From NCBI GenBank assembly GCA_011390205.1, contig JAABSX010000030.1:1-46926 (forward strand): a stretch of DNA of 46,926 bases. Direction: 5' to 3'. A program made the position numbers and the translations under genes. Below are positions 1 through 46,926 of the stretch, piece after piece. The stretch comes from Microscillaceae bacterium (GTDB lineage: Bacteria > Bacteroidota > Bacteroidia > Cytophagales > Microscillaceae). The notes under the pieces are model-generated. The model was given only the letters and a program-made list of their open reading frames with translations. It searched no databases and was not told the origin of the DNA. Every line of letters starts with the position of its first letter. Position 1 is the first letter of the stretch.

Positions 1-87
1 AAAAAGACCAAAGCATAAAAATCAGGACAGACACATCATTTTCTTGTGTTTATCGTTTACTTCTGCACACACATCATTAAAAAATTT

Positions 88-1062
88 ATGAATTACAGAA
101 TTTACTATTCTCTGCTTTTCTTGTTTCTATACCTCCTTGGTGGTCTCTCTGCAAAGGCACAAAACAGCCCCAAAGACAAAAGTGTGAGATTTATCTATCT
201 AGTCTCAAAAGACCGAAAATTAAATCCAGCTTACCAAAAAGGCATAGAGATGGCAGCCAAAGACATTCAGGGCTGGTATCAAAAACAGCTCGGCTTTACT
301 TTTAGGCTCAATTCACCCATTGTAGAGGTAGCCTATTCGGACAAAAAAGCGGATTACTTTTACTCAAATCCCAATGGTGATAACAAAAGGGCTTGGGGCT
401 ATAACAATACCTTTGAAGAGTGTAAGAGACTCGTGGGTGTAAAGCATTTTGACCCCAATTATATCTGGGTGATTTACTCTGACGGCCCTGGCAATGCAGG
501 CATGGGCGGCAGTGGAGTCTGTATCATGCCCGAAGATGACCTACTGGGGCTGATAGGAAAACACCCTCAACAGCCTGACATCAATAGATGGATAGCTGGC
601 TTGGGGCATGAAGCTGGGCATGCTTTTGGGCTACCTCACCCCAAAGACACCAAAAAAGATGCAGATGCCATCATGTGGACGGGCATCTACGGGGGTAAAT
701 ATCCTGATGTGTGCTACCTGACTGCCGAAGACAAAGAAATACTGAGCAAAAGCCCTTTTTTCTTTGACAAGCTGGGCAAGCCTATCGCAGGAGAACTAAA
801 ACAACTCATGAAGTTTGGGTATGCACAAGGTGTATTTACACGCTATCAAAATAGCAAAACAAAGGAAATTACTTGGGAAGAAAATACGCAGGAGGGAAAC
901 ACCTTTCATTTCACAGAAAAAAATGCTGACAAAGAATTTTATTACCTCAAAGCCAAGGGCAGAAACATCGATATCAGAATCCCGCTCAAAGGAGGCAGAA
1001 GCGGATTATCTACCAATCAAGGGGCTACTTGGGGGACTTTTCAAGAAATGAAAATCCTTTAG
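88..1062 (+). CDS. Secreted metzincin-like zinc metalloprotease
   Basis: The predicted product has 324 residues. An N-terminal signal peptide (residues 1-25, hydrophobic core ending in SAKAQ) indicates export. The sequence HEAGHAFGLPH at residues 174-184 matches the HExxHxxGxxH zinc-binding signature of metzincins: His174, His178 and His184 are the expected ligands and Glu175 the expected general base. A methionine at residue 196 (AIMWTG) is a candidate Met-turn. A longer frame starts at a GTG at 46, but it adds 14 residues in front of the signal peptide, so the ATG at 88 is preferred. The region after residue 240 shows no recognisable domain; it may be a beta-rich C-terminal part. The substrate is unknown. 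It is followed in the same direction by another secreted protein gene 98 bases downstream. Peptidase class is well supported; the exact family is not. Confidence 0.8.
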   Translation: MNYRIYYSLLFLFLYLLGGLSAKAQNSPKDKSVRFIYLVSKDRKLNPAYQKGIEMAAKDIQGWYQKQLGFTFRLNSPIVEVAYSDKKADYFYSNPNGDNKRAWGYNNTFEECKRLVGVKHFDPNYIWVIYSDGPGNAGMGGSGVCIMPEDDLLGLIGKHPQQPDINRWIAGLGHEAGHAFGLPHPKDTKKDADAIMWTGIYGGKYPDVCYLTAEDKEILSKSPFFFDKLGKPIAGELKQLMKFGYAQGVFTRYQNSKTKEITWEENTQEGNTFHFTEKNADKEFYYLKAKGRNIDIRIPLKGGRSGLSTNQGATWGTFQEMKIL

Positions 1063-1160
1063 ATTTCATTTTCTGTCAAGGTACTAGCCCGCCTCAAATT
1101 ATCGTTTGTCTGGTATGTCATCAAAAAGCATTGTCTAAAATTTTTAAAACCCCTGTTATT

Positions 1161-2048
1161 ATGCAAAAAATTTGGCTTCTATCCCTCACTCTCCTAATTT
1201 GCCAAGCATGGCTTGCCTCTGCTCAAAATACCCTTGATATCCGAGAGGCACTTGAGAAAAAGCTCATCGAAATTGACTTTCACGGTAACCCGAGCAGCTC
1301 ACACTACCACAAGCCTCTGAAAGGAAGTATTAAAAATATTTCTTCGAAAGACTTGATGATTGCCATCCCAGCAGGGGCGTTTTTTAGCTCCGAACCCGCT
1401 GACTACCAAGACATCGTAGTTACTCAAGAGCAGCTTTTGAGCATTGCCCCTGACAAGTCCAGAAGTCTAGAACTCTATGGGGTTTGTGTGGAAAGCAGCC
1501 TCCGCTCACCTGCACAGCTTACTAAATACACCCTGCAAGACAGCCCCAACCCACAATACCTTGCACTTGCCCAGTACGTAAATGCTCAGAAATACCATGG
1601 GCTGTCAGAGACACAGCATGCCTTCTGGGTGCTGAGTGATGACAAGCCTCTAGATGAAATCTGGGGCTATAAGAAAGAGGTAAGCAATAATTTACTATTC
1701 AAAATGGTAGAAATCACGGGCAAAGCCCTGCCCGATACGGCGGCTCTCAGGAAGTCTTACCAAATCATCGACAATGGTGAGTCTTTTGAGGAGTTTACTT
1801 ACACGCCTACACGCACTATGAGCGGAAAATTCTTTTTCCAACTCAATAAGACCAAGAAGGTGCTCATCGGGATGTTTAATGAGGCAGGGGTGCTGATTAG
1901 AGAGCTTTACAATAACCCTACTTGCAGCTCAGGAAATCACACGATTGAATATGCCTTTGATGCCTCAATCTATGCTGACCCTGTCTATCATTTTAAACTG
2001 ATTACGGATGAGTATATCTGGATAGATATGCCCATCGGAAGGCGCTAA
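1161..2048 (+). CDS. Secreted protein with FlgD-like C-terminal domain, function unknown
   Basis: The product has 295 residues. The signal peptide MQKIWLLSLTLLICQAWLASAQ decides the start: the frame is open back to 1029, but the added 44 residues overlap the upstream gene and precede the signal peptide. The body (residues 25-190) has no family I recognise. Residues about 215-285 (SGKFFFQL, then GMFNEAGVLIREL and YHFKLITD) resemble the FlgD-like/Por-secretion-type immunoglobulin fold seen at the ends of many Bacteroidota secreted proteins, so type IX secretion is possible but is inference. It lies 98 bases after the metalloprotease gene and its stop is 8 bases from the convergent propeller gene. 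No function is proposed. Confidence 0.7.
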   Translation: MQKIWLLSLTLLICQAWLASAQNTLDIREALEKKLIEIDFHGNPSSSHYHKPLKGSIKNISSKDLMIAIPAGAFFSSEPADYQDIVVTQEQLLSIAPDKSRSLELYGVCVESSLRSPAQLTKYTLQDSPNPQYLALAQYVNAQKYHGLSETQHAFWVLSDDKPLDEIWGYKKEVSNNLLFKMVEITGKALPDTAALRKSYQIIDNGESFEEFTYTPTRTMSGKFFFQLNKTKKVLIGMFNEAGVLIRELYNNPTCSSGNHTIEYAFDASIYADPVYHFKLITDEYIWIDMPIGRR

Positions 2049-2056
2049 TGTGGGCA

Positions 2057-3553
2057 TCAAGGAAACTCTCGGCTGACGTAGAAATGATATCTTTCTAAAT
2101 CTATTCTGTATAACTCTTGGGCAGAGAGCCAGATGGCATCTTCTGTCCAAGTGATTCCATCCCATTGCTGCTGATTGATACTGACTTGTTTCTTTTTGAG
2201 CAATGTGCCACTGCCTATATTGAGTGCTGTTGCCTCCAAGACATCACTTCCTTGCTTCTCTATGATGACCAAGGCATTCGGCTGAAAATGTGTACTCCAA
2301 GTAATCTCTCCTGCTGTATATCGGAATAAATTTTTACCCTTCAGGGTATAAGCCCATTTTCTTGTGCCTTCTTTTTTATCAATCATCCAGATTTGATTGT
2401 CATAGTCTCGCTCTAATTTTCGGGCATTCACAAGCAAAAACCTTGTGTTTTCACTCAACAGCACCAGCTCATAGCCAGCAGGATGCTGCACTTTTTGTAG
2501 CCTTGCATTGTCTCTATTGATTTTGATGAGCTGCTCCCCTTTGTTCTTGACTATGACCTTCATAAACACATAACGGCTGTCTGTAAGCCACCACTCTTTA
2601 AGATATTGGTAAGTATCATTGCTCACACTGGGCAATCTCATCTCTGAGGGCAGGCTTATATTTTTAGGATTTGTTTGCTTGTCTATGTCTTGTATTCGGA
2701 GTTGTATTGCATCGGAGTTGGGCAGATTCACAAAATAAAAAAGCTGGTTTTGGGCAGAGAGCAGTGGCGTATTGTCTTTTTTAGTAGGCAGTTCTATTTC
2801 TTTTTGCGTCTTGCCCGTCATGATGTCTAAGAGCAAGTATTTATTTTGCCCTTGGCTTGCGTCTGTGAGCCCTACACTGTTTTTGTAAAGGTAAAAGCTA
2901 GGGTATGTCCCCAATCTTTTCTCTAAGGTTTTTGCCCATATCAGTTTGCCACTCTTTAAATCAATGACCTGTAGGTGCTGGTCTTCGCCCAACACGACAA
3001 TGACCTTAAAGTCCAATGAAATCTGAAAACAAGCATCACAAGCAGGGTTGATGGCCGTTTCTAACTTGGTCTGCCAGAGGTCTTGCCCATCTTTCAGACG
3101 CCAAGCATAGAGGTTTTCTTGATAGAGCAAATAGAGTGTATTGAAGTCAGAGCGTACTTTGAGGTAAGGGTATTGGCTGATGTCTGAGTTAGGCAATGCT
3201 TTGTCCCAGATTCTTTGATAATTTTGAATCTTTTGGCTGGTGATAAGTATAGGGTTGGGCTTAATTGGGGTGCTTTTATTCAAAATCTTCTTGATAGGCA
3301 CTCCCCCTGAGCGTGTATTAAAAATAAGGAGTTGGTCTTCGGAGGGGTTAGAGGGGTTCGGAAAGACTTGCACTTGCCCTTCTACTGTTCGTTTTTTGAT
3401 AAGTTTACTGCTTCGGATATCTTCTGCCCACTCAGGCAAATCTACAAAGCCGGGCATAAGTATCAACACAAGCACAAACAATATCACTGAAGATATGATG
3501 AGATTGAGGAGGGCTACACACCCCTGACTGACCTGCTCCGGATGCTTAGCCAT
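2057..3553 (-). CDS. Membrane-anchored PQQ-like beta-propeller protein
   Basis: The product has 498 residues. A single membrane segment lies at residues about 13-35 (LLNLIISSVILFVLVLILM), leaving a large domain outside the cytoplasmic membrane. Sequence blocks such as YLLYQENLYAWRLKDGQDLW and LQVIDLKSGKLIWAKTL are typical blades of PQQ-like (quinoprotein) beta-propellers, in which a tryptophan follows the turn of each blade. No catalytic residues of quinoprotein dehydrogenases are evident, so a binding or scaffold role is more likely than enzyme activity. The gene is monocistronic and converges on the secreted protein gene upstream in the window, with an 8-base gap. Family fold is fairly sure; role is unknown. 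Confidence 0.7.
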   Translation of the reverse strand: MAKHPEQVSQGCVALLNLIISSVILFVLVLILMPGFVDLPEWAEDIRSSKLIKKRTVEGQVQVFPNPSNPSEDQLLIFNTRSGGVPIKKILNKSTPIKPNPILITSQKIQNYQRIWDKALPNSDISQYPYLKVRSDFNTLYLLYQENLYAWRLKDGQDLWQTKLETAINPACDACFQISLDFKVIVVLGEDQHLQVIDLKSGKLIWAKTLEKRLGTYPSFYLYKNSVGLTDASQGQNKYLLLDIMTGKTQKEIELPTKKDNTPLLSAQNQLFYFVNLPNSDAIQLRIQDIDKQTNPKNISLPSEMRLPSVSNDTYQYLKEWWLTDSRYVFMKVIVKNKGEQLIKINRDNARLQKVQHPAGYELVLLSENTRFLLVNARKLERDYDNQIWMIDKKEGTRKWAYTLKGKNLFRYTAGEITWSTHFQPNALVIIEKQGSDVLEATALNIGSGTLLKKKQVSINQQQWDGITWTEDAIWLSAQELYRIDLERYHFYVSREFP

Positions 3554-3645
3554 GTGTTTTTAGTAAGCTTATTTTAATTTTTTGATACTCTGAGATATTG
3601 AGGAGCGATGACAAGGGCATCATTTGATGCTATTTTTTTTAATCA

Positions 3646-3688
3646 AGAAGACACCTTGTGAGGCTCATTGCTTGTCAAGGTGTCTTCT
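3646..3688. terminator. 13-bp perfect inverted repeat downstream of metK
   Basis: AGAAGACACCTTG (3646-3658) and CAAGGTGTCTTCT (3676-3688) are exact reverse complements with a 17-base loop. It lies 32 bases beyond the metK stop codon, where a terminator is expected. In the metK direction the stem is not followed by a run of U, so classic intrinsic termination is uncertain; it may act as a 3' stabilising or processing hairpin. Confidence 0.5.
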
Positions 3689-3719
3689 AATTTATATTTT
3701 ACAAGGCTTCAACCTAGGT

Positions 3720-4997
3720 TTAGAGGTTAAAAGCAGCTTTTACTTTGTCCACATAATCAAGTTTTTCCCAAGTAAAGAATTCGATAGATTTTTTGACTTT
3801 CTTACGAACTTCTTTTCTTTCTTGGTCATTCTCAATAATTTCTACGGGAAACAAGTCCACTTCTTCTGTATAGCTTTCACGCCCCATGTGTCCGTAAGCG
3901 GCTGTTACAGAGAAGATAGGGTTTTTCAATCCGAATCTATCTACAATGGCTTTAGGTCTCATATCAAATACTTCATTGAGTTTGGCAGCGATTTCCTCAT
4001 CATTTAGATTTACTTTGGCAGTGCCATAGGTATTTACATTCAATGATACAGGGTGAGATACACCGATGGCATAAGCCACTTGCACAAGGATTTCGTCTGC
4101 GATGCCTGCTGCTACGGCATTCTTTGCGATGTGTCTGGTAGCATAAGCCGCACTTCTATCTACTTTAGAAGAGTCTTTGCCAGAGAAAGCGCCGCCGCCA
4201 TGTGCACCCTTGCCGCCATAAGTATCTACAATAATCTTCCGCCCTGTAAGCCCAGCATCACCATGAGGCCCACCTATCACAAATTTACCTGTGGGGTTGA
4301 TATGATAGACTGTATGCTCATCTAACAATTCAGATGGGATGACTCTCGGGATAACGATTTTACGCATATCTTCATTGATTTTTGCGAGCATGGCTTCTTC
4401 GGCATCAAAGTCATCATGTTGGGTAGAGATAACAACTGTGTGCACACGCTTGGGCTGGTTATCATCTCCATACTCGATGGTTACTTGTGCCTTAGAGTCG
4501 GGGCGAAGATAAGGAATAAGGTTGCTTTCTTCTTTTCGGATTTGAGCAAGCTCCTTGACGAGTCTGTGAGAGAAAGCAAGTGCCATAGGCATATATTCTG
4601 GAGTTTCGGTAGTGGCATAGCCAAACATCATTCCTTGGTCACCAGCACCTTGTTCTTTGTCCACGCCTTCTCCTTCATTGACACCCTGCGCAATGTCAGG
4701 AGATTGGCTATGTAGGCTTACCATGACACCACAAGATTCGGCATCGAAGCGGTAATCTGCGTGATTATAGCCTATTTTGCGGATGGTTTCTCTTACTATA
4801 TCAGGGATTTCTACGTATGCTTTGGTAGTAATCTCACCAGCTACCACTACCTGCCCTGTGGTTACGAGGGTTTCACAGGCTACACGTGAGTGTGGGTCTT
4901 GTGCCAGCATTGCATCTAGGATTGCATCAGAGATTTGGTCTGATACTTTGTCGGGGTGTCCTTCTGAAACGGACTCGGAGGTAAATAAATAGGCCAT
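3720..4997 (-). CDS. metK: S-adenosylmethionine synthetase
   Basis: The enzyme makes S-adenosylmethionine from methionine and ATP in the cytoplasm. The product has 425 residues, longer than the roughly 385 of the Escherichia coli enzyme. The N-terminal motif [10 protein letters not shown] has the catalytic His14 and Asp16, and the ATP-binding motif [12 protein letters not shown] lies near residue 260. The C-terminal third ends in a lysine-rich tail. The gene follows the PorP/SprF-OmpA gene in the same direction after 228 bases, so it is probably transcribed on its own. I looked for a SAM riboswitch in the leader and saw none. A 13-bp hairpin lies downstream. Confidence 0.97.
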
Positions 4998-5225
4998 TTG
5001 TTAATTTTTCTCTTTCAGTTAAAAATTAGTCTTTTACTTTTTCCAAATTTTTTCTAGACATTCCCAAGTAATTTGGTATCAAAGTGGATTAGGTAGAATA
5101 TTGGTATTGTCTAAAAACTATACTTTGGAACGCAAAAATAAATGAAATATCGAGAAAAACGAAAGTAGTATGAAAATACCGTAGGTTTTCGGAGAAGTTT
5201 AGTAAAAAGGCAGGAAAACATGGGC

Positions 5226-6803
5226 TTATTCGCTAGAATCACCGATTTCTAACACCTTAAACTCTACACGTCTGTTTTTGATTCTGCCATACTCTGTTTT
5301 ATTAGAAAGAATGGGGCGTGTAGAGCCAAAACCTGTGATAGAGATTCGGCTTTCGTCTATGCCTTTTTTGATGAGGTATGCTTTGATGGCATTGGCTCTT
5401 CTAATGGCGAGTTCTTCGTTTTCTTCTTCAGAAGCACCTATGTTACACGTATGCCCACCCAGCTCTAGTTTGATGCCTCTGAAGAGGAGCATCGTCTCAG
5501 ACATTTCGTCTAGCAGTGCGGCGGTTGCCTTGTTGATATCATCACTGATATAATAGAAAAAGGCTTTTCTAGCAAATATCTTTAAGTCATCTTCGGAGGG
5601 CAGCCTCACTGTGCTACTTTCTTTGGGGACAAATTTGCGCCCTATAGTATCTGTTTTGATGACTTCCCGCCCATCTACAGTCGCTACGAGTGTATATACA
5701 CTGTCTCCTAAAGCTGTCTGAACCTCTACATAAGTAGTATCTAAGATATATTCTTTGTCTCTGGGTGCTCCCACTTCCAAGCATCTTTTTCCGAACTTAA
5801 TCCCTAAAGACACCTCAAAAGCACCTACTCCAGTAGATTTAAGGCTTGAGAATGCCCCCATATCATAGCTTATGCCGAGTGAATACTTGGGCTGATTAAC
5901 CTGTAAGGCAAGGATAATGTCACTGTTTGAATCATACCAAACCCCCACGCCTGCATTCCCTTCTCCTACGAAACGCTCTCCAAAACCAAAATTATAATAA
6001 AACATAGAGCCTAACCTTAGCTCTGAGGTGCTTGCCTGCCTGAGATACCTGGCTGTAGGCTGAATGCTAAATTTATCTTGTATATCAAAAGTGTAACCCC
6101 CTGTAAAAGTATAAAGTGGTACAAGCTTATCTTGCTCAGAAAAAAAAGCGACATTGGGCTGATTTAAGTTTTGCACACCCACCCCTAAGAAAGCCTTTAC
6201 ATTTCCGCAGGTATTGGCAGTATAAAAAAATACGCCAGCATTGAATAGAGGGAAACTTCTTGTAGAATTAAACAAACTATTGTCTATGATAGGCTCACCG
6301 ATTCCTAGCCCAGGCACAAAATTTCCATTCCATTGATTGTCTGATGTAAGTACAGCCTCGTTTACACTCCTCTGAAAATATCCCCCTTGAAAACCTATGC
6401 TAAGAAAAGGCGTGTAAGTAGCCGAATCAGGCAGTGCCAGTCTAAAATTATAAGCAGCAGTAAGCAAAGCCCCTGTAGTAGTCAGTAGCCCACCTTCTCC
6501 TGTTTTATCTTGCATCACAGAAAGCCCTACAGCACCTCTCTTAAGCGAACCTCTCTGAATCCAGGGGTAAATCACGGAGACCATAGGGGTTTCGAAAGCC
6601 GTTCCTGCACTAGAGTACTGACTGCGATAATTAAAAATCACTTGGGTTTGATTACTTGTCGTAATCATTCCAGGATTAGTCTGTGCAGGAGACTGGGCAT
6701 ATTGAGAAAAATTGACATTTTGTGCTTTTACAAAAGAGATTGATATGAGCCAAAAGGACAATATAACAATACAATGAAGCTTAGTTTTTTGTGTCTGATA
6801 CAT
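5226..6803 (-). CDS. PorP/SprF family outer membrane protein fused to an OmpA domain
   Basis: The product has 525 residues from the preferred ATG at 6803 (MYQTQKTKLHC), giving a signal peptide that ends SFVKAQ. Upstream starts (TTG at 6842, ATG at 6836) only add a hydrophobic lead and are less likely. Residues about 28-325 match the PorP/SprF type IX secretion membrane protein family: the start NVNFSQYAQSPAQTNPG, then repeated beta-strands such as FLSIGFQGGYF and FNAGVFFYT. Residues about 405-520 form an OmpA-like peptidoglycan-binding domain (LGGHTCNIGASEEEN, LAIRRANAIKAYLIKKG, NRRVEFKVL). The gene starts 39 bases after the giant adhesin stop, so the two are very probably one operon. By analogy with SprF and SprB, it is the likely outer membrane partner of that adhesin, with the OmpA domain holding the complex to the cell wall; this pairing is inference from position and family. 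Confidence 0.9.
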   Translation of the reverse strand: MYQTQKTKLHCIVILSFWLISISFVKAQNVNFSQYAQSPAQTNPGMITTSNQTQVIFNYRSQYSSAGTAFETPMVSVIYPWIQRGSLKRGAVGLSVMQDKTGEGGLLTTTGALLTAAYNFRLALPDSATYTPFLSIGFQGGYFQRSVNEAVLTSDNQWNGNFVPGLGIGEPIIDNSLFNSTRSFPLFNAGVFFYTANTCGNVKAFLGVGVQNLNQPNVAFFSEQDKLVPLYTFTGGYTFDIQDKFSIQPTARYLRQASTSELRLGSMFYYNFGFGERFVGEGNAGVGVWYDSNSDIILALQVNQPKYSLGISYDMGAFSSLKSTGVGAFEVSLGIKFGKRCLEVGAPRDKEYILDTTYVEVQTALGDSVYTLVATVDGREVIKTDTIGRKFVPKESSTVRLPSEDDLKIFARKAFFYYISDDINKATAALLDEMSETMLLFRGIKLELGGHTCNIGASEEENEELAIRRANAIKAYLIKKGIDESRISITGFGSTRPILSNKTEYGRIKNRRVEFKVLEIGDSSE

Positions 6804-6842
6804 TTTTAATATTACCAATGTCAATAGAATGAACATGTACAA

Positions 6843-9800
6843 TTAACGGACTAATAATACATCTCCTGTATTTTTACCATTAAATGTGATTTCTTTGTTG
6901 TTTACAAACCGTCCTTTGACTGACCATATGTAACCATCGCTAGGGAGGGGTTTTCCGTTAAAAGAGCCATCCCACCCGATTTGTTCAGAGCCGAGTGTAG
7001 GCGCTCCTTCCACCCATTCGTCTGTCTGATATACCAGCTCACCCAATCGGTTAAACACTCTTAAATTAACAGATTTTATGCCATTGCCATATAATCTAAA
7101 ATATTCATTGTTACTATCTCCATTGGGAGAGAACATTTTAGGGACAAACACTTCTAATAAAACTGCCTTGACATAGATGGACAGGCTTACCGAGCAGTTT
7201 CTATCATTGGTAATGATGACTGTAAACAGTTGGCTGTCTAGGTTATAATTATCAAAATTAAGGATAGCTTCTGTGCCTATCTCATTGCCAGCTTCATCTA
7301 ACCAGCTGTAGGTAAGGGCATCAGTGGCAGAGGCTGTTAGGGCAAAGCTATCTCCGACTCCTACAATAATGGTATCGTTTTCTATAAAGGCATCAGTGCT
7401 GATGAGTCCATCTTCTATTTGTTTAAGCTCTTCTACAATCGTAAAGACCTCTGCTTGGGAGCAGCCTCCTGCATCTGTTACAGTTACCCTATATGTACCT
7501 TGCGTGAGTTGGTCAATAGTAGAAGTATTGGCTGAGAAGCCTGCGTCTTCGTCCTTGCTCCACTGATAGGTATAAGGTGGGTTTTCTATACTCACGCTCA
7601 GCTCGATGCTACCCGAAGGTGAATCTCCTGCAGTGGTGATACAACTGTCTGCATCTGCGGTTATTCCTTGAATGGTCCAGGGAAGTGTAGCGGGATTTAG
7701 CTCCACACTTACTTCTGCTCTTGGTCCCTCACAGCCTGCTGCATTGATGGCACTCACCCAGTAGCTCGTAGTAGCTGTCAAAGCACTTACAGTAATGCTT
7801 GCCCCGTTTTGAAATGGAACAGGCTCAGTCTCTGTAGTGTACCAATTATAATCTGAAGCACTTGGCTCACTGGCTGTCAGGTCTAAATCTATGCTTGTAT
7901 CACACAAATAACGATTTTCTGCCGTGGGTGCTGTGGGTGAGCCTTGTATATCTACTTGAAAAGAACTTGCTACTGTTTCACAAGATTCAGCAGAGATTTC
8001 TGTCAAATTTACTGCTCCTGTACCTATGCTTCCCCAAGTTACTATGATTTCATTGGGATTGGCTCCTGCCACAAAAGTACCTCCTGTTACTGTCCAATTA
8101 TAGGTATGTGTAGCATCTAGTGGGTCTTGAGTAAAATAAGTAATCACCTCTCCTTCACAAGCCAAATTATCTACCGAGGTAATGACAGGGGTGGGTAAAG
8201 GATTGAGTGTTACTGCAAAACTACCAGGGTCAAAAGGAATAGGCGTTGTAGAAGTACATCCAGTTCCTTGCACAGTAATATCTACCACAAGGTAAGTGGG
8301 GTCAGCTATCATCTCATCCCACTGGATTTCTACTTGGTTAGTGCCTTGCCCACTCAGGATAGTGCCTAGCCCTGTGATTGTCCAGTTATAAATATATGTC
8401 TGACCTGCAGGGGCGACAGAGGTAGTATAAGTAGCTGTTTCTCCAGCACAAAGAACTTGTATACCTGTGATGCTTGGGTCTGGTTGGGCTATCAATGATA
8501 CAGAAAAACTTAAGGTAGAATCACATAGTGCAGCATTGGTTTGTGTGATACTAATGATACCCGCCGTATCTGTATTTCCCCAAGTAACTTCTATTTCCGA
8601 AGTTCCCTGACCTGTAAATGTCCCTCCTGTTACCGTCCAGGTATAAGTGTCAGCTCCTACAGCTGGTACGGAATACGTACCTAAACTATTTTGGCAGGCA
8701 ATTTCTGCACCCGTAATGCTTGGTTCAGGCTTGGCATTTAGATTGATAGATTCAGTGGCTGTGCTGCTACACAATGTACTCGGGTTGGTTTCTGTAACTG
8801 AAACCTCTCCTACACTGATGTCGGCATCCCATTGGATAGATACTATGTTGCTGCCTTGCCCTGAGCGTATGCTGCCTCCCATAACTGTCCACTCAATGGT
8901 ATTGCTTGTGGCTGTGATGCTATAAGAGGCTGTTTCACTCTCACAAATATCAAAATCTCCTGTAATCACAGGGCTTGGAATATCTCCTACCTCTATCTCA
9001 AAAGTACTTACTGCACTACAATTCGTACTGCCATTGGTCTGAGTGATTTCAAGGGTATGTGTGCCTACTGCGTTCCAAGTAATGCTTACTTCGTTGGCAT
9101 CTGTGGGAGAAGTGATTACGCCACCGCTCAATAGATTCCAGCTATATGTATCTCCTGAGACCAAGGCAACATTGTATATTTCTTCATCATTCAGACATAC
9201 AGTATTTTCTCCAGTGATTACAGGCGTAGGCAAGGGGCTTACCGTTACGCTGAATGAAGAAGATGTAGCTTCGCAAGCCGTTGCATCTATGCTTTCAGTA
9301 ACTGTCAGCTCTCCGTCTGCCAACCAAATTACGGTCAGTTCGTGGCTATTCTCTCCGCTTACAATCGTCGCACTCGAAGCAGGGCTTACTGTCCAAGTAT
9401 AAGAATGACCTGCTACCAATGGCGTATTATATACTCGCTGCTCATCTGCACAAACGGTAGTATTCGGATTCACAGAAGTAATCACAGGCGTAGGAAGGGG
9501 ATTGATGACTACATTTAGACTTACTTCTTTGGCACAAGCTGCGGCATTCTCCTCTCTAAGATTAATCACTCCTGAGGCGCTGCTATTCCATAAGACCTCT
9601 ATTTGATTGCGGTCGATAGCAGTTACTGTATTAGAGTTTTCGGGAAGAATCACTCCATTAGTCACTGTCCAAGTATAAGTATTGCCTGCATTGATGGCTG
9701 TTCGATAAGTCTGTGTATTTTCGGCACAAGCAGTTCCTGTGGCTACAATGGCAGGAGTGGGCAATTCGAGGATTCTTGCTGTCAAGGGTACTTTGACAGA

Positions 9801-12800
9801 TTCGCAATTACCAGGTTTATTGATGGACACAAAATAATCAGTACTTGTGTTAATATTTACGACAAGTGTATCATTGGGGTTGTTAAGGTTGTTTAAACTT
9901 GCATCATACCATACATACTCAGCATCTAAGCCTCCCGATGCCACTAAAATAAATGTAATGGGGTTGTTATTGGGGTCTGCGCAGGCTTCCACATCTTGCG
10001 TGGTAGGTGGTGTGGGTACATTCACCTCCACAAAAGCAGTTCCTGAGGGTAATTCTCCACAAACGGCCTCCCTCACAATGGCTCTGTATAAGGTGCTTTC
10101 TGTCAAATCACTGCTTGGACTGTAAGTAGCGTTGCCAGCATTGCCGAGGTTAGTCCAAGTAACCCCAGCATCTGAGGATGACTCCCATCTTACTATTCTT
10201 GATGCATCTGGCTCATCTGGATAATTGATTAACTCCACCACAAGAGATGCAGCACTGCCTGTGCCACAGACAGAATTGGGGGCTACAAGCTCCCCTGTGG
10301 GGTTTAATATCTCTGCTTTTCTGATACGGTGGTTGTTTCTGTCTGATATATAAGGCAGGGAGCCGCCACTGAGGGCTACTCCTGAAGGATATCGAAACTC
10401 AGCTACACTGGTGGCTGGTCCATTCGCACTTCCTGACACTGTACCTGCATACAGTGTAACCTGCCCACCTGCTAAGACTTTAATTTTGTGATTGCTGCGG
10501 TCAGTGATGAAGATTTCTCCTATAGGGCTTACGGCTACATCTACAGGAAAATAAAATCGAGCACTCAAAGCTGCCCCTATGGCATCTCTAGGGCTGGTAT
10601 CAGAGGGGCCTCCTCCTGCGATGGTTGTAACCACACCTGCTGGAGTAATTTTACGAATCCGATGGTTAAGCATATCCGCCACGATGATATTTCCTTCATT
10701 GTCTATGTCTATACCACTGGGGAAATAAAACCTTGCGGCAGTACCAGTGCCATCTACATACCCAAACTTAGGCGATGCACCTGAAGGCGCACCAGCCAAA
10801 GTGCTTACTACACCATTGGGGGCTATTTTTCTAATCTTGTGATTGTTCTTATCTGCTATATAGATTGTGCCATCGGCTGCCACAGCTACATCTGTAGGAG
10901 AGCTAAACAAGGCTTGGAACGGGTTAGAGTCATCTAAATCTGCACCTCCTGGTGCTGGGATGCTGGGGTCTCCAGCTACTACTGAGGAGATGCCTGTATT
11001 AGGATCAATCCTTCTGATGAGGTGATTGCTTTTATCAGCGACATAAATCGTCCCGAAGGCATCTACATCCATGCCTGTGGGTCTGTTAAACCTTCCTTCT
11101 TGTGGCCCTCCGAATGCCCCTGCTACACCTGAGAGAAGGCTTACCTCTTGAGTAGCAAGGTTGATTTTGCGGATACAGTGGTTTACTTCATCAGAAACAT
11201 ATAAAAATGTACCATCCGATGAAAAAGCCAGACCACTATTGGCATCTGTATCTAATATTCCGACGGGGTTAGATAGATTTCCGAAGTTAAATCTTGCAGC
11301 TGTGCCTATGTCATTGGTATATCCTGCGGAGCTTCCTGCTACTGTGCTGATGTTGGTGGTTACTTCTGTCTGTTCCTGTACCGAAACCTCTACGGTCTTT
11401 ACTACTCGGCAGGCCCCTTCCTTGTAGATATAAGTGATGGTAGCTGTGGTATTGGCAGGAGTAGCTGCTAAGTCAATTTCACCTGTATTGGGGTTAATGA
11501 CGAGGTTAGGATTATTGCTTGAAAAGCAATTACCTCCTGAGCAAATTTGATTGCCTGTGTTGGGGCTAAAAGTAATAATAGGTGCTGCTGTGCCCTGACC
11601 TCCACAGAGGGTATTGGTGGCTGCAGGGTCACTATTATAATTGAAGGCAATCTCAGCACAAGACCTCACAAACCAGACTTCCTGCCCTACTGCATTGCCT
11701 AGCCCTGGATCATAGGGTCGGAGACTGGTAGCTGTGAAATAAAAATTATTTCCTACGCCCTCCATTTCAGAAGGCACACTTTCGTTCAGGATAGCTCCTT
11801 GGTCATTGTGAAATCTATATACTGCCCTGATTTGCTCATTATTGGCTGTGGGAGATGAAAGAATGCGGGGGTCTGCCACCCACAAATCTTTTCGTGAAGG
11901 AAAAAACTGGTTATTTGCAAAAAAATACAGATAATCCTGCACTTTGGTAAGCAATATAGGATTAGAAGAACCTCCAAACGCAGTAATGTCTTTTGCAAGC
12001 ACTGTCCCGAATGAAGTGCCATCACTTCTCCATAACTCCCTGCCATTGGTGGCAGTCGTAGCCGCAAAGAACAGTGTATTGTTGATGTCTATCAGTTCAG
12101 TAGGGTTTGAACCAGTTGTCCCTGGATTGATGTCTTTAATCCTGACGGCTACGCTTCCATCAAAAGACCACAACTCTTTGCCCTCACCTGGCACAGATGC
12201 TACAAAATACAGCAGACCATTAGATACGGCCATACTGACATCACTGTCTATGGTGGCTGAAACCAGGTTAGGGATATTTTGGCTCAGATTGACAACCGTA
12301 CTGCCATTAAAGCGAAATAATTGATAAGGTCCTGTGTTGCTGGTTCGGGCAAAGAAATAAGCATTGTCATTATACTCTATAAATTGGATTGGATCTGAAG
12401 AGCCCCCTGCATTGCCATTAATCTCAAAAGAACTGAGTACTGAGGTGTTGTGGTCTAAGACCCATAACTCACGGTTAATACTCACGGAGTTGCTGGCTGC
12501 TGCTCCGTTATCGGCAGAGAACAATAGCTTTAGCTGCCCTGCCATATTAATTTTGGTCAGAAACTTAGGAAAAGAACCACCTGCGGGGTTGATATTTGCG
12601 ATTTGTTGAGTGATACCGAATTCATTGGTACTGGGGCAAATAGGAGATGGATTGGGTGTATAAATGCCTGGTGTTTCGCCTAAGGTCTTGCCATCACTGC
12701 TCCAAAGCTCTACACCACTAGTACCATTGCTGGCTGCAAAATAAAGTTTATCTCCTACACTTGTCAGGTATCGTCCCTCGCTGTCTCCTCCTGGATGTAT

Positions 12801-13286
12801 GTCTTTGATTACACAAGTTTCATAACTTGCACCATTGATTCGTGTTCGGAAAAGCACTCCACGTCTATCTACAGTAGATTTATCATTGGCAAAGTAATAC
12901 GCATAGCCATCGTGCTGTGCGAACCATCTCGGGTCTGAGCCTGTGCCTGCGGGCTGCCCTACGGTAGAAGGGTACAAATCAAAAATAATCCTGATATTGT
13001 TATTAATGAAAGAAATATTGCTTGGAAAATGGCTTCGAGGCTCAAAACCTTGTGCTACTGTTCCAGCATTGAGGATGATACTTCCGTTGATGTTGGTGAG
13101 GCCGCTCGGAAAGCTAGAGGATGCTCCAGGCACTAGATTATCTGTGAAAATTGGGTTGATGTGTTGTGCCTTCACTTGATAAATATTGAGCAAGAGAAGT
13201 CCAAGAAGAGTAATTTTGGAGAGTGTATCTACAATTTTTGTTTTAACAAATCGCTTAGGCCTATGATTATAGTAATGATAGTGCAT
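6843..13286 (-). CDS. Giant multi-repeat surface adhesin with CHU_C (type B) sorting domain
   Basis: The product has 2147 residues. A signal peptide with a long basic start ends near residue 41 (VKAQ). Domain order: residues about 125-560, repeats of the ELW-S/R-DGT type (GVELWSSDGKTLGE, ELWRSDGTSFGTVLAKDI); about 670-990, six NHL-type propeller repeats (VADKSNHLIRRI, IADKNNHKIRKI); about 1000-1170, two beta domains; about 1176-1785, seven PKD-like domains beginning PxPxITG and carrying Y-T-W-T-V; about 1790-1875, an Ig-like domain; about 1880-1950, a SprB-type repeat (YQWSKDE, GTYRVTVTDAGGC); about 2045-2147, the gliding-motility-associated C-terminal domain (PKMFSPNGDSNNEYFRLYG, then GWDGSFNGKPLPSDGYIW). 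That last domain is the type B signal for type IX secretion, so surface display or release is expected. The gene is followed after 39 bases by its likely PorP/SprF partner. Role as adhesin is inference from architecture. Confidence 0.92.
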   Translation of the reverse strand: MHYHYYNHRPKRFVKTKIVDTLSKITLLGLLLLNIYQVKAQHINPIFTDNLVPGASSSFPSGLTNINGSIILNAGTVAQGFEPRSHFPSNISFINNNIRIIFDLYPSTVGQPAGTGSDPRWFAQHDGYAYYFANDKSTVDRRGVLFRTRINGASYETCVIKDIHPGGDSEGRYLTSVGDKLYFAASNGTSGVELWSSDGKTLGETPGIYTPNPSPICPSTNEFGITQQIANINPAGGSFPKFLTKINMAGQLKLLFSADNGAAASNSVSINRELWVLDHNTSVLSSFEINGNAGGSSDPIQFIEYNDNAYFFARTSNTGPYQLFRFNGSTVVNLSQNIPNLVSATIDSDVSMAVSNGLLYFVASVPGEGKELWSFDGSVAVRIKDINPGTTGSNPTELIDINNTLFFAATTATNGRELWRSDGTSFGTVLAKDITAFGGSSNPILLTKVQDYLYFFANNQFFPSRKDLWVADPRILSSPTANNEQIRAVYRFHNDQGAILNESVPSEMEGVGNNFYFTATSLRPYDPGLGNAVGQEVWFVRSCAEIAFNYNSDPAATNTLCGGQGTAAPIITFSPNTGNQICSGGNCFSSNNPNLVINPNTGEIDLAATPANTTATITYIYKEGACRVVKTVEVSVQEQTEVTTNISTVAGSSAGYTNDIGTAARFNFGNLSNPVGILDTDANSGLAFSSDGTFLYVSDEVNHCIRKINLATQEVSLLSGVAGAFGGPQEGRFNRPTGMDVDAFGTIYVADKSNHLIRRIDPNTGISSVVAGDPSIPAPGGADLDDSNPFQALFSSPTDVAVAADGTIYIADKNNHKIRKIAPNGVVSTLAGAPSGASPKFGYVDGTGTAARFYFPSGIDIDNEGNIIVADMLNHRIRKITPAGVVTTIAGGGPSDTSPRDAIGAALSARFYFPVDVAVSPIGEIFITDRSNHKIKVLAGGQVTLYAGTVSGSANGPATSVAEFRYPSGVALSGGSLPYISDRNNHRIRKAEILNPTGELVAPNSVCGTGSAASLVVELINYPDEPDASRIVRWESSSDAGVTWTNLGNAGNATYSPSSDLTESTLYRAIVREAVCGELPSGTAFVEVNVPTPPTTQDVEACADPNNNPITFILVASGGLDAEYVWYDASLNNLNNPNDTLVVNINTSTDYFVSINKPGNCESVKVPLTARILELPTPAIVATGTACAENTQTYRTAINAGNTYTWTVTNGVILPENSNTVTAIDRNQIEVLWNSSASGVINLREENAAACAKEVSLNVVINPLPTPVITSVNPNTTVCADEQRVYNTPLVAGHSYTWTVSPASSATIVSGENSHELTVIWLADGELTVTESIDATACEATSSSFSVTVSPLPTPVITGENTVCLNDEEIYNVALVSGDTYSWNLLSGGVITSPTDANEVSITWNAVGTHTLEITQTNGSTNCSAVSTFEIEVGDIPSPVITGDFDICESETASYSITATSNTIEWTVMGGSIRSGQGSNIVSIQWDADISVGEVSVTETNPSTLCSSTATESINLNAKPEPSITGAEIACQNSLGTYSVPAVGADTYTWTVTGGTFTGQGTSEIEVTWGNTDTAGIISITQTNAALCDSTLSFSVSLIAQPDPSITGIQVLCAGETATYTTSVAPAGQTYIYNWTITGLGTILSGQGTNQVEIQWDEMIADPTYLVVDITVQGTGCTSTTPIPFDPGSFAVTLNPLPTPVITSVDNLACEGEVITYFTQDPLDATHTYNWTVTGGTFVAGANPNEIIVTWGSIGTGAVNLTEISAESCETVASSFQVDIQGSPTAPTAENRYLCDTSIDLDLTASEPSASDYNWYTTETEPVPFQNGASITVSALTATTSYWVSAINAAGCEGPRAEVSVELNPATLPWTIQGITADADSCITTAGDSPSGSIELSVSIENPPYTYQWSKDEDAGFSANTSTIDQLTQGTYRVTVTDAGGCSQAEVFTIVEELKQIEDGLISTDAFIENDTIIVGVGDSFALTASATDALTYSWLDEAGNEIGTEAILNFDNYNLDSQLFTVIITNDRNCSVSLSIYVKAVLLEVFVPKMFSPNGDSNNEYFRLYGNGIKSVNLRVFNRLGELVYQTDEWVEGAPTLGSEQIGWDGSFNGKPLPSDGYIWSVKGRFVNNKEITFNGKNTGDVLLVR

Positions 13287-13474
13287 GTTTATATCCAGAA
13301 TTAAGTGAGTTTAGAATCTGTATTTTATACTAATAAGTTTATAAAAGTAACAAGGGCAAACATTAAAATAAGCTATTCAAACACTTAACTTTTGGCAAAG
13401 AATACAATAAGCATGCTTAGATTTATGCTATTAAAACTTTCTTTGACAAAGATAAATTGTGAAGGGTTTCTACT

Positions 13475-14368
13475 TTATGGGCAAAAATCTTGCATCTCTT
13501 CAGAATAAAAAGTTTGTGCATCTTTTTTCCCTTTTTCCCAATCTTCACAAATATCCGCTGTAGTTTTTTTCATTCTTTTTTTCAGAATGGCTCTATACAT
13601 AAAATAGGCTTCTTGTGTACTATTCAGGTCTATTGCCTTGTCAAAATCTTTTTGAGCGGCTTCATATTGATACAGATAAAAGTAAGCCTTCCCTCTGTGA
13701 AAGTACCACTGGGGCTTTCCTTCCTCTGATAGTTTTAGGAGTTGTGTATAGTCTTCTATTGCCTTCCAATAGTTATGATAATTTAGCCAAATCCCAGCCC
13801 TCATTTCTAAGTACTCGGCTTTGGGGGCAGCCTTTGAGAGAAGTAAATTTAGATTTTTCAGTGCTTTTATTTCATCATTTTGTGTGATTTGGGCTTTTGC
13901 TTGCTCTAGCAATCTATCGGCGTGTAGCTGCCTAGAAAACCTGTGTAGCATCACAGCAACCACACAAATCCCTAAAAACAAGACAAAAGCAGCTAAAATA
14001 ATCATTTGTTTGGTGCGTTTTGGGATATGTGCTGCAGGGTCTGTCTGTGTAGTATTTGAAGGTGTCCCTGCTGTATTTTGGTAGTAAGATGTCTGTGGAG
14101 GGTGGTATGTAGTTTGGGAAGGTGTATAATGAGGTACATCTGCCTGTTGGCTTCGGTAAACCAACAAATAATCATAGGTGGCACGCTTGTATGGGTCAGA
14201 TAGGGTTTGATAAATTTCGTTGATTGCTTTAAACTGCTCCTCTGCGTGGGGGTTGTCAGGGTTTCGGTCAGGGTGATATTTCATCGCCATAGCTTTGTAA
14301 GCCGATTTGATTTCTTGGAGGCCTGCATCAGAAGGCACTCCGAGTATTTTATAATAAGTATCTGACAT
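13475..14368 (-). CDS. J-domain protein with one membrane segment and TPR repeats
   Basis: The product has 297 residues. Residues 1-66 are a J domain ([20 protein letters not shown]) with the HPD motif at 32-34 ([10 protein letters not shown]), which stimulates the ATPase of an Hsp70 such as DnaK. A linker rich in Tyr, Pro, Gln and Thr follows (about 75-112), then a membrane segment at about 121-142 ([20 protein letters not shown]) and TPR-like helices at about 165-280 ([23 protein letters not shown]). The zinc-finger and C-terminal substrate domains of true DnaJ are missing, so this is a specialised co-chaperone, probably bringing Hsp70 to a membrane-bound client. It starts 22 bases after the dprA stop and is likely co-transcribed with it. 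Confidence 0.88.
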
Positions 14369-14389
14369 GGTTCCTTAAAAATCTCTTTT

Positions 14390-15511
14390 TTATCTAAAAA
14401 GGCTATATTTCTTACCTGGCAATGATTTGATTAATCCTAAAATCTCTAAATTTAATACAGCAGCATTGACCTCTTGGATGGGAGCTTCAATCTGCCAACT
14501 GAGCTCATCAATGGGCAAAGCCTGCTCATCTTTTACTTCAAGTGTTGCTATAATTTTTTGCTCAATGGGGCTCAGTTCAGATTTATCGAAGTGTAGTCTG
14601 ACCTGCTTTGCTGTCATTATGTGTGAGTCATCTGCCCAGTTGAGGAGGTTTTCAAGGTCTTTGATACTGGTGAATATATGTGCTTTGTGCTGTTTGATAA
14701 GATTATTGCAGCCTTCGGAGGTATCTTTATGAAGATTTCCAGGCACAGCCATGACCTCTCTGTTATAGTCATTGGCAATATCTGCCGTAATCAAAGCACC
14801 TCCTTTTGCTTTTGCTTCTACCACAATGATTACATCTGCCATACCAGCTATCACCCTGTTGCGAGCGGGGAATCGCATAGCATCGGGTTTGGTGCCTAGC
14901 TTATTTTCAGTCAAAATAGCTCCTTCTTGCTGTAGCATCTGCTCTGTTGTTTTTTTGTGGGCAGCAGGGTAGATAGTGTCTATGCCACTTGCCATAACTC
15001 CTACGGTGGGCAGGTTATATTTGATACAAGCGCGGTGTGCGGCTATGTCTATGCCATATGCCAGCCCACTGACAATGAGTGGCTGATATTTTCGAAGTTC
15101 ACTAACGATTTCTTCGGTAACTGCCTTGCCATATTCAGTGGCTTCACGTGTACCTACAATGGCCACGCTTCGGCTTGGGTTCAGTTTTGCATCGCCTTTG
15201 GCAAAAAGTACAAGAGGTGCATCATAAGTTTGTTTGAGTCTTTGTGGGTATTCGGGCTGGTGATAGCTCAGAATGTGTATGCCTTGTTTGTGTGTTTTTT
15301 CTATTTCTTGCTCCGCAGTTTTGAGCAGAGAAGCCTCTTGGAGAGAGGATGCAATTCGTTCTCCTATTTGCGGAATTTTCATCAGCTTGCCTTTTGGCAA
15401 TTTAAAGACTGCCTCAGAAGAGCCACAGTAGCTGATGAGCTGCCGAGCCTTTACGCCTCCAATCCCTTCCATGAGGTGTAGTGCCAGTGTGTACAGAGTT
15501 TCTTTTTCCAT
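14390..15511 (-). CDS. dprA: DNA processing protein DprA (Smf)
   Basis: The product has 373 residues from the ATG at 15511 (MEKETLYTLALHLMEGIGG). The frame is open further upstream, but the extra 79 residues are unlike the family and overlap the divergent gene at 15602. DprA protects incoming single-stranded DNA and loads RecA on it during natural transformation; the gene is also widespread in bacteria not known to be transformable. An N-terminal helix-hairpin-helix/SAM part (residues 1-70) precedes the Rossmann-like core: VAIVGTREATEYGKAV, IVSGLAYGIDIAAHRA, PARNRVIAGMADVIIVVEA, GGALITADIANDYNREV. The C-terminal 65 residues fit the DprA winged-helix domain (LSPIEQKIIATLE). It leads a two-gene unit with the J-domain gene. 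Confidence 0.95.
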   Translation of the reverse strand: MEKETLYTLALHLMEGIGGVKARQLISYCGSSEAVFKLPKGKLMKIPQIGERIASSLQEASLLKTAEQEIEKTHKQGIHILSYHQPEYPQRLKQTYDAPLVLFAKGDAKLNPSRSVAIVGTREATEYGKAVTEEIVSELRKYQPLIVSGLAYGIDIAAHRACIKYNLPTVGVMASGIDTIYPAAHKKTTEQMLQQEGAILTENKLGTKPDAMRFPARNRVIAGMADVIIVVEAKAKGGALITADIANDYNREVMAVPGNLHKDTSEGCNNLIKQHKAHIFTSIKDLENLLNWADDSHIMTAKQVRLHFDKSELSPIEQKIIATLEVKDEQALPIDELSWQIEAPIQEVNAAVLNLEILGLIKSLPGKKYSLFR

Positions 15512-15586
15512 GTGTCTTGCAAAATAAACAAAGAAATGTATTTTAAAATAACTTTGGTTTACTATTTTAAGTCTGATATTTGAGCA

Positions 15587-15594
15587 TATCTTTG
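15587..15594 (+). promoter_or_regulatory. Possible -7 promoter element
   Basis: TATCTTTG matches the Bacteroidota -7 consensus TAnnTTTG exactly, 7 bases before the start codon of the SpoIIE-receptor gene. No TTG lies at the usual 17-23 base distance upstream (the nearest is 30 bases away). If used, the transcript would be almost leaderless. Confidence 0.35.
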
Positions 15595-15601
15595 TAATTC
15601 T

Positions 15602-17842
15602 ATGATTCAGTACATAATTCATCATTCTGTGAAGCCCTCTATTTGGTTTGTATTCTGTCTGTTTCTTTGCTTTTTTTCTATAAAAGCAACTGCACAGCAG
15701 CCTATATACCTCATACCTAGTCAGGCACTGTATAAAACAGGCACACACATTAAATTCTTAGAAAACCCACAAGGCAACCTGACCTTCCGAGATGTCCTCT
15801 CTAAATCGGTGCAGGAGCAGTTTCAGGTGGGTAAAGAAGATGTACTCAACTTCGGCTACAGCAAGTCTAGCTTTTGGCTTAAAATGGTCTTCAAAGATAC
15901 AAGCAAAATTCATCAGACACACTTGCTACAGTTTGCACATCCTCTGGTAGATTCGGTTAGTTTTTATGCCATCAAAGAGGGCAAGCTCATCAATATCAGA
16001 CATACTGGAGGTATTCTGCCTTTTGAAACACGTGAGATTCATGAAGCCACCTTCTTGTTTGAGCTTCCTATCCAATCAGGTGAGACGCTCACTATCTATC
16101 TCAACTGCCGAGGGAAAAGCTCTAAGCAGTTTCCTATCAATATTTTTAGTGAGAAGCGTTTTTTGGAGACATCCAGACAGCAAAACACCTTTTTGGGCTT
16201 GTATGTAGGTTTTTTTATGGCTATGATTTGCTATAATTTATTTTTGTATATCAGTCTTCGCAAAAATGACTACCTGTATTATGTTCTCTATATGAGTTCT
16301 TTGCTTTTGCTGCAGCTTGCCTTGTCTGGGAATCTCCACGAGTTTTTTCCTAGTAACTGGATACGTGTGGCGAACCTCATCAATTTATTTTGGGTAGGTT
16401 TTTCTATTTATTTTGGAAATCAATTTGCCAAAAAATTTCTCCGCATCAGGCACTATGCACCGAGCTGGGTGCTTTGGGTCATTTTGGTGGTGGATATAAT
16501 CGCCCTCTTGTTGATGCTAGGCACATTACTTTCTATCTACATTCCTTTTTTGCTTAATTTTCTACCTCCAATAGCTTCTTTACTGGCACTTTCTGTGGTT
16601 TTTGTGCTATTTCCTACGGGTGTTTTGATTTGGAGAAAGGGTTTTCGCCCTGCCCGCTTTTATACTTTGGCTTTTACGGCTCTTTTTGTGGGCATTTTGA
16701 TTTATACAATGCGTAATCTTGGCTTTTTGCCAAACACACTCCTGACCACTTCGGCAGTGAAGGTAGGCTCGGTCATAGAGGCACTCCTGCTCGCTCTAGG
16801 TCTGGCTGATAGGGTCAATATTGCCGAAAAAGAAAAACAACAAGCCCAAACCGAAACCATCAAGGCTCTCCAAGAAAAAGAAAGCCTTATCTCTAATCAA
16901 AATAAAATACTGGAAGAAAAAGTAAATAAAAGAACTGAAGAAATTCAGGCTAAAAACCAACTACTCGAAAATCAAAACCAAGAAATTATCCTCAAAAACC
17001 AAGAAATAGGTGAGCAAAGGGATGCCCTTGCCCAAAAAAGTGAAGAACTCGTAGAAACTTTGGATGAACTGAAATTCAAAAATCAGGAAGTCATCAGTAG
17101 TATTAATTATGCCCAACGCATCCAAAATGCCATGCTGCCTCAGCCCGAAGAAGTCGCCTCTATCCTTCCTCAATCTTTTGTGCTTTTTAAACCTAAAGAC
17201 ATCGTATCGGGTGATTTTTATTGGCTTCTCAAAAAAGAACATAAAACCATCATTGCAGTAGTGGACTGCACAGGGCATGGCGTACCTGGAGCATTTATGA
17301 GTATGATAGGCAATGATTTACTCAACGAAATAGTAGGCTTTAGGCAAATCACCAAACCTGACCTGATACTGAATGCACTTCACGAAGGTGTCAGAAAAGT
17401 GCTGCGCCAAGAAGAAACCCAAAATAACGACGGCATGGACATGTCTATCTGTGTGATAGATACCCAAAATAATATCCTAGAATATGCAGGTGCTAAAAGC
17501 CCTATGGTCTATATCAATCAAGGCCATCTCAGCTTTATCAGAGGAGATAAACTGCCCATAGGAGGCTCACAAGGCCCCGCATCAAGAGACTACACTCGGA
17601 GAATCTTACAGTTTGAAGAAGGAGATATGTTCTATCTTTTCTCTGACGGATTCCAAGACCAGTTTGGCGGACCCGAGCAAAAAAAGTTTATGATAAAGCA
17701 CTTCAGGGAGTTGCTCCATAGTATCCACGAGATGCCCATCACACAGCAAAAAAACACACTAAACAAAGTATTAGATGACTGGAAAGGAAATCAAAAACAA
17801 CTAGATGATATTCTGATATTTGGTGTAAGGCTCAAAGGATAA
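15602..17842 (+). CDS. 7TMR-DISM receptor with coiled coil and SpoIIE (PP2C) phosphatase domain
   Basis: The product has 746 residues. After a signal peptide (1-32, ending ATAQ), residues about 45-170 fit the extracellular 7TMR-DISM sensing domain, thought to bind carbohydrate or similar ligands. Seven membrane segments follow (about 192-400), then a long coiled coil (about 405-505, rich in Gln, Glu, Asn and Lys), then the linker YAQRIQNAMLPQ and a SpoIIE-type PP2C phosphatase (about 510-745). Metal-binding acidic motifs are present: SGDFYW (about 535), VVDCTGHGVPGAF (about 552), DGMDMS (about 611) and FSDGFQDQFGG (about 680), so the phosphatase should be active. Such receptors usually dephosphorylate an anti-sigma-antagonist protein, but no such partner is in the window. 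It is divergent from dprA, with 90 bases between the two starts. Confidence 0.92.
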   Translation: MIQYIIHHSVKPSIWFVFCLFLCFFSIKATAQQPIYLIPSQALYKTGTHIKFLENPQGNLTFRDVLSKSVQEQFQVGKEDVLNFGYSKSSFWLKMVFKDTSKIHQTHLLQFAHPLVDSVSFYAIKEGKLINIRHTGGILPFETREIHEATFLFELPIQSGETLTIYLNCRGKSSKQFPINIFSEKRFLETSRQQNTFLGLYVGFFMAMICYNLFLYISLRKNDYLYYVLYMSSLLLLQLALSGNLHEFFPSNWIRVANLINLFWVGFSIYFGNQFAKKFLRIRHYAPSWVLWVILVVDIIALLLMLGTLLSIYIPFLLNFLPPIASLLALSVVFVLFPTGVLIWRKGFRPARFYTLAFTALFVGILIYTMRNLGFLPNTLLTTSAVKVGSVIEALLLALGLADRVNIAEKEKQQAQTETIKALQEKESLISNQNKILEEKVNKRTEEIQAKNQLLENQNQEIILKNQEIGEQRDALAQKSEELVETLDELKFKNQEVISSINYAQRIQNAMLPQPEEVASILPQSFVLFKPKDIVSGDFYWLLKKEHKTIIAVVDCTGHGVPGAFMSMIGNDLLNEIVGFRQITKPDLILNALHEGVRKVLRQEETQNNDGMDMSICVIDTQNNILEYAGAKSPMVYINQGHLSFIRGDKLPIGGSQGPASRDYTRRILQFEEGDMFYLFSDGFQDQFGGPEQKKFMIKHFRELLHSIHEMPITQQKNTLNKVLDDWKGNQKQLDDILIFGVRLKG

Positions 17843-17929
17843 CTTGCCCAAGCCTTCACTACTGCTCATCATATCTGTTTATCTTCCCAGATTTTTAACC
17901 GAGCACTAAAAAGATTAAACAATCTAAGC

Positions 17930-17937
17930 TATTTTTG
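17930..17937 (+). promoter_or_regulatory. Possible -7 promoter element
   Basis: TATTTTTG matches the Bacteroidota -7 consensus TAnnTTTG, 38 bases before the start of the sugar dehydrogenase gene. No clear -33 TTG is visible at the right distance, so support rests on the -7 element and position only. Confidence 0.35.
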
Positions 17938-17975
17938 GTAGAGTTAATTCATAGATCATTTAATAATTTATACAT

Positions 17976-19175
17976 ATGCATTTACCTAGAAGAAAAAACA
18001 TCCTATCACTTGGTATTATTTTATTGGGGCTAGGCCTGTTTGCTTGCCAACCCCAGAAAAACCAAGAAAACACCTCAGAAACAAAAGAAGACAGCAGCAG
18101 CAAGGCCAAAGAAGTAAGCATTGCCACAGAGGATCTACCCCTAGATAAAATCAAAATGCCCGAAGGCTTCAAAATCGAAATCTATGCAAAAGATGTGGAC
18201 AATGCCCGCTCACTGTGCAGAGGTGAAGACGGAACTATCTTCGTAGGCAACCGACAAGGAGACAAAGTATTCGCACTTAGAGATGAAGATGGTGACCAAG
18301 TTGCCGAAAAAAAATACATCATCGCCGAGGGGCTCAACATGCCCAATGGAGTGGCTTTTAGAAAAGGAAGTTTGTATGTAGCAGAGGTCAATCGGATTCT
18401 TAGATTTGATAATATAGAAGAAAAACTGGCCTCTCCCCCAAAGCCTGTAGTGGTTTATGACCAATTTCCTACAGATAAATGGCACGGCTGGAAGTTTATT
18501 GCATTTGGCCCCGATGACAAACTATACGTGCCCGTGGGTGCTCCCTGCAATGTCTGTGAGCGTGAAGAAGATATTTTTGCTACCATCACACGCATGAACC
18601 CTGACGGAAGCAACTTTGAAATCTTTGCCGAAGGCATCCGTAACAGTGTGGGCTTTGCTTGGCATCCTGATACTAAAGAGCTTTGGTTTACCAACAATGG
18701 CCGTGATATGCTCGGAGATGACATCCCTAATGATGAACTAAACCACGCTGCCAAAGCTGGAATGCATTTTGGCTTTCCATACATTCATCAAGGAGACTTA
18801 CCAGACCCTGAATTTGGAAAAAATAAAAAAGTAGAGGACTACACCCCACCCACCCAAAAACTTGGCCCTCACGTAGCAGCACTCGGAATGCGTTTTTATA
18901 CAGGTGATATGTTTCCAAAAATATATCAAAAACAAATCTTCATCGCCAAACACGGCTCTTGGAACCGTAGCAAAAAATCAGGCTACAACATCAGCTGGGT
19001 AAAACTCAATGGAGCAAAAGCCGAAGAGCATCAAGTATTTGCAGAAGGATGGCTAGACGAAGAAAGCCAAGAAGTATGGGGCAGACCCGTAGATGTACTC
19101 GTCATGCCTGATGGCGCTATGCTCGTCTCAGATGACCTTGCCAATGTGGTCTATCGTATCTCTTACCAAAAATAA
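17976..19175 (+). CDS. Lipoprotein PQQ-dependent sugar (sorbosone/glucose-type) dehydrogenase
   Basis: The product has 399 residues. A lipoprotein signal peptide with lipobox LFAC places the lipidated Cys at residue 24; a Ser/Lys/Glu-rich tether (25-50) follows. The remainder is a six-bladed propeller of the soluble glucose/sorbosone dehydrogenase family: FVGNRQGDKVFALRDEDGD, LYVAEVNRILRF, GIRNSVGFAWHP, WFTNNGRDMLGDD and FIAKHGSWNRSKKSGY. Family members oxidise aldoses or sorbosone with PQQ as cofactor; the actual substrate cannot be told from sequence, and no PQQ synthesis genes are in the window. The motif APCNVCEREED near residues 189-199 holds two cysteines in a propeller loop. elbB starts 19 bases downstream, suggesting an operon. 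Confidence 0.85.
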   Translation: MHLPRRKNILSLGIILLGLGLFACQPQKNQENTSETKEDSSSKAKEVSIATEDLPLDKIKMPEGFKIEIYAKDVDNARSLCRGEDGTIFVGNRQGDKVFALRDEDGDQVAEKKYIIAEGLNMPNGVAFRKGSLYVAEVNRILRFDNIEEKLASPPKPVVVYDQFPTDKWHGWKFIAFGPDDKLYVPVGAPCNVCEREEDIFATITRMNPDGSNFEIFAEGIRNSVGFAWHPDTKELWFTNNGRDMLGDDIPNDELNHAAKAGMHFGFPYIHQGDLPDPEFGKNKKVEDYTPPTQKLGPHVAALGMRFYTGDMFPKIYQKQIFIAKHGSWNRSKKSGYNISWVKLNGAKAEEHQVFAEGWLDEESQEVWGRPVDVLVMPDGAMLVSDDLANVVYRISYQK

Positions 19176-19194
19176 TGTCTAATCTTAACAAAAA

Positions 19195-19836
19195 ATGAAA
19201 TCTAAAAAAGTAGGTGTGCTGCTCACAGGCACAGGTTTTTATGATGGTACAGACGCACAAGAAGCTGTGTTTACACTGCTGGCTCTAGATAAATATGATT
19301 GTGAAAGCATCTGCATTGCCCCTGATGCTTCACAGGCTTCCGTAGTCAATCACCTCACAGGAGAAGACAGCACACAGGTTAGAAATATTCAGGAAGAAGC
19401 CGCCAGACTCACCAAGGGGAAGGTGATTTCACTCAAAGAAGTAGATGTGGAAGAACTGGATGCACTGGTAATCCCAGGAGGATTTGGGGTTACTAAGAAC
19501 CTGACACATCACCCTGAGGTATTTCAAGACATTAGCAAATTGATTAAAGAAATCTATCAGGCAAAAAAACCCATTGCTGCTGTATGCCTCTCTCCCACTA
19601 TTCTGGTTCAGATTTTTAATGACATCGGCATCGAAACAAAGTTGAACCAGTCAGACGAAAAAAATACGGCAGAAAGTAGGCAAATCGCAGAGCAAGGATT
19701 GATAGACCAAAAAAATAATATCATTACCTCTCCTTGCTACACACGTGATGCTGCCATCGCCCTGGTATATCTTGGAATAGAAAACACGATTATCAAACTT
19801 ACCCAACTCTGCCGTAAGAATAGCATTCTCGTGTAA
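19195..19836 (+). CDS. elbB: ElbB-type DJ-1/PfpI superfamily protein (glyoxalase-like)
   Basis: The product has 213 residues, close to the 217 of Escherichia coli ElbB (YhbL). It follows that family along its length: VGVLLTGTGFYDGTDAQEAV at the start, NHLTGE and RNIQEEAARLTKG in the middle, then DALVIPGGFGVTKNL. The expected nucleophile cysteine sits in IAAVCLSPTILVQIF (about residue 129), in place of the MCIAP motif of the enterobacterial protein. Glyoxalase III activity is reported for the E. coli protein, and a link to isoprenoid synthesis has been suggested; the role here is not certain. It lies 19 bases after the dehydrogenase gene and is probably co-transcribed with it. Confidence 0.9.
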   Translation: MKSKKVGVLLTGTGFYDGTDAQEAVFTLLALDKYDCESICIAPDASQASVVNHLTGEDSTQVRNIQEEAARLTKGKVISLKEVDVEELDALVIPGGFGVTKNLTHHPEVFQDISKLIKEIYQAKKPIAAVCLSPTILVQIFNDIGIETKLNQSDEKNTAESRQIAEQGLIDQKNNIITSPCYTRDAAIALVYLGIENTIIKLTQLCRKNSILV

Positions 19837-20093
19837 TGACTCCTAAACTGGCTGGTTCTCTGCGTATGTATTTAGCAAGGCATACAGAAGAGAAGCAGCC
19901 ATTTATTATTACAAAAAATTCACAAATTCACGCCCTCCACACCAAAAAAACTTATCACGAATAGCTTGGCAGATTCTTTGAGATGAATATAGCATGTAAT
20001 AGCTTCTAACAAATTCACTTTGTAGCAAGCTATTTATCTTAAATAATCGTTGTTATATCCGAAATAAAAGCAAAATAGATTAAATCAAAATCC

Positions 20094-21026
20094 ATGAAAA
20101 CTCAATATATTCTCCTCTTGTTATTGTGTGCATTTGAAGCTTTTGACCTCCAATCACAAGACAAGGCAAAAATTTCGTATCCTTACGAAACAAAAGAAAT
20201 ACAACTAGGGGATAGCCTCAACATCGTCTATGCAGATGAAGGAAAAGGAAAAGACACACTGATTTTTATCCATGGGCTGGGCAGCTACTTGCCCGTATGG
20301 AAGCCAAACATAGATACACTAAAAGCCCATAACCGCTGTATCGCCTTAGACTTGCCTGGCTATGGCAAATCAAGCAAAGGAGGTTTTGAGTATTCAATGT
20401 CTTTCTTCGCAGAAACATTGCATGGCTTGATGGAAAATCTCAAAATAGAAAAAGCTACCTTCGTAGGGCATTCTATGGGTGGACAAATTGCCATTACTTT
20501 TGCACTCAAATATCCAGAAAAAGTCAATAAACTTATCCTCATTGCCCCTGCGGGCTTTGAGACTTTCAAGGCGGAGCAAATACAACTTATGGAAAGCTTC
20601 AGTACCTCTGAGCAAATCAAAAACACACCCAACCAAAAAATTAAAAGCAACATGGAAGTCAATTTTTACGACATGCCACCCACAGCAGAATTTATGATTC
20701 AGGACAGAATCAACATGAAAGAAGAAAGTGATTTTAGCAAATATACACAGGCCGTTTCTAAATCAGTCACTGGGATGCTCGAAGAGCCTGTTTTTGAGCG
20801 ACTTAATGATATTCAAGCTCCTACTATGATTATTTTCGGCAAAGAAGACAAACTGATTCCTAATAAATTTTTTAATGCACAGCTTTCTACAAGCCAAGTG
20901 GCTCAAGCAGGCAGCCAAAAAATCAAAAATGCCCAACTACACCTCATAGACAAAGCAGGGCACTTGGTTAATTTTGAAAAAGCCCAACTGGTCAATGATT
21001 TTATTCTGGCGTTTATAGCTCAATAG
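20094..21026 (+). CDS. Exported alpha/beta-hydrolase
   Basis: The product has 310 residues. The first 22 residues are hydrophobic (ILLLLLCAFEAFDLQSQ) and look like a signal peptide. The alpha/beta-hydrolase fold is clear: oxyanion segment FIHGLGSYLPVW, LDLPGYGKS, nucleophile elbow VGHSMGG (Ser near residue 126), acid residue in FGKEDKLIP (Asp near 254) and His in DKAGHLVNFEKA (near 290). The complete catalytic triad suggests an active esterase, lipase or similar hydrolase; substrate unknown. The gene stands alone: 257 bases separate it from elbB, and it converges on the membrane protein gene downstream. Confidence 0.87.
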   Translation: MKTQYILLLLLCAFEAFDLQSQDKAKISYPYETKEIQLGDSLNIVYADEGKGKDTLIFIHGLGSYLPVWKPNIDTLKAHNRCIALDLPGYGKSSKGGFEYSMSFFAETLHGLMENLKIEKATFVGHSMGGQIAITFALKYPEKVNKLILIAPAGFETFKAEQIQLMESFSTSEQIKNTPNQKIKSNMEVNFYDMPPTAEFMIQDRINMKEESDFSKYTQAVSKSVTGMLEEPVFERLNDIQAPTMIIFGKEDKLIPNKFFNAQLSTSQVAQAGSQKIKNAQLHLIDKAGHLVNFEKAQLVNDFILAFIAQ

Positions 21027-21042
21027 AAGAAAGAGTAATCTT

Positions 21043-21059
21043 AAAGAGCAATGCTCTTT
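21043..21059. terminator. Short hairpin between convergent genes
   Basis: AAAGAGC and GCTCTTT enclose a 3-base loop, followed by TTTTAA on the plus strand and preceded by AA on the other side. The stem is short (7 bp), but it sits in the 69-base gap between two convergent genes, where a bidirectional terminator would be expected. Confidence 0.45.
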
Positions 21060-21095
21060 TAAAGGTAAGCAAATAAATAAAATAAATGATAGATT

Positions 21096-21680
21096 TTACT
21101 CAGGGAGCTTTTCTATCCTGGCGACATTATTTTGGACAGGAGAGATAACAACAGATTTTCCATTTTTAACAACATAAAAAATATAACTACTGTTGTTACC
21201 TATTACCCTCACATCCAATGATTTACCATCCAAAAAAGTGATTTTACTTTTCACACTCAGATTACCTGCTTTCATTTTATTGCTAGCAGCTACACCTTTA
21301 CCTACTCCCATCCCGATAAAGGCCGAGAATATGATAAATGTCGTAAAAAACAACCAAGTATCCATCATGGATAGATTGAGTTTCTGAGTTTTCTTATTTG
21401 ACTTAGCAAGACGTTTGGTGACCCTATCCATTAAGAGGATATAAAAATAACTAAATAAGGGCATAGCAATAATAAAAATTGGTACAATAAGATTATCAGT
21501 CATCTGTACTACAGGACTAAGTAGTACATCCAAAATACCCGAAAAACTCATAATATTAACGCCTAGCATTCCATAATAAATAGAATCACTCACAATGCCC
21601 AAAATCAGTAAATAAAGGTAGCCAAGCGGCAGCATTTCGGAGATAGGCAGCCTGAGTTTTGAGGGAGTTTCTTGAGTCAT
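21096..21680 (-). CDS. Small integral membrane protein, function unknown
   Basis: The product has 194 residues and no family I recognise. Hydrophobic segments lie at about 15-37 (LGYLYLLILGIVSDSIYYGML), 62-84 (LIVPIFIIAMPLFSYFYILLM) and 109-130 (WLFFTTFIIFSAFIGMGVG), with a basic loop between the second and third (RVTKRLAKSNKKTQK). The last 55 residues look like a small beta-rich soluble domain (SKITFLDGKSLDVRVIG, then SSYIFYVVKNGKSVVISP). It starts 27 bases after the threonine synthase stop and is probably co-transcribed with it, though no functional link is evident. Confidence 0.6.
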   Translation of the reverse strand: MTQETPSKLRLPISEMLPLGYLYLLILGIVSDSIYYGMLGVNIMSFSGILDVLLSPVVQMTDNLIVPIFIIAMPLFSYFYILLMDRVTKRLAKSNKKTQKLNLSMMDTWLFFTTFIIFSAFIGMGVGKGVAASNKMKAGNLSVKSKITFLDGKSLDVRVIGNNSSYIFYVVKNGKSVVISPVQNNVARIEKLPE

Positions 21681-21707
21681 TTTTATCTTTTCTTTTAAAT
21701 TTATTTT

Positions 21708-22808
21708 CTAAATGGCTTTCTTAAGTCCGTGCCCTGTCAAGACAGAAGCCACCACCTCATCCTTCTCAGCAAAGTGAGCCAAATAATTTTTCAAACCAGC
21801 TATGACCGCCGCCGATGTAGGCTCTACATAATAGCCTCTCAGGGCTAGTTCTTGCCAAGTTTCTTTGATTTCGTCCTCTTCTACTGTCAGAAAATTTCCT
21901 CCTGTTATTTTTACATATTCTAACATCTGTGCACCACGCATCGGCTGAGCAATGGCTATTCCTTCAGCCATAGTCGGAGAAGTCTGAATCTCAGTAGAGA
22001 CCTCTCCCTGATTATGGTGGTAAGCCTCTGCCAATGGAGCACAATTTGCCGCTTGTACACCTATCAATTTAGGAATTTTTCGAATAATGCCTACATGTTT
22101 TAATTCCTTGAATCCTATGTATGCACCCAAAAGTAAGGTGCCATTGCCCGCAGGCAATACCAAGGTATCTGGTGCTTTGAAGTTGAGCTGTTCTACAATT
22201 TCATAAGCAAAGGTCTTGGTGCCATGCAAAAAGAAAGGATTCCAGACATGGCTTGCATAGAAGGTCTGTTGGGCTGCTTGGTATGCTGCTTTGGCAGTGT
22301 CTTCTCTGCTGCCTTTTACTTGTATGACCTCTGCCCCACAAAACTTCATCTGATTTATCTTGGCAGGCGAAGTAGCCTCAGGCACGAATATTTTGCACTT
22401 CAATCTTGCAAGGGCTGCATACTGTGCTAATGATGCACCAGCATTGCCTGAGGAGTCTTGCACTACAGTATCTATCCCCAAAGATTTAATATGGCTCATC
22501 ATCACAGTTGAGCCTCTATCTTTATATGAGCCAGAGGGGAAAAGATAATCTAACTTAAGCCAAGCCCATTTATCTCCAAAATAGACCTTTCGAAGTGGTG
22601 TAAAGCCCTCTCCAAAACTCACCTCAGGAGCATCCCAAGCAAGGGGCAAAGCAGCACGATAACGCCATAGATTGGCAGGTAAATACTTTACCCAATCCCA
22701 ATCTAAATCAGGCATATACTCTATATCAAGTAAGCCGCCCGACTCACTGCACCAGCGTGTTGCGTCTAGGGCATAAGATTCACCCGTGATATTGCAAATT
22801 AATCTCAT
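21708..22808 (-). CDS. thrC: Threonine synthase-like PLP enzyme
   Basis: The product has 366 residues of PLP fold type II. Family members convert O-phosphohomoserine to threonine. The Schiff-base lysine is Lys96 in SGSYKDRGS, followed by the substrate/phosphate loop QDSSGNAGASLAQYAA and the glycine-rich LPAGNGTLLLGAYIGF. The N-terminus (ICNITGESYALDATRWCSE, then GGLLDIEY) aligns with the zinc-ribbon lead-in of many threonine synthases, but only two of the usual cysteines (Cys5, Cys20) remain. A related lyase or dehydratase of the same fold is the main alternative. The other threonine genes are not in the window. It is the first gene of a likely two-gene unit with the small membrane protein. 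Confidence 0.82.
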   Translation of the reverse strand: MRLICNITGESYALDATRWCSESGGLLDIEYMPDLDWDWVKYLPANLWRYRAALPLAWDAPEVSFGEGFTPLRKVYFGDKWAWLKLDYLFPSGSYKDRGSTVMMSHIKSLGIDTVVQDSSGNAGASLAQYAALARLKCKIFVPEATSPAKINQMKFCGAEVIQVKGSREDTAKAAYQAAQQTFYASHVWNPFFLHGTKTFAYEIVEQLNFKAPDTLVLPAGNGTLLLGAYIGFKELKHVGIIRKIPKLIGVQAANCAPLAEAYHHNQGEVSTEIQTSPTMAEGIAIAQPMRGAQMLEYVKITGGNFLTVEEDEIKETWQELALRGYYVEPTSAAVIAGLKNYLAHFAEKDEVVASVLTGHGLKKAI

Positions 22809-22960
22809 CTTTCGCTATCTATATATAAAGGTAAAAGTACCTAACGAAGATACAGTATATGAAGCAAATTTCAAATAAATTTACTGGAAGATTCTCAAAG
22901 CAAAGAAAGATTTATCAAGTAGCCCACAAAAAATCTATCCAAACAGTACAGCTAGAATCC

Positions 22961-22990
22961 TTTGTATTTCCTTTTTTTTGATTAGATTTA
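22961..22990 (+). promoter_or_regulatory. Likely promoter of pyruvate carboxylase
   Basis: TTTG at 22961-22964 is followed after 18 bases by TAGATTTA at 22983-22990, seven of eight matches to the Bacteroidota -7 consensus TAnnTTTG with the standard spacing. It lies 34 bases before the pyc start codon. Confidence 0.45.
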
Positions 22991-23024
22991 TCAAAATTTT
23001 AAACTACATCACTTATATAATTCT

Positions 23025-26000
23025 ATGGCACAAGCTCCTACTCAACTTCATACAATAGATAAACTTTTGGTAGCCAACCGTGGCGAAATCGCTATCCGTG
23101 TGCTCAGGGCAGCCTCCGAGCTCAAAATACGCACTGTGGCTATTTTTACTTATGAAGACCGGTACTCTCTGCACCGCTACAAAGCCGATGAAGCTTATAA
23201 AATCGGAAAAAATGATGACCCACTCAAGCCTTACCTAGACATTGAAGAGATTATCAATGTAGCCAAAAAAAATAAAGTAGATGCCATCCATCCTGGCTAT
23301 GGTTTCTTGTCTGAGAATGTAGAGTTTGCCCGCCGATGCCAAGAGGCTGGGATTATTTTCGTGGGGCCCACTCCTGAGGTCATGGAGCAGCTAGGAGATA
23401 AAGTCCGTGCCAAAGAAATTGCACTTAAAGCCAATATTCCTCTTATCCAAGATAGCCAAGAACTGCTCACCAGCACCAAAATAGCCCTCCAAGAAGCCCA
23501 AAGAATCGGTTATCCTGTAATTCTAAAAGCTGCCTCTGGGGGTGGTGGGCGTGGCATGCGTGTCATTCGTAGTGATGCCGATTTGAAAAAATCTTTTGAT
23601 GAAGCCCGCAATGAAGCCAAAAAAGCCTTCGGAGATGATACCATTTTTATTGAGAAATTTATAGAAGAACCCAAGCACATCGAAGTGCAAATCATGGCAG
23701 ATAACTACGGGAATGTACTGCATCTCTATGAGCGAGATTGCTCCGTGCAGCGGCGTTTTCAGAAGGTAGTAGAGATAGCCCCTAGCCCTACTTTGCCCAA
23801 AGAAACCAAACAAAAAGTTTTTGATTATGCCCTGACTATCTGTAAGCAAGTAGGCTATAACAATGTAGGCACGGTAGAGTTTTTGGTAGATAAAAACCAT
23901 GAGCCTTTCTTCATAGAGGTAAACCCACGCATCCAAGTAGAGCATACCATCACGGAGGAAGTAACGGGCATAGACATTGTGCGTTCACAAATTTTGATAG
24001 CCAAAGGACATAAACTAGCCGATAAAGAAATCTTCTTACGTTGGCAAGGCGATGTACGCTGCCAAGGCTATGCCATTCAGTGCCGAATCACTACTGAAGA
24101 CCCCGAAAATAAATTCAAACCCGACTACGGCACTATCAATGCCTACCGCAATGCAGCAGGCTTTGGCATCAGGCTAGATGCTGGCAGTGCCTATAATGGC
24201 GCTACGATTTCTCCCTTTTTTGATTCTCTGTTGGTCAAAGTTACTTCACGTGGGCGCACCCTCTTAGGGGCAAGTGAGCGACTTTATCGTGCCTTAGAAG
24301 AGTTTAGAATCAGAGGGGTAAAGACTAATATTGGTTTCTTGCTCAATGTAATCTCTCACCCTGTATTCAATACTGGCAATGCCACCGTTAAATTCATAGA
24401 AAACCATCCTGAGCTTTTTAACATTCCTAAAAGACTCAACCGTGCCTCACGCACACTCAAATACTTGGGAGATGTCATCGTCAATGGAAGCCCTGATGTG
24501 AAATTCATAGATAAAAATAAAAAATTCAGATATGCCACAGTCCCCACTTTTGAGCGATTCAATGATTTTCCGAAAGGTACAAAAGATATGCTCACCGAGC
24601 TAGGCAGGGATAAATTCATAGATTGGATCAAAAAAGAAAAACCCATCCAATATACTGATACTACTTTTAGAGATGCACACCAATCCTTACTCGCTACCCG
24701 TGTGAGAAGTATAGATATGCTCAGAGTAGCTAAAAGCTATGCTCAAAACCATCCTGAGATATTTTCTTTGGAAGTCTGGGGAGGAGCTACTTTTGATGTT
24801 TGTATGCGTTTTTTGAAAGAAAACCCTTGGGGCAGGCTGCAAGCTCTCCGCCAAAGAGTACCCAATATATTACTGCAAATGCTACTTAGAGGCTCTAATG
24901 CCGTAGGCTACAAAGCCTATCCTGATAATCTAATTGAAAAATTCATAGAAAAATCTTGGGAAAATGGCATCGATATCTTCCGTATCTTTGACTCACTCAA
25001 CTGGGTAGAAAACATGAAAGTCAGTATCCGTACCGTGCGTGAACGAACCGAAGGCATCGCAGAGGCTGCCATTAGCTATACGGGTGATATTCTTAATCCT
25101 GATAATAAAAAATATACATTACAATACTATTTAGACCTTGCCAAGCAATTAGAAGACGAAGGAGCACACATGCTTGCCATCAAAGATATGGCAGGGCTGC
25201 TCAAACCTTACTCGGCAGAAGTCCTCATCAAAGAGCTGAAAAAAAGCATTGATATCCCGATCCACTTACACACCCATGATACCTCTTCGGTACAGTCAGC
25301 CACTTATCTCAAAGCCATAGAAGCAGGAGTCGACATCATAGATGTAGCCCTTAGCTCTATGTCGGGGCTTACTTCTCAGCCTAATTTCAACTCGATTGCT
25401 GCATTTATGCAAGGGCATGAGCGTGAGAACCCAATCGACTTGACTTCTTTGAATGAATTTGCCAATTTTTGGGAAATTATTCGTGAATATTATTATCCCT
25501 TTGAATCGGGATTGAAAGCAGGTACAGCAGAAGTATATAGCCATGAAATACCTGGCGGGCAATACTCTAACCTCCGCCCACAAGCAGACTCACTAGGGCT
25601 GACAGATAAATTTGAAGATATTAAGCGTAACTATACCATTGCCAACCGTATGTTTGGCGACATCGTCAAAGTAACGCCTAGCTCTAAGGTAGTAGGAGAT
25701 TTTGCAATGTTTATGACTAGCAATGACCTCACAGAAGAAGACATCCTCCAGCGTGGGCATACGCTTTCTTTCCCAGAATCTGTCATTAATTTTTTCAAAG
25801 GTGATTTAGGACAGCCTTATGGAGGTTTTCCAGAAGAACTTCAAAGAATTATCTTAAAAGATGCTAAACCCATAGAAGGACGTGCCAACCAACATTTAGC
25901 ACTCATTGATTTTGACAAAGAATTTTTAGATTTTCAGCAAAAATTTGGGAAAGAATATAGCTTTGAAGATTTAATTTCTTATTTACTATATCCTAAAGTA

Positions 26001-26489
26001 TTTGAAGATTTTCATCAGTTTATCCAAGATTTTGGAGATGTATCCTTTATCCCCACCACAGCTTTCTTTTATGGATTAAAAGTAGGGGAGGAAATATTAG
26101 TTCGCTTAGATGAAGGCAAAACCCTGATTATCAAACTTTTATTTATTTTAGAACCCGATGAAGATGGCTATCGTACCGTTACTTTTGAGCTCAACGGACA
26201 AGTTCGCCAACTCAAAGTAGAAGATCGTGCAGCCACTGTCAAAAAAATAAGTAACCGCAAGGCAAGCCCAAGTAGTGATAAAGAAATCGGTTCGCCACTT
26301 CCAGGTAAATTAGCCGAAGTACTCGTAAAAGTAGGAGATAAAGTGAAAGAAAATACACCTTTGTTTGTGGTAGAGGCCATGAAAATGGAATCTACCATCA
26401 CTGCAAACCAAACAGGAACTGTAAAATCAATCGTGCTTGAAGGTGGCGGAATGGTACAACAAGATGACTTGGTGATAGAGCTAGAGTAG
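23025..26489 (+). CDS. pyc: Pyruvate carboxylase
   Basis: The product has 1154 residues, the normal length for the single-chain enzyme, which carboxylates pyruvate to oxaloacetate with ATP and bicarbonate for anaplerosis and gluconeogenesis. Biotin carboxylase domain about 10-470: LLVANRGEIAIRVLRAA, the ATP-grasp glycine loop ASGGGGRGMR and EVNPRIQVEHTITEE. Carboxyltransferase domain about 545-810: DTTFRDAHQSLLATRVRS, the carbamylated lysine in AIKDMAGLL and the metal ligands in HLHTHDTSS. The C-terminal biotin carrier domain carries Lys1120 in EAMKMES. All key residues are present. The gene stands alone, with a promoter candidate just upstream and a strong terminator about 200 bases downstream. 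Confidence 0.97.
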   Translation: MAQAPTQLHTIDKLLVANRGEIAIRVLRAASELKIRTVAIFTYEDRYSLHRYKADEAYKIGKNDDPLKPYLDIEEIINVAKKNKVDAIHPGYGFLSENVEFARRCQEAGIIFVGPTPEVMEQLGDKVRAKEIALKANIPLIQDSQELLTSTKIALQEAQRIGYPVILKAASGGGGRGMRVIRSDADLKKSFDEARNEAKKAFGDDTIFIEKFIEEPKHIEVQIMADNYGNVLHLYERDCSVQRRFQKVVEIAPSPTLPKETKQKVFDYALTICKQVGYNNVGTVEFLVDKNHEPFFIEVNPRIQVEHTITEEVTGIDIVRSQILIAKGHKLADKEIFLRWQGDVRCQGYAIQCRITTEDPENKFKPDYGTINAYRNAAGFGIRLDAGSAYNGATISPFFDSLLVKVTSRGRTLLGASERLYRALEEFRIRGVKTNIGFLLNVISHPVFNTGNATVKFIENHPELFNIPKRLNRASRTLKYLGDVIVNGSPDVKFIDKNKKFRYATVPTFERFNDFPKGTKDMLTELGRDKFIDWIKKEKPIQYTDTTFRDAHQSLLATRVRSIDMLRVAKSYAQNHPEIFSLEVWGGATFDVCMRFLKENPWGRLQALRQRVPNILLQMLLRGSNAVGYKAYPDNLIEKFIEKSWENGIDIFRIFDSLNWVENMKVSIRTVRERTEGIAEAAISYTGDILNPDNKKYTLQYYLDLAKQLEDEGAHMLAIKDMAGLLKPYSAEVLIKELKKSIDIPIHLHTHDTSSVQSATYLKAIEAGVDIIDVALSSMSGLTSQPNFNSIAAFMQGHERENPIDLTSLNEFANFWEIIREYYYPFESGLKAGTAEVYSHEIPGGQYSNLRPQADSLGLTDKFEDIKRNYTIANRMFGDIVKVTPSSKVVGDFAMFMTSNDLTEEDILQRGHTLSFPESVINFFKGDLGQPYGGFPEELQRIILKDAKPIEGRANQHLALIDFDKEFLDFQQKFGKEYSFEDLISYLLYPKVFEDFHQFIQDFGDVSFIPTTAFFYGLKVGEEILVRLDEGKTLIIKLLFILEPDEDGYRTVTFELNGQVRQLKVEDRAATVKKISNRKASPSSDKEIGSPLPGKLAEVLVKVGDKVKENTPLFVVEAMKMESTITANQTGTVKSIVLEGGGMVQQDDLVIELE

Positions 26490-26499
26490 AAGCCCTTGC

Positions 26500-26680
26500 C
26501 CCAAAGGAAAGCCCCTTAGCTCCTAAAGGAGGGATTTTACTACGAAGAAAGAATGAAGGGATTGGTTTTTTTGCTGTCATTCCGTTAGGAATCTGAAGGT
26601 GTGTCGAGAGGGCTACGCTGTAAAGCAGATGTCTGGGCTAGGGCATGACGGTATAAGAAAGACCCCTACCCCTCGAAAGG
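26500..26680. repeat. Composite intergenic palindromic repeat element (candidate)
   Basis: The non-coding gap after pyc holds several palindromic pieces: CTCCT-AA-AGGAG (26520-26531), ATTCC-GTTA-GGAAT (26579-26592) inside GTCATTCCGTTAGGAATCTG, and a C-rich to G-rich block (CCCCTACCCCTCGAAAGGG) near 26661-26681. A GGCATGACGG segment near 26642-26651 partly mirrors the GTCATTCCG segment. This layout resembles short repeats scattered between genes in Bacteroidota genomes. Only one copy is in the window, so repeat status is unproven. Confidence 0.4.
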
Positions 26681-26687
26681 GCATAAA

Positions 26688-26729
26688 AAAAGGGAGTACA
26701 GATTTACTGTATTCCCTTTTAATTTTTTT
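26688..26729. terminator. Bidirectional intrinsic terminator between pyc and gldN
   Basis: AAAAGGGAGTACAG (26688-26701) pairs with CTGTATTCCCTTTT (26707-26720) through one G-U, with a 5-base loop. A T-rich run (AATTTTTTT) follows on the plus strand and a run of A precedes it, giving a U tract in both directions. It would serve the convergent pyc and gldN transcripts. Confidence 0.85.
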
Positions 26730-26739
26730 GAATTGCTGA

Positions 26740-27585
26740 TTAGAACTCCCATAGGTTATGCTCAAACTCCATCAAATCATACTCCATCTTTTGAGATTCG
26801 TATAAGATAAGTTTGGCAGTATTTGGTTCATTAGCACCATACTCATTAATAACAATATCAGCGATGTATAAGTCATCTGGATTGGCTACCTTCGTGATTC
26901 TGGAGCTAAACAGGCGTAGTTCAAAAGCATCTGCTAAAGAAATATGTCGTTTAGGATTGTCTGGATTATACCAAAAAGCACGTAAATCTTCAAAAGTACC
27001 TTTTTCTAGAGATTCTTCATAAGTAGTTTTGAAGTAATCATACAAATCTTTAAACTGGAATGTAACCAATGATTTTTCACCCATTTGGGTATCTTCATTA
27101 AATCCTTGTGGCATCACGATGGTCAATGCCTGAATATCCCAGTACATGCGTGAGCGGCGGCGGTCAAAGATTAAATCTTCTTTGAGGTCTATGTAATGAA
27201 GCTCGGCAGGGCGGATAGTAACACTATCTCCATAGCTTGCATCATAGTAAGAGCTTAGTAAAGCATAACACTCTCCATGCTCCATTTCATCTTGGAATCC
27301 GTTGTTGCGGGGGTCACTAGATGGGAAGTAAGGTTGTATTTTCTTTGCAGCTACTGCTTCAATAATTACCTTGACCAATTCATTCTTGGTAGATAAAAAC
27401 GGTTTATTTTGCTTCTCAAGTAGGTTGATACGGCGCAAAATAGAGGTACGGTACATGATGTCATCTTCGAGGATAGGCCTTACTGAATTGGGGTTATAAC
27501 CATTAGGACCTATTTGTGCAAACACCGAAAAATTTAAGAGGCTCACCAAAGCCATTAACACACTAACACTTATTATTTTTTTCAT
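26740..27585 (-). CDS. gldN: Gliding motility / type IX secretion protein GldN
   Basis: The product has 281 residues from the ATG at 27585 (MKKIISVSVLMALVSLLNFSVFAQ), which opens a proper signal peptide; a start at 27618 would add 11 residues before it. GldN is a periplasmic protein that forms a ring with the lipoprotein GldK beneath the outer membrane in the type IX secretion machine. Family features include the N-terminal RPILEDDIMYRTSILRRINLLEKQNKPF, the DLKEDLIFDRRRSRMYWDIQ segment and FKDLYDYFKTTYEES. Length and order (last gene of gldKLMN) agree with the family. A terminator follows at 26688-26729. Confidence 0.95.
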   Translation of the reverse strand: MKKIISVSVLMALVSLLNFSVFAQIGPNGYNPNSVRPILEDDIMYRTSILRRINLLEKQNKPFLSTKNELVKVIIEAVAAKKIQPYFPSSDPRNNGFQDEMEHGECYALLSSYYDASYGDSVTIRPAELHYIDLKEDLIFDRRRSRMYWDIQALTIVMPQGFNEDTQMGEKSLVTFQFKDLYDYFKTTYEESLEKGTFEDLRAFWYNPDNPKRHISLADAFELRLFSSRITKVANPDDLYIADIVINEYGANEPNTAKLILYESQKMEYDLMEFEHNLWEF

Positions 27586-27667
27586 ATTGATAAAGGGGTT
27601 TATTAAAAGTTGTGCCACTTAAAAAACGATTCTAAGTGGCACTTTATTACAAGACTTTTAAGACTAT

Positions 27668-29254
27668 TTATCTAGAGAACCAGCTCATGTAAGGGTTCAC
27701 TACTTTAGCCTCTTCTATATTACCAACAGAGTTTACTCTCTGTACTGAAGTAACTTTTGCTTGAAAACCATCTCCTGCACGTGCATCAAATTGGCTCATG
27801 TTAATTGTGCCGCCATTGAATTTAGCAGTCTTCACGTTACGTCCGTTTCTAAACTGAGAAACCTCTACACTTACAACTCTGTAGTTAGCTTCTTTGGGAA
27901 GCGTATTTTTAAATGTTTCATCAGGTGCAGCCACTACATTGAGTGTATTTACGTTTGGGATAGGGTTCTCAGTATTGAGTTTGCTACCATTTGAACTTGC
28001 TAAATATACATTGGGTGGTGGCACAGGATTTACTCTAAAATCTACCGAACCTACGTTTTTGCCATCACTACGCACTGTAAGCACACAGTTTCCTTCTGAT
28101 ACAGGGAAAATGGTAACATCACCTGTACGAGAGCCAGGCACTGCGCGTCCGTTACTTACTCCAAAAGTAGGATTATAAGTAGCACCCAAAGCAGGTACAG
28201 ACGTTTCTAGTGGGTTAGCACAGTTCCTATAAAGTGGGAACTTACTTTGAGAAGTTACAATGAGTACAGGCTCTACTACCATATACTTTTTCTCTATTTT
28301 GAAAGTTGTATCCTTGCTTCTGCCAGGTAATTTAAGACTTATGGTACCCGTCCAAGTTCTTTCTCCTTTGCCTGATGCAGGGATACGGACTTCGCCTTCA
28401 CCGTCTTTTACACGGATAGGACTTCCGTTAGCTGCCATTTTAACGTCAGCCTTGCTACTACTTGCAGACAAGAACATAGTAGCGATGTAATCAGTACCAG
28501 CTGCTACAGTATTAGACTCGGCAGTAGCGGCTACTTTCACCTCATCAAACTTAAGGTCTGCGGTCAGGTCTCCAGCACCCAATCTTTTGAGGACTTCTTG
28601 CTCATAACGCACGATTTCGTTTTGCTTCTGAGTGAGTACAGCTTGTGCGGCTACTACTGGGGTCTGTCCAAAGTTTGCATTTGCAAAGTCTTTTCCTCTT
28701 TGGATAGGGTCATTTTTGTAGAGAGGGTTATTCTCATTGCCTTCTGCCAAAGAAGGGAAGTCATTTGTTTTTTTATCAAACTTTAAGTCTTTATACTCTT
28801 TGTAGAGATCTTCTACAAATTTATCCAGTCGATCTTTCAAATCATATCCTACTCCTTTTTGATTACCAGAACCTATGAGATAAATGGCAACTTTTTCTTC
28901 TTCTGAGGGGTTTAAGATTTTTCCTGATTCATCTAGTCCACCAGATCTTTTGATAAGTTCTTGTTTGATTTTATCTATGTAGGTAATGATTTCCGAAGTT
29001 TTCTTTTTAAGTTCTTCAGCTCTTCTTACTGCTGCTCGTCCTTCATCAGATCCTTCTTTTTCTACTTGCTTTTTAAGAGCGTCAAGTGCGCCGCTACTGG
29101 CGCCTCTTGCGGCTACCAATGCTTGCTCCAAACTTCTGTTTAAGAAAATAAATTTATCGATGATAGTCGAACTTACTTGTAGTGCTAATAACGCGGTGAG
29201 AACAAGATACATCATGTTAATCATCCGCTGTCTAGGGGTTGCTCCTCCAGCCAT
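27668..29254 (-). CDS. gldM: Gliding motility / type IX secretion motor protein GldM
   Basis: The product has 528 residues. The start MAGGATPRQRMINMMYLVL gives one N-terminal membrane helix (about 11-28, MINMMYLVLTALLALQVS), with the rest periplasmic. GldM forms a dimer that, with GldL, makes the proton-driven rotary motor powering gliding and type IX secretion; its periplasmic beta domains reach toward the GldK-GldN ring. The helical region about 35-220 precedes a beta-rich part (about 225-528), including AAGTDYIATMFLSASSSKAD, GTISLKLPGRSKDTTF and VSVEVSQFRNGRNV. Gap to gldL is 53 bases and to gldN 82 bases, in one operon. All features are as expected for the family. Confidence 0.96.
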   Translation of the reverse strand: MAGGATPRQRMINMMYLVLTALLALQVSSTIIDKFIFLNRSLEQALVAARGASSGALDALKKQVEKEGSDEGRAAVRRAEELKKKTSEIITYIDKIKQELIKRSGGLDESGKILNPSEEEKVAIYLIGSGNQKGVGYDLKDRLDKFVEDLYKEYKDLKFDKKTNDFPSLAEGNENNPLYKNDPIQRGKDFANANFGQTPVVAAQAVLTQKQNEIVRYEQEVLKRLGAGDLTADLKFDEVKVAATAESNTVAAGTDYIATMFLSASSSKADVKMAANGSPIRVKDGEGEVRIPASGKGERTWTGTISLKLPGRSKDTTFKIEKKYMVVEPVLIVTSQSKFPLYRNCANPLETSVPALGATYNPTFGVSNGRAVPGSRTGDVTIFPVSEGNCVLTVRSDGKNVGSVDFRVNPVPPPNVYLASSNGSKLNTENPIPNVNTLNVVAAPDETFKNTLPKEANYRVVSVEVSQFRNGRNVKTAKFNGGTINMSQFDARAGDGFQAKVTSVQRVNSVGNIEEAKVVNPYMSWFSR

Positions 29255-29307
29255 TTCTTCTTTATGTTTATTATGTTAAACCATTAATCAAGCAAAGTAT
29301 TTGCTGA

Positions 29308-30144
29308 TTATCCTTTCATTGCTGAAAGCATTCCGCCATATACTTGATTCAAAGAAGTCAGATTAGTCGTAAGCTGAGAGAGTTCTTCCTTAAATTTCTG
29401 GGTATCCTTGCTTGCATTTGCTACATTTTGCATTGCAGAAGAAAGGCTGCTATAAAAATCATTCATTGCTTTGACGTGCTTGCTTGCGCTTCTTAGCTCT
29501 ACTTCATAGACTGCATTTAGTTCAGTCAAGTTTTTGGTCAAGCTCTGAACTTGTGCATGGTAAGCTTTTGCATCTTTTGAAGCATTTGCCATTTCAGTCA
29601 TCGCACCGATGGTAGTAGAATAAGACTTATTCATCTCTACGATGGCATTGCTCGCCAGTTTAACATTTTTGGCATATTCGCTAGTAGCCACTGAAGCATC
29701 GGCAAGATTTCCCATTTTCTCTACATTGCTCGCCAAGTCTTGCATTCCTTTACCAAGATTCTGAATCTTATCAGGGGTAATACTGTTGGCAATTTGTGCT
29801 TCAAGTGCAGCCAATTTAGCCACTACTTTTTCATCACGTGGAGGCAACTGTTGTTGGGGTGCAGCACCAACGGCCATAGGAGGCGCTGTAGAGCCTTCTT
29901 GTAACTGAGAATATACTTTAGACCAGTCAGGGCGAGGTTCTTCTCTGTGTACGGGTTCAAACACACCTAAGAAGAAAATCACCGCTTCTGTTATCATCCC
30001 TACCATTAGGAATTCAGTAGCGCCTGGTAAGTGCAAGATTTTGAACAATGCACCAAGGATTACCACGGCAGCACCAGCACTGGTTACTTTGGGGACTACA
30101 TAAGCATAGATCCAATCAAGCGTATTCATTTTCTTTTTGCTCAT
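29308..30144 (-). CDS. gldL: Gliding motility / type IX secretion motor protein GldL
   Basis: The product has 278 residues. Two membrane helices lie at about 16-34 (SAGAAVVILGALFKILHL) and 40-62 (FLMVGMITEAVIFFLGVFE), with Glu49 in the second, the position expected for the proton-path carboxylate of the GldL-GldM motor. A proline-rich linker (about 75-100) is followed by a long cytoplasmic helical region (about 105-278). That tail contains two related 37-residue units starting ANASKD at residues 186 and 242 (period 56). In Flavobacterium johnsoniae GldL is about 215 residues, so the tail here is longer. The gene sits between gldK (117 bases) and gldM (53 bases). Confidence 0.95.
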   Translation of the reverse strand: MSKKKMNTLDWIYAYVVPKVTSAGAAVVILGALFKILHLPGATEFLMVGMITEAVIFFLGVFEPVHREEPRPDWSKVYSQLQEGSTAPPMAVGAAPQQQLPPRDEKVVAKLAALEAQIANSITPDKIQNLGKGMQDLASNVEKMGNLADASVATSEYAKNVKLASNAIVEMNKSYSTTIGAMTEMANASKDAKAYHAQVQSLTKNLTELNAVYEVELRSASKHVKAMNDFYSSLSSAMQNVANASKDTQKFKEELSQLTTNLTSLNQVYGGMLSAMKG

Positions 30145-30261
30145 TTTAGTAAAAGTTAAAGGTTAAGTAATTAAATAGTTTAAGATAAATTTTTGAATTA
30201 TTTTTTTGCAATATATATAAATACTAGCTTTTACAGAAGACTAGAGATTATTTATTCGATA

Positions 30262-31455
30262 TTATTTACTAAATTCTGTTCCAGAAGAACGTCCTAGGTA
30301 AGTCATGGCACAACGGAAACCTATAGATGAAGATGCTGAATCCCAGTGTTGGTAAGTACGAGTGCCCGTTTCACAGTAATAAGCAATGTCTTTCCAAGAA
30401 CCACCACGAATAACTCTTCGGTTATTGGGGTTGCGATCATTGATACCATTTTGTGTGATAGGGGGGTCATATACGGGGTTCATATCCCATACTACTGGCA
30501 CGGCTGATTCATAATGTGCATCTTGTACCCATTCGGCTACATTGCCTGCCATATCATAGAGGCCATAATCATTGGGGAAGTACTGGGCCACGGGACCTGT
30601 GTAAGCAAAACCATCATCGTAATAGTTGCCACGTCCAGGCTTAAAGTTGGCGAGCATACATCCTAGTGTATTTCTCAGGTACGGGCTACCCCAAGGGTAT
30701 TTTGCCATATCACGTCCACCTCTTGAGGCATATTCCCATTCGGCTTCGGTAGGGAGTCTAAAACGTGGGGCTGGATAAGGTTCTTCTTTTTCTACTTGCT
30801 TGTAGTAGTTAAGGTGCATTGTGCGCCACTGGCAGAAAAAGCGGGCAGACTGCCAATCAACCCCTACTACAGGGAAATCATCAAAAGCAGGGTGCATATA
30901 ATAGTATTCCATCAATGGGTCTCCCATATGGTGTGCGTAATCATATCTCCATCGGGTAGTGTCTGGATACATTTGATTCATCACCGTGATAGAATCTGGG
31001 CGGACGGGCGTTCCGTTTTTTAAGAACATAATGTCTAGCACTTTGGCCACATACTCTTCTGGTAGCTCCTCAGTGTTTGATTGCCTGCCTTCCGAATAAG
31101 CAAGTAATACATCTGTAAACAAACGGTATTGGTTATTGGTAATCTCAGTCTGATCCATAAAGAATGCACTGATGGTTACTTGTTTGTTCATATTGATACG
31201 AGAAGAGGCCACATCTTGGTCTGCTTGACCCATGTGGAAAGTGCCGTTAGGTACTACTACCATTCCAGAGGGGATATACTGCGCATCATAGCTACGAGCA
31301 TCATAAAACGGAACAATTTCACCTTTTGAGGATGAGATACGGTCTTCAAGACCTTGTGCTCCTTTTTTCTTAAAAATCCCACAACTCTGGAATAAAAAGG
31401 AGGCTGCTACCAGGGCATAAAAAAGAGTTTTATAGCCTAAATTTACTTTATTCAT
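30262..31455 (-). CDS. gldK: Gliding motility / type IX secretion lipoprotein GldK
   Basis: The product has 397 residues. A lipoprotein signal ending in FQSC puts the lipidated Cys at residue 25. The body is a formylglycine-generating-enzyme-like (FGE-sulfatase) fold: VVPNGTFHMGQADQDV, FFMDQTEITNNQYRLF, FRLPTEAEWEYASRGG, YGLYDMAGNVAEWVQD and RRVIRGGSWKD. In GldK this fold is structural rather than enzymatic; the protein forms the outer-membrane-linked ring with GldN. It is the first gene of gldKLMN and is separated by 233 bases from the upstream porP/sprF gene, which may hold its own promoter, though no exact consensus was found. Confidence 0.96.
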   Translation of the reverse strand: MNKVNLGYKTLFYALVAASFLFQSCGIFKKKGAQGLEDRISSSKGEIVPFYDARSYDAQYIPSGMVVVPNGTFHMGQADQDVASSRINMNKQVTISAFFMDQTEITNNQYRLFTDVLLAYSEGRQSNTEELPEEYVAKVLDIMFLKNGTPVRPDSITVMNQMYPDTTRWRYDYAHHMGDPLMEYYYMHPAFDDFPVVGVDWQSARFFCQWRTMHLNYYKQVEKEEPYPAPRFRLPTEAEWEYASRGGRDMAKYPWGSPYLRNTLGCMLANFKPGRGNYYDDGFAYTGPVAQYFPNDYGLYDMAGNVAEWVQDAHYESAVPVVWDMNPVYDPPITQNGINDRNPNNRRVIRGGSWKDIAYYCETGTRTYQHWDSASSSIGFRCAMTYLGRSSGTEFSK

Positions 31456-31688
31456 AACACCAAACTTTATTTATTTTATTACTTATTAATTGTATTGAAC
31501 TGACTTATTATTTTAGGGTCTTTTTGAAGTTTATTATTTTCAACTTTGCAAACATTATGCAAATAACGTCAAGAAAATAAATAACAGATATTTTTTTTAT
31601 TTTTTTAGTTACATTTTCTTGTTAATTAGTATATACAAGATTAAGATTTCTAGTTCATAACGGAAGACGCTTACGCTTTATTTCAATT

Positions 31689-32684
31689 TTAATATCTAAA
31701 TTGTGGTGTTCTTATCAGTGCAGGGTACTTGGGAGCTCTGACTGGCAGGCCGTAAGATACCATTAACTCATAGGAGGTAGTTTCCTTGGCGGCTCTTCCT
31801 GAATACACATAATCAAATCCGAAGCCAACTTTTATATTGTGCAAACTACTGGGTTTTCCTGATCTCACGATTTTTCTGGGCATGTTTGCACCTATGTATA
31901 AGTTTATAGACTCTTCATTGCGGTAACTTGTGCCTAACCATACCTTTTCATCATACTCTAGGAGTGCTCCCGCATCTACTGAAAACTCTTTTAATTCTGA
32001 TGCTTTTACGAGCAGATTAGGCGTAAGCAGCCATTTTTCGTTGCGGTCTAGTTTGATGGTATATCCTCCCATAAGATAGAAGCTATTGACTAAGGGGTCT
32101 CTATTGAATCCATCTCCGAAGCTAAAACTTGCTTGTGTGAGGTGATTTGCTGTCAGACTAAAAAAATATTTAGGGTTGTGATAATATATCCCTATTGCCA
32201 TATCAGGCCTTATAACTGACTGGACTCCAGACTCGCCTATGAGGTCATCTCCTGAATCTACCAATCTATACTTATCAAAATCTACTATTCTTGTGTACAT
32301 ACCTCCACGAATACCAAACGAGAGTTTTGAATCATTTGCCATTTTTATATGATAAGCATACGAAAGTTGTAACTCGATGTTGCTCAGAGGCCCGAGTCTG
32401 TCCAAAACGGCATTAAATCCTATCCCACTGTTGTATTTTGGGAGGGCAGTATTAAAACTCAATACTTGGGTGGAGGGGCCTCCCCCCTCATCGAAGCTTG
32501 CTTGATAGCCTGCCCATTGTGTACGGTGTATAAAAGAAAACTGTGTTTCTTGTTCTACCCCTGCAAAGGCTGGGTTTATGTATAGTTTATTAAACAAAAA
32601 CTGTGTAAACTGGGCATCTTGCTGTGCATGGCACAGCAAGATGCTCCATAATAGAGAAATGTGTATCAGAATGAGCTTCTTCAT
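31689..32684 (-). CDS. PorP/SprF family type IX secretion outer membrane protein
   Basis: The product has 331 residues with a signal peptide ending LCHAQ. It begins DAQFTQFLFNKLYINPAFAG, the hallmark start of the PorP/SprF family, followed by membrane beta-strands: QFSFIHRTQWAGYQ, YNSGIGFNAVLDRLGP, LSFGIRGGMYTRIVD, YFFSLTANHLTQASF and VGFGFDYVYSGRAA. PorP of Porphyromonas gingivalis is encoded directly before porK-porL-porM-porN, the same order as here, so this copy is likely the core PorP of the secretion machine. Unlike the second family member in the window, it has no OmpA domain. Confidence 0.93.
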   Translation of the reverse strand: MKKLILIHISLLWSILLCHAQQDAQFTQFLFNKLYINPAFAGVEQETQFSFIHRTQWAGYQASFDEGGGPSTQVLSFNTALPKYNSGIGFNAVLDRLGPLSNIELQLSYAYHIKMANDSKLSFGIRGGMYTRIVDFDKYRLVDSGDDLIGESGVQSVIRPDMAIGIYYHNPKYFFSLTANHLTQASFSFGDGFNRDPLVNSFYLMGGYTIKLDRNEKWLLTPNLLVKASELKEFSVDAGALLEYDEKVWLGTSYRNEESINLYIGANMPRKIVRSGKPSSLHNIKVGFGFDYVYSGRAAKETTSYELMVSYGLPVRAPKYPALIRTPQFRY

Positions 32685-32781
32685 GATGTTTCAAAAATGG
32701 TATTTATGTATCTTAAAATCATGAATGAAGATAGCAAGAAATCTGGTAAAAATGGTACAGCACATCAAGTTTTTATAATAA

Positions 32782-33570
32782 CTACTGGATATTATTTGCC
32801 AATTTAATGTATGCCTCTAATGCACCAGTCATAGAGGGTGCATTGGGTAATGGTGCTTCTATGTCTAATACTAAATTTGCTTCACGCACAGCATTAGATG
32901 TAGTAGGACCAAAGGCAGCAATCCGAGTCTTATTCTGCTTAAATTCTGGGAAGTTTTCTAAGAGTGATTGTATGCCTGAGGGGCTATAAAAAGCCAATAC
33001 ATCATAATTTACATCTGATAAATCAGATAAATCACTGGCTACTGTGCGGTAAAGTACCATTTCGGTCAATCCTACACCACTTTCATTCATAAAGTCTGGC
33101 AAGTCCTCTTTTCTTATATTAGAGCACGGGAAGAGGAATGTTTCACTCTTGTGCTTTTTGATAAGTGGAAAAAGGTCTGTTACAGTACGTTTTCCTGTAA
33201 ATATTTTTCTTTTTCTTACAGTAATAAACTTCTGAAGATAGTTGGCTGTCTGGTCTGAAACACAAAAGTATTTCATATCAGCAGGCACTTCTACACGAAG
33301 CTCTTTACACATCTCAAAGAAATGTTTTACTGCATTACGGCTCGTAAAGATAACGGCAGTATGGCTTAAAATATCAATCTTTTGACGGCGGAAATCTCTA
33401 GCTGTTACTGGCTGAATCTCTATAAACGGACGAAAATCTATTTTAATCCCGTATTTTCGTGCAAGTTCGCTGTAAGGATTGTTTTGTGTATTAGGTTCGG
33501 GTTGAGAAACCAAAATGCTCTGCACTGGGTTGAGTCTCTCTGATGAAATTTGCATATGTAACTTACTCAT
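32782..33570 (-). CDS. hemD: Uroporphyrinogen-III synthase family protein
   Basis: The product has 262 residues. HemD closes hydroxymethylbilane to uroporphyrinogen III in haem synthesis. The two-domain fold is recognisable: SILVSQPEPNTQNNPYSELA and VIFTSRNAVKHFFEMC in the first lobe, then FCVSDQTANYLQK, LFPCSNIRKEDLPDF, VLAFYSPSGIQSLLENFP and IAAFGPTTSNAVREA in the second. HemD proteins share little sequence, so the family call rests on these blocks. The start MSKLHMQIS could also be the second Met (residue 6). No other haem-synthesis gene is in this run; the gene lies between a DUF4271 gene (25 bases) and porP (97 bases), an order I recall from other Bacteroidota. Confidence 0.85.
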   Translation of the reverse strand: MSKLHMQISSERLNPVQSILVSQPEPNTQNNPYSELARKYGIKIDFRPFIEIQPVTARDFRRQKIDILSHTAVIFTSRNAVKHFFEMCKELRVEVPADMKYFCVSDQTANYLQKFITVRKRKIFTGKRTVTDLFPLIKKHKSETFLFPCSNIRKEDLPDFMNESGVGLTEMVLYRTVASDLSDLSDVNYDVLAFYSPSGIQSLLENFPEFKQNKTRIAAFGPTTSNAVREANLVLDIEAPLPNAPSMTGALEAYIKLANNIQ

Positions 33571-33595
33571 TGGTACAAAAATATTAAATATTGAC

Positions 33596-34801
33596 TTAGT
33601 CGTAAATATTGAAAACCAATAATTTTGCCCCTATTAATATGGGTACTAATTCGGCAATGCAAAGATAGTAAAATAAATATAGACTTTTAAAAGTAAGCTG
33701 TTTAATTATAAGATAAACCATCATAAAAGCCTGAATTACATGAAAAATGAGTGTAAAAGACAGCATTACTTGAATAAACTCTTGTCCTAAAAGATATTCG
33801 AGACCCCCGATTAAGACCATAATGCCCACGCCTGCCACTGTATAGTATAAACCTAGTATACGTAAATATTCAAAAAAATGAATGCGTACCGTCATTTTAG
33901 GTATGTTTAGCAGAAGCCCAAAGAAAACTAGGCCCATATATTTAAGGAAAATCAAAGCATTGATGCCCAAAACCAATAAAACCTGCAGCACCCAGTGATT
34001 CCCAAACCAAGTATCCTGTGCAGAATATGCCGAAAATCTCTGGGCTGCACCAAAAAACACTTCAAAATAAATGCTCATCCAGATACTAAGCACAAACACG
34101 AAGATAAAATTATAGCTATTTAATGTCTTATTAATAAGGTTACTCTCTTTTTGTGCCAAAGATGAAAGACTACTACGCAAGCTAAAGTAGCTCCAAAAAC
34201 TCTTGGGAGAGTAATTAAGTAAAAAAGCATAGCCTCCTACTGCCAGTAAAAAACTGAGTATCAATACATACTTATCATCTTGTGAAGAACGTGACATCAT
34301 CGGAAAATCAGGGCGGGTCTCTGCTTTGGCATTCGCCTTCAATGACTTAGACTGGTAAAAGCCTACAAAAATCTGTGGCAGAGGAAGCCTCTGTTTGTCA
34401 TCATAAAAAGTACAAAAATAAGTTTCGTCACCATACACATTGCGTAAGCTATCCAAAGAATAGCTTATCCACCTATCAGAAGGGTAATAAGCTGCTAACT
34501 TCTGGTCTATAAAAAAATAAGTCCCCGAAGATGCATAAAAATTTAGGTGTTGCCGAGCAAAATCACTTGGGTGAAGCCAAAAACCCATAGATTTAGAATT
34601 ACCATGCCGCTGCGGAATGTAAGGCACATAGCCTTCATACTTATCATCATATACTTGCCAATCATCACTTAGCTGGTAACTTAATAAATATTGACTTAAA
34701 AAATTGCTTGTGCTGTCTTGTGCTTTGAGTATATATCTGTTGCCAGACCACAGCAGCAGCAAAGACAATAGTAGAATGCTCCGAAAGCTTGTTTGTATCA
34801 T
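33596..34801 (-). CDS. DUF4271-type membrane protein
   Basis: The product has 401 residues. After a signal-like segment (1-27, ending LKAQ), residues about 30-170 form a soluble exported region (YQLSDDWQVYDDKYEGYVPY). One membrane segment follows (about 180-200), then a C-terminal block with about six more (about 230-400), including FGNHWVLQVLLVLGINALIFL, YLRILGLYYTVAGVGIMVLIGG and LFYYLCIAELVPILIGAKLL. The multi-helix end fits the Bacteroidota-specific DUF4271 family, often found beside hemD. Function is unknown; the place next to type IX secretion genes is the only hint. It precedes hemD by 25 bases, so the two are likely co-transcribed. Confidence 0.75.
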   Translation of the reverse strand: MIQTSFRSILLLSLLLLWSGNRYILKAQDSTSNFLSQYLLSYQLSDDWQVYDDKYEGYVPYIPQRHGNSKSMGFWLHPSDFARQHLNFYASSGTYFFIDQKLAAYYPSDRWISYSLDSLRNVYGDETYFCTFYDDKQRLPLPQIFVGFYQSKSLKANAKAETRPDFPMMSRSSQDDKYVLILSFLLAVGGYAFLLNYSPKSFWSYFSLRSSLSSLAQKESNLINKTLNSYNFIFVFVLSIWMSIYFEVFFGAAQRFSAYSAQDTWFGNHWVLQVLLVLGINALIFLKYMGLVFFGLLLNIPKMTVRIHFFEYLRILGLYYTVAGVGIMVLIGGLEYLLGQEFIQVMLSFTLIFHVIQAFMMVYLIIKQLTFKSLYLFYYLCIAELVPILIGAKLLVFNIYD

Positions 34802-34855
34802 CCAAAAAATAGTGTTATATGGCGTTTCCTTTAACGATTACGCAAATTTCGTTTT

Positions 34856-36631
34856 TTAAAACCTACTTAACAAACCAAAGTGAATCTTAGCACGATTAAA
34901 ACTGAATATTTCTGTGCGGCTCTGCCCAAGTGCATACACTAGCCGAAATGAACCCGAGCTCACCGCAAAGTTAAGCCCTAAGCCAACACCCGAAGGATTG
35001 TCAAAGCGACTAGACACACTCGTCCGCTCTTGCAAAAAACCTTGGTCATAAAACAGCAAAAAATAGGACTCAGGCTCAAAATACCACTGATACTCTAGGC
35101 TACCTATGCCAAAAGCCGATGCAAAAAATACATTTTCATTGTGCCCCCGAAGGCTGTTAAGCCCTCCTAGCCTGAATAATTCATTCGTAAACAATGTCTC
35201 ATTTGCGATATACCCTGACTGTATGGCCACTTTCAATACACTTCGCTTGCTTATTGAGAAAAATCTGGCAAAATCTGCCTCCAATACCACTTGTGTACTC
35301 CGCAGACGAAGCCCCCGATAAAGAGAATCAGGTACAAAAGGGTTTTGCTGCACCTTCTTGGTGCCTGTTTTTAGCATAAAACCCACTGCCGAGCCTCTGT
35401 GCGGAAAATTAATATCATCCAGGTTATTCCAATCATATCCCAAACCATAAGAAAGATAATTCACCTCTGATACTTCTGGCAAAAATGACAAATCTCTGAA
35501 GAGATTGGCTTCTCCCAAAGTAGATTTTCTATCTTCTAGCTTTAGTTTGATACGCCCCCCCCCTCCTAGCCTATAATAAAAATCAAGCCCTAAGGTTCTA
35601 TTCACAAAGCTTGAGTCTTGATTCAATAAATTAAAATTAAGTGCCAAATCTATATCCGAGCCTAGCAAAATAGGATGCTCATAACGAATGCTAAGACGCT
35701 GTGTAGAGATTTGTAACCGCTCCCACTGGAATCCAAGGTATTTTCCTGTGTTGAATAAATTGTGCAAAGAAATATTGAGTGCACCTGTCAGCAATAAAGA
35801 GCGCCGATTTTGAGGGTTTTCATTGGGCAAAAAACCCAATAAGCCATTGATTTCGTTGGCTCTTCTTTTTTTGAGTAACAAGGATGTGTATGCACGGTCA
35901 AATCTAAAACTTACACTTGGTGCTTGCCCCAAACGCAGGTAAGGTAGGTTCTTAAGCAAGCCTGTGATTCTATTTACTTTATTTTGGTCAAATATCTCTT
36001 CAGGCTCGATGTGCAGGTATTTTGCCAAAAACCGATTCTTAATCAATACATCACCTTGTATATATAAGGTATCAAACAAAATCTCTGGTCCTGCGGCATA
36101 GTCTATCACTGCCGAAACTCTTTTGAGTGAATCTATGCTTATTGAATCTAAGCGAAAGGTAGCAAAGGGGTATCCGTGGTTTTCTGAATAAAGAAGTATT
36201 TTTTCTTTTAAGTCTTCTATCTCTGATTGATAAATAGGGCGATACAGGTAATTTTTTTCTTTAAAATTAACTTGCTGCACAAGTGAAGTAGCAAGATTCC
36301 CCTTGCCGAAGCGATGCCAAGTATAAGGCTTTCCTAGTTTTATGTAGGCTTTGATGTGCTGCGAGCTATCTTTGACCTCTGACAGTGATGCCTCCCAAAA
36401 AGATTTTCTCTGAAAATCTGAAAGCATTCTATACAAAGATACATACAGAGAGTCTGTATGACTGTACTTATCCGCAATGTCATATTTATCGATAAGCTTT
36501 TGCTCAGTAGGGCTTGAGCCAATGAGATAAAGCACTCGCTCTTTTTCTTGTGCAAAAAGGCACGCAGCAGTGCACAGGCATAAGCCCACATACATACTCA
36601 CCACCATATATACCCTTACCAAGATTCTCAC
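34856..36631 (-). CDS. Omp85/BamA-TamA family outer membrane protein
   Basis: The product has 591 residues. The GTG at 36631 is chosen because it gives a signal peptide with a basic start (MRILVRVYMVVSMYVG, ending LFAQ); ATGs at 36607 and 36595 would lose the positive charges. Residues about 30-260 hold POTRA-like modules (GPEILFDTLYIQGDVLI and FDQNKVNRITGLLKNLPYL). The remainder is a 16-strand-type barrel: LLLTGALNISLHNLFNTG, LSIRYEHPILLGSDIDL, INFPHRGSAVGF and LRGHNENVFFASAFGIGSLEY, with the last two matching the conserved strand and loop of the Omp85 superfamily. The protein ends in Phe (LLSRF), typical of such barrels. It is smaller than BamA; a TamA-like or dedicated translocation role is possible. 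Confidence 0.87.
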   Translation of the reverse strand: MRILVRVYMVVSMYVGLCLCTAACLFAQEKERVLYLIGSSPTEQKLIDKYDIADKYSHTDSLYVSLYRMLSDFQRKSFWEASLSEVKDSSQHIKAYIKLGKPYTWHRFGKGNLATSLVQQVNFKEKNYLYRPIYQSEIEDLKEKILLYSENHGYPFATFRLDSISIDSLKRVSAVIDYAAGPEILFDTLYIQGDVLIKNRFLAKYLHIEPEEIFDQNKVNRITGLLKNLPYLRLGQAPSVSFRFDRAYTSLLLKKRRANEINGLLGFLPNENPQNRRSLLLTGALNISLHNLFNTGKYLGFQWERLQISTQRLSIRYEHPILLGSDIDLALNFNLLNQDSSFVNRTLGLDFYYRLGGGGRIKLKLEDRKSTLGEANLFRDLSFLPEVSEVNYLSYGLGYDWNNLDDINFPHRGSAVGFMLKTGTKKVQQNPFVPDSLYRGLRLRSTQVVLEADFARFFSISKRSVLKVAIQSGYIANETLFTNELFRLGGLNSLRGHNENVFFASAFGIGSLEYQWYFEPESYFLLFYDQGFLQERTSVSSRFDNPSGVGLGLNFAVSSGSFRLVYALGQSRTEIFSFNRAKIHFGLLSRF

Positions 36632-36770
36632 AATGTTATCAATGCTATTTTTGAAAATTTTTTCTATACTTTATACACCTTACAAAAACTTTTAGTGCAT
36701 TTACTCCATTAAAAATATTGACCATCACAGATTAAGTTACTAAAATTACACAAACAAAACAAAAACAAAC

Positions 36771-37895
36771 TTGTCAGCACTTTATATACACATCCCATTC
36801 TGCAAAAAAGCTTGCCATTACTGTGATTTTCACTTTAGCACGCATTTAAAGCTACAACCCGAGATGGTCAAAGCCATTCTAAAAGAAATCACGCTCCAAA
36901 AACATTACCTCAGCCCTCAGCCCTTGCAAAGTATTTATTTTGGAGGTGGCACACCCTCATTGCTAAGTGAAGAAGAATTAAGCTTGATTTTAGAAACAGT
37001 GCACCACACTTTTAAAGTAAGCCAAAATGCAGAAATCACCCTAGAAGCCAATCCTGATGACTTTCAGAGAATAGACTTAAAAAAAATAAGACAATTGGGC
37101 ATCAACAGACTCAGCATAGGTATTCAGTCATTTTATAGCCCCCATCTGGTATTCTTAAACAGACAGCACGATGCAGCACAGGCAAGGCAAGCTGTAAAAG
37201 AAGCTCAAAGTGCTGGTTTTGATAATTTAACCATTGATTTAATCTATGGTATACCCGCAGATAATCATCAGATATGGCAAGAAGACCTACTGCAGGCTCT
37301 AGCCCTAGAAGTAAGTCATATCTCGGCTTATTGCCTTACCATAGAAGAAAAAACGGTCTTTGGAAAATGGGTCAGACAGCAAAGGCTCATCCCTGCCGAA
37401 GAAGATTTTACACTCACACAATTTAAAATGCTTACCCACACACTCCAAAATGCTGGCTATGAACAATATGAAATCTCAAATTTTGCAAAAAATAAAATGT
37501 ATGCTCAACACAACTCTAACTACTGGGCGCAAGGAGAGTACTTAGGCATAGGCCCTAGTGCACATTCTTATAGCGGATTGAGCAGGCAGTTTAATGTAGC
37601 CAATAATGCACTTTATCTTAGGGCTATCCAAAAAGATGAAATCCCATATACACAAGAAATACTTACGCAAAAAGACAAAGTAAATGAATATCTTATGACA
37701 CAGCTCCGAACGCAGTGGGGAGTGAACCTCCTAGAAATAAAACAAAGATTTGGCTATGACTTGCATGCACTCCACCTGACACTGATACAAAAACTATTAA
37801 AAGAAAAAATGCTTACAGAAAACGAGCATCGCATTTTTTTGACAGAAAAAGGAAAATTCTTAGCCGATGAAATATCTGCACAACTTTTTATCTGA
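36771..37895 (+). CDS. hemW: Radical SAM heme chaperone HemW
   Basis: The product has 374 residues. The cluster motif CKKACHYC at residues 11-18 is the CxxxCxxC site that binds the radical-SAM 4Fe-4S cluster; IYFGGGTPSLL binds SAM, and LGINRLSIGIQSF is typical. The motif HNSNYW near residue 248 matches HNxxYW, which marks HemW (heme delivery to respiratory enzymes) as opposed to true oxygen-independent coproporphyrinogen oxidase HemN. The start codon is TTG: no ATG or GTG lies at the right place, and the cysteine motif so close to the N-terminus rules out a later start. The formamidase-like gene begins 17 bases downstream, and the two are probably co-transcribed. Confidence 0.93.
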   Translation: MSALYIHIPFCKKACHYCDFHFSTHLKLQPEMVKAILKEITLQKHYLSPQPLQSIYFGGGTPSLLSEEELSLILETVHHTFKVSQNAEITLEANPDDFQRIDLKKIRQLGINRLSIGIQSFYSPHLVFLNRQHDAAQARQAVKEAQSAGFDNLTIDLIYGIPADNHQIWQEDLLQALALEVSHISAYCLTIEEKTVFGKWVRQQRLIPAEEDFTLTQFKMLTHTLQNAGYEQYEISNFAKNKMYAQHNSNYWAQGEYLGIGPSAHSYSGLSRQFNVANNALYLRAIQKDEIPYTQEILTQKDKVNEYLMTQLRTQWGVNLLEIKQRFGYDLHALHLTLIQKLLKEKMLTENEHRIFLTEKGKFLADEISAQLFI

Positions 37896-37912
37896 CACCC
37901 TAAAAATAAATC

Positions 37913-38692
37913 ATGAAAAAATTTTGTTTTGAATACCAACAAGAATCCTATGTATTCGCAGATACGCAAGGGCTAGATATTTCTCTCCCATTAAAAGCAG
38001 GAGAAAATAACCCCAACTGCTATTATGCAGATGCACCTCACTTTGAAACCATACAAAGCGGCGATTTTGTGGGAAGTGTAGCACAAGGTGGGGCTTGTAA
38101 TTATCAAAAAATCAGCCTCACCCCTCACGGAAATGGCACACATACAGAGAGTTATGGACATATCTCTGATGACCCAGACGCAAACCTACAAAACTGTCTT
38201 AAAGAATTTTTATTCTTTGCACAGCTCCTAACCATTGAGCCTCTGACGCTTCCTGACGGAGACCAAATCATCCATCAAAAGATGATTGAGACACAGCTGG
38301 GCGAGATTCGCCCCGAGGCCATCATCCTGAGAACTAGCCCAAATCAGCCCTCAAAAAAAACTAAGAAATACTCTGGTACTAATCCACCATATTTATCCGC
38401 AGAGATTGGCACTTTTTTGGCAGATAGAGACATAAAACATTTATTGGTGGATTTGCCGTCAGTAGATAGAGAGCAGGATGAAGGAAATCTTACAATGCAC
38501 AAAAACTTTTGGAGATATCCTCACAACATCCGCCGAGATTGCACCATCACCGAATTAATTTTTGTGGATGATTGTATTTTAGATGGTTATTATCTCCTAA
38601 ATTTGCAAATATGCAGCCTTGTAGCAGACGCAAGTCCGTCAAAGCCTGTTTTGTATCTCTTAGAAAAAATAATAACATCTAAGAATTCGTAG
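37913..38692 (+). CDS. Cyclase / kynurenine formamidase-like metal-dependent hydrolase
   Basis: The product has 259 residues. The segment LTPHGNGTHTESYGHIS near residues 75-91 resembles the HxGTHxDxPxH metal-binding signature of the cyclase family (which includes KynB), with Glu in place of the first Asp and altered spacing. A second conserved-looking stretch (LLVDLPSVDREQDEGN) would supply the other side of the site. Family members hydrolyse N-formylkynurenine or related amides; no tryptophan-degradation genes are nearby, so the substrate is open. No signal peptide is visible, so it should be cytoplasmic. It begins 17 bases after hemW. Confidence 0.75.
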   Translation: MKKFCFEYQQESYVFADTQGLDISLPLKAGENNPNCYYADAPHFETIQSGDFVGSVAQGGACNYQKISLTPHGNGTHTESYGHISDDPDANLQNCLKEFLFFAQLLTIEPLTLPDGDQIIHQKMIETQLGEIRPEAIILRTSPNQPSKKTKKYSGTNPPYLSAEIGTFLADRDIKHLLVDLPSVDREQDEGNLTMHKNFWRYPHNIRRDCTITELIFVDDCILDGYYLLNLQICSLVADASPSKPVLYLLEKIITSKNS

Positions 38693-38743
38693 AGTAGATA
38701 AATAAATAGTGTAATATTTCCGTAATATCTACTCAAAATTTTA

Positions 38744-38751
38744 TATATTTG
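38744..38751 (+). promoter_or_regulatory. Possible -7 promoter element
   Basis: TATATTTG is an exact match to TAnnTTTG and lies 24 bases before the start codon of the small helical protein gene. No well-placed -33 TTG accompanies it. Confidence 0.4.
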
Positions 38752-38775
38752 TAAAACAGACAAAGCCATTGAAGT

Positions 38776-39168
38776 ATGTCAACTACCAATACTCCAATCA
38801 CGAGTGAACAAAAGAAAGCAATTTTGCTTTTAAAATCAGTGATTTTCCACTACCACGGCTTGGATAATGAGGAGAAAGAAATCCTCAACAAGACAGCCCA
38901 AGAATTTGATGCTTGGGAAGAATTAAAGTGGGCCAATGAGTTTATTGCCGTAGATTATTATACGGCATTTGAGCGTGCTAGAGAGCACCTCAACGAAATC
39001 GTGGGCAAGCTCGAGAAAGACACTCGATTATCATACCTCAGCATGGTATGGGAAGCAAATAATGTCAAAGGATATGTTACAGAAATGGAAGCTACTGCGA
39101 TGCTTAAGCTTGCCAAAGATTGGCACGTGCAGAAAGAGCTGATGATGCTTGTGCGTAAGAAAAGTTAA
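38776..39168 (+). CDS. Small helical protein, function unknown
   Basis: The product has 130 residues, highly charged, with no signal peptide or membrane segment. It is predicted mostly alpha-helical by eye (AQEFDAWEELKWANEFIAV, AFERAREHLNEIVGKLEKD, EMEATAMLKLAKDW). The last helices loosely recall the TerB/DjlA-N helical fold (LSMVWEANNVKGYVTEMEA), but this is too weak for a family call. It has its own -7 element and a strong terminator directly after it, so it appears to be a stand-alone gene. Confidence 0.65.
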   Translation: MSTTNTPITSEQKKAILLLKSVIFHYHGLDNEEKEILNKTAQEFDAWEELKWANEFIAVDYYTAFERAREHLNEIVGKLEKDTRLSYLSMVWEANNVKGYVTEMEATAMLKLAKDWHVQKELMMLVRKKS

Positions 39169-39196
39169 GATAAGACACAAAGACACAAATTATCAT

Positions 39197-39237
39197 AAAA
39201 AAAGCCTGATTTTCTAATGAAAATCAGGCTTTTTTTA
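39197..39237. terminator. Bidirectional intrinsic terminator
   Basis: AAAAAAAGCCTGATTTTC and GAAAATCAGGCTTTTTTT form a long perfect stem around a TAAT loop, with A and T runs giving a U tract in both directions. It ends the small helical protein gene on the plus strand and rplT on the minus strand. Confidence 0.92.
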
Positions 39238-39285
39238 TTGAATAAGTCTTTCCTTTAAGTATAAGTAAAGAGCAGATGCCTCTAA

Positions 39286-39630
39286 CTACTTTACTTTATC
39301 TACTACTGCCTTAAATGCATCTGGATGGTTTGCAGCCAAATCAGCCAAAACCTTGCGATTTAGCTCGATGTCTGTTTTTTTGAGCAGGTTGATAAATTGT
39401 GAGTAGCTTAAACCATATTCACGCACACCTGCATTAATTCTCTGAATCCAGAGTGCACGAAAATTACGTTTCTTTTGCTTACGGTCACGATAGGCATACT
39501 GTAAGCCACGCTCAATGGCGTTTTTGGCAACAGTCCAAACATTCTTGCGGCGGCCAAAGTATCCTTTGGCTAGCTTCATCATTTTTTTGCGGCGCTTTCT
39601 AGCAGCCACGACGTTAACGGAACGAGGCAT
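39286..39630 (-). CDS. rplT: 50S ribosomal protein L20
   Basis: The product has 114 residues, the usual L20 length. It starts [21 protein letters not shown] and continues [20 protein letters not shown] and [20 protein letters not shown], all diagnostic of the family. L20 binds 23S rRNA early in assembly of the large subunit and in several bacteria represses its own operon. It is the last gene of infC-rpmI-rplT, 91 bases after rpmI, and is followed by a strong terminator. Confidence 0.98.
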
Positions 39631-39721
39631 TTCTTTTTTTAATTAGGATTTTCGGCGGGTGATGTCTTTGCATCCCTCTTTGGAGCCTCAATCAGTGAAA
39701 CAATAAATAATCAAATAAAAA

Positions 39722-39919
39722 TTAACTTAAACGCAACAGTGCTTTGACGTTATTAAGGTCTGCTTTGTGCACCAAAGTAGCGTGCGTAAGATTGCGTTTG
39801 CGCTTGGTAGATTTCTTGGTAAGGATGTGGCTCTTGAAAGCGTGTTTACGCTTGATTTTGCCTGTTCCTGTAATTTTAAATCTTTTTTGCGCACCAGATT
39901 TCGGTTTTATTTTAGACAT
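39722..39919 (-). CDS. rpmI: 50S ribosomal protein L35
   Basis: The product has 65 residues from the ATG at 39919 ([20 protein letters not shown]), the family's normal length. The frame is open to 40003, but the extra 28 residues are hydrophobic, unlike L35, and run close to the infC stop. The sequence is strongly basic ([20 protein letters not shown]), as expected for a small rRNA-binding protein of the large subunit. It is the middle gene of infC-rpmI-rplT, 110 bases after infC. Confidence 0.97.
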
Positions 39920-40029
39920 AGAAGCAAATTTATCTAGTTTTGAAAATAAGACTGCAAATATAGTGATTTTTTGAGAAAAATATACTTTTAGCTCAAAAGA
40001 CATTCAAGAAATAAGTTGTTTGTTAATAC

Positions 40030-40623
40030 TTACGAATTTTCTTCACTCGTTTCTTTTTTGGGTTTAGATTTTTTGGTGACAGGTTTAGGAGCCATCATCA
40101 AAATCATGCGCTTACCTTCTAGTTTAGGCATTTGCTCTACTTTCCCATTGTCTTCCAGCTCTTTGGCAAAGCGCAGGAGTAAGAGTTCACCTCTTTCTTT
40201 GAAGACGATGGTACGCCCTACAAAATGTACATAAGCCTTAAGCTTAGCGCCATCGGCCAGAAAACTTTTAGCATGGTTCAGCTTAAAGTTAAAATCATGG
40301 TCATCTGTGTTAGGGCCAAAACGAATTTCTTTTACGACTACTTTTTGTGCCTTGGCTTTTAACTCCTTTTGCTTTTTCTTTTGTTCATATTTAAACTTGG
40401 AGTAGTCAATCACTTTGCATACGGGGGGCTTGGCATTGGGAGAAATCTCCACCAAGTCTAGCCCTGCCTCATCGGCTAATTTACGTGCCTGCTCAATAGA
40501 ATACACGCCTTGTTCTACATTCTCACCTACGACCCTTACTTCACGGGCGTTGATTCTTTCGTTTACACGGTAAGGCTCTGGAGCACGCCCTCTAAAGCCT
40601 CTCTTTTGATTATTTTTGTTGAT
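40030..40623 (-). CDS. infC: Translation initiation factor IF-3, starting at ATC
   Basis: The product has 197 residues if started at the ATC codon at 40623-40621. The conserved IF-3 N-domain ([17 protein letters not shown], then [19 protein letters not shown]) lies upstream of the first canonical start in frame, a GTG at 40506, so that start would cut off essential sequence. An in-frame TAG lies 12 bases before the ATC, and no ATG, GTG or TTG occurs between that stop and the GTG. A perfect AGGAGG at 40634-40629 stands 5 bases before the ATC. IF-3 discriminates against non-standard start codons, and infC of Escherichia coli uses AUU for self-repression, so the same control is likely here. The C-domain ([20 protein letters not shown]) is normal; a Lys/Glu-rich tail ends the protein. 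thrS, often upstream, is absent. Confidence 0.95.
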
Positions 40624-40628
40624 AAATA

Positions 40629-40634
40629 CCTCCT
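40629..40634 (-). promoter_or_regulatory. Perfect Shine-Dalgarno sequence that fixes the infC start
   Basis: AGGAGG on the minus strand, 5 bases before the ATC start of infC. Strong Shine-Dalgarno sequences are uncommon in Bacteroidota, so its presence here supports initiation at the non-standard codon. Confidence 0.85.
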
Positions 40635-40670
40635 ACTTTGATTAATAACTAAACTACTCTATAACTATTG

Positions 40671-40701
40671 TTACAGCCACAAAGTTCATTTGTAGCTGTA
40701 A
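40671..40701 (-). other. Hairpin in the gap upstream of infC
   Basis: TTACAGCCACAAA (40671-40683) pairs with TTTGTAGCTGTAA (40689-40701) through 13 positions with one non-canonical or G-U pair and a 5-base loop. In the transcript direction it lies 28 bases beyond the coiled-coil gene and 36 bases before the infC Shine-Dalgarno. No U run follows, so it may be a leader regulatory structure or processing site rather than a terminator. Confidence 0.5.
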
Positions 40702-40728
40702 TAACACGATTTATTGTTATCTATATTC

Positions 40729-41661
40729 CTATTTTAACACAAACTTGGCAAGTCCAATTTCTTGATTTTCGAGACCTTTGTTTACATCTGTCAAGTACAG
40801 GTGCACCACAAAATCCCCTGACATTGTTCTTGCTAAAGCACCTTGCTCAAACTCTAATATTACTTTTTGATTGGTAGGGTCAGCAGGTGAGCTAAGTTCG
40901 TTTCGGTACCTAGGTTTGATTTGAATCTCTCCGCTGAGTGGGTCAAATATTTTAAAGACAAGTGATTCTGTGGGCTTAGGTGCACGGCTCAGTTTAAATG
41001 ACACCTCTATTCGGTCAGTATTCTGTGAGCGAGTAGAGGGAGAGAATTTATCTCTTTTGAGTTCTCCTGGTATGGCAGTCATTTTGCTTGCGAAAATAGC
41101 CGTTCGGTTATCCGCATTGCCTGTGGCTGCAATCAGCTCTTGTTGGAGTTTTTGATTTTCGGCAGAGATGTTATTTCTCTCTTCTGTGATAGCCCTCAGC
41201 CTTTGCTCATACTCTAAGCTAGAAATTCCTGTGCTGGCAAGCAAATCATCATATTGCTTTTGTACGCTGCTGAGTTTGTTTTCTAGGTCCTTGAGTTGCT
41301 TTTGGAGTTGAGTGATTTTAGCTTGTGAATTACGCTCATTGCTGCGAGAGTAGGCAAGTAGCTTGGCTATAGAATCACGTTGTATTGTGAGTCTATCACG
41401 CTCGAGCATCAGGTCTTCCACTTCCTTATCTAGGGCTATTGCTTTGTCATTCAAGTCCCTAAATTTTTTCTCAAATCTGACAGAGTCATCCACTAGACTT
41501 GTTACACGTCCGTTGAGTGTATTAGATAGCTGTGTGTAGTCTTTGTTTTGTTTGATGATAAAGAAGATTGCTAGGAGTAAAAATACTGCAAATAATCCTA
41601 TCACAATCATAAAATTGCGAGAGCTAATGCCCGGGTTTTCTTTAGTTTCGAAGTTTGCCAT
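40729..41661 (-). CDS. Membrane-anchored coiled-coil protein, function unknown
   Basis: The product has 310 residues. One membrane segment lies at about 15-37 (NFMIVIGLFAVFLLLAIFFII). A long coiled coil follows (about 40-185), with heptads rich in Leu, Gln, Glu and Lys (LQKQLKDLENKLSSVQKQYDDLL). The last 110 residues are a beta-rich domain (RIEVSFKLSRAPKPTESLVFKIFD and DFVVHLYLTDVNKGLENQEIG). I do not recognise a named family, although Bacteroidota carry similar proteins. It lies 76 bases after the MacB-type permease stop on the same strand and precedes infC. Confidence 0.7.
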   Translation of the reverse strand: MANFETKENPGISSRNFMIVIGLFAVFLLLAIFFIIKQNKDYTQLSNTLNGRVTSLVDDSVRFEKKFRDLNDKAIALDKEVEDLMLERDRLTIQRDSIAKLLAYSRSNERNSQAKITQLQKQLKDLENKLSSVQKQYDDLLASTGISSLEYEQRLRAITEERNNISAENQKLQQELIAATGNADNRTAIFASKMTAIPGELKRDKFSPSTRSQNTDRIEVSFKLSRAPKPTESLVFKIFDPLSGEIQIKPRYRNELSSPADPTNQKVILEFEQGALARTMSGDFVVHLYLTDVNKGLENQEIGLAKFVLK

Positions 41662-41737
41662 ACTTATTATTGCTTTTTTGCTTGTAAAAATGGTTAATTA
41701 ACTGATAATCGTAAATTTTGCCTTAAATTAAATAAAA

Positions 41738-42973
41738 TTATTCAAACCGCAAAGATTCTATAGGATCAAGTTTAGAAGCTTTGTAAGCAGGGTAAAATCC
41801 TGAGATAACCCCGACCAGTACACAGACGACCAACCCTGTGATAATCCAGCGCCAAGGAATCACAAAAGTAGCTGAACCCAAGAGGCTAGATACTCCGTTG
41901 CCTATCAAGATTCCGAAGATAATTCCGAACACGCCGCCCCACAGACAAATCACGATGGCTTCTATCAAGAACTGTTGCCTAATCCGAAAGGGAGTAGCAC
42001 CAAGTGCTTTCCGAACGCCTATCTCTCTGGTTCGCTCTGTTACAGAAACCATCATAATATTCATTAGCCCTATGGAAGCACCTAATAAAGTTATAAAACC
42101 TATCACGCCTCCTCCTAACTTTAAATAACCTGTGATGCTGCTAAGTCTTTCTGCCAAGGTTTCACTTCTGCTAATCAAGAAAGAATCGGGTGCACCAGGA
42201 GCATCTTTTCGGATTCTACGCATAAGGATGGTAGCCTCACCGATAGCCGTCTCAAAATCTGTGGCATCTTCTAAGAGTGTCTTGATATTATAAGTTGCAT
42301 TTTCATCTCCTACGAGCAATCTTCCATTCTCTAAAGGCACAAAGATAGACCCATCTCCTGAGCCATTCTGTGAACTGCCTTTAGATTTAAGCACGCCTAC
42401 CACCCTGTATTTTCGCTCCCTAACAGTGAGTATTTTATCAATAGGATTTTGCTTATCAAACAATGTGGTGGCTATGTTACTTCCAAGAATGGCAACATAA
42501 GACCCTTGTGAGAGCTCTAGGCTTGAAAAATCTCTGCCTTCCTCTATATCTAAGGCACTGGCTAAAAGGTAATTTTCATTTATGCCTATCATACTGACAT
42601 TGGGGTTGGTCTTATTAGAAATATATTTTGCCTCTGCACTTCCTGTAATACTCACTGATACACTAACCTGTGCCCTAAATTTAAAATTTCGTTTGTAGGC
42701 TTCCATATCCCTGTAGCTAATGGGTGGATAGTTTTTTTGGCTTTGCCCTGGCCCAAATCTTCTTCCTCTTGAAGAAGGGGATTCTATATCGAAAGAGTTT
42801 GCGCCTAAATCTGCAAAACTGTCATTGACAGAAGACTGTATATTATCCACTGCAGTTAGAATACCGACCAAAGCCATAATCCCGATGGCCACAATGAGTG
42901 CAGTCAAAACTGAGCGTAATAAATTCGCTCTGACTGCCCGCATTCCTTCACGTATGTTTTCTTGAAGATTCAT
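41738..42973 (-). CDS. MacB/FtsX-type ABC transporter permease
   Basis: The product has 411 residues. It has the MacB layout: a membrane helix near the start (about 20-42, SVLTALIVAIGIMALVGIL), a periplasmic MacB_PCD domain (about 45-275: FSSLELSQGSYVAILGSNIAT, KYRVVGVLKSKGSS) and three C-terminal helices of the FtsX domain (about 285-405), with the conserved segment SVTERTREIGVRKALGATP between the second and third. Such permeases work with a cytoplasmic ATPase to drive export or to gate signals; no ATPase gene is adjacent, so the partner must lie elsewhere. It begins a minus-strand run leading to infC. Confidence 0.92.
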   Translation of the reverse strand: MNLQENIREGMRAVRANLLRSVLTALIVAIGIMALVGILTAVDNIQSSVNDSFADLGANSFDIESPSSRGRRFGPGQSQKNYPPISYRDMEAYKRNFKFRAQVSVSVSITGSAEAKYISNKTNPNVSMIGINENYLLASALDIEEGRDFSSLELSQGSYVAILGSNIATTLFDKQNPIDKILTVRERKYRVVGVLKSKGSSQNGSGDGSIFVPLENGRLLVGDENATYNIKTLLEDATDFETAIGEATILMRRIRKDAPGAPDSFLISRSETLAERLSSITGYLKLGGGVIGFITLLGASIGLMNIMMVSVTERTREIGVRKALGATPFRIRQQFLIEAIVICLWGGVFGIIFGILIGNGVSSLLGSATFVIPWRWIITGLVVCVLVGVISGFYPAYKASKLDPIESLRFE

Positions 42974-43150
42974 TCTGTGTTTTTTGCCATTCTACTGCTT
43001 TCTATGCAAAATTAGTAAAATCTTATTTGATTGCTTATTTTATTTTTAATTCATCTGAGTATCTCACTTTTTCTTTGTTCCAAATCTTTTCTAAGGCAAA
43101 GTATGTTACAAGGAAAGATGACAATTTAGAAATTTTCTGCAATATTTTCT

Positions 43151-43158
43151 TATATTTG
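43151..43158 (+). promoter_or_regulatory. Possible -7 promoter element
   Basis: TATATTTG matches TAnnTTTG exactly, 65 bases before the start of the secreted GATase-like gene. A matching -33 TTG is not evident at 17-23 bases. Confidence 0.35.
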
Positions 43159-43223
43159 GGAGTAATTTACTAAGAAACCACCTAAAAAAATATCTAATCC
43201 TCAAAATAATTATAAGTTAAGTC

Positions 43224-44489
43224 ATGAATACAAAAAAAATATTTCTTGCTTTTGCCCTGTGTCTGCTAAGTTGGGTGGCACAAGCCTCCTACATCTTGGT
43301 GCCTATGGATGATACCCAAAGAAACCACCTCAAAGCCTATGGCATCACCTACTGGGTGCTTGAAAAAGGGCAGGAAGCTGACTGGCTGCTCAATTATCGT
43401 GGTGGGAGCTTTATGTTTAAATATGCCAAAGCATTTGAAGAAGAGCTCATCATCAGAGGGATAAGCTATGAGGTCATCTCTGATGCACAGTCTGCTGGCA
43501 TCATCCAGCAGATAAACAGCCCTGATGTCAACATGGATGCCATGCGTCTGGATAAACCCCCAAAAATCGCCGTTTATTCCCCCAAATCAAAGCAACCTTG
43601 GGATGATGCCGTTACGTTGGTGCTTACCTACGCAGAGATTCCGTATGATGTGATATTTGATGATGAAGTGCTGGATGATAAACTAGCAAAATATGACTGG
43701 CTACACCTACACCATGAAGATTTTACGGGACAGATGGGTAAATTTTATGCCCATTATCGCAATTACCCTTGGTATATTGCCCAAAAAGAAGAACTTGAAA
43801 CAAGTGCACGCAAGCACGGCTTTGATAAAATCTCTGAGCTCAAGCTTGCAGTAGTTCAAAAAATCAGAGATTATTGCAATGCAGGCGGCTTCTTGTTTGC
43901 GATGTGCTCGGCTGCAGATACTTTTGACATTGCTTTGGCTGCCGAAGGAGTAGATATTTGTGAAAACATGTATGATGGAGACCCTGCCGACCCCAATGCA
44001 CAAAGCAAATTAGATTTTAAAAAAACTTTTGCCTTTGAGAATTTTTTAATCAGCCGTAACCCTTATGAGTATGAGTACTCTAATATAGATAACCAACAGT
44101 TTGAGCGAGGGCTCAATGAAAACAATGATTTCTTCACACTTTTTGAGTTTTCGGCAAAATGGGACCCTATCCCTACTATGCTTAGTCAGTGCCATACCAA
44201 TGTCATTAAGGGATTTATGGGGCAAACTACCGCCTTCAAGAAGCAACTGGTAAAGTCTGATGTCATCATCTTAGGCGAAACCAAAAAAATCAGCGAAGCC
44301 CGTTATATTCATGGCACTTCGGGCAAAGGTACTTGGACTTTCTACGGTGGGCATGACCCCGAAGACTACCAACACTTTGTGGGTGAAGAGCCTACCGACT
44401 TAAATCTGCACCCTACTTCGGCAGGATATCGCTTGATTTTAAACAATATCTTGTTTCCAGCCGCTCGTAAAAAGAAACAAAAAACCTAA
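43224..44489 (+). CDS. Secreted protein of the family labelled asparagine synthetase B; function unknown
   Basis: The product has 421 residues with a signal peptide (1-21, ending AQAS). It fits a Bacteroidota family with the start SYILVPMDDTQRNHLKAYGITYWVL and DWLLNYRGGSFMF, which databases often call asparagine synthetase B. The name is not supported: there is no N-terminal catalytic Cys of a class II amidotransferase and no SGGLDS-type ATP loop, and the protein is exported. Segments such as KIAVYSPKSKQPWDDAVTLVLTY, LFAMCSAADTFDIALAAEG and TFYGGHDPEDYQH suggest a class I glutamine amidotransferase-like Rossmann fold with a candidate Cys in MCSA. Substrate and role are open. It has its own -7 element and no close operon partner. 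Confidence 0.8.
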   Translation: MNTKKIFLAFALCLLSWVAQASYILVPMDDTQRNHLKAYGITYWVLEKGQEADWLLNYRGGSFMFKYAKAFEEELIIRGISYEVISDAQSAGIIQQINSPDVNMDAMRLDKPPKIAVYSPKSKQPWDDAVTLVLTYAEIPYDVIFDDEVLDDKLAKYDWLHLHHEDFTGQMGKFYAHYRNYPWYIAQKEELETSARKHGFDKISELKLAVVQKIRDYCNAGGFLFAMCSAADTFDIALAAEGVDICENMYDGDPADPNAQSKLDFKKTFAFENFLISRNPYEYEYSNIDNQQFERGLNENNDFFTLFEFSAKWDPIPTMLSQCHTNVIKGFMGQTTAFKKQLVKSDVIILGETKKISEARYIHGTSGKGTWTFYGGHDPEDYQHFVGEEPTDLNLHPTSAGYRLILNNILFPAARKKKQKT

Positions 44490-44621
44490 AATGAGCTGTC
44501 CTTATTTCTATTTACACAAAACACCCGAAGTTTGACGCCTTTATCTTGCTTTGGACGTTTGTTTTATACTATTTTGGTTTTATATTGCTATTTATAGGTT
44601 CAATTTCTAATATCACTCCTT

Positions 44622-46091
44622 ATGAAACTTACTCAAGATTTATACAAATCATCTTTAGCTTTGCTCACTGACCTCTACCAACTCACCATGGCATATGGCT
44701 ACTGGAAAGCTGGCAAGGGCGAACAAGAATCTGTTTTTCATCTATTCTTCCGAAAAGCTCCTTTTCAGGGAGGCTTCACGGTGGCTTGCGGGCTAGAAAT
44801 GGCAGTAGATTTATTAGAAAATTTCAGACTAGATGAAAGCGACATACAATACTTATCTACACTCAAAGGCAATGATGGCAAGCCTCTTTTTGAGCACAAA
44901 TTTTTAGATTATCTCTCTCAAATGGAATTTACTTGTGATATTGATGCCATCCCAGAGGGCACTGTAGTTTTCCCACATGAGCCTCTTATCAGAGTCAAAG
45001 GCCCTATCATCCAAGCACAAATCTTGGAAACTGCCTTACTTAACATCATTAATTTTCAGACACTCATCGCCACCAAAGCCGCCCGAATGCACATCGCTAC
45101 TCACGGTGAACAAGTGCTAGAGTTCGGGCTCAGAAGGGCACAAGGCATAGATGGCTCATTGGCAGCGAGCCGTGCGGCTTATATCGGAGGCTGTGATGCC
45201 ACCTCTAATGTCTTGGCAGGAAAGCTCTTCGGAATCCCTGTAAAAGGCACCCATGCACATAGTTGGGTGATGTCTTTTGATACCGAAATGGAGGCTTTTG
45301 AAACTTATGCAGAGCACCTGCCCAACAACTGTGTGTTTTTAGTAGATACTTTTGATACCATAGAGGGCGTGAAAAAAGCCGTAAAAGTAGGTAAAAAACT
45401 ACGTGAAAGGGGCTTTGAGATGAATGGAGTACGGCTTGATTCGGGTGATTTGGCTTATCTTAGCATCAAAGCACGTGAAATACTAGATGAGGGAGGCTTC
45501 CCTGATGCCGCCATCGTCGCCAGCAATGATTTAGACGAAAATATTATCACAAGTCTCAAAGCACAAGGAGCAAAAATCTCTGTCTGGGGCGTAGGCACCA
45601 AGTTAGTCACCGCTTTTGACCAGCCCGCACTCGGAGGAGTCTATAAAATCGCCGCCATCAAAGATGAAAACAAACAATGGGATTACAAAGTAAAACTCTC
45701 TGAACAAGCCATCAAAGTATCTAACCCTGGTATATTGCAAGTTCGCCGCTTTCAAGAAAAAGGAGAGTTTACAGGAGATATGATTTATAATCTAGATAAA
45801 AACCTCCCTAAAAACCCCGTGATACTCGACCCCATGGATGCTACCAGGCGTAAAAAAATGACTTCGAGTCAGCAGTTTGAAGATTTGCTCGTGCCTATCT
45901 TTAGAGATGGAAAAAAAGTCTATGATTGCCCACCCATCCAAGAAATAAAAGAAAGAGTGAAATCACAGTTAAATTGTTTTCATTCAGGCATCAAGCGTTT
46001 TGTCAATCCACACGGATATCCTGTAGGATTAGAAAAAGGATTGAGCGATGATAAATACAACTTAATTATGAGGCTGAGAAAAGATGTTTGA
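44622..46091 (+). CDS. pncB: Nicotinate phosphoribosyltransferase
   Basis: The product has 489 residues. The enzyme converts nicotinate and PRPP to nicotinate mononucleotide in the NAD salvage pathway. Family blocks are clear: LLTDLYQLTMAYGYWKAG, FFRKAPFQGGFTVACGL, LEFGLRRAQGIDGSLAASRA, GTHAHSWVMSF (with the regulatory/catalytic His), LVDTFDTIEGVKKA, NGVRLDSGDLAYLS and WGVGTKLVTAFDQPALGGVYK. Length and order match the longer NAPRTase form. It follows the secreted GATase-like gene after 132 bases and is the last gene before tRNA-Asp. Confidence 0.96.
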   Translation: MKLTQDLYKSSLALLTDLYQLTMAYGYWKAGKGEQESVFHLFFRKAPFQGGFTVACGLEMAVDLLENFRLDESDIQYLSTLKGNDGKPLFEHKFLDYLSQMEFTCDIDAIPEGTVVFPHEPLIRVKGPIIQAQILETALLNIINFQTLIATKAARMHIATHGEQVLEFGLRRAQGIDGSLAASRAAYIGGCDATSNVLAGKLFGIPVKGTHAHSWVMSFDTEMEAFETYAEHLPNNCVFLVDTFDTIEGVKKAVKVGKKLRERGFEMNGVRLDSGDLAYLSIKAREILDEGGFPDAAIVASNDLDENIITSLKAQGAKISVWGVGTKLVTAFDQPALGGVYKIAAIKDENKQWDYKVKLSEQAIKVSNPGILQVRRFQEKGEFTGDMIYNLDKNLPKNPVILDPMDATRRKKMTSSQQFEDLLVPIFRDGKKVYDCPPIQEIKERVKSQLNCFHSGIKRFVNPHGYPVGLEKGLSDDKYNLIMRLRKDV

Positions 46092-46120
46092 AATAATTTC
46101 TGTTTTTTTTAGTCAAGGTA

Positions 46121-46151
46121 TTGTATATATCAAAAAGACCTCCTATATTTG
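46121..46151 (+). promoter_or_regulatory. Promoter of tRNA-Asp
   Basis: TTG at 46121-46123 and TATATTTG at 46144-46151, spaced by 20 bases, match the Bacteroidota housekeeping promoter (TTG, 17-23 bases, TAnnTTTG) in full. It lies 59 bases before the tRNA gene, between pncB and the tRNA. Confidence 0.75.
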
Positions 46152-46210
46152 CACCACGTTTTTAGGGAATAACAAAGAAACAGTGACAAAATTCTCTAAA
46201 AATAAAATAA

Positions 46211-46284
46211 GGAGTGGTAGTTCAGTTGGTTAGAATGCCTGCCTGTCACGCAGGAGGTCGCGGGTTCGAGCCCCGTCCATTCCG
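46211..46284 (+). tRNA. tRNA-Asp (anticodon GTC)
   Basis: A 74-base cloverleaf: acceptor stem GGAGTGG with CCATTCC (one G-U pair) and discriminator G at 46284; D arm with AGTTGGTTAGA; anticodon stem CCTGC/GCAGG around the loop CTGTCAC, with GTC at 46245-46247; T arm with the GTTCGAG loop. CCA is not encoded. It has its own promoter and a terminator, and its 3' half is a typical attachment site for tyrosine recombinases, one of which is encoded just downstream. Confidence 0.97.
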
Positions 46285-46300
46285 CAAAAAATAAAAAAAG

Positions 46301-46325
46301 AACCTACCGAGTGTAGGTTTTTTTG
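46301..46325 (+). terminator. Intrinsic terminator of tRNA-Asp
   Basis: AACCTAC (46301-46307) and GTAGGTT (46313-46319) form a 7-bp stem with a 5-base loop, followed by TTTTTT. It lies 16 bases after the tRNA. Confidence 0.85.
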
Positions 46326-46383
46326 TGTCTTCTTTGGTCATTATGTGCCAACTTGATTTTATTAGAACATTTCGTTTTACCAT

Positions 46384-46458
46384 TGTTAGCCAATGTTAGC
46401 CACAAAATGTTTTAGTATTGCTTTAGTGGTTTTGAATAGTGAAAATTGTACTAAAACA
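46384..46458. repeat. Direct and inverted repeats upstream of the recombinase gene
   Basis: TGTTAGCCA occurs twice in tandem (46384-46392 and 46394-46402), and TGTTTTAGTA (46408-46417) is the exact inverse of TACTAAAACA (46449-46458). They lie between the tRNA terminator and the recombinase start codon, a usual place for arm-type recombinase binding sites or an operator for the recombinase gene. Confidence 0.45.
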
Positions 46459-46476
46459 ATTAACCCATTATTCAGA

Positions 46477-46926
46477 ATGTCAAAATTTAAAGTACTAAAG
46501 CAACCGTGGCAAAGTGCCAAAAAAGAAATAGGTATTTATATCCGTGTGATGATTGATAGAAAAACAAACTACCTGCCTACAAACTTCTCTATTAATCCTT
46601 CAGATTGGAATGATAAGCAAAGCAAGGTAAGAACAACACACCCACTGCACCAAGAGATAAACCTAAAATTACACAAAATGATAACAGTTTGTGAAGACAC
46701 GGCAATAAAACTCAGAGACCAAAACATCAAACCAAGTTTTGAACACTATCAAAATGCCTTCACTCCTCTTACACCTCATAAGGAATCTTTTACCGAATAC
46801 TTCACCAGAAAGATAGACTCAAGGCGTGTACGCTCAAAAACCAAACAGACCTACAGAAATACACTAAGACTATTTAAGGAGTTTAAGAGCCATGTAAACT
46901 TTGAAGACATAAATTATACCCTGCTC
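46477..46926 (+). CDS. Tyrosine recombinase/integrase, N-terminal part (runs off the window)
   Basis: An open frame starts at the ATG at 46477 and continues for 150 codons to the window end without a stop. The translated start (MSKFKVLKQPWQSAKKEIG, IYIRVMIDRKTNYLPTNFSI, then PSDWNDKQSKVR) matches the Arm-DNA-binding domain of Bacteroidota phage-type integrases, and residues about 105-150 (FTEYFTRKIDSRRVR, TKQTYRNTLRLFKEF) match the SAM-like core-binding domain. The catalytic domain with its Arg, His and Tyr residues lies beyond the window. Position 192 bases after tRNA-Asp, pointing away from it, is the usual arrangement at the end of an integrated island or conjugative element. Confidence 0.88.
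   Translation, partial: MSKFKVLKQPWQSAKKEIGIYIRVMIDRKTNYLPTNFSINPSDWNDKQSKVRTTHPLHQEINLKLHKMITVCEDTAIKLRDQNIKPSFEHYQNAFTPLTPHKESFTEYFTRKIDSRRVRSKTKQTYRNTLRLFKEFKSHVNFEDINYTLL

Follow-up and report, generated by a model that had tools for sequence, protein, structure and literature searches.

The infC gene of a Microscillaceae bacterium appears to start at ATC behind a strong Shine-Dalgarno sequence, an arrangement that recurs in its order

Where does translation of infC, the gene for initiation factor IF-3, begin in a 46,926-nt contig of a Microscillaceae bacterium (JAABSX010000030.1, analyzed over its whole length and referred to below as the window)? The listing of open reading frames gives the gene in a form truncated at a GTG codon and encoding 158 aa, and the N-terminal IF-3 domain sets in 20 codons before this GTG. 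The features of the locus are collected in Table 1. The gene order is the usual infC-rpmI-rplT. A coiled-coil-like ORF and a gene for a MacB-like permease are located upstream of infC; thrS, which adjoins infC in other bacteria, is not found directly upstream.

Table 1. Features of the infC locus within the window.
Feature	Position	Strand	Basis and remarks
infC (IF-3) CDS, read from ATC	40030..40623	-	197 residues; Pfam IF3_N and IF3_C over cut-off; PDB IF-3 matches
ATC, putative start codon	40621..40623	-	direct reading and order-wide comparison
Shine-Dalgarno sequence AGGAGGT	40628..40634	-	AGGAGG = 40634..40629; 5 nt (TATTT) to ATC
In-frame TAG	40633..40635	-	overlaps the Shine-Dalgarno sequence; bars a start further upstream
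GTG, first canonical in-frame start codon	40504..40506	-	inside IF3_N; 39 codons downstream of ATC
IF3_N domain (PF05198)	40363..40566	-	E 7.9e-31
rpmI (bL35)	39722..39919	-	PF01632; downstream of infC
rplT (bL20)	39286..39630	-	PF00453
Predicted hairpin in the infC leader	40673..40699	-	folding; 11 bp in the stem, 5 nt in the loop; lies between infC and the ORF upstream of it

On the minus strand, the region in question reads AAG TAG GAG GTA TTT ATC AAC AAA AAT, with the TAG in frame 12 nt before the ATC; no ATG, GTG or TTG was found by direct reading in the infC frame between this TAG and the GTG at 40506. An ATC with AGGAGG 5 bases upstream, a TAG 12 bases before it and the lack of any earlier canonical codon had all been claimed in the original prediction, and direct reading bears them out; the claim that the N-domain begins upstream of the GTG is confirmed by the IF3_N match, which runs from 40566. 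When the protein is read from ATC, it covers positions 1–69 of the 70 in the IF3_N profile (106.2 bits), and when it is read from GTG, only positions 23–69 are matched (78.1 bits), so that 22 of the 70 are dropped. The IF3_C profile was matched over positions 1–86 of 86 by the ATC-start protein, and a PDB search returned IF-3 chains (best E 1.1e-44), the three best of which match it from residues 18, 7 and 17 onward. A start at ATC yields a complete IF-3, and comparison with relatives (see below) makes it close to certain that ATC is the start of infC. The trimming of approximately 39 residues from this protein by a standard gene caller is plausible.

The Shine-Dalgarno (SD) sequence of infC was compared with a background taken from the same genome, comprising the window plus 400 kb (447 kb), in which we sampled 314 ATG ORFs that do not overlap and have 120 codons or more. 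Each was taken to begin at the first ATG that follows a stop, which means that some of these starts will be wrong. Since a search of this genome for 16S rRNA found none, the anti-SD sequence used for all pairing energies was taken from relatives. The predicted pairing of the infC SD with the anti-SD has an energy of −11.6 kcal/mol, a value reached by none of the 314 sampled starts and by 4/312 control windows placed 60 nt upstream. Within the 18 nt before the start, AGGAGG was absent from all 314 ORFs and GGAGG was present in one. Pairing of −7 kcal/mol or better was found at 3/314 starts, compared to 5/313 windows 25 nt upstream and 14/312 windows 60 nt upstream; as such pairing is rarer at starts than upstream of them, the sample shows no SD use, and SDs are perhaps even avoided at ORF starts in this genome. 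The earlier statement that strong SDs are rare in the phylum agrees with this sample and with the papers on Bacteroidia (PMC9976891, PMC10783764). The bare string AGGAGG-N4..8-ATH (ATH: ATC, ATT or ATA) has 628 matches in the genome, and the reversed pattern 358. It is thus too common to be significant alone, and the argument rests on its position and conservation.

Whether ATC or ATT together with an SD is conserved in relatives, the check proposed with the original prediction, was examined in 116 genomes of the order. An IF3_N match was found in 114 of them (including the genome under study) and was absent from two, and all 114 loci were read. GGAGG precedes an in-frame ATH by 4–9 nt in 39/114 loci (ATC 19, ATT 13, ATA 7), and in none of the 114 does it precede an in-frame ATG, GTG or TTG by 3–11 nt. 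A 40th locus with an SD and ATC (L110) was recognized by eye; since tblastn had misplaced its anchor, it was counted as having neither feature and was dropped from the tree described below. The loci without a spaced SD comprise 31 with an ATG candidate, 22 with a TTG or GTG candidate and 22 (L110 included) that lack a canonical codon as well. GGAGG occurs at nt −90 to −41 from the domain anchor in 43/114 loci, and in six other 50-nt windows in 1/113, 1/113, 5/113, 2/114, 7/114 and 0/114. Among the 39 loci with SD plus ATH, NTG is absent between the in-frame upstream stop and the ATH in 33, and on both sides of the ATH up to the domain in 21. In the control gene rplT, ATG was present in 101/101 loci with the N-terminal motif found (140 searched), one of which was preceded by GGAGG. 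The sister of the window on the IF-3 tree (L044) carries AAAGGAGG and ATC. The repetition of this layout in relatives argues against chance and against a sequencing error that hides an ATG, which had been named as a possible refutation, and supports the claim that infC initiates at ATC with an SD. In two members of family f15 (L026 and L018), GGAGG lies just over 10 nt before the ATG candidate, perhaps as a remnant of an SD-plus-ATH start.

The comparison of relatives shows the start site, the SD and their tendency to co-occur. The last of these was examined on an IF-3 protein tree of 113 rows, built by a quick method; it is unrooted and weakly supported (25 of its 108 inner branches starred), and some of its long branches meet (L065 with L348). 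The SD changed at least 12 times on this tree and the canonical start at least 20 times. In the Pagel test of correlated evolution (113 rows), the dependent model was preferred to the independent one (LR 39.7, 4 df, p 5e-8), although the test is partly circular, as the start was scored non-canonical whenever SD plus ATH was found. Several fitted rates lay at their bounds in both Pagel runs, and the second run (with ambiguous rows) is not relied on. When SD and start were scored independently in fixed windows, their association was weaker (Fisher p 0.006, with kinship ignored). Both GGAGG and NTG were present in the fixed windows of 10 loci: in seven the NTG is downstream of an SD plus ATH, in one a GTG is upstream of it, and in the remaining two (the f15 loci mentioned above) the codon is ATG and GGAGG is too far off. 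Four independent pairs, too few for this test, were available on well-supported branches; between none and two of them were informative, none against coupling.

Non-AUG starts of infC are already known. The gene starts at ATT in Escherichia coli and at ATC in Streptomyces, both being named as cases in which IF-3 translation is autoregulated (PMC5472188), and in Staphylococcus aureus it has an AUA start with a predicted extended SD and ribosome density at the AUA (PMC13009471). Like the members of this class, the gene described here encodes a full IF-3 and, by comparison, would start at one of AUU, AUC and AUA. It shares with E. coli infC an ATH start and the succession of rpmI and rplT (PMC5472188, PMC10931766), and differs from it in using AUC instead of AUU, in belonging to a phylum where SDs are rare and in having no thrS directly upstream. 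Streptomyces infC has the same ATC start but belongs to a different phylum. S. aureus infC likewise combines a non-AUG start with a strong SD, and initiation was observed there by Retapamulin profiling (PMC13009471), but S. aureus relies on SDs, whereas they are nearly absent from the 314 starts sampled here.

The arrangement is probably best explained by a start of infC at AUC that limits IF-3 synthesis through IF-3 itself, with the strong SD anchoring the mRNA. The AUC would be read as fMet, and this poor start codon would make infC mRNA a preferred target when IF-3 rejects non-AUG initiation complexes; IF-3 would thereby hold down its own production, in the way demonstrated for E. coli. By anchoring the mRNA on the 30S subunit, the SD would make a poor codon usable in a phylum where initiation is mostly SD-free; we infer that it acts by pairing with the anti-SD. 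Repression of infC by IF-3 is likely by analogy with E. coli, and the combination of SD and ATH in so many loci points to a conserved self-limiting switch.

A wider set of 90 loci from the phylum (the 30 best-scoring and 60 chosen for family spread, from 289 matching genomes, some of which belong to the order) was read together with 80 loci of named genera; the sets overlap, as some named loci come from genomes in other sets (e.g. L252 and G026). SD plus ATH was found in 3/90 phylum loci, and in 53/90 both a canonical start and a spaced GGAGG are missing. NTG is absent from the stop to the domain, with or without an SD, in 43/114 order, 54/90 phylum and 31/80 named loci. An ATH is present at −28 to −5 codons in 120 of these 128 NTG-less loci; the eight others, which lack ATH in the expected stretch, count against the explanation given above, as do the loci in which a canonical start and a spaced GGAGG are both absent (22/114 in the order and the 53/90 in the phylum). 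The latter indicate that a non-AUG start need not always have an SD.

Among the named genera, an SD plus ATA was identified in 6/7 Hymenobacter loci, both Pontibacter loci and several Bacteroidales, an SD plus ATT in both Fulvivirga and an SD plus ATC in Cesiribacter. Of the 29 named rows labeled as having an SD, five (L257, L304, L308, L314 and L316) were discounted, because their GGAGG appears to lie within the true start region or far away from it. ATG is the codon in the named Bacteroides, Phocaeicola and Parabacteroides loci, and TTG in all seven Mucilaginibacter loci. Many Flavobacteriaceae share ATA-GCA, in most cases following GTC or GCC; they have no SD, and a stop often lies a few codons upstream, so that another feature must mark this apparent AUA start. 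ATA-GCA without GGAGG recurs in Flavobacteriaceae and similar loci (L143, L144, L147, L149, L151, L155, L156, L258, L259, L310, L319 and others). The ATH start of infC seems to be ancient in the phylum and to have been exchanged several times with ATG and TTG, in one direction or the other; which way these changes went is our reading, since counts on a tree without a root do not supply it.

The self-limiting switch has to be weighed against the possibility that the non-AUG start is an inherited relic, with the SD compensating for a weak codon and no feedback control being involved. This would be consistent with the finding that spaced GGAGG occurs only before ATH in the order loci, and ATG or TTG candidates without an SD are found in several lineages, from which it follows that the SD-plus-ATH device is dispensable. 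ATG is only one base change away, and yet ATH is found again and again in several families and orders, which makes a relic possible but somewhat unlikely.

A second alternative concerns the ribosomes that read the gene. In Bacteroidia, bS21, bS18 and bS6 form a pocket that holds the anti-SD, and SDs go unrecognized by the ribosomes; strong SDs are characteristic of rpsU, rpsR and certain other ribosomal genes, and ribosomes lacking bS21 favor strong-SD mRNAs (PMC9976891). In Flavobacterium johnsoniae and other Bacteroidota, rpsU has a strong SD and is autoregulated through such bS21-less ribosomes; typical rpsU pairing is below −13 kcal/mol, and rpsR ranges from −7 to −14 kcal/mol (PMC9976891). 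infC might, in the same way, be read mainly by ribosomes with an exposed anti-SD (e.g. those without bS21), so that IF-3 output would report ribosome make-up. The bS21 of the genome under study, as translated from rpsU, has Tyr at position 54, the residue changed in the Y54A mutant described in the same paper (PMC9976891) and expected where the anti-SD is sequestered; moreover, the infC SD falls within the rpsR range. On the other hand, at −11.6 kcal/mol (calculated with a program and tail length different from those of the paper) it is weaker than is typical of rpsU, and the product is IF-3, not bS21. infC is like F. johnsoniae rpsU in having a strong SD despite the sequestered anti-SD of the phylum (PMC9976891), and unlike it in being a different gene with a weaker SD and a non-AUG start.

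In the genome under study rpsU has no SD, and no GGAGG was found before the first ATG of rpsR (identified by PF01084) or rpsF (recognized by eye); the infC SD is therefore not a by-product of an rpsU-type system. An rpsU SD as companion of the infC SD was not supported by 30 rpsU loci from the 57 genomes having rpsU: pairing of −7 kcal/mol or stronger was present in 2/14 with an infC SD and 4/16 without one. As reading by exposed-anti-SD ribosomes would also leave the pairing of SD and ATH unexplained, we regard it as unlikely. Very strong rpsU pairing was observed in L350 (G053; −13.6 kcal/mol), L367 (G047; −18.7) and L363 (G038; −16.0), with GGGGG replacing GGAGG in the first two.

The state of the anti-SD itself could be read in 15/116 genomes in which a 16S 3′ end was found (12/116 by a second pattern); a narrower pattern requiring GGAT matched 2/116, and 13 of the 15 tails have GGAA. 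CCTCC is intact in 11 of the 15 tails, and seven of these 11 genomes have an infC SD (G079 by eye); it is altered in four (G019, G035, G064 and G077), none of which has an infC SD. The difference (one-sided p about 0.05, computed by hand, with three of the four altered tails from one family) is suggestive of an intact anti-SD accompanying the infC SD. The altered tails (16S 3′ ends L211, L204, L206 and L205, respectively) carry CCTCT or TCTCT where CCTCC is expected, and the infC genes of these genomes have no spaced GGAGG. Three of these genomes belong to the small-genome family f21, the fourth being G019.

Translation from the GTG at 40506 with a truncated N-domain, or a sequencing error hiding an ATG, is hardly credible: GTG is indeed the first canonical start, but its use would cost the 22 IF3_N positions noted above, and the same layout of SD and ATH is repeated in many genomes, including that of the tree sister L044.

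Gvozdjak and Samanta reportedly discussed genes that prefer non-AUG starts in an arXiv note of 2020, which may touch on infC. A literature search, judged mostly by titles, found no report on where infC starts in Bacteroidota or on its SD there. The main text of PMC9976891 has no occurrence of “infC”; its SD survey across the phylum deals with ribosomal protein genes, together with whole-genome scans of Flavobacteriales, and it remarks that true SDs are in some cases hidden by wrong 5′ ends. Since the start of infC is non-canonical, SD surveys based on annotated starts would miss its SD, and the gene may often be shortened in Bacteroidota annotations. The spread of non-AUG infC starts in Bacteroidota, and their pairing with a strong SD where the anti-SD is hidden, are apparently unreported.

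The interesting and testable part is that a strong SD is tied to a non-AUG codon in an SD-blind phylum. The SD-plus-AUH form of infC is a recurrent natural test of whether, and by what, the anti-SD of SD-blind ribosomes is used beyond ribosomal protein genes, and the joint presence or absence of SD and AUH across lineages offers a comparative experiment on the way an SD makes up for a weak start codon. A bolder proposal, which we consider doubtful, is that outside Flavobacteriaceae infC would be a main SD-dependent gene not encoding a ribosomal protein, that its AUH would need an exposed anti-SD, that IF-3 level and anti-SD exposure would jointly set its output, and that SD and start would be gained and lost as a unit.

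The infC leader was also inspected. The promoter motif TAnnTTTG was found at nt −100 to −15 before infC in 23/113 loci, compared to 7, 14 and 4/113 further up, a weak excess, and it was not seen in the leader of the window itself. A within-family leader alignment was uninformative (five rows, one of which, L029, was on the wrong strand), and an Rfam search of the whole window revealed only a tRNA at 46211–46284 and no leader family. The leader hairpin listed in Table 1 is not followed by a T-run. The 159-nt stretch containing it (40570–40728), which also includes a second hairpin in the coding part, folds better than 200/200 shuffles (z −3.63).
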